From positions 1 through 64,000 of the forward strand of contig JAOLZA010000006.1 in the NCBI GenBank assembly GCA_028343615.1: DNA of 64,000 bases. The letters run 5' to 3'. Source of the DNA: Verrucomicrobiota bacterium. GTDB lineage: Bacteria; Verrucomicrobiota; Verrucomicrobiia; Limisphaerales; UBA1100. The notes under the pieces were generated by a model, which was not told where the DNA came from, ran no database searches, and saw only the letters and a program-made list of their open reading frames with translations. Of this stretch, positions 1-64,000 are shown piece after piece. Position 1 is the first letter of the stretch; each line of letters begins with the position of its first letter. The position numbers and the translations under genes are program-made.

Positions 1-567
1 GTGAAAAACGGTTTTATACGATTTTTTGCCAGAAATCGGCGGCAGGGCATTGCCGGCATGAATGTAGCCATAACCCGTGTCAGGGTGAGTGGGTTGGATT
101 CCAATGGTGATGATGGCTTGCCCGCGGCTGGCGAGATCAAAACTGTCCTCAAGAATACGTTGAAACTTTTTTTCACCTTTGGCAGAGATCACATGGTCAG
201 AAGGTAGCACCGCCATGACGCCAGTGGTGCTGCGCGCGCCTACCAACGCCGCGGCAAGCGTTACCGCGGGGCAGGTGTCGCGACCGCAGGGCTCGGCGAT
301 AACATTATCTTCCGGCACTTGTGGAAGCTGTTTGCGAATAGCGGCGGCCTGCGATTCGTTGGTGATGATGAAAATGTTTTTGGCGGGCACCAGCGCTTTC
401 ACGCGTTCAAAGGTGTGTTGTAGAAATGATTTTTTATCAAACAATGCCAGTAATTGTTTCGGTGTGGACTCGCGGCTGAGCGGCCAGAAGCGTTCGCCTT
501 TACCTCCGGCAAGGATGGCGATATAGCGGTCTTTCGGATTCTGGCCGGCTTTCTTTTTTGCGGACAT
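1..567 (-). CDS. manC: mannose-1-phosphate guanylyltransferase / sugar nucleotidyltransferase (partial, runs off window start)
   Basis: Own reverse-strand translation from CAT at 565-567: MSAKKKAGQNPKDRYIAILAGGKGERFWPLSRESTPKQLLALF...; nucleotidyltransferase signature GGKGERFWPLSR and PSDHVI. Not in ORF track because it has no stop in the window. Confidence 0.88.
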   Translation of the reverse strand, partial: MSAKKKAGQNPKDRYIAILAGGKGERFWPLSRESTPKQLLALFDKKSFLQHTFERVKALVPAKNIFIITNESQAAAIRKQLPQVPEDNVIAEPCGRDTCPAVTLAAALVGARSTTGVMAVLPSDHVISAKGEKKFQRILEDSFDLASRGQAIITIGIQPTHPDTGYGYIHAGNALPPISGKKSYKTVFH

Positions 568-568
568 G

Positions 569-1369
569 TCAGTTCTTTTTGATGGCATCCACGAGGGTTT
601 TAACAAAGGCCCCCACACGCTCGGGTAAATTACTTTCTGCGCCATGTTCGGCTATTTGATTCACAATCGCGCTTCCGACTACAACCGCATCGCTGCACGC
701 GGCCACTTGACGGGCTTGCTCGGGGTTTGAGATGCCAAACCCCACCGCAATGGGCAGCTTGGTGTGTTTGCGAATGACGGCTGTGGCTGCTTCCATATTA
801 ACAGCCACATTCTGCTGCATGCCGGTCACACCTTCGCGCGAAATGTAATAGATAAAACCATTGCCCCGCACCGCAATCTCAGCGATCCGTTCTTCAGGGG
901 TAGTGGGTGCGACTAGCCAAATACTGCACAAATCAGCATCACTCATGAGTTTTTCGTATTCGTCGGCCTCTTCGGGCGGGAGATCCAGTGTGAGTATTCC
1001 ATCAACTCCTGCTTTTGAAGCAATATTGATGAATTCAGCCAAGCCGTGCCGGTGAATGAGATTGTAATATATATATAGTACGATTGGGACTTGTGAACGC
1101 TTACGGATGTTGGTTACGGAATCCAGTAGTTTGGCGGGAGTAGTTCCGCTGGCAAGGCCTCGTTGGGCGGCGAGTTGATTGACAAGGCCGTCAGCCAGTG
1201 GATCGCTGAAAGGCACACCCAGCTCAAGCACGTCTACACCGGCAGCGTCGAGTGCCACGGCAATGTTTTCCGTGGCCCCAAGATTTGGGTCACCCGCGCC
1301 TATGTAGGCTACAAAGCCTTTTTGGCCGGCGGCCTGCAAGTCGGCAAAGCGTTGGTCGATTCGATTCAT
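569..1369 (-). CDS. trpA: tryptophan synthase alpha chain
   Basis: FVAYIGAGDPN, LELGVPFSDPLADG, GFGISNPEQ motifs. Confidence 0.96.
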   Translation of the reverse strand: MNRIDQRFADLQAAGQKGFVAYIGAGDPNLGATENIAVALDAAGVDVLELGVPFSDPLADGLVNQLAAQRGLASGTTPAKLLDSVTNIRKRSQVPIVLYIYYNLIHRHGLAEFINIASKAGVDGILTLDLPPEEADEYEKLMSDADLCSIWLVAPTTPEERIAEIAVRGNGFIYYISREGVTGMQQNVAVNMEAATAVIRKHTKLPIAVGFGISNPEQARQVAACSDAVVVGSAIVNQIAEHGAESNLPERVGAFVKTLVDAIKKN

Positions 1370-1384
1370 TCGCGAGTTAGCTTA

Positions 1385-2128
1385 TCAATTAGCGTGATAG
1401 GAAGCGAGTCGGAGTCCTTCGAGCGTGAGTAAGGGTCGCACGGCAGTGATTTCAGGGCATTGTCGAGCGATGAGCTGCGCTGTTCCGCCGGTGGCCACCA
1501 CTGGCAATTTCCGAGTGGATAATTCGTGTTTCAGCTCTTTGATGAGCCCGGTGATAAGTCCACGGTAACCGTGAATCGCGCCGATGCGCATGGCGTTTTC
1601 GGTGGTCTTGCCAATGACGGATCGTATGTCACGAATTTCAACACGTGGGAGCAGTGCGGTTTTTTCGTACAAATAATCCGTCATCGCGGAAAGCCCGGGG
1701 GCGATGATGCCGCCAACGTAACGACCCTTAGTGTCGACGATGTCGAAGGTAACTGCTGTGCCGAAATCGACAATCACCACCGGCGCACCAAAATGTTCGA
1801 GCCCTCCTCGCGCATTGGCCAATCGGTCGGGGCCGATGGTGGCGGGTTTGGGGTAGTCAATCTCAAGGCCAAAATTGCGATAGGTTATAACTTGAGATGT
1901 TATTCCCATCCCATGCAAAGCTTTCCGCGCCGCGCGCGTGGCGGTCGGCACTACGCTGCATAACGTCGCGTTACTCACAGTTTGTTTTCCAAGAAATCGC
2001 TCCAGCCATTTCACAGCGCGGAGGCTTTGCCAACTCGCAGTTGGGAATATATCGTGTGGAGTAATGCGTTTGCCATGGGTGAGGCCCGCATGGGTATGGG
2101 TGTTGCCGATGTCGAGCAGTAGGTTCAT
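1385..2128 (-). CDS. coaX: type III pantothenate kinase
   Basis: MNLLLDIGNTHTHAGL, VVDFGTAVTFD, GGIIAPGLSAM motifs. Confidence 0.94.
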   Translation of the reverse strand: MNLLLDIGNTHTHAGLTHGKRITPHDIFPTASWQSLRAVKWLERFLGKQTVSNATLCSVVPTATRAARKALHGMGITSQVITYRNFGLEIDYPKPATIGPDRLANARGGLEHFGAPVVIVDFGTAVTFDIVDTKGRYVGGIIAPGLSAMTDYLYEKTALLPRVEIRDIRSVIGKTTENAMRIGAIHGYRGLITGLIKELKHELSTRKLPVVATGGTAQLIARQCPEITAVRPLLTLEGLRLASYHAN

Positions 2129-3102
2129 TTTGTGAGGGTGACTTCGCCGCCGATGATTCGTTCGATCCGGCCGTGTTCGGTGCGAAGCAGTAGAGCGCCA
2201 TTTTCGTCCAAGGCCTCAGCACGTCCGCGTACGCGGCGGTCGCCCATGTCGATGGTGGCTTGTTTGCCGAGCGTGCTGCAGTGGCTGGCCCATTCCTCCG
2301 CCACGGCGGCGAAATTACCGCCAAGGATGCGACCGTATTCGTGGTCAAGGTTGTGCAGCACTGCTTCGGCTAGATCCGGTCGCGAAACTTTTTTGCCCAC
2401 GGCCAATTTAAGTGAGGTGGCAATTCCGCGTAGATCGTCGGGGAATTCGCTGGCTGTTTGGTTCACATCAATGCCGATGCCGAGTACGACCGAACGCACA
2501 TGCTCCAGTTCGGCGCTCATTTCGGTAAGGATACCCGCGATTTTCTTGCCTTTAATTAAAAGATCGTTAGGCCATTTAATCTCCGGCGTAATGCCGGTCG
2601 CTGACTGAATGGCGCGCACCAGTGCAATGGCTGACGCTGCTGTGAGTTGGGTGCATTCGCCCGGTGTAAGGCTGGGGCGGAGAAGTGCGGAAAACCACAA
2701 GCCGCGTCCGGTGGGTGATGACCAACGACGACCCATGCGGCCGCGTCCGGCGGATTGAGATTCAGCAAATATTACGAGCCCTTCGGGGTGCCCTTCCAAC
2801 GCGGCGCGGCTTGCTTCGTCATTGGTGGACGTGGTGTTCTGTAAAACGCGCACCGTGCTGCCGATGACTTGATCTTTGATGAGTCGTGATTGTAGGTCAA
2901 CAGCGAGCAAGGCATCGGGCGCGGATACCAGTAGATATCCGCGGTGGGGGCTGGCGATAATTTCAAAACCTGCTTCGCGTAGTGACTCGATGTGCGACCA
3001 CACTGCGGCGCGCGTGACGTGTAGTTGCTGGCATAAATCTGTTCCGGCAACGCCATCGGGATGGGTGCGGAGAGCTGCGAGCAGTTGGGCGGCAGTGGTC
3101 AT
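2125..3102 (-). CDS. birA: bifunctional biotin operon repressor / biotin-[acetyl-CoA-carboxylase] ligase
   Basis: N-terminal HTH plus SAGRGRMGRRWSSPTGRGLWFS and KWPNDLLIKGKKIAGIL motifs. Confidence 0.95.
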   Translation of the reverse strand: MTTAAQLLAALRTHPDGVAGTDLCQQLHVTRAAVWSHIESLREAGFEIIASPHRGYLLVSAPDALLAVDLQSRLIKDQVIGSTVRVLQNTTSTNDEASRAALEGHPEGLVIFAESQSAGRGRMGRRWSSPTGRGLWFSALLRPSLTPGECTQLTAASAIALVRAIQSATGITPEIKWPNDLLIKGKKIAGILTEMSAELEHVRSVVLGIGIDVNQTASEFPDDLRGIATSLKLAVGKKVSRPDLAEAVLHNLDHEYGRILGGNFAAVAEEWASHCSTLGKQATIDMGDRRVRGRAEALDENGALLLRTEHGRIERIIGGEVTLTK

Positions 3103-3998
3103 GAGGTGGGAGAAAATTCCATGGCGATATCCACCGCCACTGCGGAATGCGTGAGCGCGCCAACAGAGATAAAATTTACGCCGGTTTCCGCGACCGCGCG
3201 GATACTCTCGAACGTGATGCCTCCGCTGGCTTCGATTTGGCTGCGGCCATCAATGAGCGCCACAGCTTCGCGCAACATTTCCGGAGCCATGTTGTCCAGT
3301 AAAATAATGTCAGCACCCGCGGCAGCAGCGGCTTCGGCTTGTTCGAGTGTGTCGGCTTCCACTTCCACTTTCAAATCCGGCTCTGCCTCATGCGCGCGCG
3401 TCACGGCGTCGGCTACGGGGTTTGGAGCCTCCAAGGCGGCCAAGTGATTGTCTTTGATCATGATGAGGTCATCGAGTCCACGGCGATGGTTGCGGGCACC
3501 TCCGCATTGTACTGCGTATTTTTCGAAAGCCCGCCAGCCGGGTGTGGTTTTACGCGTGTCGAGAATCAATACGCCAGTGCCGCGAGCGGCCTCCACATAA
3601 TTCGCCGCCTGCGTGGCAATCCCGGAAAGACGTTGGAGATAATTCAGCGCCGTCCGTTCAGCAGTGAGTAACGTACGGCAGGGTGCTTCAATTTTCAGCA
3701 ATGTCGCGCCAGCACCAACTACTATGCCATCTTCAATTACGGTTCGAAAATTAGTCTTTCCGGATAATTGGGCGAAGGCCTCTTGTGCGAACGCCGTGCC
3801 GCACACTGTGAGTGACTCGCGTGCGACAATGGTCGCGCTTCCCATTGCTTCTGCGGGCAGTAGCACATTTGTGGTTACGTCACCTGTGCCGATGTCTTCG
3901 GCGAGGGCACGTTGCACATGTTGCTGGATTAATTGTTCTTCAATTGCGGCCACGGCCCATTCTTGGAGTGTGCCGTGCCAAGTGGCAAACTGTTTCAC
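3099..3998 (-). CDS. nadC: nicotinate-nucleotide pyrophosphorylase (carboxylating)
   Basis: EDIGTGDVTT, LNYLQRLSGIAT, DTRKTTPGWR, IMIKDNH, VEVEADTLEQ, EASGGIT motifs. Confidence 0.96.
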   Translation of the reverse strand: MKQFATWHGTLQEWAVAAIEEQLIQQHVQRALAEDIGTGDVTTNVLLPAEAMGSATIVARESLTVCGTAFAQEAFAQLSGKTNFRTVIEDGIVVGAGATLLKIEAPCRTLLTAERTALNYLQRLSGIATQAANYVEAARGTGVLILDTRKTTPGWRAFEKYAVQCGGARNHRRGLDDLIMIKDNHLAALEAPNPVADAVTRAHEAEPDLKVEVEADTLEQAEAAAAAGADIILLDNMAPEMLREAVALIDGRSQIEASGGITFESIRAVAETGVNFISVGALTHSAVAVDIAMEFSPTS

Positions 3999-4057
3999 TC
4001 AAAAACAGTGGGTGGAAAAAGATGTCATTTTGGCAAATGCTGTGGCACATTATTTGC

Positions 4058-5008
4058 ATGGCTAACGTCATTATTCGACCTGATTGGTTTTTGCCTGAGT
4101 CTGCTGTGACACCGGAAGCGACCTACAGCAATCGCCGGCAATTCCTTAAAACAATGGGTTTAGGAGCGGGACTGAGCGGGGGGGTGCTGGCGCGTGACGC
4201 CATGGCAGCCGCTACACCGGCGGAAAACCTCAAGCGATACCCGGGCAAGCGAAACGCCAAATATAGCCCCAACTTCCGACCGACCACCGAAGTGTGGGGC
4301 ACTGGCTATAATAATTTTTATGAGTTTTCGACGGATAAGTTTCAGGTGCGACAGTTGGTCGGTGGTTTTCGCACTACGCCATGGCCGGTAACTATCGGGG
4401 GCTTGTGCAAGAAACCTTTCAAAATGGACGCACAGGATTTGGTGGCAAAGTTTGGCATCGAAGAGCGGGTCTATCGTTTTCGTTGCGTGGAAGGGTGGGG
4501 GATGATTCTGCCTTGGTCGGGCTTTTCTCTGCGACGGTTGCTTGAACTGGCCGAGCCCACTAAAGAAGCCCGGTATGTTAAATTCACCACCGCGATGATT
4601 CCGGCTCAAATGCCAGGAATTGCGCGGCTGCCACAGTATCCGTGGCCCTACACCGAAGGCTTGCGCATTGCTGAGGCGATGCACGATCTCACTTTTGTGG
4701 CCACTGGTATTTTTGGTAAACCTTTGCCCAAGCAAAACGGTGCGCCGATACGGCTGGTTGTTCCGTGGAAGTATGGATACAAAAGCATCAAGAGCATTGT
4801 GAAGATTGAGTTCGTACGCAATCAGCCCAAGACGTTGTGGAATACTCTCTCAGCTGTTGAGTATCCGTTTGAATCTAATGTAGATCCCGCCAAGCCTCAT
4901 CCGCGATGGAGTCAGGCCACCGAGGAAATGAAAGGAACGGGTGGTGTGCGCGTTCGCACTCTCAAATATAACGGCTACGGCGCAGTCGCCGGGCTGTACC
5001 GTCGTTAA
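4058..5008 (+). CDS. msrP: protein-methionine-sulfoxide reductase catalytic subunit (molybdopterin-dependent, YedY type)
   Basis: Tat-like RRQFLKTMGLGAG leader, YNNFYEFSTDK, RCVEGWGMILPWSGF, VPWKYGYKSIKSI. Start trimmed from ORF-track 3812 to ATG 4058 (upstream part overlaps nadC). Confidence 0.9.
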   Translation: MANVIIRPDWFLPESAVTPEATYSNRRQFLKTMGLGAGLSGGVLARDAMAAATPAENLKRYPGKRNAKYSPNFRPTTEVWGTGYNNFYEFSTDKFQVRQLVGGFRTTPWPVTIGGLCKKPFKMDAQDLVAKFGIEERVYRFRCVEGWGMILPWSGFSLRRLLELAEPTKEARYVKFTTAMIPAQMPGIARLPQYPWPYTEGLRIAEAMHDLTFVATGIFGKPLPKQNGAPIRLVVPWKYGYKSIKSIVKIEFVRNQPKTLWNTLSAVEYPFESNVDPAKPHPRWSQATEEMKGTGGVRVRTLKYNGYGAVAGLYRR

Positions 5009-5011
5009 GGC

Positions 5012-6436
5012 ATGCCGCTGCCTGTCATCTCCGTGGCGCAAATGCGCGAGTGGGAGGGGCGCGCTTGGGCCGCAGGTGTTTGCCAAGAGACGGTGATGAA
5101 ACTTGCCGGAGAGGCAGTGGCACGCCGTGCCTTCGATCTTGAGGATCATTCTGGCTCGACGATGCTGTTTCTGATTGGCAAAGGCAAAAACGGGGATGAT
5201 GCCCGCATCGCTGCCGAGTTGCTCACGGCGGAGGGGGTGGAGGGTGTTCAGCTAATGAAGCTGGTGGACGGAACTGAATCTTTGCCGGACTTTTCCGGCG
5301 TGTCTCTCATAGTGGATGGGGTTTTTGGAATTGGACTTAATCGGGAACTATCACCTGATTGGTGTGATTTTATCGAGCGACTGAATGAAAGCACAAAGGG
5401 TTTGCGTGTTCCGGTGTTGTCGATAGACGTCCCCTCCGGATTAGATGCAGATACTGGTCAACCGCGAGGAGCGGCGGTGCGCGCTGATTATACGTTAACC
5501 GTTGGTGCGCCCAAGACTGGCTTAATTTCAGATCATGCCTCAGAATTTGTGGGACTCTTGGAAGTGGCTGCGGAAGTTGGTTTGAGCGAAGTGCCACCAT
5601 TGGGCGAATTGCGATGGGTTGATGCTAATGATTTTAAGAGATTCGTTCCCAAGCGTCACGCCAACGCACACAAAGGTACCTTTGGGCATGTCGGGATTAT
5701 CGCCGGTTCCACGGGCTATCATGGCGCGGCGGTGTTGGCTGCCCGCGGAGCTGCATGTTCCGGCGTGGGATTGGTGAGCGTGTTTACCCCCGCGTATGCG
5801 CCTGTGGCTGCACAGTTGCAATCGGCGATGGTGCATCCGTGGGATGCTAACGTGATTCACACATTAAGCGCATGCACTGCAGTGGTCATTGGCCCGGGCT
5901 TACTCGGGCCCGATGTGCCTGAAAGTTTACGGCGGGTGGTTATTAACCTTTGGCGGGAATCGAAAAACCCAATCGTGGTAGACGCTAGCGCGCTAGAATG
6001 GGTATCTAGCGAACCTGTTCCGGAAAATGCCGTGCGCGTGGTAACCCCGCATCCCGGGGAAGCGGCAAGAATGTTGGAAACGACAGCAGGCCAAATCCAA
6101 GCCGATCGAGTACAATCCCTCCGTCGGTTTTCCGCCCAATACAGCGGAGCCGTTACTGTCCTCAAAGGTCGGCATACGCTCATTGGGGCTTTTGAGGGGC
6201 CGGTGATAATCAATGGCAGTGGCAACCCGCACCTTGCGCAAGGGGGTAGCGGGGATGTGCTTTCTGGCTATTTGGGTGGTTGGCTGGCCCGCAAGGATTT
6301 AGAGGGGGAACTGGTAAACACAATCGCACTCGCAGTGTGGAGGCACGGGGCAGCGGCTGATCATCTTTCCGCCTTTGGTTTCGAGCGGGATGTTGATTCT
6401 TTACTCTCAACACTTGAGGGAAATTTTGATTGCTGA
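5012..6436 (+). CDS. nnr: bifunctional NAD(P)H-hydrate repair enzyme (epimerase + ADP/ATP-dependent dehydratase)
   Basis: N-terminal YjeF epimerase region (IGKGKNGDDARIAAELL) and C-terminal carbohydrate-kinase-like region (VVTPHPGEAARM, GSGDVLSGYLGG). Confidence 0.93.
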   Translation: MPLPVISVAQMREWEGRAWAAGVCQETVMKLAGEAVARRAFDLEDHSGSTMLFLIGKGKNGDDARIAAELLTAEGVEGVQLMKLVDGTESLPDFSGVSLIVDGVFGIGLNRELSPDWCDFIERLNESTKGLRVPVLSIDVPSGLDADTGQPRGAAVRADYTLTVGAPKTGLISDHASEFVGLLEVAAEVGLSEVPPLGELRWVDANDFKRFVPKRHANAHKGTFGHVGIIAGSTGYHGAAVLAARGAACSGVGLVSVFTPAYAPVAAQLQSAMVHPWDANVIHTLSACTAVVIGPGLLGPDVPESLRRVVINLWRESKNPIVVDASALEWVSSEPVPENAVRVVTPHPGEAARMLETTAGQIQADRVQSLRRFSAQYSGAVTVLKGRHTLIGAFEGPVIINGSGNPHLAQGGSGDVLSGYLGGWLARKDLEGELVNTIALAVWRHGAAADHLSAFGFERDVDSLLSTLEGNFDC

Positions 6437-6467
6437 AACCAATTTTTTGGTGCACATTAGGTGAGGA

Positions 6468-7739
6468 GTGAGGGGGTGGATTTCATTTTTTGTTTGGCTG
6501 TTGGCCGTAGTTCCGGAGACGCGGGCTGCGTTTCTCGTGGAATACCAGGGGGCGAGCGAGCCAGTTCAGATACACAGCATCTTATCGGTAAATCCGGATG
6601 GCGTCATACTTCGCCCTGAGGGCGCTGGGTTTGGCAATGGCGTGCGCCACCGTTGGGATCAGTTCACGGTGCGCACTTTGGGCGTGCTGATGAGTGAATT
6701 ATTGAAGGATCCTCTTTTCAATCAAAAATCACGTGATGCTAAATTTAAAATAATGAGTTCGCTTGAGGCAGCCCGGAGTAAACAGGTCCCCGTTGTCATT
6801 GCGCCGCCGAATCAACCTGTCCAGCCGATTGCCGCACCGACACCTCTGCCCGTGGCAGTGATCAATACCCCTGCGCCGCCCGCGGTAAACTCCCAAACAG
6901 GAATTCCGAAATCTGTGTCCGCGCCCACTAATAGTTTGCCGGCACTGCCTAAGCCCACAAGTCCCACTCCAGTTCGGCCGGCCGCCACCAATGCGGCGTC
7001 TCAACCGGCTCCTGCTTTCCAGCTTATTGAACCTCCAGGGGTGGCGTCTTTCCCTAATCGACGCCCACCGGCCAGTGGTATGAGTACGGAAGTGGTGTTT
7101 AATCCCGCTGGGATATTTCTAGCTTTACTGGTTATGGGCCTCAGTGGTTATGCCGGTTATGAAATTGCACGTTTTAAAAACAGGCCAGTAAAATTGGTGT
7201 GTGTCCTGAGTGCCGTTTTGCCTGTTCTTGGTCCTGTGGTTTTCTTGGTGATGTCGCCGCAACAGGCTACTGGTGCAGCCCAATTTGCCTCGTCAGACGT
7301 TCCCGGCTCGGTCGATCTTCCTGGCACCACGCCACCAACGCCTTTGCCGGCAGTTCGGAGCTTAAAATATGAGGACGACCCGGATTCGCCCTACGCCAAT
7401 CTTGCTGAAGGGCCGGTGGATGAAACCCAATATGTGGATGAATCCGCTGCTGATGGCGCTCCGGTTCCGGTTGCGAAGTCGCTCGAGCATTATCACAGTT
7501 CTGAATATGAATTCACTCCGGCATTTTTCAGTGAATATTTTGCTCAGTTTGTGGGTGCAAAGGTCGCCACTAATGAGGCGCTTATCCTGAGAACTAATGC
7601 CAATGAATATTCCGTCCGCTACATTTCGGTAGTAGACGCCACCGGGTTACAATTTATTTTTGCGTCCCAGGGTCAATGGATGGAGGAGTTTTTGGCTTAC
7701 ACTGATATTACCGAAGTGGAGGTGCTTGGTCATGCCTGA
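6468..7739 (+). CDS. hypothetical secreted/membrane protein: signal peptide, proline-rich linker, TM segments
   Basis: GTG start; hydrophobic N-terminus ISFFVWLLAVVPETRAAF, Pro/Ala/Thr-rich centre, GIFLALLVMGLSGYAGYEI and VLSAVLPVLGPVVFLVM hydrophobic segments. Confidence 0.7.
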   Translation: MRGWISFFVWLLAVVPETRAAFLVEYQGASEPVQIHSILSVNPDGVILRPEGAGFGNGVRHRWDQFTVRTLGVLMSELLKDPLFNQKSRDAKFKIMSSLEAARSKQVPVVIAPPNQPVQPIAAPTPLPVAVINTPAPPAVNSQTGIPKSVSAPTNSLPALPKPTSPTPVRPAATNAASQPAPAFQLIEPPGVASFPNRRPPASGMSTEVVFNPAGIFLALLVMGLSGYAGYEIARFKNRPVKLVCVLSAVLPVLGPVVFLVMSPQQATGAAQFASSDVPGSVDLPGTTPPTPLPAVRSLKYEDDPDSPYANLAEGPVDETQYVDESAADGAPVPVAKSLEHYHSSEYEFTPAFFSEYFAQFVGAKVATNEALILRTNANEYSVRYISVVDATGLQFIFASQGQWMEEFLAYTDITEVEVLGHA

Positions 7740-8337
7740 ACAAATGAAATACAACGCCGTACTCCTGTTTGGCGCGCCTGGTTCCGGCAAGGGAACTCAA
7801 GGTCGCATTTTGCGCAATCTTCCGAATTGTTATTACTTCGCCTGTGGTGATGCGTTTCGGAATTTACGCCCGGATGATCCGCTGGGTAAAACGTTCCTTG
7901 AATACTCCAGTCGAGGCGAGTTGGTGCCCGATGAATTCACCATCACCCTTTGGCAAAAAAACATGGAGAGTGCCATCGTAAAGGGGGCATTCCATCCCAA
8001 ACAAGACTTTCTGGTTCTCGATGGCATTCCGCGCAATCCACACCAGGTGGAAATGATTGGCGAACATGTCAACGTGTTAGCTGTGCTGCATCTCGCCTGT
8101 CCGGATCAGGAGCAAATGATCGAGCGCATCCAGCGCCGTGCCCTCTTAGAAAGCCGACTAGACGATGCTAACCTAGAAATCATCCGGCAACGCTTCCAAA
8201 CCTACAAGCAGGAAACCCAGCCCGTGCTGGATTGTTTCGCCGCCGACATTGTGCATGATATTGATTCCACCCAATCGCCCGTCAAAGTACTTAGCGGCGT
8301 AGCGGAAGCGCTGGGGCAACTGGAGTTTTGCAACTAA
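7732..8337 (+). CDS. adenylate kinase family nucleoside monophosphate kinase (short, no LID domain)
   Basis: ATG 7732 overlapping preceding stop; P-loop GAPGSGKGTQ, FACGDAFR, VLDGIPRNPHQ, SRLDD; LID region reduced. Confidence 0.82.
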   Translation: MPEQMKYNAVLLFGAPGSGKGTQGRILRNLPNCYYFACGDAFRNLRPDDPLGKTFLEYSSRGELVPDEFTITLWQKNMESAIVKGAFHPKQDFLVLDGIPRNPHQVEMIGEHVNVLAVLHLACPDQEQMIERIQRRALLESRLDDANLEIIRQRFQTYKQETQPVLDCFAADIVHDIDSTQSPVKVLSGVAEALGQLEFCN

Positions 8338-9278
8338 TGCTTCCCCGCGTGCTCTACATGGGCACGGCCGAACTGGCCTGTTTGCCGCTCGTCGCCCTCC
8401 ACGCAAGCCCCGTTGCTGACGTGGTAGGCGTGGTCACCCAGCCCGACCGACCCGTTGGACGCAAACTGAAACCCCGACCCAGTTTCGTAAAACAATGCGC
8501 ACTTGAACTGGGCTTGCCGGTTATCCAGCCACAAACACTTCGCACCCCTCAGGCCATTGAACAACTTGCCTCCTTTGAGCCAGACCTTTTTGTGGTCACA
8601 GCCTTTGGGCAAATCCTTCCTCAGTCAGCGCTCGACCTGCCACAGCATGGCGCGCTGAATGTGCACGTCTCACTCCTGCCGCGGCATCGCGGTGCGGCCC
8701 CTATCCAATGGGCCATCCTCGAAGGAGATGCTGAAACCGGTGTCACGCTCATGCGAATGGATGCTGGCCTTGATACAGGCGACATTATTTCCACAGTGAA
8801 AACTGAAATTACTGAAGGGGACACCGCCCAAACCTTGCACGATCGATTGGCGCAATTGGGTGCCGCGCTGCTAGCTGAATCGCTACCCGGTTATCTCGAT
8901 GGCACTTGTAAGCCAGTTTCACAGGATGAAGCTCGATCGACGTATGCGCGAAAAATCCTTAAACAAGATGGCCAAATTGACTGGACAGAATCTGCCGAAA
9001 CTATTTTTCGAAAGCTGCGCGCTTTTACGCCATGGCCCGGGATTTTCACGTACCTACCCACAGATAAATTGAGTTTGGTTAAAATTCAATCCGCCAATAT
9101 ATCCATCACGGAAGGAATCGCTGGCGAAGTGTTATCAGCAGGTGAAGACGGCATCTTGATTGGGTGCGGAAAACAGTCGTTAAATGTTCTTCAGTTACAA
9201 AGAGAGGGCGGCCGATCTTTGGGCTCAGGCGATTTCCTTAATGGTTTCTCTCTGCGCGCTGGGCAAAAACTCAGTTAA
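8337..9278 (+). CDS. fmt: methionyl-tRNA formyltransferase
   Basis: VTQPDRPVGRKLK, ALNVHVSLLPRHRGAAPIQWAIL, TGVTLMRMDAGLDTGDI motifs. Confidence 0.96.
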   Translation: MLPRVLYMGTAELACLPLVALHASPVADVVGVVTQPDRPVGRKLKPRPSFVKQCALELGLPVIQPQTLRTPQAIEQLASFEPDLFVVTAFGQILPQSALDLPQHGALNVHVSLLPRHRGAAPIQWAILEGDAETGVTLMRMDAGLDTGDIISTVKTEITEGDTAQTLHDRLAQLGAALLAESLPGYLDGTCKPVSQDEARSTYARKILKQDGQIDWTESAETIFRKLRAFTPWPGIFTYLPTDKLSLVKIQSANISITEGIAGEVLSAGEDGILIGCGKQSLNVLQLQREGGRSLGSGDFLNGFSLRAGQKLS

Positions 9279-9300
9279 TTTTCAATAACCCAACTCCATC

Positions 9301-9349
9301 TTGACAATTGTATCTCAGCAGTTAAATTGTTCGACTGATTCAATCGAAC
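9301..9349 (+). promoter_or_regulatory. sigma70-like promoter with 21-bp palindromic candidate TetR operator
   Basis: TTGACA (9301-9306), 16-bp spacer, TAAATT (9323-9328), then GTTCGACTGATTCAATCGAAC (9329-9349), an imperfect palindrome with only one mismatched pair either side of the centre, just upstream of tetR. Confidence 0.65.
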
Positions 9350-9363
9350 GTATGAATTAATAG

Positions 9364-9999
9364 ATGAAGGCGAATGATACAAAGGGTAATATCTTGGATG
9401 CGGCAGAGAACTTGTTTGCTGCGCGTGGACCCCATGCGACATCGTTGCGTCAAGTAATCAGCAGCGCTAAGGTGAACTTGGCAGCAGTGCATTATCACTT
9501 CGGAAGCAAGGAGTCTCTGATTCAGGCCGTGATGGCGCGGCGGTTGGTGCCGTTGAATGCCGAGCGGTTGGCCTTGCTGGAAGAGCAAGAACGCGCGCAT
9601 GGACGAAGGGTTGTTCCGCTGTCAAAAGTGCTTACTGCGTTGGTTGGCCCTGCGTTGCGATTGAGCCGAAACCCAAAAAAAGGAGGGGCGGTATTTATGC
9701 AGTTATTAGGTCGTTGCTTTATGGAACCAGATCCAAAAATCCAGGCGATGCTTGACCGGCAATTACAAGAGGTGGCCGGTCGGTTTATTCCCGCATTGCA
9801 ACGGGCCGTGCCAAAATTGCCGGAGGAAGATTTTTTTTGGCGCATTCATTTTTTAGTCGGCGCCATGGCGCACACAATGGCAGACGCTGAACGACTGCGA
9901 ACTTTTTCGGGCGACTGCTGCAATCCTGATGACACGGAGGCGATGATTGATCATTTGGTGAATTTCCTGACCGCTGGTTTCAAGGCAAAGTCTCGATGA
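9364..9999 (+). CDS. TetR family transcriptional regulator
   Basis: ILDAAENLFAARGPHATSLRQVISSAKVNLAAVHYHFGSKESLIQAV HTH. Confidence 0.93.
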   Translation: MKANDTKGNILDAAENLFAARGPHATSLRQVISSAKVNLAAVHYHFGSKESLIQAVMARRLVPLNAERLALLEEQERAHGRRVVPLSKVLTALVGPALRLSRNPKKGGAVFMQLLGRCFMEPDPKIQAMLDRQLQEVAGRFIPALQRAVPKLPEEDFFWRIHFLVGAMAHTMADAERLRTFSGDCCNPDDTEAMIDHLVNFLTAGFKAKSR

Positions 10000-11423
10000 G
10001 TGCGCGATGTTTTCATTTTGTGATGATGGTGATTGTTTATTCACTCGTGGGGTGCGCGCTGCGATTGCCAGAGCAACAGGGTTTTCCGATGAACCTGCCG
10101 GAGAATTGGTCCTCGGGCCAAAGTTCGACTAATGACCCGACCGGAGAATGGTGGGAATCTTTGGGCAACACGGAATTGACGGGTTTCGTCAAGGAGGCGT
10201 TGGTTAATAATCCGAACCTTCAAATGACGGCGGTTCGATTGGAGCAGTCGCGCTTACGCGCTAGGATTGCGGGAGCAGATCGTCGGCCCACATTGAATGC
10301 CTCTCTGGATGCCGGTAAAAAACGCAGCAACTTTATTGGTCTGCCAATTGGCGACATGTCAGTACTCACTTCGCGTTCTGAGAATTATGGTTTTGCTCTG
10401 TCCAGCAACTGGGAGTTGGACGTGTGGGGTCGAATTCGCGCCGGACAACTTGCCGCATCAATGGACACCGCCGTGGCGCAGGCTGAGTTGGCCGCGGCGC
10501 AGCAATCTCTTGCCGCACAGGCGGTGAAAGTGTGGCTGGCACTTACCGAGGCGCGCGAACAATTGGGTTTGGCACAAAGCAATCTCGGCATTCTTGATCT
10601 TACTGTACGTCAGGCCGACCTCCGCTATGGACTTGGCGTGGGGCCGGCGTTGGATTTGCGTTTGGCTGAGACGAATCTGGCCTCCGCCCGCGCGACTGTG
10701 GAGCAATGGCGTTCTCCGCTCGCGCAGGCGCAGCGACAACTGGAAGTCTTGCTGGGCCGTTATCCGGCGGGCGCGCTCGGGGGTATAGCGAAATTGCCGG
10801 ATTTGCCGCCGCCGATCCCTATCGGCTTACCATCACAACTACTTACGCGTCGCCCGGATATTTTGGGTGCGCACGGCCGGTTGATAGCCGCCGATGCTCG
10901 CATTGCTGTGGCACAAGCGGAATTGTACCCAAAATTTTCACTCACTGCTTCTGGTGGCACTTCCAGTGACGAGTTGGAAAATCTGTTGAACAATCATTTG
11001 CTCGTGTGGTCTTTGGGGTCCAACCTCACGCAGCCGATCCTTAATGGCGGTCGTTTGCGGGCCCAAGTAAAATTAAGGGAATCTCTCGCAGCGGAAGCGG
11101 TGATCCAATATCGGGGCATAGTGCTTAATGCGTTCGCCGAAGTGGAAATAGCGTTAGTAAACGAACAATTGTTAAGCGCTCGTGAGTCACGTCTAGCGGA
11201 GTCTGCCGGCATGGCCGCGCAGGCTTTGGTGCTTGCGGAGGATCGTTTCGCGCGCGGCCTAGAACCCTTTATCCGTGTGCTTGAAACTCAGCGGCGCGTC
11301 AATGGATTGCAGAGCCAGCAAGTGGGGGTGCGGAGGTTGTGCTTGGAAAATCGCGTGAATCTTCACCTTGCGCTCGGCGGAAGCTTTGGCATCCCAAAGA
11401 ACGCAACGAAGGGGACACCGTGA
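9996..11423 (+). CDS. efflux system outer membrane factor lipoprotein (NodT/OprM family)
   Basis: Lipobox VGCAL; WWESLGNTELTGFVKEALVNNPNL; RRPDILGAHGRLIAADARIAVAQAELYPKFSL. Confidence 0.93.
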   Translation: MSARCFHFVMMVIVYSLVGCALRLPEQQGFPMNLPENWSSGQSSTNDPTGEWWESLGNTELTGFVKEALVNNPNLQMTAVRLEQSRLRARIAGADRRPTLNASLDAGKKRSNFIGLPIGDMSVLTSRSENYGFALSSNWELDVWGRIRAGQLAASMDTAVAQAELAAAQQSLAAQAVKVWLALTEAREQLGLAQSNLGILDLTVRQADLRYGLGVGPALDLRLAETNLASARATVEQWRSPLAQAQRQLEVLLGRYPAGALGGIAKLPDLPPPIPIGLPSQLLTRRPDILGAHGRLIAADARIAVAQAELYPKFSLTASGGTSSDELENLLNNHLLVWSLGSNLTQPILNGGRLRAQVKLRESLAAEAVIQYRGIVLNAFAEVEIALVNEQLLSARESRLAESAGMAAQALVLAEDRFARGLEPFIRVLETQRRVNGLQSQQVGVRRLCLENRVNLHLALGGSFGIPKNATKGTP

Positions 11424-12679
11424 CACGCCGTGTTTTACAAATTGCTTTGCCGGTATTGGTGCTTTTGACGGGAGCATATTGTTCTTGGTGGTTGGCGACT
11501 AACCGAAAATTAATCTCACCGAGTCCTGTAGTGCGCTTTAAACCCCGCGTGGAAGCTCTCGCGGTGAAACTGGAAATATTTACACCGGTGGTGGAATCAC
11601 AGGGAACAGTGATGCCGCGCCGCGAAATTGACTTGGCCCCGGAAGTAAGTGGCCGCGTAGTTTGGGTTTCCCCTCAACTGGTCGCCGGCGGTCTTTTTGT
11701 GCATGAAGAAGAATTGGTGCGGATCGATCCGGGTGATTATGAACTGGCATTGCGCCAGGCCACGGCGAACATTCAATCTGCTCTTGCATCCATGACTAAC
11801 GCTTTAGCGCAAGTAAGTCGCGGTGAAGCGCAAATGGCGCAAGCGGGGGCACGTATCACTCGTGAAGAAGCAGAGGCCACTGCAGCACGCGCTGAGTGGA
11901 AGTTGCTGGGTCGAGAAGGTGAGCCACCCGCGTTATTGGTTCGCGATTCCCAGTTGCGTGAAGGGAGAGCAGATTTGGCTTCGGCAAAGGCGTTAATTGG
12001 AGCTTCGCGCGCGCAATACGAATCGGGCAAAGCTGCGTTAACAGCTGCGGAGGCGGGTCGGGATCAAGCGCAGGTGAACTTGAAGCGTTGCGTTATGTTC
12101 GCGCCATTTGCTGGTCGTGTAAAATCACAGTCAATAGGAGTGGGTCAATTGGTGTCACGGGCGAGCGTGTTAGCGAAAATTCAACCTGTGGCAGTAGCGG
12201 AAGTGCGGTTGCCCTTGCCGATGAAGGACCTTAAATATCTGCGGCTGGGAGACTCTTTGCGTGGCGGTATGATTGATGGTCCGCTGGTGAGACTCACCAC
12301 GGGTGACAATGAGTGGTCCGGCCAGATCATTCGTACGGAGGGTGAAGTAGAGGCGGGCACGCGCATGATGGCGGTGGTGGCACGTGTAGTTGCGCCGTAT
12401 GCCGAGGGGGGCTCTACGTTGAGTTTTGGGCGTTTTGTGATGGCACTCATTGAAGGGGAGCCGATGACGGGTGTGGTTGTTTTGCCTCGCGCGGCATTGC
12501 GTGAGGGTGGAGTGGTTTATGTGCTTCGTGAAGGCAAATTGTTTTCCCGAGTAGTGAAAACTTTGTGGAGCGATCGCGATCGAGTGGTGATTGGCTCTGG
12601 CTTGAAAGGCGGCGATCGGGTTTGCCTTTCTGCGCTCGATTCATTTGTCGAAGGCATGGAGGTCCGCGCAAGTGAATAG
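11420..12679 (+). CDS. RND efflux periplasmic adaptor (HlyD/AcrA family)
   Basis: GTG 11420 overlaps upstream stop; SGRVVWVSPQLVAGGLFVHEEELVRIDPGDYELALRQA, long coiled coil, APFAGRVKSQSIGVGQLVS. Confidence 0.9.
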   Translation: MTRRVLQIALPVLVLLTGAYCSWWLATNRKLISPSPVVRFKPRVEALAVKLEIFTPVVESQGTVMPRREIDLAPEVSGRVVWVSPQLVAGGLFVHEEELVRIDPGDYELALRQATANIQSALASMTNALAQVSRGEAQMAQAGARITREEAEATAARAEWKLLGREGEPPALLVRDSQLREGRADLASAKALIGASRAQYESGKAALTAAEAGRDQAQVNLKRCVMFAPFAGRVKSQSIGVGQLVSRASVLAKIQPVAVAEVRLPLPMKDLKYLRLGDSLRGGMIDGPLVRLTTGDNEWSGQIIRTEGEVEAGTRMMAVVARVVAPYAEGGSTLSFGRFVMALIEGEPMTGVVVLPRAALREGGVVYVLREGKLFSRVVKTLWSDRDRVVIGSGLKGGDRVCLSALDSFVEGMEVRASE

Positions 12680-15600
12680 GGTCATTGAATGGTTCGCAGT
12701 CAATCGCGTGGCGGCAAACTTATTGGCAGCATTTATTTTGTTGGCGGGGTTTTTGGCAATCCCGAAAATCAAACAAGAAGTGTTTCCAGAGTTTGACTCG
12801 GATTGGGTTTTGATTGAGGTGCCGTACCCTGGCGCGGCGCCGGAGGAAACAGAGGAGGGCATCTGCGCACGCGTGGAACAGTCGGTGCAGGGACTGCAGG
12901 GCGTAAAGCAAATGGTGTCTACCGCGGCCGAGGGAATGGGCATTGTGGCCATCGAGTTGTTGCCGCATACGGACGGACAAAAGTTTCTTGATGAGGCCAA
13001 GGCAAAGGTGGATGCGATTGACACATTCCCTGAGGATTCAGACAAGCCTGTCATTAGCGAAATCATCATCCGTAAACAGGTTGTTAATGTTGCCGTCAAG
13101 GGAGAAGTGGGTGAAGTGGCACTCAAGCGCGCGGGTGAACGTGTTCGGGATGAATTACTGGCTCGACCGGGGATCACTCAGGTGGAGTTGGTGAATGTAC
13201 GCCCCTATGAAGTTTCCATCGAGTTACGCGAAGAGGATTTGCGCCGTTATGGTCTAACCTTTGATGAGGTGGCAGCCGCCGTACGCGAAAGTTCCCTGAA
13301 TCTTCCCGGGGGTATGCTTAAGACTGCGGGTGGTGATATTCTGCTTCGCGCCAAAGCTCAGGCATATGGACAGGTCGACTTCGAATCGCTGCCGGTGCGC
13401 ACCCATCAAGACGGCAGTCGGCTTACTTTAGGACAAGTGGCACAAGTTGTTGATGGGTTCGCGGAGGTGGATTCGCACGCTCGCTTTGATGGTCAGCCCT
13501 CGGCACTGGTGCGGGTGTTTCGCGTAGGTGATCAAAGTGCGTTGGAGGTTTCGAGGATTGTGAAAAATTATGTTGCCACTGCGGAGGCTAACATGCCGGT
13601 TGGTGTCACACTGGAAACGTGGCAGGACGATTCTTCGTACCTGAGAAGCAGGCTCGACCTTCTCCTGCGTAACGGCCGGGCAGGACTGATTTTGGTATTC
13701 TTCATTCTTGCTTTATTTCTGAGGTTTCGGTTGGCAATGTGGGTAACCTTTGGGATTCCGGTATCGTTCCTAGGCACGTTGTGGTTAATGCCGGCAATGG
13801 ACGCCTCCATTAGCCTCATTACACTCTTTGCTTTTATTGTTGTGCTAGGAATTGTGGTCGATGACGCGATCGTGCTCGGCGAAAATATTTACACTCATCA
13901 GGAAAAATACGGCGCTGGTATTAAGAGCACAATTAGCGGTGCGTTGGAGGTTGGGCGTCCAGTTATTTTTGGGGTGCTCACCACTGTGGCGGCCTTTTAT
14001 CCATTGCTTGCAATCGAAGGGAATACCGGAAAAATATTGCGCTATATTCCGTTGATTGTAATGCCAACTCTTTTGTTTTCACTCGTGGAATGCCTTTTGA
14101 TTTTGCCGGCGCATTTACGAAATTTGCCTGATGTGAAAAACAAAAAAAAATCGGGGCTATGGTCACGGTTACAGTCTTTTTTTTCAGGAGGCGTGGAGTG
14201 GTTTATTTTGAAAATCTACCAACCCTTTCTCGAGAGCTGTTTGCGTTGGCGTTACCTCACTCTTTCAATTGGGGTAACGGCTTTGTTTCTCACCTTGGCA
14301 GGTTATGCTGGTGGCCACTTCAAATTCATTTTCCTGCCTTCCGTGGAAGGGGATAACGTGGCTGCGTGGGTGAGTTTTCCGCGCGGAACGCCAGTGCAGG
14401 TAACTGAAAAGGCCGTGCGACAGCTGGAAGACGCCGCCGAAGAGTTGCGTCTCGAGATAGCTGCGAGCGGAAATGATGGGACTAATACAATCCTCCACTC
14501 GCTTGCCAGTATTGGGCAGCAACCTTTTCGGATGGAGGCGGAGATGGCGGGAGGTAACTACGATGCTAATCATTTTGGCAGTCACAAGGGTGAAGTGCAT
14601 TTGGAAGTCGCCCCATCTGAGGATCGAACAATCACCAGTCAAGGCATGGCTGATCGTTGGCGCGAGTTGGCTGGCGATTTTTCCGGGGCCACGGAAGTTG
14701 GGTTCAGCGCCAGTATTTTTTCGGCGGGAAAACCAATAAATATCCGTTTAAGTGGCCCAAGCCTTTCGACGCTCAAGGCCGCAACAGAGGAGCTGAAGTT
14801 GCGCTTAAAAAGCTATCCCGGAGTGCAGGATATTTCCGATACATTTCGTGCTGGGAAACGTGAGCTCAAAATCAAACTCAAGCCCGAGGCGGAATTGCTC
14901 GGTTTGCGTCAAACTGACCTTGCGCGTCAAGTCCGACAGGCTTTTTTTGGCGAGGAAGCCCAGCGAATTCAGCGCAACCGGGATGATTTAAAAGTCATGG
15001 TGCGCTACCCAGCGAACCACCGACGTTCGCTGCATGATTTACATGACCTGCGTATTCTTACGCGCGAAGGATTTCGGGTTCCTTTTACTGAAGTCGCCGA
15101 CACCGTGGAAGGTCGTGGATACGCGAGTATTCGCCGTGTTGATGGGCGACGGTCGGTGAATGTCACTGCCGAGGTGGACATCACCCGTATTGAGCCCAAC
15201 AAACTCATCACGAGTTTGGAAGAGAAAGATTTGCCGGAACTATCTGCTGAATTTCCCGGCCTTCAACACAGTTTTCAGGGTGCGAGGCAGGAACAGGAAC
15301 TCACGCTTAACAGCATGTATCGTGCGTTTCTTGTGGCGATGGTGATGATTTATGCACTGCTTGCGATTCCGTTTGGGTCATATATTCAGCCCTTTATCGT
15401 GATGATTGCGATCCCATTTGGGCTTATTGGTGCGGTATTGGGCCATCTAATAATGGGGATGGAATTAACTGTACTCTCGATGTTCGGCGTCGTGGCACTC
15501 ACTGGTGTGGTTGTGAACGATAGCCTTGTGATGGTCGATTTTGTAAATCGTAATCGACCTAAGCATAATAACCTTATTGATGCCGTGCGCGTGAGTGGTG

Positions 15601-15851
15601 TGGCACGTTTTCGAGCGATCTTGCTTACTTCGCTGACAACATTTGCTGGGCTCACACCTCTGGTGTTTTTTGAAAAAAGTGTACAAGCCCAATTCCTCAT
15701 CCCAATGGCTGTCTCGATTGGCTTCGGCGTAATGTTTGCCACTCTCGTTACGCTCGTGTTAGTGCCATCGCTCTATATGATATTGGAAGATCTCCGGGCA
15801 AGCTGGCAGTGGCTTTACGGATCAGCGTCCATCAAACCTGAAAAAGTCTGA
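12672..15851 (+). CDS. RND efflux permease (AcrB/AcrD/AcrF family)
   Basis: ~1060 aa; EFDSDWVLIEVPYPGAAPEETEEGICARVE, GIVVDDAIVLGENIYTH, MFGVVALTGVVVNDSLVMVDFVN. Could start at 12645. Confidence 0.94.
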   Translation: MNRVIEWFAVNRVAANLLAAFILLAGFLAIPKIKQEVFPEFDSDWVLIEVPYPGAAPEETEEGICARVEQSVQGLQGVKQMVSTAAEGMGIVAIELLPHTDGQKFLDEAKAKVDAIDTFPEDSDKPVISEIIIRKQVVNVAVKGEVGEVALKRAGERVRDELLARPGITQVELVNVRPYEVSIELREEDLRRYGLTFDEVAAAVRESSLNLPGGMLKTAGGDILLRAKAQAYGQVDFESLPVRTHQDGSRLTLGQVAQVVDGFAEVDSHARFDGQPSALVRVFRVGDQSALEVSRIVKNYVATAEANMPVGVTLETWQDDSSYLRSRLDLLLRNGRAGLILVFFILALFLRFRLAMWVTFGIPVSFLGTLWLMPAMDASISLITLFAFIVVLGIVVDDAIVLGENIYTHQEKYGAGIKSTISGALEVGRPVIFGVLTTVAAFYPLLAIEGNTGKILRYIPLIVMPTLLFSLVECLLILPAHLRNLPDVKNKKKSGLWSRLQSFFSGGVEWFILKIYQPFLESCLRWRYLTLSIGVTALFLTLAGYAGGHFKFIFLPSVEGDNVAAWVSFPRGTPVQVTEKAVRQLEDAAEELRLEIAASGNDGTNTILHSLASIGQQPFRMEAEMAGGNYDANHFGSHKGEVHLEVAPSEDRTITSQGMADRWRELAGDFSGATEVGFSASIFSAGKPINIRLSGPSLSTLKAATEELKLRLKSYPGVQDISDTFRAGKRELKIKLKPEAELLGLRQTDLARQVRQAFFGEEAQRIQRNRDDLKVMVRYPANHRRSLHDLHDLRILTREGFRVPFTEVADTVEGRGYASIRRVDGRRSVNVTAEVDITRIEPNKLITSLEEKDLPELSAEFPGLQHSFQGARQEQELTLNSMYRAFLVAMVMIYALLAIPFGSYIQPFIVMIAIPFGLIGAVLGHLIMGMELTVLSMFGVVALTGVVVNDSLVMVDFVNRNRPKHNNLIDAVRVSGVARFRAILLTSLTTFAGLTPLVFFEKSVQAQFLIPMAVSIGFGVMFATLVTLVLVPSLYMILEDLRASWQWLYGSASIKPEKV

Positions 15852-15904
15852 TCGGTTTTGCTTCCCCGCAGGGCTCTTGCACGCTAACGTCACGCCCGTC
15901 TCGC

Positions 15905-17515
15905 ATGGCACGTAAAGCATCACTGTTGGTTGTTTTCCTAACTGTCTTCATCGATCTGGTTGGTTTTGGGATCGTGCTGCCTATGTTGCCGCTCTACGCG
16001 AAAACTTATGGCGCGGCGGGCATTATTGCCGGGCTCCTCGTGGCCTCGTACTCATTGATGCAATTCCTTTTCGCTCCTTGGTGGGGCCGCCTTTCCGATC
16101 GCATTGGGCGCCGCCCCGTGTTGCTCATTAGCACTGCAGGCGCATGTATCTCATATATCTTGTTTGCGTTAGCGTGTTATTATGAATCTTTGTGGGGCCT
16201 GCTTGCCTCTCGTATGGCAGCGGGTGTTTGTGGGGCCAACCTGTCTGTGGCCAGTGCGTATATCGCCGATATCTCCTCGCCGGAAGACCGATCCAAACGT
16301 ATGGGACTCATTGGCATGGCTTTCGGCTTGGGTTTTATTGTGGGGCCGGCGTTGGGCGCGCTGAGCGCGGAATGGTTTGGCGTTACCGGCCCTGGTTGGA
16401 CGGCGGCCACCATTTGTGGCCTCAACCTCATTTTGGCGTATTTTGTACTGGGAGAAAGCCGCCGGCCTGAGAGCGATCCTGCGCCTCCACCGCCGCGCCT
16501 TCAACAAATCACCCGAATGTTGAAACGTAAACAGCTCGCTTGTCTAATGGGCGTATTTTTCTTGGCCACATTTTGTTTCACTTGTTTTGAATCTACCTTT
16601 GTAGTGACCTTCACCGGCACCAAGGAATCTCCTGGTACATTTGCCTTCAAACAGGATGTTCCTGTGCCGGATATTGATGAACCTTTTCCCGTTCCAAATT
16701 GGCACGTGGTTACGGGTGAAGAAGTGCGACGAGGTGAGCCCATTTGCACTTTGGTCACGTTTGCGAGCACCAATGTCATTAACGCGCCCAAGAGCGGGCG
16801 GATCTCCTTAGAGAACTGGGAATTTGCCCCACCAGAAGGCAAGGTGGCCACCATTGATTATACGCGTACCATTGCCTATTACATGTTGGTATTTTGTGGC
16901 CTGATTGGAGCTGTTATTCAAGGAAAGTTTATCGGTCCACTTGTAAACTGGCTGGGTGAAAAATGGTTGATCGTTGTCGGTCTTGCTTTGTTGGGACTCA
17001 GTCTTGCGTGGTTACCACTAGCGAATGCGCCGCACTTTTATTTACTGCTCGGTGCATTAGCTTTATTTTCCGTCAGTTCAAGTGTGTACCGCGCGCCAAC
17101 TTACGGGCTGATTTCCCTCAACGCAGGCCCCAATGAGCAGGGCGAAGTTATGGGGGTCACTCAAAGCATCGGGAGTCTCGCGCGGATTATTGGGCCGTTG
17201 ATTGCGTTGGGATTATTGGATGTGTCCATACGATTGCCGTATTTTATTTGTGCCGCCATCGCAGTGGTGGCGGCTATCGTCGCCGCGGTTTTATTGAAGC
17301 CAGCCGACAAGGCTGTACTGGTTGCTGAGGCGGGGCTTCGGGAAAAGAAAGTTGGGGAGAAGCCTCCCGGAAAAATTAACCTGCGAGGTAAGACGATCCA
17401 CGAAGAGGGGGTTGAAGGTGAATCTCCAGCACAGGTGGGCCCTAAACGTATCAATTTACGCGCGAAGCCGACGGAAGATGTGGATTCAGGAGCGAATGAA
17501 AAGGAGGGGGGATGA
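15905..17515 (+). CDS. MFS transporter (TetA-like) with ~80-aa domain inserted in TM7-TM8 loop and charged C-terminal tail
   Basis: VVFLTVFIDLVGFGIVLPMLPLYA, GRLSDRIGRRPVLLIS, ADISSPEDRSKRMGLIGMAFGLGFIVGPALGA. Confidence 0.92.
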   Translation: MARKASLLVVFLTVFIDLVGFGIVLPMLPLYAKTYGAAGIIAGLLVASYSLMQFLFAPWWGRLSDRIGRRPVLLISTAGACISYILFALACYYESLWGLLASRMAAGVCGANLSVASAYIADISSPEDRSKRMGLIGMAFGLGFIVGPALGALSAEWFGVTGPGWTAATICGLNLILAYFVLGESRRPESDPAPPPPRLQQITRMLKRKQLACLMGVFFLATFCFTCFESTFVVTFTGTKESPGTFAFKQDVPVPDIDEPFPVPNWHVVTGEEVRRGEPICTLVTFASTNVINAPKSGRISLENWEFAPPEGKVATIDYTRTIAYYMLVFCGLIGAVIQGKFIGPLVNWLGEKWLIVVGLALLGLSLAWLPLANAPHFYLLLGALALFSVSSSVYRAPTYGLISLNAGPNEQGEVMGVTQSIGSLARIIGPLIALGLLDVSIRLPYFICAAIAVVAAIVAAVLLKPADKAVLVAEAGLREKKVGEKPPGKINLRGKTIHEEGVEGESPAQVGPKRINLRAKPTEDVDSGANEKEGG

Positions 17516-18165
17516 TTCGTAACGTGCTGTTTGATTGGTCCGGTACATTGGTGAACGATTTGCCTGCGGTGTGGCGTGCTACCAATTACACCTTCACCCA
17601 ATCCGGTTATCCGGAAATGAGCCTTGAGGAGTTTCGCTCGAAGTTCAGTTTACCCTTCGATGAATTCTACGAACGTGTTGCACCAGGAGTGCCATTGCAG
17701 CAACTAGAGAAATGGTACAAACTCGGTTTCGCTGTCGAGCAGAAAACCATCGAATTGCTTCCATTTGCAGAGGATTTTTTTAGCTTTTGTAAGTCAAAGC
17801 ACCTGCGCACTTTTTTGCTGAGCACCATTCATCCGGATCATTACCGCGAGCAGTCTGCGCGCATTGCGTTTGATTTTGATCATGTTTATGTGCGCGTGAT
17901 GGATAAGCGAGTGCGTATAGCCCAAATTCTCAAAGAACAAAATTTACTTGCCGAGGAAACGATGTTCATTGGCGACATGCAGCATGATGTGGAAACCGCT
18001 TATGCGGGCGGTATTCACTCTTGCGCCGTATTGACCGGTTACAATTCTCGCGAACAGCTGGAGGAAGCAGAGCCGGAGCTGATCGTGGAACACTTGGGCG
18101 AGTTGGAGGAAATATTGAAGGAATCCGGAATGGAATGGCCCGCGCCAATTTCTGCTAATGAATGA
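17512..18165 (+). CDS. HAD family hydrolase (phosphoglycolate-phosphatase-like)
   Basis: VLFDWSGTLVND (motif I), MFIGDMQHDVETAYAGG (motif IV). Confidence 0.9.
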   Translation: MIRNVLFDWSGTLVNDLPAVWRATNYTFTQSGYPEMSLEEFRSKFSLPFDEFYERVAPGVPLQQLEKWYKLGFAVEQKTIELLPFAEDFFSFCKSKHLRTFLLSTIHPDHYREQSARIAFDFDHVYVRVMDKRVRIAQILKEQNLLAEETMFIGDMQHDVETAYAGGIHSCAVLTGYNSREQLEEAEPELIVEHLGELEEILKESGMEWPAPISANE

Positions 18166-18508
18166 TACAATCACCATTGCTGATCTTGAAATACACGCCC
18201 GTGTGGGCGTGCCTGACGAGGAACGCGCATCTCCACAACGACTTTTGTTCACTGTCGAAATGGAGCACGACTTTGCCGAAGCCGCCAAGGCCGATGCAAT
18301 TGGTGGCACGATTGATTACTATGCGGTGACGATGGCTCTCACAAAAATGGCCGATGCCGGTGAATGGCGGTTGATCGAGAAACTTGCAGAGGATGTGGCG
18401 GCGCTGGTGCTTGCAAAATTCCAGCCGAATTGCGTGCGGGTGGAGGTAAAGAAGTTTATACTGCCTCAAACACGCTTGGTATCCGTGCGTATTGAGCGCC
18501 GCCGTTAA
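18158..18508 (+). CDS. folB: dihydroneopterin aldolase
   Basis: ITIADLEIHARVGVPDEERASPQRLLFTVEM, DYYAVTMAL. Confidence 0.88.
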   Translation: MNDTITIADLEIHARVGVPDEERASPQRLLFTVEMEHDFAEAAKADAIGGTIDYYAVTMALTKMADAGEWRLIEKLAEDVAALVLAKFQPNCVRVEVKKFILPQTRLVSVRIERRR

Positions 18509-19893
18509 TCTTTCTTTTCTTCCTTCGGCTGCGGCGGGGCGAAGGGGCGGTTCTCGATGATTAACTCACGGATTTCTCTGGGATTTTTTTGGTGATGTGA
18601 GGCAAGCCCGGCGGATAGTCCGCTGATATAAGCTGAGGATGCTGAAGTTCCACTGATGGCGTATGTGCGGTTTCCAAATCGCGCTGGATGCGTTCCGCGC
18701 GCGGCGACATCGATAAAATTACCGCGATTAGCGTATGCCGTCAGCTCGCCGTTGGGGCGTGTGGCTGTGACGGCCATCACTTGCGGGTGCGCGGCGGGGA
18801 AATGTGGCGTGGTCACGGGTTCGTTGCCGGCTGCGCCCACGAAAAGCACCCCATTTTTATGATGTGTAGTGATGATGCGCTGAAGCAGCGGGCTGGCTTG
18901 ATAGCTGCCGAGGCTAAGGTTAATTATTGTGGCACCGTTGTTCACCGCTTCGGTGATGCCGTTGGCGATGTTGAAAGAGTTGGCGTTTACATTAGCTCCA
19001 AACACATCCACCGGCAAAATCCGCACGGGACTGTTTTGCACGCCCAAGTCTTTATTGGCTAGGCCGCGCAAAATAATCCCGGCCATTGATGTGCCATGGG
19101 TGGGTGCGCTGTTCGGGGGAGTGAAAGGATCGGACATTGAAAGTGCGGGCAAAAGGAATCCGGGTTGGTCAAGTCCGGCGGGTTGCACGGCGGTGTCAAT
19201 GAGGCCGATGATAAGTTGACCTTTTGTGTCGACTTCTTCCGGCCGCACGGACACGGGTAGTACGCCCGTGCCGCCTGCCACTAGAACAGGTGTGGCGGGG
19301 CGAGGGTATAAATGCACGTCATCGATTATATCCGTGACGCCGAGCTCGGCCATGGCTTGGCGCGCAGCGGCCATGGCGCGCGGGTCAGTGAACTTAAGCT
19401 GTGCGACGTTGGCAATTTTAATGAAACCGAGAAGATTGGCATTAAAACGCTTGGCTAGGGCGACTGCGTCTTGTTCAGGGCGAAATATGACGGCGAGCTG
19501 GTTGGGCGCGACCTTCGGCTTGGAAACCGGTTCTGCCATCGGTTCGGTTTCGGCGATGATATTAGCTGAGTAAACCTCCAGTTTCCCAGGTTCGCCGGGG
19601 CGTGCGCTGAGTGTGTAATGAAGGTCGCCTAGCAGAAACCGCAATGCTTCTCCCACGGGCTTAGGTTTGAATTTCACCGAGACAGGCCGGTTAAGACCCG
19701 TTTGCATCCGGACTTGCCAGCCAGTTTCGCGTTGTATGCCACCAAGTACTTCAACCAATGACGTGTCTCGCATGTCCAAGGCGAGGTGCTTGCGAAATGC
19801 GTTCCATGTGATTTCCTTTTCGGCAGCGAACAAAGGTTCGAACAGGGATAGAAATACTGAAACTGCAACTATGACATGGAATTTCAAGAGCAA
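18505..19893 (-). CDS. S8 subtilisin-like serine peptidase with N-terminal STN-like domain
   Basis: Catalytic motifs IGLIDTAVQ (D), THGTSMAGII (H), SGTSASSAYISG (S); N-terminus LALDMRDTSLVEVLGGIQRETGWQVRM...PVGEALRFLLGDLHYTL resembles STN. Confidence 0.87.
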   Translation of the reverse strand: MLLKFHVIVAVSVFLSLFEPLFAAEKEITWNAFRKHLALDMRDTSLVEVLGGIQRETGWQVRMQTGLNRPVSVKFKPKPVGEALRFLLGDLHYTLSARPGEPGKLEVYSANIIAETEPMAEPVSKPKVAPNQLAVIFRPEQDAVALAKRFNANLLGFIKIANVAQLKFTDPRAMAAARQAMAELGVTDIIDDVHLYPRPATPVLVAGGTGVLPVSVRPEEVDTKGQLIIGLIDTAVQPAGLDQPGFLLPALSMSDPFTPPNSAPTHGTSMAGIILRGLANKDLGVQNSPVRILPVDVFGANVNANSFNIANGITEAVNNGATIINLSLGSYQASPLLQRIITTHHKNGVLFVGAAGNEPVTTPHFPAAHPQVMAVTATRPNGELTAYANRGNFIDVAARGTHPARFGNRTYAISGTSASSAYISGLSAGLASHHQKNPREIRELIIENRPFAPPQPKEEKKD

Positions 19894-19970
19894 AAATTAC
19901 CCGTTATTTGACTGAAATTACAATGTTTTTGGCTTGCGGATATGCGTTTTGACTGTTAATAACTTGGGAT

Positions 19971-20729
19971 ATGGCAGCTATCGGACGGTTTCAAAAAGGA
20001 GATGACATCTTTTACGCCAAGGTTGTTGACGGTAAACTTTACAAACTGAAGGGCGATGTTTTCGGTTCGCCTTCCTTCGTTAAGCGCGGCATCACGCCCA
20101 CGCGTAGTATCAGAACACTTACGCCTGTTCAGCCGAGCAAGGTAATTGCAGTGGGGCTCAATTACGCAGATCACGCACGCGAGTCCAACCTTAACCCCCC
20201 AACACAGCCACTCTTCTGGCTGAAGGCTCCCACTTCGTTGATCCCCGATGGCGGTAAAATTGATTTACCTTTTTCTAGCCACCGCAATGATTACGAGGCG
20301 GAATTGGCCATCGTGATTGGTCGTCGTGTGCGCAACGTTACCGCGCAAGCCGCCGGTCGCTACATTTTTGGCTACACATCGGCGCAGGATATTAGCGATC
20401 GCGACATTCAACAAAGCGAAAGCCAATGGGCGCGCGCCAAGAGCTTTGATACATTCACCCCTTTGGGTCCGTATATCGAAACCAAGGCGGACCCGAATAA
20501 CCTGACCATTCAACTGTTTAGGAACGGTGAGCTTTGCCAAAATTCACACACCGGACAAATGATTTTTGACTGTTTTCACTTGGTGAGCTTCATTTCCACG
20601 AACATGACGCTTCTCCCCGGAGACATCATCCTCACCGGGACACCGAGCGGTGTGGGGCCGATCGAAAGTGGTGATCGACTGGAAGTGCGTATCGGTGATA
20701 TGGCTTCTCTTTGTAATACTGTAAAGTAG
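19971..20729 (+). CDS. fumarylacetoacetate hydrolase family protein
   Basis: AVGLNYADHA, DYEAELAIVIGRR, LLPGDIILTGTPSGVGP motifs. Confidence 0.94.
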   Translation: MAAIGRFQKGDDIFYAKVVDGKLYKLKGDVFGSPSFVKRGITPTRSIRTLTPVQPSKVIAVGLNYADHARESNLNPPTQPLFWLKAPTSLIPDGGKIDLPFSSHRNDYEAELAIVIGRRVRNVTAQAAGRYIFGYTSAQDISDRDIQQSESQWARAKSFDTFTPLGPYIETKADPNNLTIQLFRNGELCQNSHTGQMIFDCFHLVSFISTNMTLLPGDIILTGTPSGVGPIESGDRLEVRIGDMASLCNTVK

Positions 20730-20771
20730 GGCAAGGTTGCCGTCGCGCCCGCTCTCCGCTATTACTGCCGC

Positions 20772-22478
20772 ATGCGCTGGACCGAAACGTTCATTCCCAC
20801 ATTGAAGGAAGCCCCTGCTGAGGCGGAGATTCATTCTCATCAACTTTTATTACGCGCCGGTTTGGTGCGTAAATTAGCCGGTGGGCTATACACGTTTCTC
20901 CCATCGGGCATTCGGGTTCTGCGAAAGATCGAAGCCATCGTCCGCGAGGAAATGGATAGCGCGGGCGCGCTGGAAGTATTGATGCCAGCCGTGCAGCCGC
21001 CGGAAATCTGGAAGGCAAGCGGCCGATACGAGCAAGCGGCGGACGTTCTCTTTAAAGTGCGCGATAGCAAAAACCGCGAATGGCTGCTTGGCCCCACGCA
21101 CGAGGAGGTCATCACCACGCTGGCATCGACGGAGCTGCATTCTTATCGGCAGGCACCCGTGAGTTTTTACCAGATTCAAACCAAGTTTCGGGATGAAATT
21201 CGCCCGCGTTTTGGGCTGATGCGCGCGCGGGAGTTCATTATGAAAGACGCGTACAGCTTTGATGTTTCCGATGAAGCGGCAATGACTAGTTATCAAAAAA
21301 TCTACGACGCGTACGTGCAAGTTTTCAAGCGATGCGGCGTGACGACGTTTCCGGTCGAGGCGGACACCGGTGTGATGGGCGGTAAGCATTCGCACGAATT
21401 CATGGTGCCCGCGCCTACAGGCGAGAGCGAAGTAGCGTATACGGAAGACGGCTCGTATGCCGCTAATCTTGAGAAGGCAAACAGTCAAGGTGCGACCACC
21501 ACCACCTCGAGTGAGTGTACAGGGGGTTTGGAGAAGTTTGCCACACCGAATGTGAAGACTATCGAGAATCTTACGCAAGCGCCGTATAACATCGCCGCAG
21601 AGGCCCAGATTAAAACGCTCGTATTCATAGCTGAAGAAAAACCGGTCATCGCGTTGGTGCGCGGCGACGACCAGATTAATGAATCTAAACTTTGTGGTGC
21701 GCTCGGCACAGCAATTTTCCGAGCGGCGGAAGCAGGGGAAATTCACGCCGCGCTCGGTGCGCATCCCGGCAGTCTTGGAGCGGTGGGCGTGAAGGGCATT
21801 CCGGTGTTCATCGATGAACAACTACGCAATGCTGCTGGCATGTCGACGGGCGCGAATGAGAATGGTTTTCACATCCGCAATGTGAATGTTGCCCGCGATT
21901 TGCCGGGTGTGCAATGGGCGGATCTCCGCACCGTGCGCGAAGGCGAGTTGAGCGAAAGCGGTCAACCGTTGAAGATTCAGCGCGCCATCGAGGTGGGGCA
22001 CGTCTTCAAGCTCGGCACTAAATACGCCGAGGCGCTCGACGCTAATTTTCTCGCGGAAGACGGTAAACAACATCCTTTCGTGATGGGCTGTTACGGGCTT
22101 GGCGTTACGCGGACGTTTCAGGCGATTATCGAATGCGGCAACGACGAGCACGGCGTAATTTGGCCGCAAGCGGTTGCGCCGTGGCAGGTTTGCCTCACCG
22201 TGCTCGACATCGCGCCCGGGGGTGAAGTGATGAAAGCCGCTCAAGCGATTTACGACGAACTGACTTCTGCGGGTATCGAAGTGCTGATGGATGACCGTGA
22301 CGTGCGTCCGGGCGTGAAATTCAAAGACTCCGAGCTCATCGGCATTCCTGTGCGAGTGAGCGTGGGCGCGCGCTCGCTAAAAGAGGGCAACGTGGAATTC
22401 ACGTTGCGTGCTGAGGGTGGCCGCGAAAATGTCCCCTTGACCGAGGCGGTTTCCCGCGTGCAGTCAGAGTTGGCCTGA
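20772..22478 (+). CDS. proS: prolyl-tRNA synthetase
   Basis: GLVRKLAGGLYTFLPSGIRVLRKIEAIVREEM, LGPTHEEVIT, IRPRFGLMRAREFIMKDAYSF, GCYGLGVTR. Confidence 0.97.
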   Translation: MRWTETFIPTLKEAPAEAEIHSHQLLLRAGLVRKLAGGLYTFLPSGIRVLRKIEAIVREEMDSAGALEVLMPAVQPPEIWKASGRYEQAADVLFKVRDSKNREWLLGPTHEEVITTLASTELHSYRQAPVSFYQIQTKFRDEIRPRFGLMRAREFIMKDAYSFDVSDEAAMTSYQKIYDAYVQVFKRCGVTTFPVEADTGVMGGKHSHEFMVPAPTGESEVAYTEDGSYAANLEKANSQGATTTTSSECTGGLEKFATPNVKTIENLTQAPYNIAAEAQIKTLVFIAEEKPVIALVRGDDQINESKLCGALGTAIFRAAEAGEIHAALGAHPGSLGAVGVKGIPVFIDEQLRNAAGMSTGANENGFHIRNVNVARDLPGVQWADLRTVREGELSESGQPLKIQRAIEVGHVFKLGTKYAEALDANFLAEDGKQHPFVMGCYGLGVTRTFQAIIECGNDEHGVIWPQAVAPWQVCLTVLDIAPGGEVMKAAQAIYDELTSAGIEVLMDDRDVRPGVKFKDSELIGIPVRVSVGARSLKEGNVEFTLRAEGGRENVPLTEAVSRVQSELA

Positions 22479-23605
22479 TGTTTGCGCTGCGCAATACCGA
22501 CGGCGATGCACGGCGTGGTACACTTACCACCACGCATGGCGAAGTCCAAACGCCAATGTTTATGCCCGTGGGCACTCGCGCCACAGTGAAGACGTTGGAC
22601 ACGCGTGACCTTAACGAGCTTGAAGCGCAAATCATTCTCGGAAACACTTATCACCTCAACCTTCGCCCCGGACCGGAAACAATTCACGCCGCGGGCGGCT
22701 TGCACACCTTTATGGGTTGGAATAAACCAATCCTCACCGACAGCGGCGGGTTTCAGGTTTTCAGTTTGGCGAAGATGGCGAAGATTAAAGATGACGGCGT
22801 GGCCTTCCAATCGCACATCGACGGCTCGCCATTATTTCTTGGGCCCAAGAAGGCGATGTCCATTCAGCGTGACTTGGGCAGCGACATCGCGATGGTGTTT
22901 GATGATTGTCCGCCGTATCCCGCCGAGCGTGAACGTGTGGTGTCCGCCGTGGAGCGTACCGCGCGTTGGGCCGCCGAATGCCGCGAACAACCGCGCGCGG
23001 ATGGGCAATTGATTTTTGGGATTGTGCAGGGCGGATGCCACGCGGATTTGCGTGAGCGCAGCGCGGCCGACATCATCGCCCTGGATTTTGACGGTCACGC
23101 CATAGGCGGCCTTAGTGTGGGCGAGCCGGAACCGGAGATGCTTGCGATGGCGGCACACACCGCGCCGCTGCTGCCAGCCGGCAAGCCGCGCTATGCGATG
23201 GGCCTAGGCACTCCCGCGCAATTGGTGGAGCTAGTGGCTCGCGGGGTGGATATTTTTGATTGTGTACTGCCCACGCGATTGGCTCGGAATGGCACGGCGT
23301 TTACCTATGATGGCGCGTTTGCCCTCAAAGGCGCGGCGTACAAGGAAGACTTTGGGCCCATTGAGTCTGGCTGCGATTGCTTCACTTGCACCCATCACAC
23401 ACGCGCATATGTGCGGCATTTACTCAACGTGGATGAGATTTCAGGGCTGCGGCTGCTGACTTTACACAATTTGCGGCTGTATTTGCGTTTGATGAGCGAA
23501 GTGCGTAAACACATTGAAGCGGGCACATTTGGCGAGTTTCGGGCTGAATTCGCCTCTCGTTATACACCCACCACTCGCGTGGAGGCACAGCGAAAAAATG
23601 CGTAA
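22478..23605 (+). CDS. tgt: queuine tRNA-ribosyltransferase
   Basis: MPVGTRATVK, LTDSGGFQVFSL, RYAMGLGTP, DCVLPTRLARNG, Zn motif CDCFTCTHHTRAY. Confidence 0.97.
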   Translation: MFALRNTDGDARRGTLTTTHGEVQTPMFMPVGTRATVKTLDTRDLNELEAQIILGNTYHLNLRPGPETIHAAGGLHTFMGWNKPILTDSGGFQVFSLAKMAKIKDDGVAFQSHIDGSPLFLGPKKAMSIQRDLGSDIAMVFDDCPPYPAERERVVSAVERTARWAAECREQPRADGQLIFGIVQGGCHADLRERSAADIIALDFDGHAIGGLSVGEPEPEMLAMAAHTAPLLPAGKPRYAMGLGTPAQLVELVARGVDIFDCVLPTRLARNGTAFTYDGAFALKGAAYKEDFGPIESGCDCFTCTHHTRAYVRHLLNVDEISGLRLLTLHNLRLYLRLMSEVRKHIEAGTFGEFRAEFASRYTPTTRVEAQRKNA

Positions 23606-23668
23606 TTTCACCGTAAAAGCTTGCCATTGGGAGCTTTACCCATAGTCTTTGCCGTCTCATTTTTGACT

Positions 23669-24013
23669 ATGGAAAATCTAATCAGTGACGCGTGGTTCGC
23701 GATGGGCGGAGGCGGTGGAGGTGGTCAGCCTGCTTCAGGCAAAGACGCCCTTATTCAAATGCTCTGCATGTTCGGCCCTTTGTTCGCCATTATGTACGTG
23801 CTTATTTTGCGGCCGCAAAGCCAGCAACGCAAGAAGCTCGAAGCGATTGTGGGAGCACTTAAGCCGGGCGACAAAGTCATCGCCGCCGGTATCATCGGCA
23901 CGGTAGTAACGGTGAAAGAGAGGAGCGTGACTCTTCGCTCAGGTGATTCAAAGATTGAGGTTAGCAAGTCCGCTGTAGAGGCCACAGTGGGTGAGGACGC
24001 CGACAAGGACTAA
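23669..24013 (+). CDS. yajC: preprotein translocase subunit YajC
   Basis: IMYVLILRPQSQQRKKLEAIVGALKPGDKVIAAGIIGTVVTV; located directly upstream of secDF; start trimmed to MENLISD. Confidence 0.93.
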   Translation: MENLISDAWFAMGGGGGGGQPASGKDALIQMLCMFGPLFAIMYVLILRPQSQQRKKLEAIVGALKPGDKVIAAGIIGTVVTVKERSVTLRSGDSKIEVSKSAVEATVGEDADKD

Positions 24014-24017
24014 TTTC

Positions 24018-26750
24018 ATGGAGCGAAAACAAATCCAAAAACGCCCGATGCTTTTGCGCTGGGTCATTGTGCTGGCAGTCAGCGTTGGCTTTGGGTGGCA
24101 ATGGTTGCCACCTGAGGGTCGCCCAATGGTAGATGTCTTTGCGGAAGAAGCGATTGATAAGAATGACGGCAAGTTCGACTTGATCTTGGAAAATATTAAG
24201 ACTGCTGAAGCCGCAAGCCCTGCAGGGGATTTGACGCTAGAAAAATGGGAGCAAGCGATCGGTTCGGCTAATCTCACCAACTATTTCCCGCTGATTGGAG
24301 ATTTTAAAACGGATAAAGCCGCGCGTGAGAAAATGGGCCTTAATGGAGCTCTGGAATTGGAAATTGCTGATGGTGTTCCTGTTTCGGAAAAAAATAACTT
24401 GGCGGAAACATCGCGAAAGGCGGTCAACCGTTTTATCCTCGGGAAGCTTCAATCAATGGCCGCTGGTAAGGTGAAGCTGGGGCTGGATCTTCGGGGCGGC
24501 ACTCAATTTACCGTGCGCATTGTCAGTGCCGGAAAACAGGCGGATTCCGCCAAGCGTAAAGACCGGCTCGAGCAGGCGATGGCGACCATCCGTAAACGAA
24601 TCGATAAATTCGGCGTATCCGAGCCCATCATTCAAAGTTCTTCGAACGATAACGAAGATCATATCATTATTCAAATCCCAGGTCTCTCGAAGGCCGATCG
24701 TGATCGCGCTCGTGAGACCATCCAGAAAATAGCCAAACTGGAATTCCGGCTTGAACACGCACGTAGCCGCGCGGCACTCAATAGTCGTGAGGATTTTATT
24801 CCGGGCGCGGATTTTCTCAACTACACGTTGAAGGACGATGACGGGCAGAAATACACGCGCAGCCTGTTCGTGGTTACGATGGAAGATCATCCGGAAAAAT
24901 GCGTTTCTGGAAAACACATCGTGAGTGCCAGCCCAATCCGCGACCCGATCAGCGGTATGGCGAAGATCAGCTTCAAACTCGATGCCGCAGGCGCGGATAA
25001 ATTCGGGAATATCACGGAGGAGCATCAGGTCAGTGGTGATGATCCACGTGCGCTGTGTATTGTGCTGGATGGTAAATTAATCTCCGCCCCTTCAATCAAC
25101 AGTCGCATCCATTCGCGCGGTGAGATTAGTGGCGATTTTACCTACGACGAAGCCCGTGAGCTGGCCAACTCACTGGAGAACCCGCTGGAAACACCGGTGG
25201 AAATAATTGAAGAGCGCGAAGTGGACCCCTCACTCGGAAAGGAATCAGTGCTCAAAGGGTTTACCGCCGCAAAGTATGGGCTCATCGCCGTTGCGGTGTT
25301 TATGCTGGTTTATTATTTATTGTGTGGCGTTGTTGCTAACATTGCACTTGCGCTGAATATTCTCATCCTCATGGGTGTGCTTTCTTGGTTTGACGCCACG
25401 CTCACACTGCCGGGCATTGCCGGCGTGGTGCTTACTATCGGTATGGCGGTGGATGCCAATGTGTTGATCTTCGAGCGCATTCGAGAGGAATTGCGTACCG
25501 GAAAATCCTTAAAAGGCGCCATTGGGTCCGGCTATGAAAAGGCGTTTGGCACAATTTTTGATGCCAACATAACCACATTGATCGCCTCAGTGATATTGAT
25601 TTATATGGGCAAAGGTCCAGTGCAGGGATTTGGCGTTACTCTCACTATTGGTATCCTCACCAGCATGTTCACCGCACTGGTGGCCACGCGGTTGGTTTTG
25701 GATTTATTACTGAATATGGGATGGATCGGGTCGGAAAACTCGAAGCGCGCGATGCACCTGAGGCCCACGACTGACTTGCCGACTATTAATTTTGTGAAAT
25801 ACAAAGTCGGAAGGACGCGTGCAAAAAATGCTTTCTCGAGCCCTGCAATTTGGGTCACCTGGGTACTTATTCTGTGCTCAACAATTTTTGTGTTCAACCG
25901 CGGTTGGGATAAAACAATGGGTGTCGATTTCGCGGGTGGCCAGAGCCTGATGATGAGTTTTGATAATGACAAAGTTTCAGACGAGACAGAGAAACTTCAG
26001 GAAAAACTTTCCGCGAAATTATCATTGGGCGATGAAGGCTTACAGGCGGAACTGCAATCGGACCAAGCCTCAGGTGAGCAAGTGCTCCGCCTAAGTTACA
26101 AAAGCGGGGATGCAACGGCGCTCATCAACGGGCTGAACGAAATTTATTCCGAAGCAAATTTCGCCCTTCTTTCCAAAGACCTCGTAGGACCAAGCGTGAG
26201 CGGAGAAATTCAAAAATCTGCACTCGTGGCCACGGTGCTGGCGTTGTTCGGCATTCTTATTTATGTGGCGTTCCGTTATGAGTACTCTTTTGCGGTTGGC
26301 GCCGTCATTGCAGTTTTACATGATGTGCTGTTGACCGGTGGCCTGTTTTTCCTGAGTGGTCGCGAGCTGAATGCTCCGATCGTGGCGGCGATTCTCACCA
26401 TAATTGGTTTCTCTATAAACGACACCATCGTGATCTTTGACCGCATTCGAGAGAATCTACGACTTGGCACGCGCGGCTCCTTTTCCGATGTGATGAATGC
26501 AGCGCTGAACCAAACTCTCAGCCGTACCATTATCACATCGGGCACCACATTGCTTTCGACTGCCACGCTATATTATTTTGGGGGGATGGTAATTAATGAT
26601 TTCGCCTTCATGTTCCTAGTGGGCATCATTACCGGAACCTATTCCTCCATCTACATCGCCTGCGCCGTCGTATTATGGTGGCATGAAGGCAAGCGCCCCG
26701 AGCTGGCGGCTCCGATTCAGGATGCCGATCCGGTAACGATTCAGGCCTGA
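24018..26750 (+). CDS. secDF: protein translocase subunit SecDF (fused)
   Basis: KLGLDLRGGTQF (SecD), GIAGVVLTIGMAVDANVLIFERIREEL, GVDFAGGQSL, IIGFSINDTIVIFDRIREN (SecF). Confidence 0.96.
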   Translation: MERKQIQKRPMLLRWVIVLAVSVGFGWQWLPPEGRPMVDVFAEEAIDKNDGKFDLILENIKTAEAASPAGDLTLEKWEQAIGSANLTNYFPLIGDFKTDKAAREKMGLNGALELEIADGVPVSEKNNLAETSRKAVNRFILGKLQSMAAGKVKLGLDLRGGTQFTVRIVSAGKQADSAKRKDRLEQAMATIRKRIDKFGVSEPIIQSSSNDNEDHIIIQIPGLSKADRDRARETIQKIAKLEFRLEHARSRAALNSREDFIPGADFLNYTLKDDDGQKYTRSLFVVTMEDHPEKCVSGKHIVSASPIRDPISGMAKISFKLDAAGADKFGNITEEHQVSGDDPRALCIVLDGKLISAPSINSRIHSRGEISGDFTYDEARELANSLENPLETPVEIIEEREVDPSLGKESVLKGFTAAKYGLIAVAVFMLVYYLLCGVVANIALALNILILMGVLSWFDATLTLPGIAGVVLTIGMAVDANVLIFERIREELRTGKSLKGAIGSGYEKAFGTIFDANITTLIASVILIYMGKGPVQGFGVTLTIGILTSMFTALVATRLVLDLLLNMGWIGSENSKRAMHLRPTTDLPTINFVKYKVGRTRAKNAFSSPAIWVTWVLILCSTIFVFNRGWDKTMGVDFAGGQSLMMSFDNDKVSDETEKLQEKLSAKLSLGDEGLQAELQSDQASGEQVLRLSYKSGDATALINGLNEIYSEANFALLSKDLVGPSVSGEIQKSALVATVLALFGILIYVAFRYEYSFAVGAVIAVLHDVLLTGGLFFLSGRELNAPIVAAILTIIGFSINDTIVIFDRIRENLRLGTRGSFSDVMNAALNQTLSRTIITSGTTLLSTATLYYFGGMVINDFAFMFLVGIITGTYSSIYIACAVVLWWHEGKRPELAAPIQDADPVTIQA

Positions 26751-26751
26751 C

Positions 26752-27912
26752 ATGATTGCTGTCAATATCGCCCCTTGGAACTATGGGGTGTTTGTGGTTG
26801 GGATGCTGCTGATCCTCTCGCTCGATCTCGGGCTGTTTAACCGCAAAGCACATAAAGTTGGGTTCAAGGAGGCACTTGGTTGGAGTACATTATGGTTCAC
26901 TCTGGCCATGGTGTTCGCCTTTGCTGCCATACCGGAAGTGTACGATAACGAGTCGAGTGAGCGCTTCCTTGAACTAGATGCAAACCGTAATGGAAAGTTG
27001 GAGCAAGAGGAGTGCCTCATTAAACATGATGATGCCAGTTTTGAAAACCCCGACCCGCTTCGCTTTAACGAAACAATATTCAATCAGTTTAATACTGACG
27101 GGAACGGGGTTCTCAATAAAGGGGAATATTCCCTTGTGCTTCAACACATCAGCAAGCTGGCGTTCATTACGGGCTACATACTTGAGTTAGCGCTTTCGAT
27201 GGACAACGTGTTTGTGATCCTGCTTATTTTTTCTTATTTTAAAGTAAAGCCAATATACCAGCACCGCGTTTTATTCTGGGGCATCATGGGGGCGCTAATC
27301 ATGAGGGGCTTAATGATTGGCGTAGGTGCGGTTGCGGTGGCCGAATTTCATTGGATCCTTTATGTGTTCGGCGCGTTCCTTCTGTTCACAGGCATCAAGA
27401 TGCTCTTTTACGATGATGAGGACGGGGTGGAGCCCGACAAGAATCCATTGGTCAAATTAGCGCGCAAACTCTTCCCGGTACACGATCAATTTGAGGGAGA
27501 GCGTTTTATTGTAATAATTGATGGTAAACGAATGCTCACGCCAATGGCCATTGTGCTGGTGACGATTGAATACACCGACGTGATCTTCGCGGTGGACTCT
27601 ATTCCTGCGATTTTTGCTGTAACCACCGATCCATACATTGTGTTTACCTCCAACATGTTTGCCATTCTTGGATTGCGCTCACTGTACTTTGTTTTGGCGG
27701 GCATGATCGAGGTGTTCCATTATCTCAAATACGGTCTGGCGCTCGTGCTGGCTTTTATTGGCCTAAAGATGCTGGCTGAACCATGGCTCAGGGATTTTGA
27801 CATACCTGCCTGGGGAGCATTAGTAGTAGTTGTTGGAATTCTGCTGTTCTCCATCCTCGCCTCTTTGTTGCATAAAAAAAATGACTCGGAAGATTCCGGT
27901 GATGCGAAGTAA
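26752..27912 (+). CDS. TerC family integral membrane protein with inserted EF-hand pair
   Basis: LELALSMDNVFVILLIFSYFKVKPIYQHRVLFWGIMGALIMRGLMI; EF loops DANRNGKLEQEE and NTDGNGVLNKGE. Confidence 0.93.
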   Translation: MIAVNIAPWNYGVFVVGMLLILSLDLGLFNRKAHKVGFKEALGWSTLWFTLAMVFAFAAIPEVYDNESSERFLELDANRNGKLEQEECLIKHDDASFENPDPLRFNETIFNQFNTDGNGVLNKGEYSLVLQHISKLAFITGYILELALSMDNVFVILLIFSYFKVKPIYQHRVLFWGIMGALIMRGLMIGVGAVAVAEFHWILYVFGAFLLFTGIKMLFYDDEDGVEPDKNPLVKLARKLFPVHDQFEGERFIVIIDGKRMLTPMAIVLVTIEYTDVIFAVDSIPAIFAVTTDPYIVFTSNMFAILGLRSLYFVLAGMIEVFHYLKYGLALVLAFIGLKMLAEPWLRDFDIPAWGALVVVVGILLFSILASLLHKKNDSEDSGDAK

Positions 27913-27924
27913 CTTGTCCGCGCT

Positions 27925-28194
27925 ATGGGGAAACTGGCGCGCATCAAATGGCTGATTGTCGGTGGGGCTTTTGTCCTGCTTGGGATAGTGGGGCTGTTCC
28001 TGCCCATCCTTCAGGGCATTTTGTTCATTGTGATTGGCATTATGTGTTTATCCAAAGGATCGGCCACAGTTCGTGCCCAAAAGATGGGTTTTAAAAAGCG
28101 TTTCCCGCGCATTGGGTCCAAGCTTGCCTTTCTTGAAAACAAGGCCCGCAATTGGCGCGAAAAGAGACGCGCTAAAAAAGAAGCGAAAAAATGA
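27925..28194 (+). CDS. small membrane protein with basic C-terminal tail (PGPGW/DUF454-like)
   Basis: IKWLIVGGAFVLLGIVGLFLPILQGILFIVIGIMCLSKGS then Lys/Arg-rich tail. Confidence 0.65.
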   Translation: MGKLARIKWLIVGGAFVLLGIVGLFLPILQGILFIVIGIMCLSKGSATVRAQKMGFKKRFPRIGSKLAFLENKARNWREKRRAKKEAKK

Positions 28195-29921
28195 AGCATC
28201 ACTGGCGTATCGCTGAAAACGAGCCCGCTTCTGCCGCGAGCTTAGCTCGGGCTCTGGGCGTTTCAAATCTGCTCGCCCAATGCTTGATGAATCGCGGACT
28301 AACAAACGAGGCGGAAACACGAAGATTTCTTGAGCCGCGTTTGGCCAATCTATCCGCCCCGGAAGCCATTCCTAATTTACCGGTCGCCGTGGAACGACTG
28401 TTTATGGCGCGCGAACGTAACGAACGTATTACAGTTTTTGGCGATTACGATGTTGATGGTGTAACTTCTTCTGCGTTACTGGTTGATTGTATGCGCACAT
28501 TGGGTTGGCAGATGGAAGCATATTTGCCGCATCGAATGGTCGAAGGTTACGGGCTTACTGTGGAAGGAGTGGTAAACTGCCTCGAGAAACACGAGACTGA
28601 TTTGTTGCTAGCGGTAGATTGTGGGTCCACCTCGGTGGATGAAATTGATCTTCTAGAAAAGAAGGGTGTTCCGGTAATAGTGCTCGACCATCATCAGGTT
28701 TCTGATCCCGCGCCACCTGCGCATGCAATTGTGAACCCGCAACTTGCGAATGAAGACGAATCAGATTTCCGCGAGCTGTGTTCAGCCGGGCTGGCGTTCA
28801 AACTCATCCACGGTCTCGTGAAAATGGGCCGCGAAAAGGGACTTGACGAATTCGTCGAATTTGATGTCCGCACCATGTTGGATCTCGTTGCGCTCGGTAC
28901 GCTTGCCGACATGGTTCCGTTGCAACGCGAGAACCGCATTCTTGCCCACGCCGGATTACGCCAGCTCAATCGCACCAAACGGCCCGGCATTCTAGCATTG
29001 GCCAAAGCCGCGGGAATCACCGGTTGGATTGGCGCATTTGAGGTGGGATTCCAAATTGGTCCGCGCCTCAATGCTGCGGGACGTTTGGAGAGTGCGACAA
29101 TGGCAATGGATTTACTGCGCGAAGCCGATGCAGCAGTCGCAACCGAACTAGCAGAGAATCTCGACCGCATAAACCGTGAACGTCAACTTGCGGAAAAAGA
29201 AATAACGAGGCAAGTGATTGACACAGTTCGCAACCGGTTCGACCCCGAAACCGATTATGTCATCGTGGAAGGTGAAGCTGGATGGCACATCGGGGTGGTC
29301 GGTATCGTCGCGTCGCGCGTGATGCGGGAGTTTTATCGCCCTGCGGTTATCGTGGGAGGTAGTCCTGACGGCGTTCTACGTGGGTCCGGCCGAAGTGTGG
29401 ATGGGCTTGATCTTGCTGCCGCGTTGTGCAAATGCGAACGCGAAGGTCATCTGGAGCGGGCCGGAGGTCACGCGATGGCCGCGGGTGTGAGTTTACAGCC
29501 AAAAAATCTTGATGCCTTTCGTGTCCGCCTTAATGAATTAGCACGTGAACAGCTTTCAGGGAAGGAACTTATGCCTACGCTACGCCTCGACGCGAGCGTC
29601 CCGTTAAGCGTCTTGACTCTTGCCGTGGTCGATTCTTTGGAGCAATTGCAGCCCACCGGTCAGGGCAACCACTCAACTCAGTTTGTAGTCCCTCAACTTG
29701 AGTTGGATGCTCCAGTGCGGCGAATGGGCAAGGAGAAGCAACACGCTAAGCTAAGTGTTACCGACGGCAACACTACCGCCGAAGCGATTTGTTGGAACGC
29801 GACCGGGCGCGATCTCCCGGAGGGCCGATTTGATCTTGCTGTGGAGCCTTCCGTTAATACGTGGCGTGGCGCGCGCTCGTTGCAGTTGAAGATTCTCGAC
29901 TGGCGACCATCCGCTGGGTAA
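28191..29921 (+). CDS. recJ: single-stranded-DNA-specific exonuclease RecJ
   Basis: VFGDYDVDGVTSSALL, VIVLDHHQVSDP, GPRLNAAGRLESA, ERAGGHAMAAGVSL. Confidence 0.96.
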   Translation: MKHHWRIAENEPASAASLARALGVSNLLAQCLMNRGLTNEAETRRFLEPRLANLSAPEAIPNLPVAVERLFMARERNERITVFGDYDVDGVTSSALLVDCMRTLGWQMEAYLPHRMVEGYGLTVEGVVNCLEKHETDLLLAVDCGSTSVDEIDLLEKKGVPVIVLDHHQVSDPAPPAHAIVNPQLANEDESDFRELCSAGLAFKLIHGLVKMGREKGLDEFVEFDVRTMLDLVALGTLADMVPLQRENRILAHAGLRQLNRTKRPGILALAKAAGITGWIGAFEVGFQIGPRLNAAGRLESATMAMDLLREADAAVATELAENLDRINRERQLAEKEITRQVIDTVRNRFDPETDYVIVEGEAGWHIGVVGIVASRVMREFYRPAVIVGGSPDGVLRGSGRSVDGLDLAAALCKCEREGHLERAGGHAMAAGVSLQPKNLDAFRVRLNELAREQLSGKELMPTLRLDASVPLSVLTLAVVDSLEQLQPTGQGNHSTQFVVPQLELDAPVRRMGKEKQHAKLSVTDGNTTAEAICWNATGRDLPEGRFDLAVEPSVNTWRGARSLQLKILDWRPSAG

Positions 29922-29929
29922 GTTTCCAT

Positions 29930-30601
29930 ATGGTTTCAGCCGTCATCGTTGCCGCGGGAAGTGGCACCCGTATGGGCGCGGATAAACTTTTCCTCGAAGT
30001 TGCGGGCTTTCCTGTAGTGAGCCACACTTGGAGGCGGTTCGATGCGCATCCGGAAGTTGATGAAGTTGTGATTGTTATTCGTGAAAATGCGCGCGCGGAT
30101 TTTGAGTTGTTGCGCAAGCAGCTGGCGCTCTCCAAGCCGTATTGTTTCGTTGAGGGCGGTGTGGAGCGCCAACATTCTGTGAGCAATGGTTTGGCCGCTG
30201 TGAATTCGAATTGTGAATGGGTGGTGATTCAGGATGGCGCGCGACCTTGCACTGCAAACGAGGCCATCACTGCCACCCTCGCCGCGGCCCGAATGAGTGG
30301 GGCGGCAGTTGTCGCCAGCAAAATAACCGACACTCTTAAGTACTCAGGTGGAACGGGACACATTATCAATAACGTGGAACGTACCCATTTGTGGGCGGTG
30401 CAAACACCGCAGGTTTTCGCGCTGGAAGTTATCCGAAAGGCAATGCTTGCTGTTAGAGCTCAGGATGCAGTAATTACCGATGACGCTGCTGCGTGCGAGC
30501 TCATCGACCAATCCGTTGCGTTAGTGGAAGCTGGTGCGCCCAACCCCAAAGTAACAACGGCAGCCGACCTGCCTTTGGTCGGTTTGCTGATCCGCCAATA
30601 A
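29930..30601 (+). CDS. ispD: 2-C-methyl-D-erythritol 4-phosphate cytidylyltransferase
   Basis: VIVAAGSGTRMGADKLFLEVAG, IQDGARPC, TDDAAACE; start trimmed to ATG 29930. Confidence 0.93.
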   Translation: MVSAVIVAAGSGTRMGADKLFLEVAGFPVVSHTWRRFDAHPEVDEVVIVIRENARADFELLRKQLALSKPYCFVEGGVERQHSVSNGLAAVNSNCEWVVIQDGARPCTANEAITATLAAARMSGAAVVASKITDTLKYSGGTGHIINNVERTHLWAVQTPQVFALEVIRKAMLAVRAQDAVITDDAAACELIDQSVALVEAGAPNPKVTTAADLPLVGLLIRQ

Positions 30602-30644
30602 ACCCTCCTTGCCATTTTGGCCCTAGACCTTAGGCTTTCCCTCT

Positions 30645-31910
30645 ATGAGACAGCGAATTTTTACCGCCGTGCTCGCCATCGCATTGGGCGTGAACCTATA
30701 CCTTGGCGCGCGCAACCTTGCGACCAGTGCTGAGGTTCGCGGAAAGGAAGATGTTTATGCCAACATGGAAAAATTCACGCGGGTGCTGGAAACCGTGCGA
30801 CGTGAGTACGTGGATGAGGATAGGGTTTCGTACGAAGATCTCGTGCAGGGTGCATTGCGCGGGATGATTCAAACACTTGATCCGCACAGTGAATATATGG
30901 ATGCCAAAAAATATCAGGCGTTGCAATCGGATACCATGCAACAGTTTGGCGGCATCGGCGTGGTGGTAAGCATGCGCGACAATTGGTTAACAGTGGTGGC
31001 GCCTATGGATGATACTCCGGGCAGTCGCGCGGGGTTGATGCCCGGTGATCGGATCATGAAAATCGGGGAAAAATCCGCAAAGAATATGAGCCTTAATGAT
31101 GCAGTTGGAATTATGCGTGGAAAACCCGGCACAGAGGTTACGGTTGTTTTTTACAGACCCTCTTCCGATAAGGATTTAACTTTCACGTTCAAGCGCGAGA
31201 TCATTAAAACCAAGAGCGTGAGTGACCTGGACGGTGGTGGGAAATATGATTTGTTGGAAAGTGAAATTGGCTATGTGCGAATGTCGGGCTTCTCTGAAAA
31301 AACCGCCAGCGAATTGGAATTGGCGTTGGTGAAAATGGAAGAGCGCGGACTCAAGGCAATTGTACTTGATTTGCGCGATAACCCCGGAGGCCTACTAACG
31401 CAATCGGCATACGTTACAGAAAAGTTCATACCCGAAGGGCAGGTAGTTGTTACTACCGAAGGCCGCGAGCAACGCCAACTCGATAAGTTAGTGGCTGGTG
31501 GCCGATTCAAGGAACGCACACTCCCGATGGTTGTTCTCGTCAATGGCGGGAGCGCCAGCGCCGCGGAGATTGTTGCCGGTTGCCTGCAGGATCTCGGTCG
31601 CGCCGAATTGGTGGGCATGAAAACGTTTGGCAAGGGCTCGGTTCAAAGCATATTGCCTCTGCATGATGGCTCTGCCTTACGGCTTACAACGGCCAAGTAT
31701 TATACACCAAAACACAGAACCATTCACGGCAAAGGAATCATGCCCGATCACGTGGTGGAAATGAGCCCTGAACAAATGGGGCACCTTGCCCTCAAGCGCT
31801 CTCCGGGCGGTTTGGGAACCTTGTCGGAAGAAGATCGCAAAAAAGCCGAAGCCACCATAGATCTTCAACTTAAAAAGGCGCTCGAACTGCTCAAGGCGAA
31901 ACTGAAGTAA
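30645..31910 (+). CDS. S41 family carboxyl-terminal processing peptidase with PDZ domain
   Basis: DPHSEYMDAK, PDZ GIGVVVSM...GSRAGLMPGDRIMKI, DLRDNPGG, NGGSASAAEIVAG, GKGSVQSI. Confidence 0.94.
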   Translation: MRQRIFTAVLAIALGVNLYLGARNLATSAEVRGKEDVYANMEKFTRVLETVRREYVDEDRVSYEDLVQGALRGMIQTLDPHSEYMDAKKYQALQSDTMQQFGGIGVVVSMRDNWLTVVAPMDDTPGSRAGLMPGDRIMKIGEKSAKNMSLNDAVGIMRGKPGTEVTVVFYRPSSDKDLTFTFKREIIKTKSVSDLDGGGKYDLLESEIGYVRMSGFSEKTASELELALVKMEERGLKAIVLDLRDNPGGLLTQSAYVTEKFIPEGQVVVTTEGREQRQLDKLVAGGRFKERTLPMVVLVNGGSASAAEIVAGCLQDLGRAELVGMKTFGKGSVQSILPLHDGSALRLTTAKYYTPKHRTIHGKGIMPDHVVEMSPEQMGHLALKRSPGGLGTLSEEDRKKAEATIDLQLKKALELLKAKLK

Positions 31911-31915
31911 CGTTC

Positions 31916-32944
31916 ATGCGGCTGCTTGCCATCGAAACTTCGTGTGACGAAACAAGCGCGGCAGTGGTTGTAGACGGGTGCGTGGTCAGCATGGAGGTTT
32001 CCTCGCAAATAAAAATTCACACCGAGTACGGCGGGGTGGTGCCTGAGTTGGCCACTCGCGAACATCTTCGCAACCTTTCGCCCGTGGTGCGCAATGTATT
32101 ACAACAATCCCAAACCAAACCCGCCGACTTAAACGCCATCGCCGCCACGCGTGGCCCTGGTTTGCCGCCAGCACTAATGGTGGGGTGGAAGGCCGCGCAA
32201 TCAATGTCTTATGCGCTGGGTGTTCCTTTGATGGGAGTGAATCATGTTCAGGCGCATTTGTATTCGCCGTGGTTTACCAGTGAACCGCCGGTTGCAGATT
32301 GGGAAAGTTTAAAGCCAAACCTTTCCCTCATAGTCAGCGGCGGCCACACATTGTTAGTGAAAGTAGATGCGCCCTTGAAACATCAGATTCTAGGTGGCAC
32401 ACAGGACGACGCTGCGGGTGAGTGTTTTGACAAAATTGCCAAGCTTCTCGGCTTGGCTTATCCGGGTGGGCCCGAAGTTGATAGGCTGGCGCGCACAGGT
32501 AACCCCACCGCGTTTGAGTTTGCGCGGCCGATGCTTAATCAGCCCAATGACGACTTCAGCTTTAGTGGGCTGAAGACTTCTGTCCGGTACTTCCTAGAAA
32601 AACACCCTGAATTGGCTGCCGATAACACGCGCCTACCCGACCTCTGCGCCAGCGCTCAAGCCGCCATCGTGGAAGTGCTTGTCAAAAAAGCCATACGAGC
32701 GGTCAAGCGCGAGCGAGTGCAATGCCTCACGCTCTCCGGAGGCGTCGCCAACAACAGTGAACTCCAAAGAAAATTGCAGTCATCTTGTGAGGAAAACGAT
32801 TTCACCTTGCACCTTGCATCACCAGATTTGTGCACAGATAACGCGGCAATGGTCGGTCTACTAGCAGAAAAGCAAATCTCCGAGGGCAAAGAGTTTGCTG
32901 ATCTTGAAATGGACTTTAAGCCCGGATGGCTTTTAGGCGATTAG
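31916..32944 (+). CDS. tsaD: tRNA N6-adenosine threonylcarbamoyltransferase
   Basis: AIETSCDETSAAVV, GVNHVQAHLYSPW, SGGHTLLV, DDAAGECFDKIAKLLGLAYPGGPEVDRLA, LSGGVANN. Confidence 0.97.
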   Translation: MRLLAIETSCDETSAAVVVDGCVVSMEVSSQIKIHTEYGGVVPELATREHLRNLSPVVRNVLQQSQTKPADLNAIAATRGPGLPPALMVGWKAAQSMSYALGVPLMGVNHVQAHLYSPWFTSEPPVADWESLKPNLSLIVSGGHTLLVKVDAPLKHQILGGTQDDAAGECFDKIAKLLGLAYPGGPEVDRLARTGNPTAFEFARPMLNQPNDDFSFSGLKTSVRYFLEKHPELAADNTRLPDLCASAQAAIVEVLVKKAIRAVKRERVQCLTLSGGVANNSELQRKLQSSCEENDFTLHLASPDLCTDNAAMVGLLAEKQISEGKEFADLEMDFKPGWLLGD

Positions 32945-34113
32945 GTGAGTTTTTTTAAAAACAAGGCCAATCGTTTAAGCGCTTCTTTCAGGTTCCCCAT
33001 GCCAGTGGCGTAACTAATTCGGATGTATTCGTCAGAGCCAAAAGCAACGCCGGGGACGGCGGCCACTTTAGCTTCGGACAATAGGCGTTCACAAAACTCT
33101 GCTGATTTCATTCCGGTGCTGGAAATATTTGGGAACAAATAGAACGCGCCCTGTGCGTTGACGCAAGTGATACCAGGCATGGCGTTAAGTTGTTCGCAGG
33201 CAAAGGCGCGGCGCTTTGAGAATTCAGTCATCCATTCTACAATGTGTTCCTGAGGGCCGTCGAGCGCCTGGATGGCACCGGATTGCGCAAAAGAGGTGGG
33301 GTTGCTGGTGCTATGGCTTTGGATGGCGCTGATGGCTCTTGCAATGGGCAATGGCGCAGCAGTGAAACCAATGCGCCAACCGGTCATCGAATACGCCTTG
33401 GCGAGACCGTGGACGATGATGGTGTGATCTTGGTGGTCGGGTGAGCAGGCGGCCACGCTTTTAAATACGGCATCGCCGTACAGCAGTTTTTCGTAAATTT
33501 CATCACTCATGATAAGAACACCTTTTTCCACGCACACATCGCCGAGAGCGCGCGCTTCGTCGGGGGTGTAAACGCTGCCGGTAGGGTTGCTGGGAGAGTT
33601 GAAAACAAAAAGGCGGGTGCGGTCGGTAATGGCGGAACGGAGCTGGTCGGGTGTTAGCTTGAATTCAGTGGCGTCGGTAGTCTGCACAATCACTGGAGTG
33701 GCGCCCGCAAGAGTGACCATTTCTGGGTAGCTCAACCAATACGGCGCGGGGATGATTACCTCATCACCTTCCTCACAGGTCGCGAGCATCACGTTGTAGC
33801 AGGAATGTTTGCCACCGCAAGAAACGATGATTTGCTGAGGGTCGTACTCGATATTGTTTTCGCGCTCAAATTTGCGAGCTACTGCCGATCGCAATTCAGG
33901 CGTGCCGGCAGCCGGCGTGTACTTGGTGAATCCATCAGCCAACGCCTTGACGGCGGCATCCTTAATATGGCTGGGAGTGTCAAAATCCGGTTCGCCCGCA
34001 CCCAATCCAATCACATCCTCGCCTGCCGCGCGCAGCTCCTTAGCCTTGGCGGTAATGGCCAGGGTGAGCGAGGGCGACAGTGAAGCGGCACGTTGAGAAA
34101 CATGATATTCCAT
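32941..34113 (-). CDS. pyridoxal-phosphate-dependent aspartate aminotransferase (class I/II)
   Basis: GLGAGEPDFDTP, NSPSNPTGSVYT, SDEIYEKLLY, GLAKAYSMTGWRIGF. Upstream in-frame start at 34134 also possible. Confidence 0.94.
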   Translation of the reverse strand: MEYHVSQRAASLSPSLTLAITAKAKELRAAGEDVIGLGAGEPDFDTPSHIKDAAVKALADGFTKYTPAAGTPELRSAVARKFERENNIEYDPQQIIVSCGGKHSCYNVMLATCEEGDEVIIPAPYWLSYPEMVTLAGATPVIVQTTDATEFKLTPDQLRSAITDRTRLFVFNSPSNPTGSVYTPDEARALGDVCVEKGVLIMSDEIYEKLLYGDAVFKSVAACSPDHQDHTIIVHGLAKAYSMTGWRIGFTAAPLPIARAISAIQSHSTSNPTSFAQSGAIQALDGPQEHIVEWMTEFSKRRAFACEQLNAMPGITCVNAQGAFYLFPNISSTGMKSAEFCERLLSEAKVAAVPGVAFGSDEYIRISYATGMGNLKEALKRLALFLKKLT

Positions 34114-34199
34114 TGCGTCGGGAACATGCCGCACACGGCATCGCGGCGCAAGTGGTTTTCTCCTTTCTATACTGCAGCCCCGAAGGTAAATAAACAGCC

Positions 34200-34751
34200 A
34201 TGCGTACGATTTATCACTTGTTGTTGTTGACTTGCGTAGCCTGCAACAAGAAACCCAAAACCGAATTTAGCCAACAGCTAGAACTGGCTGATGCGGGCGA
34301 CGTGAGCGCGCAATTCAAGGTCGGCAATTCGTACTATTTCCGTAACAGCAAGCGTGAACATGCGTTGGGCCTAGAGTACCTTGAAATGGCTGCTGAGAAT
34401 GGCCACATGGAAGCTCAATTTCTGGTCGGATTTATGTATGACATTGGCGAGGGACAAATAGGTCGTGACAGTAAAAAAGCTGGCAAATTCCTTTTGCGCG
34501 CCGCCCTGCAGGGTCACGCCGAGGCTCAACAACGAATGATCTTGCGTACTCAATACGGAGATGGAGTACCTAAAAGTCCTGCAAAGGCATTTATGTGGGC
34601 GGTGCTCGCCACCGCCAGCGGCGACCCTAAGGCAGCGAAACAAAGGCGAGGCATGGAGGCGGAGTTGTCGGCGCCCCTTGTTGAGGAGGGACGTAAAATG
34701 GCCAAAGAATTTAAGGCTAAGCGGGAGTTGATTGGGCAGCAGAAGGATTGA
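34200..34751 (+). CDS. Sel1-repeat (SLR/TPR-like) protein
   Basis: Repeats AQFKVGNSYYF, AQFLVGFMYDIGEGQIGRDSKKAGKFLLRAALQGHAEAQ, YGDGVPKSPAKAFMWAVLA. Confidence 0.82.
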   Translation: MRTIYHLLLLTCVACNKKPKTEFSQQLELADAGDVSAQFKVGNSYYFRNSKREHALGLEYLEMAAENGHMEAQFLVGFMYDIGEGQIGRDSKKAGKFLLRAALQGHAEAQQRMILRTQYGDGVPKSPAKAFMWAVLATASGDPKAAKQRRGMEAELSAPLVEEGRKMAKEFKAKRELIGQQKD

Positions 34752-34758
34752 TGTCGCC

Positions 34759-35832
34759 TTATTTGTCGCCCCTCCAGGCCAGCAAATCCAATGCGCGGAG
34801 CCCTTTGGTTGTAAGTACCCAGCGCGCGCCTTTTTTGAAAACTAGCGAACTGCACGGATGTTCGCGGCGCACATCCTCGTTGACCTCGAGTAACTCAAAC
34901 CGGACGCCGCCTGCTTTTTTCTTCAACCCTTCCTCAAACAAAGGCTTGAGGCGGATTGGGATGGCATTAAAATTCAGATCAACTTCCCATGCCTTAACGG
35001 GAAGTGTTTCATTTTTGGCAGCCTGTATGACTAACCCAGGAAACCGTTCCGCCCATTCCAACTGTGCCTGATGAATGCGTACGCGACACAGTAGGGGTTG
35101 TTTGGAGATATGGGATGTGAAATTGAAACTTCCAGCTGTGTCTTGTTGCAAAATATCGGCGGCATCAAGTCCGAGAAGATTTATTCCATTCCATGCGCCG
35201 TGGTGATTTTTTCCGCCCCTATACCAATGGTTAAACCAGCTATCAAACTGCGTGTTGATTTGCAGTCCGATTTCAAAATGCAAATGTGCGCGATCCTTGG
35301 AGATAGCGTCTCTCGTATTGGTGGTACGCCCAAGAACTCCAAGTGTATCGCCGCCGGTCACGGACTGGTCGACTTTTAATCCTTCTCTAATTTTGCTTAA
35401 ATGGGCGTACAGTGAGTAAGCCTGTAGACCCTCAATTGCATGGCGCAACACGATATATTTCCCATAATTAGAAGCGCTGACATTGGGGTTAATATACGTC
35501 ACCACGCCGTCTCGAACTGCTCGCACAAGATCGGTTGGCTCGTTTTGCTCGTCGCGGTGCAGGGCGCGGATGTCGATCCCTTCATGAATGCGGGTGCGCG
35601 TGTTTCTCACACACCCGAAGGCGCCACTGCTCCATGGTCGCCCCGGACCGGTGGGTGCAAAAAAGTTTATTTCTTCGCCTGAGCGGAGCAGGGTGCGGTT
35701 TTCCGTGGGGAACAAAAATTTTGGTTTAGTGGCAGGTAGGGGCCGGACGGGCAGAACCGGTGTGGATGGCTCAGTGGGTCGCCCGCACCCAATTGCCACC
35801 GTTAAGAAGACCAGCCAAAGGCGCGGCCACAT
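34759..35832 (-). CDS. M23 family metallopeptidase, putative lipoprotein
   Basis: Lipobox-like AIGCG; HEGIDI and AHLHFEIG metal-ligand motifs; VRDGVVTYIN, GGDTLGVLG. Confidence 0.86.
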   Translation of the reverse strand: MWPRLWLVFLTVAIGCGRPTEPSTPVLPVRPLPATKPKFLFPTENRTLLRSGEEINFFAPTGPGRPWSSGAFGCVRNTRTRIHEGIDIRALHRDEQNEPTDLVRAVRDGVVTYINPNVSASNYGKYIVLRHAIEGLQAYSLYAHLSKIREGLKVDQSVTGGDTLGVLGRTTNTRDAISKDRAHLHFEIGLQINTQFDSWFNHWYRGGKNHHGAWNGINLLGLDAADILQQDTAGSFNFTSHISKQPLLCRVRIHQAQLEWAERFPGLVIQAAKNETLPVKAWEVDLNFNAIPIRLKPLFEEGLKKKAGGVRFELLEVNEDVRREHPCSSLVFKKGARWVLTTKGLRALDLLAWRGDK

Positions 35833-35835
35833 ACG

Positions 35836-36366
35836 TTATTGGGCCCCCACTTTCAAATTTAATTCCTCAACAATGAACTCCAGCTCCATACGGGAAGCAT
35901 CCGGAATTACATCCAGCACTCGGGCAGCGACAACCCCTTCAACGCGGTACGTCCCTACGCAGCATGATTTGAATTTCCCATTTTGCTTGGGGTCTGGCAG
36001 CGGGTATAGAAAAAACAAATTGCGCTGCAGGTAGCGACTCGTAATCCCTTCAAACTGGCGGGATCCAGCCGTGGTTAGCCAGAGCCTCAATATTTCGAAT
36101 CCCTGCTTATCCACAACCAGCTCGGCACTTTGAAGTCCATCAGCCACCCAAAACAACGGTTCCGCGTCTATCCATACCGATCGATTTGAAGCGCGAGGAA
36201 CCTCGATTTGAATCGTAAGCTGCACCCCTGCCGTTGCCGACTGGCCAAAAATGGCCATCTCATATTCATTGCCAGTATCACGCCCCGGCAATTTGCAACC
36301 GGCAAAACCTAGATTCAGGAGTGTTGCCGCCAAAATTAAATTGCACGTCCGCTGCATCGGCTTCAT
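35836..36366 (-). CDS. hypothetical lipoprotein
   Basis: Signal peptide with lipobox LGFAGC; start trimmed to MKPMQRTCN. Confidence 0.65.
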   Translation of the reverse strand: MKPMQRTCNLILAATLLNLGFAGCKLPGRDTGNEYEMAIFGQSATAGVQLTIQIEVPRASNRSVWIDAEPLFWVADGLQSAELVVDKQGFEILRLWLTTAGSRQFEGITSRYLQRNLFFLYPLPDPKQNGKFKSCCVGTYRVEGVVAARVLDVIPDASRMELEFIVEELNLKVGAQ

Positions 36367-36419
36367 ACTCACGGAGGCAACACAGAAAACCAAATTCAGT
36401 AAAGAGGAAGTAATTCACC

Positions 36420-36515
36420 ATGGGTCAACAAACCAACAAAGTGCAAAAGCGCCGGCGGCGCACTGACTACCTTAAGCGTAAAAAAACTACCACCAAAACC
36501 AAGGGCGGCAAGTAA
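36420..36515 (+). CDS. 31-aa highly basic microprotein MGQQTNKVQKRRRRTDYLKRKKTTTKTKGGK
   Basis: Own translation; SD-like GAGGAAG ~10 nt upstream of ATG, followed by intrinsic terminator; absent from ORF track (below its apparent 60-aa cutoff). Confidence 0.72.
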   Translation: MGQQTNKVQKRRRRTDYLKRKKTTTKTKGGK

Positions 36516-36535
36516 TCCAGTCCAGCCCTTTCCGC

Positions 36536-36552
36536 AACCCCTAGGGGTTTTT
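36536..36552 (+). terminator. intrinsic terminator downstream of microprotein gene
   Basis: Perfect palindrome AACCCCTAGGGGTT followed by TTT. Confidence 0.7.
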
Positions 36553-36779
36553 GTGTGAATCTAATCCCAGATTTATTCACAAACCCAAGCACCTTCACCC
36601 GGCCTGCTTGAGATTTTTTTCACAAGCGTCTTGTTTGGCCATAAAAATGTGGGGTTATTTTCATGTGTGACGTTATATTTCTAATTTAATAATGGGAACA
36701 ATCTGTTCACAATAACTAGTGGCCAAACTTAAAAAGTGGGGTATCTTATCTTTAGTTCTGCGAGTGATCGTTAGAGCTA

Positions 36780-37830
36780 AGGTTCCTTGAAAGAACGGAG
36801 TATATTGCCGGGCAACTGGCACGAAACTCTCAGGATAAATCCCAGGAAACTGGGCGAAAGGGCAGGCGAGGCTGATTCGACTGCCCCCTTTGAAACGCCA
36901 CGAATTCGCGTTGAGATTCGGCTTGAACGTCACTTCGGTGATTGGATGGCCCTAAGGGAACGAGGAAAACCGAGCGCAGAAGAGGCACAGTTCACTTGAG
37001 TGGACGGTGGCGGTCGCACGCCATCGAATGCGATAAATCCACTCAAGAGGTTAGGGGCGAAACATACGGGCGCAAGCCCGGCAAGAAGCCGCCCTGATCT
37101 GGCTACGGAAAGCGCTGCACGCATCAGGCTCACTTCGGTGAACCCGATAATCCGTGACAGTTGCCGTACATAGCCCAGTTTGCGCAACCTTCGGGAGGCG
37201 TTAAACTGAGTCAAGTAGGTGCGAGCACGTTTCGAGCGAGCATCGAACGCAGTTGCCCATAGGGTGAAGATTACCTACTGCAGCATCAGCCCGGCGGGAA
37301 ACGAAAATTGGCCGGAAACGGCCAGCCAGACGAAATCCTCTGAAAAGAGGGACAAAGCTGGGGTCCCCGTCGGGATGGCCACGAGCCCAAGACAACGGCC
37401 GTGAAAACCATCCGACGCGGTGGCGATACAAAAACTGTAGCGCTGCCATGTGAACGAAATGGTAATCTGAGGGGTAAGAGGCGAGACCCGTGGCAAGGGC
37501 CAACGCACCGTCAAAAACGGTGGCCGACCCATGCTATCTGGCTTGGAAGTGAATAGTTCACATCCGCGTCCAAGCCTGGTCCGCAGGTCAGCGGCCGCAA
37601 CCACTGGCTGAAGCGGGCTTATAAACCTCACCCAACAATCCAAGTGCCGAAAGGCCTTGAACGGCCCTGCTATGAGGCCGACAACTCCGCGAGTCACGGA
37701 GAATGGCGTCGGGGAGCAACCGACCTGCATTGTGGGTGCCCAACGGTTGCATCGGGAAAGAGCGTGTGGCGAACGCCCACCCCCCAATTTGTCCCTGCTG
37801 GACTTCGGTCCGGCAGGGACCTTTTGTTTT
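36780..37830 (+). ncRNA. large (~1.05 kb) structured noncoding RNA, class not recognised
   Basis: No convincing CDS; at least 15 short-range stems, many with GNRA or C(UUCG)G tetraloops, all consistent with + strand transcription, ending at a strong intrinsic terminator. 5' end is an estimate. Confidence 0.8.
37791..37830 (+). terminator. intrinsic terminator of the large ncRNA
   Basis: GTCCCTGCTGGAC-TTCG-GTCCGGCAGGGAC (13-bp stem, one wobble) followed by CTTTTGTTTT. Confidence 0.9.
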
Positions 37831-37908
37831 CACGCAGATCATGATTTTCAATTGTGCTTGCCCGAAGCTCTTATTCCGTGCTCAATCAGCCCTCACCACT
37901 TTCCAGTT

Positions 37909-38916
37909 ATGGGTAAAATCTACGACAACATCGTGCAAACCGTCGGCGGTACTCCGCTCGTACGGCTCAATAAAGTCACCGAAGGCATCGACGCTACCGT
38001 GCTACTCAAGTGCGAATTCTTCAATCCGCTCTCCAGCGTTAAAGATCGCATCGGTAAATCGATGATCGAGACGGCGGAAGCCGACGGTACCTTAACAAAG
38101 GATACTATCATTATTGAGCCCACTAGTGGCAACACAGGTATTGCTCTCGCCTTTGTGGCTGCCGCCAAAGGTTATTCACTCATCCTAACGATGCCCGAGA
38201 GTATGTCGCTCGAACGCCGCACGTTACTGGCGATGTTGGGCGCGGACCTTGTGCTTACGCCCGCCGCAAAGGGGATGAAAGGCGCAATTGCAATGGCGGA
38301 GAAACTTGCCGCCGAGACGCCCAATGCTTGGGTTCCTCAACAGTTTGAAAACCCGGCAAACCCCGCCATTCACCGCAAAACTACCGCGGAGGAAATTTGG
38401 GAGGATACCGACGGTGAGGTGGATTTTGTTGTCGCCGGCGTTGGGACGGGCGGCACACTCACCGGTTGCTGCGAAGTTATTCGCGCGCGAAAAGAATCAT
38501 TTCGGGCCATAGCCGTGGAGCCCGCAGATTCCCCCGTAATTTCTCAAACCATTGCGGGAGAAGAACTCACTCCGGGGCCGCACAAGATTCAAGGCACCGG
38601 TGCCGGTTTCGTGCCGGACAATCTTCACCTCAAGGCAGAGGACGGAATCGAACAAATCGCTGAGTGTATTAGGGTCAGCAATGATGACTCATTCGCAATG
38701 GCCCGTGAGTTGGCCAAAACCGAAGGTATCTTGTGTGGCATTTCCGCCGGGGCAAACGTAGTTGCCGCGCTAGAGTTGGCCCGTCGCTCGGAGAATTCCG
38801 GTAAGACAATTGTGACCATGGCGCCTTCCACTGGCGAACGCTATTTAAGTACTCCATTGGCCGAGGAAGCCCGCATGATTGTCACAGAACTACCCGTGCA
38901 GGATCCTGCTGCATAA
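37909..38916 (+). CDS. cysK: cysteine synthase A (O-acetylserine sulfhydrylase)
   Basis: [61 protein letters not shown]; start trimmed from 37657 to ATG 37909. Confidence 0.96.
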
Positions 38917-39075
38917 TATTTACTGAAAAAAGTGTTGCCAGTCGCACTTGCTTGACCCTAAATGAGGGCGGTTTACGCCTCCGTCACGGATTCAGTCCGC
39001 GAAGGGAATCCCCGTTCGATTGTCTCGATTCAGGCCATCCTGTTTCGTTTCGCTTGCACACACCAATTTTTTATT

Positions 39076-40206
39076 ATGGGAAACAACAATAAAACCGAGT
39101 GGCCCGAAGAAGGTGGTGGCTACTTGGAAATCTCTGACAAAGGCTTTGGCTTTCTGCGTTCTTCGGGCAACCGATTCCAGTCGAAGCCCACCGACATCTT
39201 TGTGACGCCTGATACTATCCGGCGTCACTACCTCCGTGAAGGCTGTCACATTCAAGGCCGACTCGTGCCGCCACACAAGGGGCACAGCCCGCAGCTCAAG
39301 GAGATTTACACCGTGAACGAAATGCCGTTTAAGGAATATACCGAATGCTCGCGATTTGAAAACCTCACCACCATCGATCCGCTTGAAAAATTCAATCTCG
39401 AGACCGAGTCCGACAGCATTGAAACGCGCATTATTGATCTCGTAACCCCCATCGGTAAAGGTACTCGCGGCATGATTGTTTCGCCCCCCCGTACGGGCAA
39501 GACGACCATTCTTAAGCAAATTTGCAACGCCGTTACCACGAACCATCCTGATGTGAAAACCATCGTGATGCTCATCGACGAGCGCCCCGAGGAAGTTACG
39601 GACTTCGAGCGTTCCGTGGACGCCGAAGTGGTCGCCTCCTCCAACGACATGGATCTCGAAACGCACGTTCGCCTTTCACGTTTCATGATCGAGCGTTGCC
39701 GCCGAATGGTCGAGTGCGGGCAGGATGTGTTTATGCTGATGGATTCAATCACCCGCATTGCGCGTGCTTACAATAACGTGAACACCGGGAGTGGTCGAAC
39801 GATGTCTGGCGGCGTTGACGCGCGGGCACTTGAAATCCCTCGACGAATGTTTGCTGCTGCCCGCAATATTGAAAACGGTGGCTCACTCACCATTCTTGCC
39901 ACTGCATTGGTGGACACCGGCAGTCGCATGGACGAGCTGATCTTTCAAGAGTTTAAAGGCACCGGTAATATGGAGCTCATCCTCGACAAAAAACTCGCCG
40001 AACGTCGCCTTTATCCCGCCATAGACATCCCCAAAAGCGGCACTCGCAAAGAAGAGAAGCTCTTCCCTGAAGAACACCTTGATGCCATCCACAAGCTCAG
40101 GCGGACAATGATTGATCTTGACCCTGTCCAAGCAATGGAAACTCTTATTGGCGCGTTAAAAAAGCACAACACCAACGCGGAGTTGCTTACCAAGCTAAAA
40201 ACCTAG
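39076..40206 (+). CDS. rho: transcription termination factor Rho (no N-terminal Rho_N domain)
   Basis: GFGFLRSSGNRFQSKPTDIFVTPDTIRRHYLREG, PIGKGTRGMIVSPPRTGKTTIL, LIDERPEEVTDF, DSITRIARAYN, SGGVDARALEIPRRMF. Confidence 0.96.
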   Translation: MGNNNKTEWPEEGGGYLEISDKGFGFLRSSGNRFQSKPTDIFVTPDTIRRHYLREGCHIQGRLVPPHKGHSPQLKEIYTVNEMPFKEYTECSRFENLTTIDPLEKFNLETESDSIETRIIDLVTPIGKGTRGMIVSPPRTGKTTILKQICNAVTTNHPDVKTIVMLIDERPEEVTDFERSVDAEVVASSNDMDLETHVRLSRFMIERCRRMVECGQDVFMLMDSITRIARAYNNVNTGSGRTMSGGVDARALEIPRRMFAAARNIENGGSLTILATALVDTGSRMDELIFQEFKGTGNMELILDKKLAERRLYPAIDIPKSGTRKEEKLFPEEHLDAIHKLRRTMIDLDPVQAMETLIGALKKHNTNAELLTKLKT

Positions 40207-40218
40207 ATCATTCCTTCT

Positions 40219-41232
40219 ATGGCACCCACCAAGGGGCGAATAAAAAAAACAAAACCCGGTCGCCCGACGGAGTTGAAATCGCGTCCGCCTTATGCGCGGA
40301 TGCTGCAAATTCATGATATGGTACAGCAGGGCAACTACCCCAACGCCACCTCGCTTTCAAAAAAACTGGAGGTCACCACCAAAACGATACATCGCGACAT
40401 CGGATTTATGCGCGACCGATTCACCTTGCCCATTGAATATGATGCCCTTCGAAATGGCTATCATTACTCCGCGCCAGTTGATTCGTTTCCCATGCTGCAA
40501 ATAGACGAAGGCGAACTCTTCGCATTGCTCGTAGCTGAAAAAGTACTGCAACAGTATCGCGGCACGGTTTTCGAAAAACAACTAAACACCGCCTTTGGAA
40601 AAATTTCTAAATCTTTGCCTGACACAGTTTCCATGCGGCTCAGCGACTGGGATGATGCCCTTGATATTCGTAGCACCGGCAAGGTAAATGTGGATGAGAA
40701 AATATTTGACTTGCTGTTCAAATCCGTTGCCAAGGGCCGCCAGTTAGAAATTCTTTACACCAAGCCCAATGACGCGCCTGAGAAACGCGTAATTGACCCT
40801 TATCAAATCGCCAACATTAACAACGATTGGTATCTATATGCCTACGACCACAAGCAAAATGACATACGCTGCTTCGTTCCTGCGCGAATGGAATCAGCAG
40901 AAATTACGGGTCAAAAATTTAAGCGGCCTGATTCCTTTTCCCTCGACCAATATCTCGAAGGTGCCTTTGGGCCTTTCTCCAGTGACGAATCCTACGACAT
41001 TCGGATCCAATTCACCAAGGCTGCCGCGCCCTTCATTCGCGAAAAAAAGTGGCACCCTTCTCAAGAGCTCAGGGAATTAAAAAATGGGCGCGTTGAAGTT
41101 TCGCTCCAATTGAGCCACCTCATCGACATCCGTCGATGGGTTCTCGGTTGGGGCGGTCAAGCCAAAGTTTTAGCCCCAGCGGAATTGCTGGAATCCGTGC
41201 GGGCCGAAGCCAAAGCCATTCTGGCAAAATAA
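40219..41232 (+). CDS. HTH-WYL domain transcriptional regulator
   Basis: N-terminal HTH (NATSLSKKLEVTTKTIHRDIGFMRDR); WYL core NINNDWYLYAYDHKQNDIRCFVPARM; C-terminal SLQLSHLIDIRRWVLGWGGQAKVLAP. Confidence 0.9.
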   Translation: MAPTKGRIKKTKPGRPTELKSRPPYARMLQIHDMVQQGNYPNATSLSKKLEVTTKTIHRDIGFMRDRFTLPIEYDALRNGYHYSAPVDSFPMLQIDEGELFALLVAEKVLQQYRGTVFEKQLNTAFGKISKSLPDTVSMRLSDWDDALDIRSTGKVNVDEKIFDLLFKSVAKGRQLEILYTKPNDAPEKRVIDPYQIANINNDWYLYAYDHKQNDIRCFVPARMESAEITGQKFKRPDSFSLDQYLEGAFGPFSSDESYDIRIQFTKAAAPFIREKKWHPSQELRELKNGRVEVSLQLSHLIDIRRWVLGWGGQAKVLAPAELLESVRAEAKAILAK

Positions 41233-41390
41233 CCGATTTTACGCTCGCCAATCACCCCGAATCCGCTAAATTAACCGGCGTCTGCTTTGGGCGGGAAACC
41301 ATTTGTAGGGGTGGGTGTGGATAACTCACACATTATCTTGTGGGTTTTTGGTTGCCAGCGTTCCGCTTGAGAAGGCACAAGGAGGTCCAA

Positions 41391-44300
41391 ATGTATTTGA
41401 AAAGCCTAAAGGCGATCGGTTTCAAGAGCTTTGCCGATAAAACAACGCTCAATTTTGAACCCGGCATCACGGCCGTTGTTGGTCCCAATGGCTGCGGTAA
41501 ATCCAACATTTCTGATGCTATTCGCTGGGTGCTTGGCGAACAATCGGCCAAGGCCCTGCGCGGCGGGGAAATGGCCGATGTCATTTTCACCGGTACAGAC
41601 GGGCCGCGCGGACGCAAAGCGATCGGGATGGCCGAAGTGTCACTCACCATTGGTGATGTGGATGAGGCGAATCTCAGCGCCGCAGGTGTGGATTTGGATT
41701 TCAACGAAGTAACTGTTACGCGACGCGTTTTCCGTGATGGCGGCAGCGAGTATTTTCTCAATGGCACTGGCTGCCGACTGCGCGATGTGCAGCAACTTTT
41801 TATGGGCACCGGCGTCGGGCGCAATAGTTACAGCATCATGGCGCAAGGCCAAATCACGAATATTATCCAAAGTCGCCCAGTGGAGCGCCGGGCGGTAATC
41901 GAGGAAGCGGCGGGCATCACTAAATTCAAGCAACAGAAAAAAGAAGCACTGCGCAAACTTGATTATACGGAGCAAAATTTATTACGACTCGATGACACCA
42001 TTCGTGAAGTGAAGCGCCAGATTGGCTCGCTTCAACGCCAAGCTGGTAAGGCTCGGCGTTTCCAGAAAACCATGGACGAGCTGAAGCGTCTTGAGACGCA
42101 ACTTGCCCGCCACGATTTTGATGTTATTGATGCCGACCTGATTTCCATCCGCGAAGAGTCCGGCCAGATTCGCGATGAACTGGAGAGCCATTCCAGTGGC
42201 ATCATCGAGGAGGAATCTGCGCTTAAGCATCTGCGCGAACTGCTGGCCGACCTCGACCGGCAAGTTAACGCCGCGCAAACCAAGGGGCTCGAACTGAAAT
42301 CCGAAACCGACCGTCATGAAAACCGGATCCAGTTTAACGAGAAGCGGATGGAGGAATTGGCCGCCCAACACGCTGAAGCTGAGGATGACATCGCCAGCGC
42401 TCAGGAGCGCTGCAAACAAGTGGACGCCGATTTAGAAGGCATCAATCAACAGCTCGGCGATTCGGGTCATTCACTGGAGCGCGCCATCCAACACGTGGTC
42501 GAAAAACGTAATAGGCTGGAGTCCATCGACACCGCCATTCGTGAACGCCAAGCCATACAGGAACGATCCCAGAATGAATCTGGCGAATTGCAAGGCCGCC
42601 TTACTCACGCGCGTAATCAATTGACGGCGTTGGAAATGCAAAAGCAAGGTAACTCCGTGCGTCTGGAAAAGCTTTCCGCTGAGAAAATTCAGTTAGAAGA
42701 AGAGCGCTCCAAACTAGAGGGCAGTCTTTCCGTTTTCGAAAAACAGGTGGCAGGCGACTCGTTGCACGTCCAATCCCATCGCGGCACCGTCGAAGAGCGC
42801 CAGGCTAGGCTGGTGCAGTTGACCGACGAGCTGAATGTTGTCGATGATGCCCTGGATGCCCGACTCCAAAGCCAAGCCGAAGCCAAGGCGCGGTGTGATG
42901 TCTTGAGGCAGCTGATTGAAAATAAAGAGGGGTTCAGTGCCGGCGCGCAAGCGGTGCTTTCTCATTTTGATTCGGCGCACGGCTCACTGGCTGATCAAAT
43001 CCGTGTGCCAGATGAGCACGTACGTGCGGTGGAAGCCGCTTTGGGCGCGAACTTACAGCTTGTGCTCACTGACCAATCTGCGCATGCGAACGATATGCTT
43101 GGCCATCTCGCAAGCGGCGAACAGGGGCGCGCGAGTATTGTGGCGTTGGAATTGCTAAATGAACGCGGCGGGGCCATTCCGCCAAGTGATTTACCTTCGG
43201 AGGGAACGGCTGCCTTGCACGTGGTGGAAACGGATGAGCAGAACCAATCACTGCTGCAAACGTTGCTGGGGCGCACGATGATCGTCGACACGCTTGAAAC
43301 AGCAACGCGCCTGTGGCGAGCAAATCCGGGTAGGTTTGATTTTGTCACGCGCCAGGGTGAGTCCCTCAGTCAGCAGGGCATTTACACCGGCGGTCGCGGG
43401 CATTCCGGTGAACGGGATCACACTTCCGTACTTGCTCGGCGCAATCAAGTGGATGAGCTGGAGCAGCAGCTCACCTCACTGACGCACGAAATTGATGAAT
43501 CCAGCCGTCATAAGGGGCAGTTGTTGGCGGAGCAAACGGAATTGCAGGCGAGTTTACAAAATGCGCGTGACGAATTGAGTGACCGCGAAGTGGCGGTTGC
43601 CACCTCGAAGGGTGAATTTAACGTGCTGCAAAATTCGCGTAAGGTCTTACGCCAGAAGATCGACACCGTGGTTTTTGAGGTGCGCAATCTTGCTGAGCAA
43701 GAGGAAGGCGCGAAGGGCCGGTCGCAGGGATTGGGCGCGCGTATTCGTGAGATGGAAGAGGGTGCGCACGATTTCCAGGAAGCGCTTGACGGGCATGAGC
43801 AGTTCATACACGAACAACGCGAGCGCCGCGAAAACGCCATCGAGGATTTAACGGAAGCAAAGGTTGCCCTGTCCAAAGCTGAGGAACGTGAGAATTCATT
43901 GCTCGAGCGCAAAACCCCGATGGAGCAGCGACTTGAGGAACTGCAGCGTACACTCGAGCGCGCGCAACAAACCTTGAGCGAAAGTGCCGAGCGAAAAGTG
44001 CAGTTTGAAGCTCAGAATGTGGAGTCGCGCCGCGAGATTGATAGGCTGCGCATCGAGCGTGAGGCTTCCAGTGAGCAATCGGCGGAACTGACGCAGCAGC
44101 GTAATCTACAAGCCGCCGGAGCCGAGCGTCGCGAGATGGAGCTTTCGGACAAACGCAATTCACTCACGGACCTGCAGGAACGTAAGAGCGATATCGAAGT
44201 GGAGCTGGCAGAAAAGCGAATGAAACAGGAGCAGCTCGTGGAACGTATCCGCGAGAAGTACAGCGTGAACCTCCACGAAGTGCGCGGTGATTGCGTGACA

Positions 44301-45131
44301 ATTAATATCACCGACAACGGCCAAACCACCACCGAAACCGTCACGGCGGAAGAAATGACTGGTGATGCGCAGTCGATAAATTGGGCCGCCGTGGGTGAGC
44401 AAGTCTCTGCCTTGCAGGAAAAAATTGACGGGATGGGCCCAGTTAACCTGGTGGCAATTGATGAGTATGAAGAGATTGAAGAGCGCCACACATTCCTCAG
44501 TGCGCAACATGATGATTTAGTGAATGCTAAGGCCGAGCTCCAGGAAGTGATCGCGCGCATCGATAAACAGTCGCGCGAAATGTTCATGGAAACCTTTGAG
44601 AAAGTGCGCGAGAATTTTCAGAAAATGTTCCCTGATCTCTTCGGTGGCGGCAAAGCAAATCTTGTACTCACGGAGGAAGCGGATGTGCTTGAATCTGGTG
44701 TGGAGATCGTAGCCTCTCCTCCCGGCAAACAGTTGCGTAGCATCAGCTTGCTCTCCGGTGGCGAACAAACAATGACCGCCGTGGCACTGCTGTTTTCGTT
44801 ATATCAAGTGAAGCCCAGTCCGTTTTGTGTGTTGGACGAATTGGACGCCCCGCTTGATGACGCCAACATTGAGCGTTATGTGAAAAAGCTCAAAGAATTC
44901 CTCACGTTTTCTCAATTCATCGTCATCACCCACAGTAAGCGCACTATTTCGGCGGCGGATGTACTATACGGCGTAACAATGCAGGAACGCGGTGTAAGTA
45001 AGATTGTGAGCGTGAAATTCCACTCGTCACACGACAGCTCCCCATCTTCGCAGAACCGAAATGATGCCGGTGATTCCCTCAAGGCCAATCCCCGCGCGGA
45101 TGAAGACGAGGAAGTCTTTCTCGCCAAATAG
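41391..45131 (+). CDS. smc: chromosome segregation protein SMC
   Basis: MYLKSLKAIGFKSFADKTTLNFEPGITAVVGPNGCGKSNISDAIRWVLGEQSAK, long coiled coils, LLSGGEQTMTAVALLFS, CVLDELDAPLDDAN; SD GGAGG. Confidence 0.97.
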   Translation: MYLKSLKAIGFKSFADKTTLNFEPGITAVVGPNGCGKSNISDAIRWVLGEQSAKALRGGEMADVIFTGTDGPRGRKAIGMAEVSLTIGDVDEANLSAAGVDLDFNEVTVTRRVFRDGGSEYFLNGTGCRLRDVQQLFMGTGVGRNSYSIMAQGQITNIIQSRPVERRAVIEEAAGITKFKQQKKEALRKLDYTEQNLLRLDDTIREVKRQIGSLQRQAGKARRFQKTMDELKRLETQLARHDFDVIDADLISIREESGQIRDELESHSSGIIEEESALKHLRELLADLDRQVNAAQTKGLELKSETDRHENRIQFNEKRMEELAAQHAEAEDDIASAQERCKQVDADLEGINQQLGDSGHSLERAIQHVVEKRNRLESIDTAIRERQAIQERSQNESGELQGRLTHARNQLTALEMQKQGNSVRLEKLSAEKIQLEEERSKLEGSLSVFEKQVAGDSLHVQSHRGTVEERQARLVQLTDELNVVDDALDARLQSQAEAKARCDVLRQLIENKEGFSAGAQAVLSHFDSAHGSLADQIRVPDEHVRAVEAALGANLQLVLTDQSAHANDMLGHLASGEQGRASIVALELLNERGGAIPPSDLPSEGTAALHVVETDEQNQSLLQTLLGRTMIVDTLETATRLWRANPGRFDFVTRQGESLSQQGIYTGGRGHSGERDHTSVLARRNQVDELEQQLTSLTHEIDESSRHKGQLLAEQTELQASLQNARDELSDREVAVATSKGEFNVLQNSRKVLRQKIDTVVFEVRNLAEQEEGAKGRSQGLGARIREMEEGAHDFQEALDGHEQFIHEQRERRENAIEDLTEAKVALSKAEERENSLLERKTPMEQRLEELQRTLERAQQTLSESAERKVQFEAQNVESRREIDRLRIEREASSEQSAELTQQRNLQAAGAERREMELSDKRNSLTDLQERKSDIEVELAEKRMKQEQLVERIREKYSVNLHEVRGDCVTINITDNGQTTTETVTAEEMTGDAQSINWAAVGEQVSALQEKIDGMGPVNLVAIDEYEEIEERHTFLSAQHDDLVNAKAELQEVIARIDKQSREMFMETFEKVRENFQKMFPDLFGGGKANLVLTEEADVLESGVEIVASPPGKQLRSISLLSGGEQTMTAVALLFSLYQVKPSPFCVLDELDAPLDDANIERYVKKLKEFLTFSQFIVITHSKRTISAADVLYGVTMQERGVSKIVSVKFHSSHDSSPSSQNRNDAGDSLKANPRADEDEEVFLAK

Positions 45132-45205
45132 CTTTCGCAGTTCTTTGCCTTAGCTGAAAGCTTGCCCTTGCCAACGGCGGGGCGGATGCGTAGCGTTCAC
45201 CTCCT

Positions 45206-46144
45206 ATGCCACAGGAAACTGAACAAGTCGTTATCATTGGCTCCGGCTGCGCAGGCCTTACCGCAGCGCTTTACTCAGCTCGCGCACAGCTTGCGCCAAC
45301 CGTGCTCACCGGCACGATGCCGGGCGGGCTTCTTACCACGACCAGTATTGTTGAAAATTACCCGGGTTTCCCGGACGGTATCGATGGCACAGAGCTGATG
45401 ATCAACATGCAACAACAAGCCGAACGCTTTGGCGCTAAAGTGAAATTCGGCAGCACGGTGGAAGCGGTTGACTTAAGCGAACGCCCCTTCAAGCTAACCG
45501 TGGACGGTGAGCTAGCGCTGGCGCAAACGCTCATCATCGCGAGTGGGGCAGGGCATCGGCATCTCGGCTTAGACAGCGAAGCGCGACTCGACAAAAAAGG
45601 CGTTACCTATTGCGCCACATGCGACGGCGCGTTGCCGATGTTTCGTGACCAGCCGCTTGTGGTGGTCGGCGGTGGCGATTCAGCTTGCGAAGAAGCGACT
45701 TTTCTCACGCGGTTTGCCAACAAAGTGCATCTCGTCCATCGGCGCGACGAATTGCGCGCATCGAAAATCATGGCCGAGCGCACCCTTGGAAACGACAAGA
45801 TTGAGATGGTGTGGGACTCCGAAGTGGAGGAAATTTTAGGTGAAGATAAAGTGAGCGGCGTGCGCCTGCGGAACAATAAAACCGATGCGGAGCAAATTGT
45901 AGAATGTTCGGGTGTATTTATCGCAATCGGGCACGTGCCTAACACGCAAATTTTCAAGGGACAATTGGAAATGGACGACGCAGGATATATCACCCGAGCC
46001 GAAGGTGCGCAAACGAGTACGCCCGGCGTCTTCGTGGCAGGCGATTGCTCAGACAAAGTATACCGGCAAGCCGTCACAGCCGCCGGAATGGGCTGCGCAG
46101 CAGCGATCGAAGCGGAGCGGTTACTGGCGGCCGAAAGCCAATAG
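45206..46144 (+). CDS. trxB: thioredoxin-disulfide reductase
   Basis: IIGSGCAGLTAALYSARA, VTYCATCDGALP, VVGGGDSACEEA, VFVAGDCSDKVYRQ. Confidence 0.96.
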   Translation: MPQETEQVVIIGSGCAGLTAALYSARAQLAPTVLTGTMPGGLLTTTSIVENYPGFPDGIDGTELMINMQQQAERFGAKVKFGSTVEAVDLSERPFKLTVDGELALAQTLIIASGAGHRHLGLDSEARLDKKGVTYCATCDGALPMFRDQPLVVVGGGDSACEEATFLTRFANKVHLVHRRDELRASKIMAERTLGNDKIEMVWDSEVEEILGEDKVSGVRLRNNKTDAEQIVECSGVFIAIGHVPNTQIFKGQLEMDDAGYITRAEGAQTSTPGVFVAGDCSDKVYRQAVTAAGMGCAAAIEAERLLAAESQ

Positions 46145-46183
46145 ATATCGCAATTGTATGCATTTTCCACTAAAGCAAACCCA

Positions 46184-46849
46184 ATGAAAGTACGCACGGC
46201 GGAGGTTGATCGCGCCACTGGGGAAACCCGGATCCAGCTGAAGTTGAAAATCGATGGGCGGGGTGAGGCATCGTCGGACACCGGCATTCCGTTCCTTGAC
46301 CACATGTTCACGCTGTTTGCAAAGCACTCAGTGTGCGACCTCACGGTGAAGTGTGCGGGCGATCTTGAGGTGGACGCCCACCATACGGTGGAAGATTGCG
46401 GCATCGCACTCGGCCAAGCCTATTATGCGGCGCTTGGAGAGAAACGTGGCCTTCGTCGGTACGGCACTGGATTTGATCCGCGCAATCCGATTTGGGGCGA
46501 CGCGCACGTGCCAATGGATGAAACGCTGGCGCGATGCGTGGTTGATTTCAGCGGGAGACCGTATTTGGTTTGGAAGGGAATGGACAAACTCGGCTTTCGT
46601 ATTTTGAAAAGCGAACAAGCGCAGGACGATGCGTGCGCGTTTCGGTTTGGGTTGGCGCGCGAATTCTTCCAAGGGTTTACGAATGAGGCGCGATGTAATT
46701 TACATTTAGAATTATTGTACGGGCAGGAACCGCATCACGTGGTGGAGTCGTTATTTAAAGCCTTTGCCAAGGCTGTTGATTTCGCATGCCAAAAAGATCC
46801 GCGCATTGGCAAAGCGGTGCCGAGCACGAAAGGTCGATTAAAAGGCTGA
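46184..46849 (+). CDS. hisB: imidazoleglycerol-phosphate dehydratase
   Basis: GIPFLDHMFTLFAKHS, DAHHTVEDCGIALGQA, GRPYLVW, HHVVESLFKAFAKA. Confidence 0.96.
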   Translation: MKVRTAEVDRATGETRIQLKLKIDGRGEASSDTGIPFLDHMFTLFAKHSVCDLTVKCAGDLEVDAHHTVEDCGIALGQAYYAALGEKRGLRRYGTGFDPRNPIWGDAHVPMDETLARCVVDFSGRPYLVWKGMDKLGFRILKSEQAQDDACAFRFGLAREFFQGFTNEARCNLHLELLYGQEPHHVVESLFKAFAKAVDFACQKDPRIGKAVPSTKGRLKG

Positions 46850-46852
46850 GTG

Positions 46853-47455
46853 ATGGCAAGGAAGCTGGATATCCCGAATGCCGACGATGAGTCGTTGGTT
46901 CGCGCCGCGCAACGGGGTGCAATGCCGCCTTATGAGGAATTAGTGCATCGCCACCGAGATAAAATTTACGCGCGGGCGTTTAGCATGTTACGCAATGAGG
47001 AAGAGGCGTTGGATCTCTCGCAGGGAGCATGGGTCAAGGGTTGGCAACGACTGAAGCAGTTTAAGCACAATTCCAGTTTCACCACGTGGATGACGCGAAT
47101 TTGTATCAATCTCTGCCTTGATTTTTTGCGAAAACGGAAGAGGAAGCAAACCGATTCACTTGAGCAAATGGAAGAGGAGTCCGGCGGCGTGGAACGGCGT
47201 ATGCCGGTGGAGGAATTCAACCCAACCGAAAATGTGGAGCGCGAAGAGCTTCGCTCACAAATTGATGACGCGATGTTGAAACTCAGTTACGAGCACCGTA
47301 CGGTATTGATTTTGCACGAGTTCGAGCGGCTTGAGTACAAGGAGATCGCCAAAGCGATGCATTGCTCCATCGGCACGGTGATGAGCCGATTGTTTTATGC
47401 CCGAAGAAAATTGGCCACCTTGCTGATTTCTTTGAAGAAAGAGCGCCAAAAGTGA
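46853..47455 (+). CDS. RNA polymerase sigma factor, ECF (sigma-70) family
   Basis: EELVHRHRDKIYARAFSMLRNEEEALDLSQGAWVKGWQRL (region 2), HRTVLILHEFERLEYKEIAKAMHCSIGTVMSRLFYARRKL (region 4). Confidence 0.93.
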   Translation: MARKLDIPNADDESLVRAAQRGAMPPYEELVHRHRDKIYARAFSMLRNEEEALDLSQGAWVKGWQRLKQFKHNSSFTTWMTRICINLCLDFLRKRKRKQTDSLEQMEEESGGVERRMPVEEFNPTENVEREELRSQIDDAMLKLSYEHRTVLILHEFERLEYKEIAKAMHCSIGTVMSRLFYARRKLATLLISLKKERQK

Positions 47456-47476
47456 GTCTGAACAGGAGAAGGTAAG

Positions 47477-48046
47477 ATGAAGCACGAAGATAAACTCAGA
47501 ATACAGGCGTGGATGGACGGAGAATTGGCCCCGAAAGAGGCCGCGCAGATCGCCACGCTCATCGAGCAAAACCCTGAATCCTTAGCGTTATCCGAGGAAT
47601 TGAGGGTGGTGGAAAACGCTCTGCATTTCGGAGAAAAACCCGCAATTTTGGACGATTCACGCGATTTTTACTGGTCGCAGATTGAACGTCAAATCGATGC
47701 TGGGGAATCGCTGCCTGAACCTTACGTGGGTCCGGTGACTGCCTCGAGTAACCTTTTGCGTTGGATGGTTCCGATGGGGAGCTTGGGTGCCATTGTGATT
47801 TTGATGGTAAACTTTGGGGCAATGAGCCCACAGTCCCAGCTTCCTGTGCCTGACGTTATTTTGGATGCCCCGGTTTCCGCGACTCCCACTGGGCTTACTG
47901 AATCTTCGGGTGGGCGCGAAAAAGAGAACACGGAGCCCAACGGTATGGGTGTTATCAACTTCCAAGGCATTCAAGGGTCGCGCTATTTATCAGATCCTGA
48001 AGATCAAAACACTCTGCCCGAATCCATCGAAAACCCGATTCGCTAA
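47477..48046 (+). CDS. putative cognate anti-sigma factor (single TM)
   Basis: Immediately follows ECF sigma; QAWMDGELAPKEAAQIATLIEQNPESLALSEEL anti-sigma-like N-terminus; TM MVPMGSLGAIVILMVNFG. Confidence 0.68.
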   Translation: MKHEDKLRIQAWMDGELAPKEAAQIATLIEQNPESLALSEELRVVENALHFGEKPAILDDSRDFYWSQIERQIDAGESLPEPYVGPVTASSNLLRWMVPMGSLGAIVILMVNFGAMSPQSQLPVPDVILDAPVSATPTGLTESSGGREKENTEPNGMGVINFQGIQGSRYLSDPEDQNTLPESIENPIR

Positions 48047-48065
48047 TCGTAAAAGCGACAATTTC

Positions 48066-48093
48066 AAGCGCCTCCAATTAGGGGGTGCTTTTT
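48066..48093 (+). terminator. intrinsic terminator after sigma/anti-sigma operon
   Basis: AAGCGCCTCC-AATTA-GGGGGTGCTT (10 pairs incl. two wobbles) then TTT. Confidence 0.8.
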
Positions 48094-48173
48094 ATTTACC
48101 GCAAACTTATTCACAGGGCTACATCTTGTTGTTTAGTTTTTGCGCTGCACCACATCTGGTGTGATTTTCCTAA

Positions 48174-50762
<2,589 letters not shown>

Positions 50763-50772
50763 TTTACCTAAT

Positions 50773-53418
50773 ATGGCCAAGAAAAAGAGTTCTGAAGAAC
50801 TCCCTGTAAATACTACCCCGCTTTTCGCTGCAAACGAGAAGATTGATCCGATCAATGTCGCCGACGAGATTAAAAACTCGTTCCTTGACTACTCAATGTC
50901 GGTCATTATTTCTCGGGCACTACCCGATGCGCGCGACGGCCTTAAGCCCTCGCAACGACGCATCCTTTATGCGATGCACGAACTGTCGCTGTATCCGCCC
51001 AAAAAACACTTTAAGTGCGCCAAGATTTGCGGCGATACCAGCGGCAACTACCACCCCCATGGCGAAGCTGTTATTTACCCCACGCTAGTTAACATGGCCC
51101 AGCCGTGGTCGATCCGAGACACTCTCGTTGACGGACAGGGGAACTTTGGCAGTGTTGAAGGCGACCCCCCCGCCGCGATGCGTTACACCGAGGCACGCCT
51201 GACTCATCTGGGCGGTTCCCTGATGGACGATATGGACAAGGGGACTGTTGATTGGGTAGCAAACTATGATGAGCGCCTCACGGAACCCACTGTATTTCCA
51301 GCTGCTTTCCCCAATTTGCTAGTCAATGGCGGCACCGGCATTGCTGTGGGCATGGCCACCAATATGCCGCCGCATAATCTGGGTGAAGTTATTGATGGAA
51401 TCACCGCCCAAATTGACAACCCCGAGATCACTCTCAAGCAGCTGATGAAGTACGTGAAGGGACCGGACTTCCCGACCGGTTGCACCATCTGCGGGCTCAG
51501 CCCCATTGAGCAATATTTCACCACCGGGAAAGGCTCGGTGAAAGTGCGTGGTCGCCTTGGCGTGGAAGAAATGCGAGGGGGTAAACAGCAAATCGTTATC
51601 ACAGAAATTCCGTACAACGTAAATCGCGCTACTCTCGTCAGCCGCGTGGCTGAGTTGGCTAACGAAAAAATTCTCTCGGAAATCACCGCCGTGCGTGATG
51701 AATCGGATGAAAACACTCGCGTGGTAATCGAACTCAAACGCGATGCTGTGCCGAAGGTGGTTATCAATAATCTCTACAAACACACTCAGCTCGAAACGTC
51801 GTTTAGTGTCAATATGCTTGCCATCGACCACGGGAAGCCGAGGTCTTTGCCGTTGAAGGATGCCATCAATTGTTATATTGAACACCGACGGGAAGTTGTT
51901 GTTCGCCGCACGCGATTCGAGTTGGAAAAAGCCGAGCGCCGCGCCGAATCCCTCGAAGGTTTTCTTATTGCGCTTTCAAATTTAGATAAGTTTATCAAAA
52001 TCATTCGTGAATCTTCCAATCGCGAAGAGGCGAAAGTCAAATTAATGGCGCACGATTTCACCAAAGCAGCGGTGGAAAAGCTTGGTATTCTCATTCGCAA
52101 GAAGTCGCGCCTTGTCAGTGGTCGTTACGAATTCAGCGAAGAGCAGGCCAACGCCATTCTTGAATTGCGCCTATACCAGCTCACCGGATTGGAAATTGAC
52201 AAAGTCCGCGCTGAGTACAAAGAGCTCGTCAAAAAGATTAAGGATCTCTTGGATATTCTTGCCAAGGAGGCCCGTGTGCTGGCAATCATTAAAGATGAGT
52301 TAGCCGCCATTCGCGACAAGCACGCCACACCGCGTCGCACTGATCTCGCCCCCGATGAAGGCGAAATGTCCATCGAGGATCTCATTGCAAACGAAGCGGT
52401 TATTATCACTCTAACGCATAATGGCCTCATAAAACGTACAAATATCAGCGCATACCGCGCCCAGCGCCGCGGCGGCAAGGGTGTCATCGGTATGAAAACT
52501 CGTAAAGCGACTACTGAGAAGGATGCCAATGATTTCATTGAGCACCTCTTCACGGCGAGCACACATGATTATTTAATGTTCTTTACCAACACCGGTCGTG
52601 CGTATGTCGAGCGCGTACACGAAATCCCCGACCTAGGGCGTGCCTCCAAAGGTCGCAGCATCGCCAACGTGCTTGAGCTGAAGCACGGCGAAAAAATTTC
52701 CGACGTTATCCGGGTGAAAGCCGCCTACAGTGAAAGCAAGGAAGACGTCACTTGGCAACAGGAACATTATATCTTTTTCGCTTCGCGCGAAGGTAAGGTG
52801 AAGAAAACTGCGCTTAGCGATTTCGCAAATGTCCGGCGGGGCGGCATCATTGCCATCAAGATTGTCCCGGGTGACAATCTCATCGAGGCGCGCTTCACTT
52901 CCGGCCAAAACGATGTCGTGCTCATCACCAGTAATGGCCAGAGCATCCGTTTCCACGAAGAAGACGTCCGCACAATGGGTCGATCAGCGGCTGGCGTGCG
53001 TGGCATCCGATTGGTTAAGGAGGATCACGTTATCGCATTGGCTATTGCTGATCCTGAGGCCACATTACTCGTGGCTGGCGAAAATGGCGTGGGCAAACGT
53101 ACAGAGTTTGATGAGTACCGTGTTCAATCGCGTGGCGGTAAAGGCATCATCACGATGAAGACCACTAAGAAAACCGGCAAAGTAGTTGGCGCTCTGACAG
53201 TGCACGATCACGATGAAATAATGGTCATTACTGTCGGCGGGCAAATGGTACGCACCAACGTGAAGGGCATCCGCCAAACCGGTCGTAACGCCCAAGGTGT
53301 TCGCATAGTCAAACTGGATGTGAATGACCGTCTTCAGGACATCGCTCCCGTTATCACTTCAGAACGCGAAGATGAAGTTGAGGAGCCTGAAGGAGAGGGC
53401 GGAGAAGCGGCTGGCTAG
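50773..53418 (+). CDS. gyrA: DNA gyrase subunit A
   Basis: IISRALPDARDGLKPSQRRILYAM, GNYHPHGEAVIYPTLVNMAQPW, RYTEARLT, GyrA-box QRRGGKG. Confidence 0.97.
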   Translation: MAKKKSSEELPVNTTPLFAANEKIDPINVADEIKNSFLDYSMSVIISRALPDARDGLKPSQRRILYAMHELSLYPPKKHFKCAKICGDTSGNYHPHGEAVIYPTLVNMAQPWSIRDTLVDGQGNFGSVEGDPPAAMRYTEARLTHLGGSLMDDMDKGTVDWVANYDERLTEPTVFPAAFPNLLVNGGTGIAVGMATNMPPHNLGEVIDGITAQIDNPEITLKQLMKYVKGPDFPTGCTICGLSPIEQYFTTGKGSVKVRGRLGVEEMRGGKQQIVITEIPYNVNRATLVSRVAELANEKILSEITAVRDESDENTRVVIELKRDAVPKVVINNLYKHTQLETSFSVNMLAIDHGKPRSLPLKDAINCYIEHRREVVVRRTRFELEKAERRAESLEGFLIALSNLDKFIKIIRESSNREEAKVKLMAHDFTKAAVEKLGILIRKKSRLVSGRYEFSEEQANAILELRLYQLTGLEIDKVRAEYKELVKKIKDLLDILAKEARVLAIIKDELAAIRDKHATPRRTDLAPDEGEMSIEDLIANEAVIITLTHNGLIKRTNISAYRAQRRGGKGVIGMKTRKATTEKDANDFIEHLFTASTHDYLMFFTNTGRAYVERVHEIPDLGRASKGRSIANVLELKHGEKISDVIRVKAAYSESKEDVTWQQEHYIFFASREGKVKKTALSDFANVRRGGIIAIKIVPGDNLIEARFTSGQNDVVLITSNGQSIRFHEEDVRTMGRSAAGVRGIRLVKEDHVIALAIADPEATLLVAGENGVGKRTEFDEYRVQSRGGKGIITMKTTKKTGKVVGALTVHDHDEIMVITVGGQMVRTNVKGIRQTGRNAQGVRIVKLDVNDRLQDIAPVITSEREDEVEEPEGEGGEAAG

Positions 53419-53616
53419 CAAGAAATTGGGCTTCCGCCGGATTTAATGTCTTCAGTCGCCAGAAATGCAACCGCTCCGCGACTCCGTGTCTTGTTGTAAA
53501 TTATCAGGCATAACATCGTGCGGCTAATGTCCTTGATCGAATAAAAGAGATTTCCTCCGCCTGCCCGACATAGCCTTATCGACCCCGGATGATGCCCTCA
53601 GTTATTCCAGCAGTGA

Positions 53617-54744
53617 TTATTCGCCGCGATAAATATATGAGAGCGCGATGACGCTGTAGGCGGTTACTAGTGGCTTTTCGTTCTCCCACCAACGAGCGGA
53701 TTTTGAATTTATCCATGAGCCATCCTGTTGTTGCAATCCAATCAGCTTAAGTGCCAAGAGTTTGCGCCAATCTACTTTCTCCCCCTTCACGGTGATGGTT
53801 CGGTCACCGGAAAATGAAAGCGCCTTGGCCATGAGGTAGTAATAATAATACAACCCCTGGGCGCCCATCGCAGGGTTTTCCTCCAGTGTGAAATTATCAA
53901 AGAGCCATTTGCGCACCGCAACCACGCGCGGGTCGTCGGCCTTAAGGCGGGCGTATGAGTAGCTCATCATCCCAGCATAGCTAATGCTACCGTAACTGCG
54001 CAGTGCCGTCTTGCCGTTTTCATCTTTCACGGCACCGGCCATGCTTTTTCCAGGGAAATAAACCATACCTCCTTTTTGCTTGGGGTCGCTACTGGCCCAC
54101 GGTTGCTTGTTGTGGCTGGGTAGGTTCTGGCAATTCTGAATGAAACTGATGGCTGCCCTCCAGTTGAGGTCATCCTGTGGCGGGGCATCCTTCACGAGAT
54201 GACGAGTGAAATAAAGTGCTTCGAGCGAGGAAAGGGTGTTGTTTAAATCGCTGTGCGGATAGCGCCCGCCATAGCCCACGCCGCCGTCGAGCGGATGGTC
54301 TTCTTTGCCTTCTTCGCCGAGGTCCCACTGTTGTTTGGTTAAAAACGCGCGGGCCTTGAGCAGGGCTGGGTTGTGCTTTTTATCGTTCGCAGCCAGTAAC
54401 GCCATCATGCACAGAGAGGTGTTGTAATTGGCCAAACCTTTGCCGGGTACGTAAATGCTGCCGTCGGGCTGCACGTGGGTGAGAATGAAATTGTAGCCTT
54501 TCTCAATCCACCTTGGAGTCTGCTTCGGTTTGTTGGGATTACCCTGCCACGCGATGAGCGCGAGAGCCGTCACTGCCGGGTGCTCCGGGCTCGTCCACCA
54601 CCCTCTCGGGTTTTGGCTGGCCTTAAGAGAGGCAATGCCGCGGTCAGCCGAACGTTGCAGCTCGTTCATAAACGAAATGTCGCGCTGCGCCAGCGCCGGC
54701 GGCGTGAGAATGAGTAGAGCAAAAAGAGTAAGTGCAGTTTTCAT
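53617..54744 (-). CDS. secreted prenyltransferase/squalene-oxidase-repeat protein
   Basis: Signal peptide; alpha6 barrel-like repeats (RGIASLKASQNPRGWW, YNFILTHVQPDGSIY, QQDGSWINSKSARWWENEKPLVTAYSVIALSYI). Confidence 0.83.
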   Translation of the reverse strand: MKTALTLFALLILTPPALAQRDISFMNELQRSADRGIASLKASQNPRGWWTSPEHPAVTALALIAWQGNPNKPKQTPRWIEKGYNFILTHVQPDGSIYVPGKGLANYNTSLCMMALLAANDKKHNPALLKARAFLTKQQWDLGEEGKEDHPLDGGVGYGGRYPHSDLNNTLSSLEALYFTRHLVKDAPPQDDLNWRAAISFIQNCQNLPSHNKQPWASSDPKQKGGMVYFPGKSMAGAVKDENGKTALRSYGSISYAGMMSYSYARLKADDPRVVAVRKWLFDNFTLEENPAMGAQGLYYYYYLMAKALSFSGDRTITVKGEKVDWRKLLALKLIGLQQQDGSWINSKSARWWENEKPLVTAYSVIALSYIYRGE

Positions 54745-54758
54745 TTTATTTCAAATGG

Positions 54759-55757
54759 TTATTTCGATTCATTGCCGTCTGGATCCCAGGAGCGCTGAGA
54801 AATTAGCTTTCCATTTTTGTAGATCAACTCCCAGCGTTTCACGCCGGAATCGTACCAATGCGTTTCTACGCCAACCTGAATTCCGTTTTCGTAAAAGCGT
54901 TCGGATTCCAGCTGTTTATTCTTGTAATACCCCACCACGCGGCCAGTGTACGACCCAGATCCTCCTCGCTTATACCATAGACCTTTTTCAAGCAAGCCGA
55001 CCCGGGCGCCTTTGGCGTTACGTTTTTCCACTTCTTCAAACTTGGACGTTTGCGGCTCTTTGTTTTTTTGTGCGGAGAATTTTAACAGGCGAATCACCAC
55101 CGTGGCTTTGCTGTCAATCGCCGGAAGTCCTTTGGGTTGGGGTCGCCACAGTTCGTCATCATCGCGGCCGGGGCGGGGGTTGTTAAATTGGGCGGCGTTG
55201 TCGGTGATGAGCGAAATGATAGAGCCATCGCGCTGCGCCAGAAACTGTCCCTCGAACACGCGGGACCCATTGAAGATGAACGGCCCCTTTTTTGCCGGTT
55301 GTAGTTTTGGGTGTATGGTCTGTACGAACCGTTCGATGCGCTCCTTCTTTCCTTTACCGTCCTCTTCCCAGTGCAATTCAATATCAACAGGCTGACCGGG
55401 GATTGGGGTTTTTGCATCATCAGAAATGAGTTTGCCGACGCTGCCTTTGGCGTTAAGAAGCAGCATTGCTACTTGAACGTGGTGAGGCTCGGCGGTGGTG
55501 ACGAACAGGCTCTCATGCACCTTGCCGCGACCGGTGACCACGAGATATTCGATGGGCCCTTCGTGCATTTCAATGGTAACCGGGATGTGAACTTCCTTCG
55601 CTTTTTTCACTAGTTTCACTGTGCCGACTTGCAGTATGTCCGGCGTGATTTCTTTGATGACTGGCTGGGGCAAAGGCTCCGGCTTGAAAGGGTCGTCCTG
55701 CGCGTGGATGCTCACCAGAGCACTGGATAAAATGAGGGGAAGGCAGAATCGTTTCAT
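54759..55757 (-). CDS. hypothetical secreted protein with C-terminal MORN-like repeats
   Basis: Start trimmed to MKRFCLPLILSSALVSIHAQDD; C-terminal GSYTGRVVGYYKNKQLESERFYENGIQVGVETHWYDSGVKRWELIYKNGKLI. Confidence 0.7.
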   Translation of the reverse strand: MKRFCLPLILSSALVSIHAQDDPFKPEPLPQPVIKEITPDILQVGTVKLVKKAKEVHIPVTIEMHEGPIEYLVVTGRGKVHESLFVTTAEPHHVQVAMLLLNAKGSVGKLISDDAKTPIPGQPVDIELHWEEDGKGKKERIERFVQTIHPKLQPAKKGPFIFNGSRVFEGQFLAQRDGSIISLITDNAAQFNNPRPGRDDDELWRPQPKGLPAIDSKATVVIRLLKFSAQKNKEPQTSKFEEVEKRNAKGARVGLLEKGLWYKRGGSGSYTGRVVGYYKNKQLESERFYENGIQVGVETHWYDSGVKRWELIYKNGKLISQRSWDPDGNESK

Positions 55758-55847
55758 CGTGTTGCTGATTAGATTGACGGTTTTTTTGGGATTTTGCGAC
55801 AAAATTCGGCTTGGTTTTTAGGGCAGTCGCCACTACCAATTCCGTCG

Positions 55848-57956
55848 ATGGAAATTCCTGAAACAGTCATCGCGCTGAACAAACTTGCGCGTAATATTTG
55901 GTGGACGTGGAATCAGGATGCGCGCGGCATCTTCGGCGAGCTTTCGCCGCGTACGTGGCAGAATGTGTATCACAATCCCGTAGCGATCCTGAGGGAGGTG
56001 TCGAACACAGAATTGCGCATGCGTTTGCTGGAGCCGGATTATGCGAAGCGCGTGGCCGATGTGTTGGAGGAATTCGAGAGCTACATGAACGCCAAGGACA
56101 CTTGGGTGACGCGAGAAGTCCCCGAGCTGAACAATCGGCGCGTGACATATTTCTCGGCGGAATTCGGCCTCCACGAAACGCTCCCTATCGCCGCAGGCGG
56201 CTTGGGTGTGTTGGCGGGTGACCATATCAAAAGCGCCAGCGATCTCGGCCTTAACTTTTGCGGCATCACACTTTTTTATCGAGAAGGTTATTTCCAGCAA
56301 GCCATTAACCACGACAACTGGCAGGCCGAATATTACAACCAACTTAATCCGCGCAATCTCCCGATGGACGCCGTAATCGATGTCGACGGCAAACCTATCA
56401 CTTGCTCAGTGGACATCGCCACAGACACCATCTGCTTCCGCGCCTGGCGTATCAATGTCGGTCGCTGCCCTTTGTACCTTCTCGATACCAATCTGCCCGA
56501 AAACCCTGCTCATTATCGTGATCTAACTTTGCGAGTGTACGGCGGTGACACCACCACACGCATACAACAGGAAATACTTCTCGGCATCGGCGGCGTAAAA
56601 CTCATGCGCGCCTTGGGTGAAAAGCCCAGTGTTTTTCATATGAACGAGGGCCATGCGGCATTTCTCGCACTGGAACTCATCCGCGAAAAAATGGCTACCG
56701 GAGACAGCTTTAATGAAGCACTTACCGCCACGCGTGATCAGTGTGTTTTCACCACGCACACGCCAGTGCCAGCGGGGCACGACCGTTTCTCTCCGGAGCT
56801 GATGAACTATTCGCTCAGTCGCTTCGCGAAACAGCTCGATCTCACGCACAAAGAATTGATGGCGATGGGTCGTTTGGATGCCGGCGACGAAACCGAGCAA
56901 TTTTGCATGACCGTGCTCGCGCTCAACGCCGCGCGCGCTGCCAATGGGGTTAGCGAGCTTCACGGCGCGGTTAGTCGCGAAATGTGGCAGGAGAAATTTA
57001 ACGTGCCCGTTAGTGATGTGCCCATCGGCCACATCACTAACGGCATTCACACACTCGGCTGGATGAGCCGCAGCGCTCGCGATTTCTGGCAACCGCGTCT
57101 CGGCAATGGCCCGAAATTTTACGAACATATTAATGACGCCAAATTCTGGGAGAAGGTGGAGGACAAAGATTTTATTTCCGACGAGGAGCTTTGGGCCTTG
57201 CGCTACCGTTTGCGGCGCGAGTTAATCGATTTCACCCGCGGACGTCTCGTTGATGTGCCGCCTTCGCGAGAGGGTGACTTTATCAGTTATGATCATCTTC
57301 TCGATGCTGACACGCTTACTGTCGGCTTCGCCCGCCGCTTTGCCACATACAAGCGCGCCCCACTTATTTTCGATCACTTCGAGAAAGTTGTGAAGCTCGC
57401 AAAAGACGCCGAGCGGCCTGTTCAATTCATCTTTGCTGGTAAAGCACATCCTGCCGATGAGGACGGCAAGCGGTTCATTCAAAAAATTGTCCACCTCGCC
57501 AAGCACAGCGAGCTGCAGGGGCACTTGGTGTTCATTGAAAATTACGATATCCAAGTTGGCAGAATGCTCGTTGGTGGTTGCGATGTGTGGCTAAACAATC
57601 CCCGCCGCCCACTCGAAGCCAGTGGCACGAGTGGCATGAAAACCGCCGCACACGGCGGCCTTAATTGCAGTATAATGGACGGTTGGTGGCGCGAGATTTA
57701 TGATGGAGATAACGGGTACTCCATCGGCGATGATTCGCATCCGAATAACCTCGAGGAACAGGATCGAGTTGATAGTGAGAATTTGTTTCGAGTGTTGTCC
57801 GAGGAGGTGATCCCCACTTTTTATAATCGCGATGCTGCAGGCTTGCCGCGCCAGTGGATTCGCAAAATGCGCCACGCGATGGCGACTGTAACGCCGAAAT
57901 ATAACACTTGGCGAATGGTGCAGGATTATTCGCGCAAATATTATTTAGAAGACTAA
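55848..57956 (+). CDS. glgP: alpha-glucan (glycogen) phosphorylase
   Basis: NIWWTWNQDA, YFSAEFGLHETLPIAAGGLGVLAGDH, VFTTHTPVPAGHDRF, GKAHPADEDGK, LNNPRRPLEASGTSGMKTAAHGGLN. Confidence 0.94.
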   Translation: MEIPETVIALNKLARNIWWTWNQDARGIFGELSPRTWQNVYHNPVAILREVSNTELRMRLLEPDYAKRVADVLEEFESYMNAKDTWVTREVPELNNRRVTYFSAEFGLHETLPIAAGGLGVLAGDHIKSASDLGLNFCGITLFYREGYFQQAINHDNWQAEYYNQLNPRNLPMDAVIDVDGKPITCSVDIATDTICFRAWRINVGRCPLYLLDTNLPENPAHYRDLTLRVYGGDTTTRIQQEILLGIGGVKLMRALGEKPSVFHMNEGHAAFLALELIREKMATGDSFNEALTATRDQCVFTTHTPVPAGHDRFSPELMNYSLSRFAKQLDLTHKELMAMGRLDAGDETEQFCMTVLALNAARAANGVSELHGAVSREMWQEKFNVPVSDVPIGHITNGIHTLGWMSRSARDFWQPRLGNGPKFYEHINDAKFWEKVEDKDFISDEELWALRYRLRRELIDFTRGRLVDVPPSREGDFISYDHLLDADTLTVGFARRFATYKRAPLIFDHFEKVVKLAKDAERPVQFIFAGKAHPADEDGKRFIQKIVHLAKHSELQGHLVFIENYDIQVGRMLVGGCDVWLNNPRRPLEASGTSGMKTAAHGGLNCSIMDGWWREIYDGDNGYSIGDDSHPNNLEEQDRVDSENLFRVLSEEVIPTFYNRDAAGLPRQWIRKMRHAMATVTPKYNTWRMVQDYSRKYYLED

Positions 57957-57957
57957 C

Positions 57958-59040
57958 GTGAGCCGGCCCATTTCATCGCAAACGCCCGAGGCCCTTGGCG
58001 CATGGCTGGACGAACGTGGCGAGAAGCCGTATCGCGCCACCCAAATCCTCAAATGGGTGCACCAACATTTTGTCGCTGATTGGGCGGCGATGTCCAATCT
58101 ATCGAAGCCACTCCAAGCCGGCCTCAGCGAGGCATTTGACTTTTCCACCATTGAGCTGGCTCGCAAAGAGGGCGACGCGGACGCCACCCAAAAGTTCCTC
58201 TGGAAACTGCGCGACCATCAACTGGTTGAAAGTGTGCTTATCCCCGCTAGTCCCGCGCTATACGGAGAGCCCAGTGATCGCCATACGCTTTGCGTTTCCA
58301 CCCAAGTCGGCTGTGCGTACGGCTGCACCTTTTGCGCTAGCGGACTATACGGCTTCAAGCGCAACCTAGAGCCGGCCGAAATCATTGACCAAGTGCTCGC
58401 CGTGGAACGTTTGCAGGGCAGGGGAGGGGAGCGTGCCATCAACAACCTCGTCATTATGGGAATGGGTGAGCCATTAGCCAATTACGCCAACCTGATGGCC
58501 GCCCTCGAAATTCTCAATGCTGATTGGGGTACAAATATCGGCGCGCGTAAAATTACCATTTCCACTAGCGGACTCGTGCCACAAGTTAAAAAACTCGCTG
58601 CCCAGCCTCGCCAGTACCGCCTCGCCATCAGCCTCCACGGCGCTACTGATGCCGTGCGCAATCGGATAATGCCGATCAACCGCAAGTATCCCTTGCGCGA
58701 ACTCACTGCCGCTATCGAAGAATATCAACAATCAAAAAGCGGCAAGGTCACGCTGGAGTACATTCTCATTGCCGGCGTGAATGATGTCCTCGACCAAGTT
58801 GCCCCGCTCGCCGAACTTGCGCACCGCCTTCGTGCAAAAGTAAATCTTATTCCTTACAACCATGTTGACGGCCTTGAATGGAGCCGCCCCGATGACGCTG
58901 TCCAAGATGTTTTCCACGAGGCGTTGATGTCCCATGGAACTCTCACCACCCTCCGCCGCGAAAAAGGCCATGACATCGATGCCGCATGTGGTCAGCTCCG
59001 CCTACGAACAGAAAAAGAATTGGCTGAAGCGAATGGCTAA
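57958..59040 (+). CDS. rlmN: dual-specificity RNA methyltransferase RlmN (radical SAM)
   Basis: GCAYGCTFCASG radical SAM motif, NLVIMGMGEPLANY, ISTSGLVPQ, LISLHG-type AISLHGATD; GTG start. Confidence 0.94.
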   Translation: MSRPISSQTPEALGAWLDERGEKPYRATQILKWVHQHFVADWAAMSNLSKPLQAGLSEAFDFSTIELARKEGDADATQKFLWKLRDHQLVESVLIPASPALYGEPSDRHTLCVSTQVGCAYGCTFCASGLYGFKRNLEPAEIIDQVLAVERLQGRGGERAINNLVIMGMGEPLANYANLMAALEILNADWGTNIGARKITISTSGLVPQVKKLAAQPRQYRLAISLHGATDAVRNRIMPINRKYPLRELTAAIEEYQQSKSGKVTLEYILIAGVNDVLDQVAPLAELAHRLRAKVNLIPYNHVDGLEWSRPDDAVQDVFHEALMSHGTLTTLRREKGHDIDAACGQLRLRTEKELAEANG

Positions 59041-59055
59041 GCTACAACTTTCTAG

Positions 59056-59667
59056 GTGATTGCGTTGCTGGATTATGGAGCGGGTAATGTCCGCAGTGTT
59101 CAGAAGGCGTTAATGGCGGCCGGCGGGGAGGTGGCTTTAGTGTCATCGCCGGAGGAATTGGCGCGCGCGGATTCAGTTGTGCTCCCGGGCGTGGGGGCAT
59201 TTGATGATTGTGTGAACGCGATGCAACAGCAGGAATTGTTTGGCGCGGCAAAAGACTTCATTCAAACAGGCAAGCCATTCCTTGGGATTTGCGTGGGCTA
59301 TCAGGCGTTGTTCGAGAAGAGCGAGGAGTTTAGTTCATGCGCGGCGGGCTTAGGCGTTTTCGATGGCAGTGTGGTGCGGTTTGCGGAGAACGGAATTAAG
59401 GTGCCGCAAATTGGCTGGAACGAAGTGGAGTTTGAAAAGCCAGAGTGCCCTATTCTGATGGGGATCGAATCGGGAAGCCATTTTTATTTCGTGCACAGTT
59501 ATTTCCCGAAGCCCACAGACCAATCTATCGTGGCGACGCGGACGACCTATGGCGAATCATTTGCCTCGGCGGCGTGGCGCGACAATGTGTTTGCCACGCA
59601 ATTTCATCCAGAAAAAAGCCAAAAAGTGGGGCTGAAAATGCTTGAGAACTTTGTTGGGCTTGCCTGA
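59056..59667 (+). CDS. hisH: imidazole glycerol phosphate synthase subunit HisH
   Basis: [55 protein letters not shown]. Confidence 0.96.
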
Positions 59668-59704
59668 TACCCTTACGATTGCTAACGTCCGCCGAACAAA
59701 AAAT

Positions 59705-60319
59705 ATGTCTTACGAACTCCCCGACCTCCCGTACGCGCACGACGCGTTGGAACCCCACATCGATGCGCAGACGATGGAAATCCATCACGGCAAGCATCAC
59801 GCCACTTACATAGCCAAGCTCAATGCGGCGCTGGGAGGCCACGACGATCTTGCCGGCAAAAGCATCGACGATCTTGTGAGTGATCTCGAATCAGTGCCGG
59901 ATGAGATTCGTGGTGCCGTACGCAACCACGGCGGCGGACACGCCAACCATTCGCTTTTCTGGAAGATTATGGGGCCCGGCGGTGGCGGAGAACCCACGGG
60001 CGCATTGGCTGAAGCCATCGAGGCGGAACTCGGCGGAATGGATTCGTTTAAGGAGAAATTCGAAGCCGCCGGCGCCACACGTTTCGGAAGCGGTTGGGCT
60101 TGGCTTTGCGTCAAGCCCGACGGCACCTTATGTGTTTGCAGCACGGCGAACCAAGACACCCCGCTGATGGAAGACCGCACGCCCATTCTCGGCTGTGATG
60201 TTTGGGAGCATGCCTATTATTTGAAATACCAAAACCGCCGACCTGATTATCTTAAGGCGTTTTGGAGCGTGGTGAACTGGGACGCCGTGGCCGGAAATTA
60301 CACTGAAGCCAAGGGCTAA
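59705..60319 (+). CDS. sodB: superoxide dismutase (Fe/Mn)
   Basis: [72 protein letters not shown]. Confidence 0.95.
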
Positions 60320-60347
60320 GTTTCCCCTAACAATAAAACCAACACGA

Positions 60348-60377
60348 TGGGCAGGATTTATTCCTGCTCATTTTTTT
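60348..60377 (+). terminator. intrinsic terminator after sodB, overlapping 3' end of convergent amidohydrolase CDS
   Basis: GGGCAGGA-TTTAT-TCCTGCTC stem followed by ATTTTTTT. Confidence 0.75.
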
Positions 60378-61699
60378 GGTCGCCCAAATTGCTTTGGGCG
60401 GTTTTTGTATTTTTCGTAGAGACGGGTGTGGCGGCTTTGTAGGCTGACTTTTACGCCGTCGATCCACATATGTTTTACGTTGGTGCGGATATCGAAAATG
60501 TCGCCATCCACCGCGATGAAGGTGGCTTCCTTTTGTGGGGTGAGCGAGCCAAGGCGGTCGGCCACGTTGAGCATTTGAGCGGGGTGCAGGGTGAGGCTGC
60601 GCAGGGCTGCTTCGCGTGGCAGGCCGTGGGCAATGGACTTTGCGGCGGCGTAGACGATGTTTCGCACGCGGGATGCGCCCCACGAACCCATCGCTTCGCT
60701 GTGAGCGATTTTCACGCCGGCTTTATGAAGTATGCCGGCAGCGCGGAAATGGATGTCATGCGGGTCGGTGTCGCGTTGGGGCAGGGTGAAGACATTGTCG
60801 AAAATCACGGGCACCTTTTCCTTGGCGAGCAGATCGGCGATTTGCCACGCATCGCGTGAGGCGGCGAGTAAAATTTTGAATTTGCGCTGCTTGGCCCACG
60901 CCACCGCGGTTTTGATTTGGCGGATCTCATTGGCATGTACCATTATCGGTTGTTTTCCCGAAAGGGCGCTGAGCATCCCTTCCCACGCAGGAACCTTCCT
61001 GAAGCCCGCACCACCGGCTTTGCGCGCACGGGCGTACGCTTGGGCCTCATTAAAAAAATCATCAATCGTTTTAATTTTTTTGTCCCGAGAGCGAATTTGC
61101 TCCTTGGGCGATTTGTGTTTGTCGGGGTCACGCAGGGTTTCTTTGGGGCGCGTGTTGAGTGTCATCACGGGCCACCAAAGATGAAGAGCAGCATGGGGTT
61201 TTACAGTCATATCCTCCACGCCCCAACCGGCCAGCTTAATGAGGCCAGAAGAGCCAGTGATACTGCCGCCCATTGGCGCGACGAGTGCGTGAGTGAATCC
61301 ATTGGCTCGCGCGACTGGGATCAGCTCCGAATCAGGGTTAACAGAAACCCATGCCTCCACGTCGGGGGTGAACTCGCCCACCTCGGTGGTGTCTTGCGTG
61401 GCGCGCACGGCGTTAATCTCTGTGAGCCCCAGCGACGTGGTGGCAGCGATGAGTCCGGGGTACAGATGCAGCTTGCCTAGATCGACCACTTTTGTCTGGC
61501 GCGTTACCCGGAGGTTTTGGCCGATGGCTTGAATGATGCCGTCGGTGACGAGCATTTGAGCGTTTTCAATCGTGCCCTTATCCGCCGTGTGAATGACGGC
61601 TGCTTTATAAAGCACTGTTTGAGGTTGCTCTTGCGCTTGGAGCGTGGAGGCGGCGAATAGAATTAGTATGAGTTTGTTCACGGTTTGACTTTTCGGCAT
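60368..61699 (-). CDS. amidohydrolase family protein (secreted)
   Basis: Signal peptide LILILFAASTLQAQ; AVIHTADKGTIENAQMLVTDGIIQAIGQNLRV, LHLYPGLIAA, GSLTPQKEATFIAVDGDIFD. Confidence 0.85.
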   Translation of the reverse strand: MPKSQTVNKLILILFAASTLQAQEQPQTVLYKAAVIHTADKGTIENAQMLVTDGIIQAIGQNLRVTRQTKVVDLGKLHLYPGLIAATTSLGLTEINAVRATQDTTEVGEFTPDVEAWVSVNPDSELIPVARANGFTHALVAPMGGSITGSSGLIKLAGWGVEDMTVKPHAALHLWWPVMTLNTRPKETLRDPDKHKSPKEQIRSRDKKIKTIDDFFNEAQAYARARKAGGAGFRKVPAWEGMLSALSGKQPIMVHANEIRQIKTAVAWAKQRKFKILLAASRDAWQIADLLAKEKVPVIFDNVFTLPQRDTDPHDIHFRAAGILHKAGVKIAHSEAMGSWGASRVRNIVYAAAKSIAHGLPREAALRSLTLHPAQMLNVADRLGSLTPQKEATFIAVDGDIFDIRTNVKHMWIDGVKVSLQSRHTRLYEKYKNRPKQFGRPKK

Positions 61700-63999
61700 T
61701 CGTAGCAGTTGTTAAGTGCGTGCGCCTTCTCGAGGGCGCGAAGAAAAAAAGCTGAACGCGCAGCAACACCGGCGTTTTCTTTTCCGTCCTTCTTGCGGGC
61801 CTTTGCGAGAAGCGCCGTGCGCTCGCCGGCAAGTGCCTTGGCGCGGGCGGGGGCTTTGGAGCGGGCGTAGTATTGTTTACCTTCGATCCACGTTTGTTCG
61901 CAGAGGGCTTGGGTGGAGAGCGGGTGACCGTTCCATAGGACAAAGTCTGCGTCCTTGCCAATTTCGAGTGAGCCGACCCATTGATCGATGTGGAGTTGTT
62001 TGGCGGGGTTGAGCGTCACAAACTTCAGCGCGGCTTCTTCGCTGGTGCCACCATACTTCACGGCCTTGGCGGCTTCGAGGTTCATTCGGCGAGCGAGGTC
62101 GCTCGAATCAGAATTGAAACTCACAACCGCACCGCGCGCATGCATTAACGAACCGGCGTAAGGAATGGCGTCATACACCTCAAATTTGTACGCCCACCAA
62201 TCGCTAAAGGCCGATGCACCCGCACCATGCGCGGCAATTTCATCAGCAATTTTATACCCCTCTAATACGTGTTGCAGTGTACCAATCTTTACTCCGAAGC
62301 GTTCCATCGTGCGCATAAAAATGAGCATCTCGTCCTGCCGATACGAATGGCAGTGAACAAGGCGCTTCCCGTTGATGATTTCGCCGATGGCTTCGAGTTC
62401 AAGATTGCGGCGTATGGGCGCAACGTCCTCGCGCAGTTGATCGGAAAGATATTGGCGAGCGGCGGTGAAGCGATTGTTGAAAAACGTCTTCACGCCCATT
62501 CGCGTTTGCGGAAAGCGCGTGGTTTTATCGTCGCCCCAGTTAGATTGCTTCACGTTTTCCCCAAGGGCAAACTTGATGCCGGATGGAGCTTTGGTAAATT
62601 TCATGTCATCCGGCGGCGCGCCATGGCGAAGCTTGATCACTTGGTTTTGCCCGCCAATGGGATTAGCCGATCCGTGTAACAGATTTGCGGTCGTAAGCCC
62701 GCCGGCGAGTTGGCGGAAAATGTTTTCTGTCTCGGAATTGACCACATCCCCAATGCGTACCATTGCGCTGGAGGGCAGGGTGCCTTCGTTCACGCCTCCG
62801 AGAATCATGCTGTGGCTATGGCAATCGATGAGGCCGGGCGTAACGTGCATCCCCTTCGCATTAACCACAATGCCGTCGAAGGATTCCGGTGGGTTAAGAT
62901 TGCGCCCCACCTCAACAAATCGACCATTGGCGATGCGAATGGAGCCATTGGTGATCACGCCCTCCGGTCCGCACGTCCAAATTGTGGCGTTTTGTATAAT
63001 CACATTCTTCGGCGAGAGCAATGGCCCGCGAAAAGCGTCAGGTGATTGCGCAATGCGCGGAGCGGGTTTGGAGTCTTTCTTTTTCTTTCCATCCTTTCCA
63101 TCATTGTCAGATTTCTCAGGCGCGGGGTTATCGTTTGCGAAATGGCGACCTTCAATCCAGACAGAATCGATTTCATTTTCAGGGTCAAACCAACCACTTC
63201 CATCAACAATGGTTAAGTTGGCGAGCTTGCCTTTTTCGATGGTGCCGATTTGTTTTTCAGCGCCCATCATTCGCGCCGGTTCAGTGGTGAGCGCTGCGAG
63301 AGCTTCGTCTTCCTTAAGGCCGCGTTCGATGGCGCGCGCGATGTTTTTGCGAAACATCTTACGATCGCTCAGGCCATGGGTGGTGAGGGCGATAGCATGG
63401 TCGCGCTGGAGCATAGCGGGGATCTCCGGAGCCCAATCCCATCCTCGCAGTTGGTCGAGTGACACTTGATTCCAATCATCTTCCTCGGGCAACTCGGGGA
63501 TCGCCGGGAACACCACTGGCACGATGAAGGGTGCTTTGATTTGTTTCATCAATTGCGGTCTTCGCCATTCCTGGCCGGTAGCGACGAGGATAGGATTGAA
63601 GCCCAGCTCCGCAGCGAGCACTTGCGCGCGGTTTAGCATTAGCACGCTGCCTGACTCGATAACGATGTGCTGCTGGCCTGTCTTCGCCAGCACTGGGCGC
63701 AGGGCTTCGAGCGAGGGATTGTATTCGGGGCGCGCATCGGTTGGGTGCGCTTTGTGCCACGCTTGCATCGCGTAATAATGCCGCGCATCAAAAACCGTTT
63801 GGCGAATGACCGCGATCACACCCATCAGCGAGTTGGGGTAGCCTTCCGTGCGTTTGGCGGTGCTGGCAAACGCAAGATGCTGCACGGTGTCCGGCCGCAG
63901 AACCAGTTGGTTGGGGTTCCCATCGCCGAGCAATGCTAGCGTGCCCGTACCGCGATAAATGCCCTCGGTAGGAATCACGTTGGCGGCGGTGAAGCCCAA
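61678..63999 (-). CDS. amidohydrolase family protein, two amidohydrolase modules fused (N-terminus truncated by window end)
   Basis: First module C-terminal part IGTIEKGKLANLTIVDG; second module IIQNATIWTCGPEGVITNGSIRIANGRFVEVG, HVTPGLIDCHSHSM, GSLEIGKDADFVLWNGHPLS. Confidence 0.88.
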   Translation of the reverse strand: MGFTAANVIPTEGIYRGTGTLALLGDGNPNQLVLRPDTVQHLAFASTAKRTEGYPNSLMGVIAVIRQTVFDARHYYAMQAWHKAHPTDARPEYNPSLEALRPVLAKTGQQHIVIESGSVLMLNRAQVLAAELGFNPILVATGQEWRRPQLMKQIKAPFIVPVVFPAIPELPEEDDWNQVSLDQLRGWDWAPEIPAMLQRDHAIALTTHGLSDRKMFRKNIARAIERGLKEDEALAALTTEPARMMGAEKQIGTIEKGKLANLTIVDGSGWFDPENEIDSVWIEGRHFANDNPAPEKSDNDGKDGKKKKDSKPAPRIAQSPDAFRGPLLSPKNVIIQNATIWTCGPEGVITNGSIRIANGRFVEVGRNLNPPESFDGIVVNAKGMHVTPGLIDCHSHSMILGGVNEGTLPSSAMVRIGDVVNSETENIFRQLAGGLTTANLLHGSANPIGGQNQVIKLRHGAPPDDMKFTKAPSGIKFALGENVKQSNWGDDKTTRFPQTRMGVKTFFNNRFTAARQYLSDQLREDVAPIRRNLELEAIGEIINGKRLVHCHSYRQDEMLIFMRTMERFGVKIGTLQHVLEGYKIADEIAAHGAGASAFSDWWAYKFEVYDAIPYAGSLMHARGAVVSFNSDSSDLARRMNLEAAKAVKYGGTSEEAALKFVTLNPAKQLHIDQWVGSLEIGKDADFVLWNGHPLSTQALCEQTWIEGKQYYARSKAPARAKALAGERTALLAKARKKDGKENAGVAARSAFFLRALEKAHALNNCYECRKVKP

Positions 64000-64000
64000 C

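Follow-up and report, generated by a model that had tools for sequence, protein, structure and literature searches.

A conserved, strongly basic 31-residue protein of the Verrucomicrobiota as a candidate ribosomal protein

In the stretch of Verrucomicrobiota DNA analysed here (64,000 nucleotides, referred to below as the window), a very short and strongly basic reading frame precedes a large non-coding RNA, identified as MISL, on the same strand. The question raised by this locus is whether so short a frame is a gene at all and, if it is, whether its product serves the neighbouring RNA, the ribosome or the nucleoid. The features relevant to that question are listed in Table 1. The frame is translated as MGQQTNKVQKRRRRTDYLKRKKTTTKTKGGK (31 aa), exactly as in the initial annotation, whose coordinates were likewise confirmed. 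Lysine and arginine make up 13 of the 31 residues (42%), slightly less than the half or so first claimed, and the product is strongly basic as stated there, with a pI of 11.9 and a net charge of about +11.5.

Table 1. Features of the microprotein locus, and the bS22 orthologue of the same genome
Feature	Position	Strand	Evidence or remarks
Divergent small lipoprotein-like gene	35836..36366	-	Start likely 53 nt 5' of the microprotein start codon
SD-like element, TAAAGAGGAAG	36400..36410	+	One mismatch against TAAGGAGG
Microprotein gene, 31 aa, ATG...TAA	36420..36515	+	132/146 order genomes; genus dN/dS 0.03
Intrinsic-terminator-like hairpin at the end of the microprotein transcription unit	36536..36552	+	Terminator scan; similar in relatives
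MISL RNA (RF03079), neighbour judged not to be a functional part	36833..37777	+	Rfam 502.9 bits, cut-off 274.6
bS22 orthologue of the window's own genome	G000:C113:1972-2070 (L246), outside the window		Homologues L232-L238

Coding evidence, distribution and anatomy of the microprotein

Codons 1-22 of the microprotein gene were compared among six congeneric genomes, giving a dN/dS of 0.03 (pN 0.035, pS 0.594); the two shifted frames gave ratios of about 2.3-2.5 in the same genomes. Nucleotide changes in this gene within the genus are overwhelmingly synonymous. Lack of frame conservation in close relatives, or a dN/dS near 1, had been named beforehand as refuting the gene; neither was observed. 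A chance or non-functional frame might be suspected from a length of just 31 codons and from the lack of a curated family, but the in-frame ratio and the occurrence of homologues in several phyla make that explanation scarcely credible. It is apparent that the ORF is a real, functional, single-copy gene that is constrained at the amino acid level.

A single-sequence search detected the microprotein in 11 of the 20 genomes of the window's family, its own genome being counted. A profile built from those 11 same-family members (A1) was then applied to 146 genomes of the order and matched in 132 of them, including 83 of the 87 of high quality, nearly always as a single strong match with an open frame. 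Such near-universal presence in single copy, together with strong purifying selection, in a large clade is a trait of ribosomal proteins. Across the phylum, a further profile (A2, E ≤ 0.01) matched in 193 of 388 Verrucomicrobiota genomes and gave no match in the other 195. With a wider profile the microprotein was found in 8 of 40 KSB1-group genomes and 3 of 119 Planctomycetota genomes, the remaining 116 of the latter giving no match. Since it was not detected there, the protein would appear to be dispensable or diverged in many Verrucomicrobiota and in most Planctomycetota. The KSB1 members are diverged, mostly conforming to MGKQYN-x-REKRxRR-x-RYIKR, and several have an upstream SD such as GGAGG.

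At least 117 contigs were retrieved with a degenerate DNA pattern over the family core. Among the matches listed are sequences from Verrucomicrobiota, Lentisphaerae, a few Planctomycetota, KSB1 and one Gemmatimonadetes (Gemmatimonadota) bin. Pattern matches in Patescibacteria (L080) and Clostridia (L105) were rejected as chance occurrences, the frame being interrupted or unrelated in them.

The family core reads M-G/S-x-Q-x-N-K-V-x-K-R-x-R-R-x-x-Y-L-K-R-K-K. In an alignment of 61 members (A3), positions M1, Q4, K7, K10, R13, R14 and R20 are invariant, although the retrieval pattern, which spanned residues 4-14 and supplied many of the members, itself imposes some of this invariance; members fetched by profile do vary, with R at position 6 and, in KSB1, A, P or E at position 7. 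Strong conservation is also seen at N6, R11, G2, Y17, V8 and K22, and the C-terminal third is variable in both sequence and length among the 61 members. The invariant positions suggest one specific target rather than a generic coating of DNA. An AlphaFold prediction made with 24 sequences gives an extended segment (residues 1-6), a single helix (residues 7-28) and a loose tail, with a mean pLDDT of 84.

In Akkermansiaceae/Roseibacillus (Verrucomicrobiales), members such as L060, L063, L113 and L176 carry the core followed by H1-like Lys/Ala/Pro tails (KKAPAKK) of 60-90 residues, and the tail of L101, from Opitutia, is longer still. Tails of this kind may give the microprotein an added nucleic-acid-binding role.

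Relationship to the MISL RNA

The MISL RNA is indeed a same-strand neighbour of the microprotein gene, as first described; the distance of about 265 nt given in that description presumes an earlier 5' end, and the MISL match in fact begins 317 nt after the stop codon. To our knowledge, no function has been assigned to MISL. It had been suggested that the microprotein might bind this RNA or, alternatively, might be an independent factor, and co-occurrence of the two was proposed as a check.

A genome-wide MISL search with strict filters detected this RNA in 69 of the 146 order genomes and in 18 of 194 other sampled genomes of the phylum, from outside the order (19 of 195 in the phylum sample). 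Two copies were seen in one genome, G314. The notion that the microprotein is a dedicated protein partner of MISL draws on their arrangement: MISL lies downstream at all 11 microprotein loci of the window's family and, of the 62 order genomes that encode the pair, 41 (by hand tally) carry it on the same strand, mostly 314-640 nt away. The presence of one is, however, uncorrelated with that of the other. Among the 146 order genomes, 62 have both, 70 the microprotein only, 7 MISL only and 7 neither (odds ratio 0.89, Fisher p = 1). When 37 of the microprotein-only loci were re-searched with permissive filters, no MISL was found within about 3 kb downstream, and in the seven MISL-only genomes no homologous microprotein ORF was found near MISL. 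At locus L116, a spacer of 15 nt that holds no MISL separates the microprotein gene from the cysK gene behind it, and none is listed for that genome in the genome-wide search. On complete chromosomes outside the order that encode both (G177, G250, G258, G281 and G287), the two are about 73-360 kb apart.

These results largely refute a dedicated partnership, which is now regarded as highly improbable, and the suggestion that the microprotein binds the adjacent RNA is unsupported, since each occurs without the other. The alternative, an independent factor, agrees with a distribution that is independent of MISL. That the two lie side by side reflects an inherited gene order and not a dependence in function, and separating the microprotein from the MISL question removes an attractive but mistaken candidate partner of that RNA. 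MISL occupies the space between the microprotein gene and cysK as a removable module.

Known small basic proteins and the likely function

By size and charge, the strongest candidate identity for the microprotein was bS22 (mS38/AURKAIP1-COX24). Both proteins have about 30-33 residues, are highly basic and largely form one helix, and both are single-copy, conserved on the scale of a phylum and widely overlooked by annotation. The bS22 of Borrelia has about 31 residues, 61% of them K/R (PMC10618245), and that of Cutibacterium has 33 (PMC10085706). This identity was nevertheless rejected. The bS22 profiles (Pfam PF08213, NCBIfam NF047430) matched none of the 61 microprotein family members, and an hhalign comparison gave a probability of 0.2%, with no detectable sequence relationship. 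PF08213 did give four marginal matches in the order, and reading them revealed a different gene of 33 aa (pattern MGS[LI]...WQK). In the PDB its product matches bS22-type chains exclusively, and in NCBIfam it matches ribo_bS22 alone, below the cut-off. This bS22 orthologue was found in 54 of 58 genomes of the order (39 of 39 of high quality); bS22 being separately encoded in these genomes, the microprotein is not bS22. In this order bS22 mostly scores too low for the Pfam COX24_C and NCBIfam ribo_bS22 cut-offs, so that most genomes probably lack an annotation for it.

An analogy with bTHX had also been drawn, and it stands as regards size and charge: both proteins are basic, have 27-31 residues and start with MGK or MGQ. 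In sequence it fails. The bTHX protein contains Gly, Pro and Trp, whereas the microprotein core is helix-compatible and free of Gly and Pro after residue 2. PF17070 (Thx) matched in none of 58 order genomes, with a positive Thermus control, and hhalign against a bTHX sequence entered by hand gave a probability of 0.4% and no alignment. Identity with bTHX was accordingly rejected. The microprotein also resembles eL41 and bL37, which are tiny basic ribosomal proteins (PMC10618245, PMC10085706), but eL41 and bS22 occupy one and the same site, for which these genomes already encode a separate bS22.

Broader searches were uninformative as to identity. The family profile matched no PDB chain at E ≤ 10, which also sets the microprotein apart from eL41 and bL37. 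The PDB was searched with a single sequence as well, and a match to 4gmn (E 0.44) reflects weak similarity between basic sequences. Pfam and NCBIfam scans assigned the family to no curated family: the single match, of one of 61 members to the small domain DUF6800 (PF20607; E 0.0019, 18.7 bits), falls short of the 25 bits that the curated cut-off demands. Literature searches on MISL and on Verrucomicrobiota ribosomes and small proteins yielded nothing relevant, and the motif strings were found in none of the papers searched. The kind to which the family would belong is a known one, that of tiny basic RNA-binding proteins of ribosomal type. Curated libraries hold no model for this gene, which almost all genomes of a large order retain.

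The microprotein gene lies outside ribosomal-protein operons, in a context that differs between lineages. In lineages other than that of the window, a YacP-like NYN nuclease gene is found on the same strand 11-87 nt downstream at 15 loci (L084, L106, L113, L132, L158 and 10 others), a RimO gene (named by inspection; Pfam gives UPF0004) 54-169 nt downstream on the same strand at 4 loci, and a LeuRS gene about 28 nt upstream, again on the same strand, at 2 loci. RimO, the modifier of uS12, and LeuRS are proteins of translation, and in Bacillus the ribosome is where YacP/Rae1 acts. The lineages with an adjacent YacP/Rae1-like NYN gene are several, and they do not belong to the order of the window.

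Size, charge and distribution all support the first impression of a tiny ribosomal or nucleic-acid-binding protein. The microprotein is probably a housekeeping, sequence-specific RNA-binding protein, and its likeliest identity is that of a small ribosomal protein of the Verrucomicrobiota that has yet to be described, or of an assembly protein bound tightly to the ribosome. Ribosome binding is suggested by its size and charge, near-universal single copy, conserved helix and the YacP/NYN, RimO and LeuRS genes beside it in other lineages; the single copy, tight core, basic helix and these gene neighbours are best explained by a small ribosomal protein, given that bS22 and bL38 were overlooked in Borrelia (PMC10618245) and bS22 and bL37 in Cutibacterium (PMC10085706). 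The ribosome of Opitutaceae (Verrucomicrobiota) was among the priority targets of a 2023 survey, being far from any solved structure (PMC10039652), which makes an unseen small protein plausible. In the ribosome the conserved N-terminal segment (M-G/S-x-Q-x-N) and the basic helix (residues 7-28, with the R11-R14 cluster, Y17, R20 and K21/K22) would lodge in an rRNA pocket and neutralise phosphates, as bS22, bL37 and eL41 do, and the variable, Lys/Ala-rich C-terminal tail would remain on the ribosome surface. Several observations speak against a ribosomal protein: the position outside ribosomal-protein operons in a varying context, the failure to match any solved chain, the H1-like tails of some members, and the lack of a match in 195 of the 388 phylum genomes and in most Planctomycetota.

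Two other functions have to be weighed against this proposal. The microprotein could be a cofactor of ribosome biogenesis or of rRNA/mRNA processing, in effect a small RNA chaperone and not a stoichiometric subunit; a basic helix, the proximity of YacP-like NYN and RimO genes and a location outside ribosomal-protein operons would all suit such a role. Retention in almost all genomes of the order and so tight a core are, however, explained at least equally well by a structural subunit, and the YacP and RimO adjacencies are lineage-specific; a cofactor is considered unlikely. Somewhat less likely again is a nucleoid-associated, histone H1-like DNA-binding peptide. The Lys/Ala-rich tails of up to about 90 aa in Akkermansiaceae/Roseibacillus could suit DNA binding, and a long-tailed member gave sub-threshold matches to HC2 and H1-like profiles. 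Against this, the tail is lineage-specific and absent from the window protein, which did not match those profiles, and what is conserved is a short N-terminal core (invariant Q4, K7, K10, R13, R14 and R20, with N6 and Y17 high) that is unlike H1 repeats. A ribosomal protein is therefore placed ahead of an assembly or RNA-processing cofactor, and the latter ahead of a nucleoid protein.

Should the microprotein prove ribosomal, the known subunits would grow by one in a phylum for whose ribosomes there was no close solved structure as of 2023. The chances appear about even that most Verrucomicrobiota lineages, with parts of KSB1 and Planctomycetota, have an undescribed ribosomal protein besides the poorly recognised bS22, in which case current inventories miss two subunits.

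Flanking signals and neighbouring genes

The SD-like signal reported 5' of the microprotein gene was found, as TAAAGAGGAAG. Its first five bases, TAAAG (36400-36404), resemble the 5' half of an SD and recur near position -11 in many relatives; in the 32 nt that precede the start, this motif was found at 66 of 166 distinct loci, against a background of 1.6%. It could represent either a weak form of the SD in the window's order or a specific leader element. As for the terminator claimed for the gene, a terminator-like hairpin reading AACCCCTAGGGGTT-TTTG (36536-36549) was identified by the scan, but its fold alone is unexceptional (z = -0.91). In relatives, GC-rich hairpins with a T run behind them can be seen 3' of the gene.

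No tRNA or tmRNA was found across the window. The divergent lipoprotein-like gene, for which no Pfam family was matched, has a similar counterpart at 46 related loci. Beside it lies an M23 peptidase gene (34759-35832, minus strand), which is conserved at 54 related loci.
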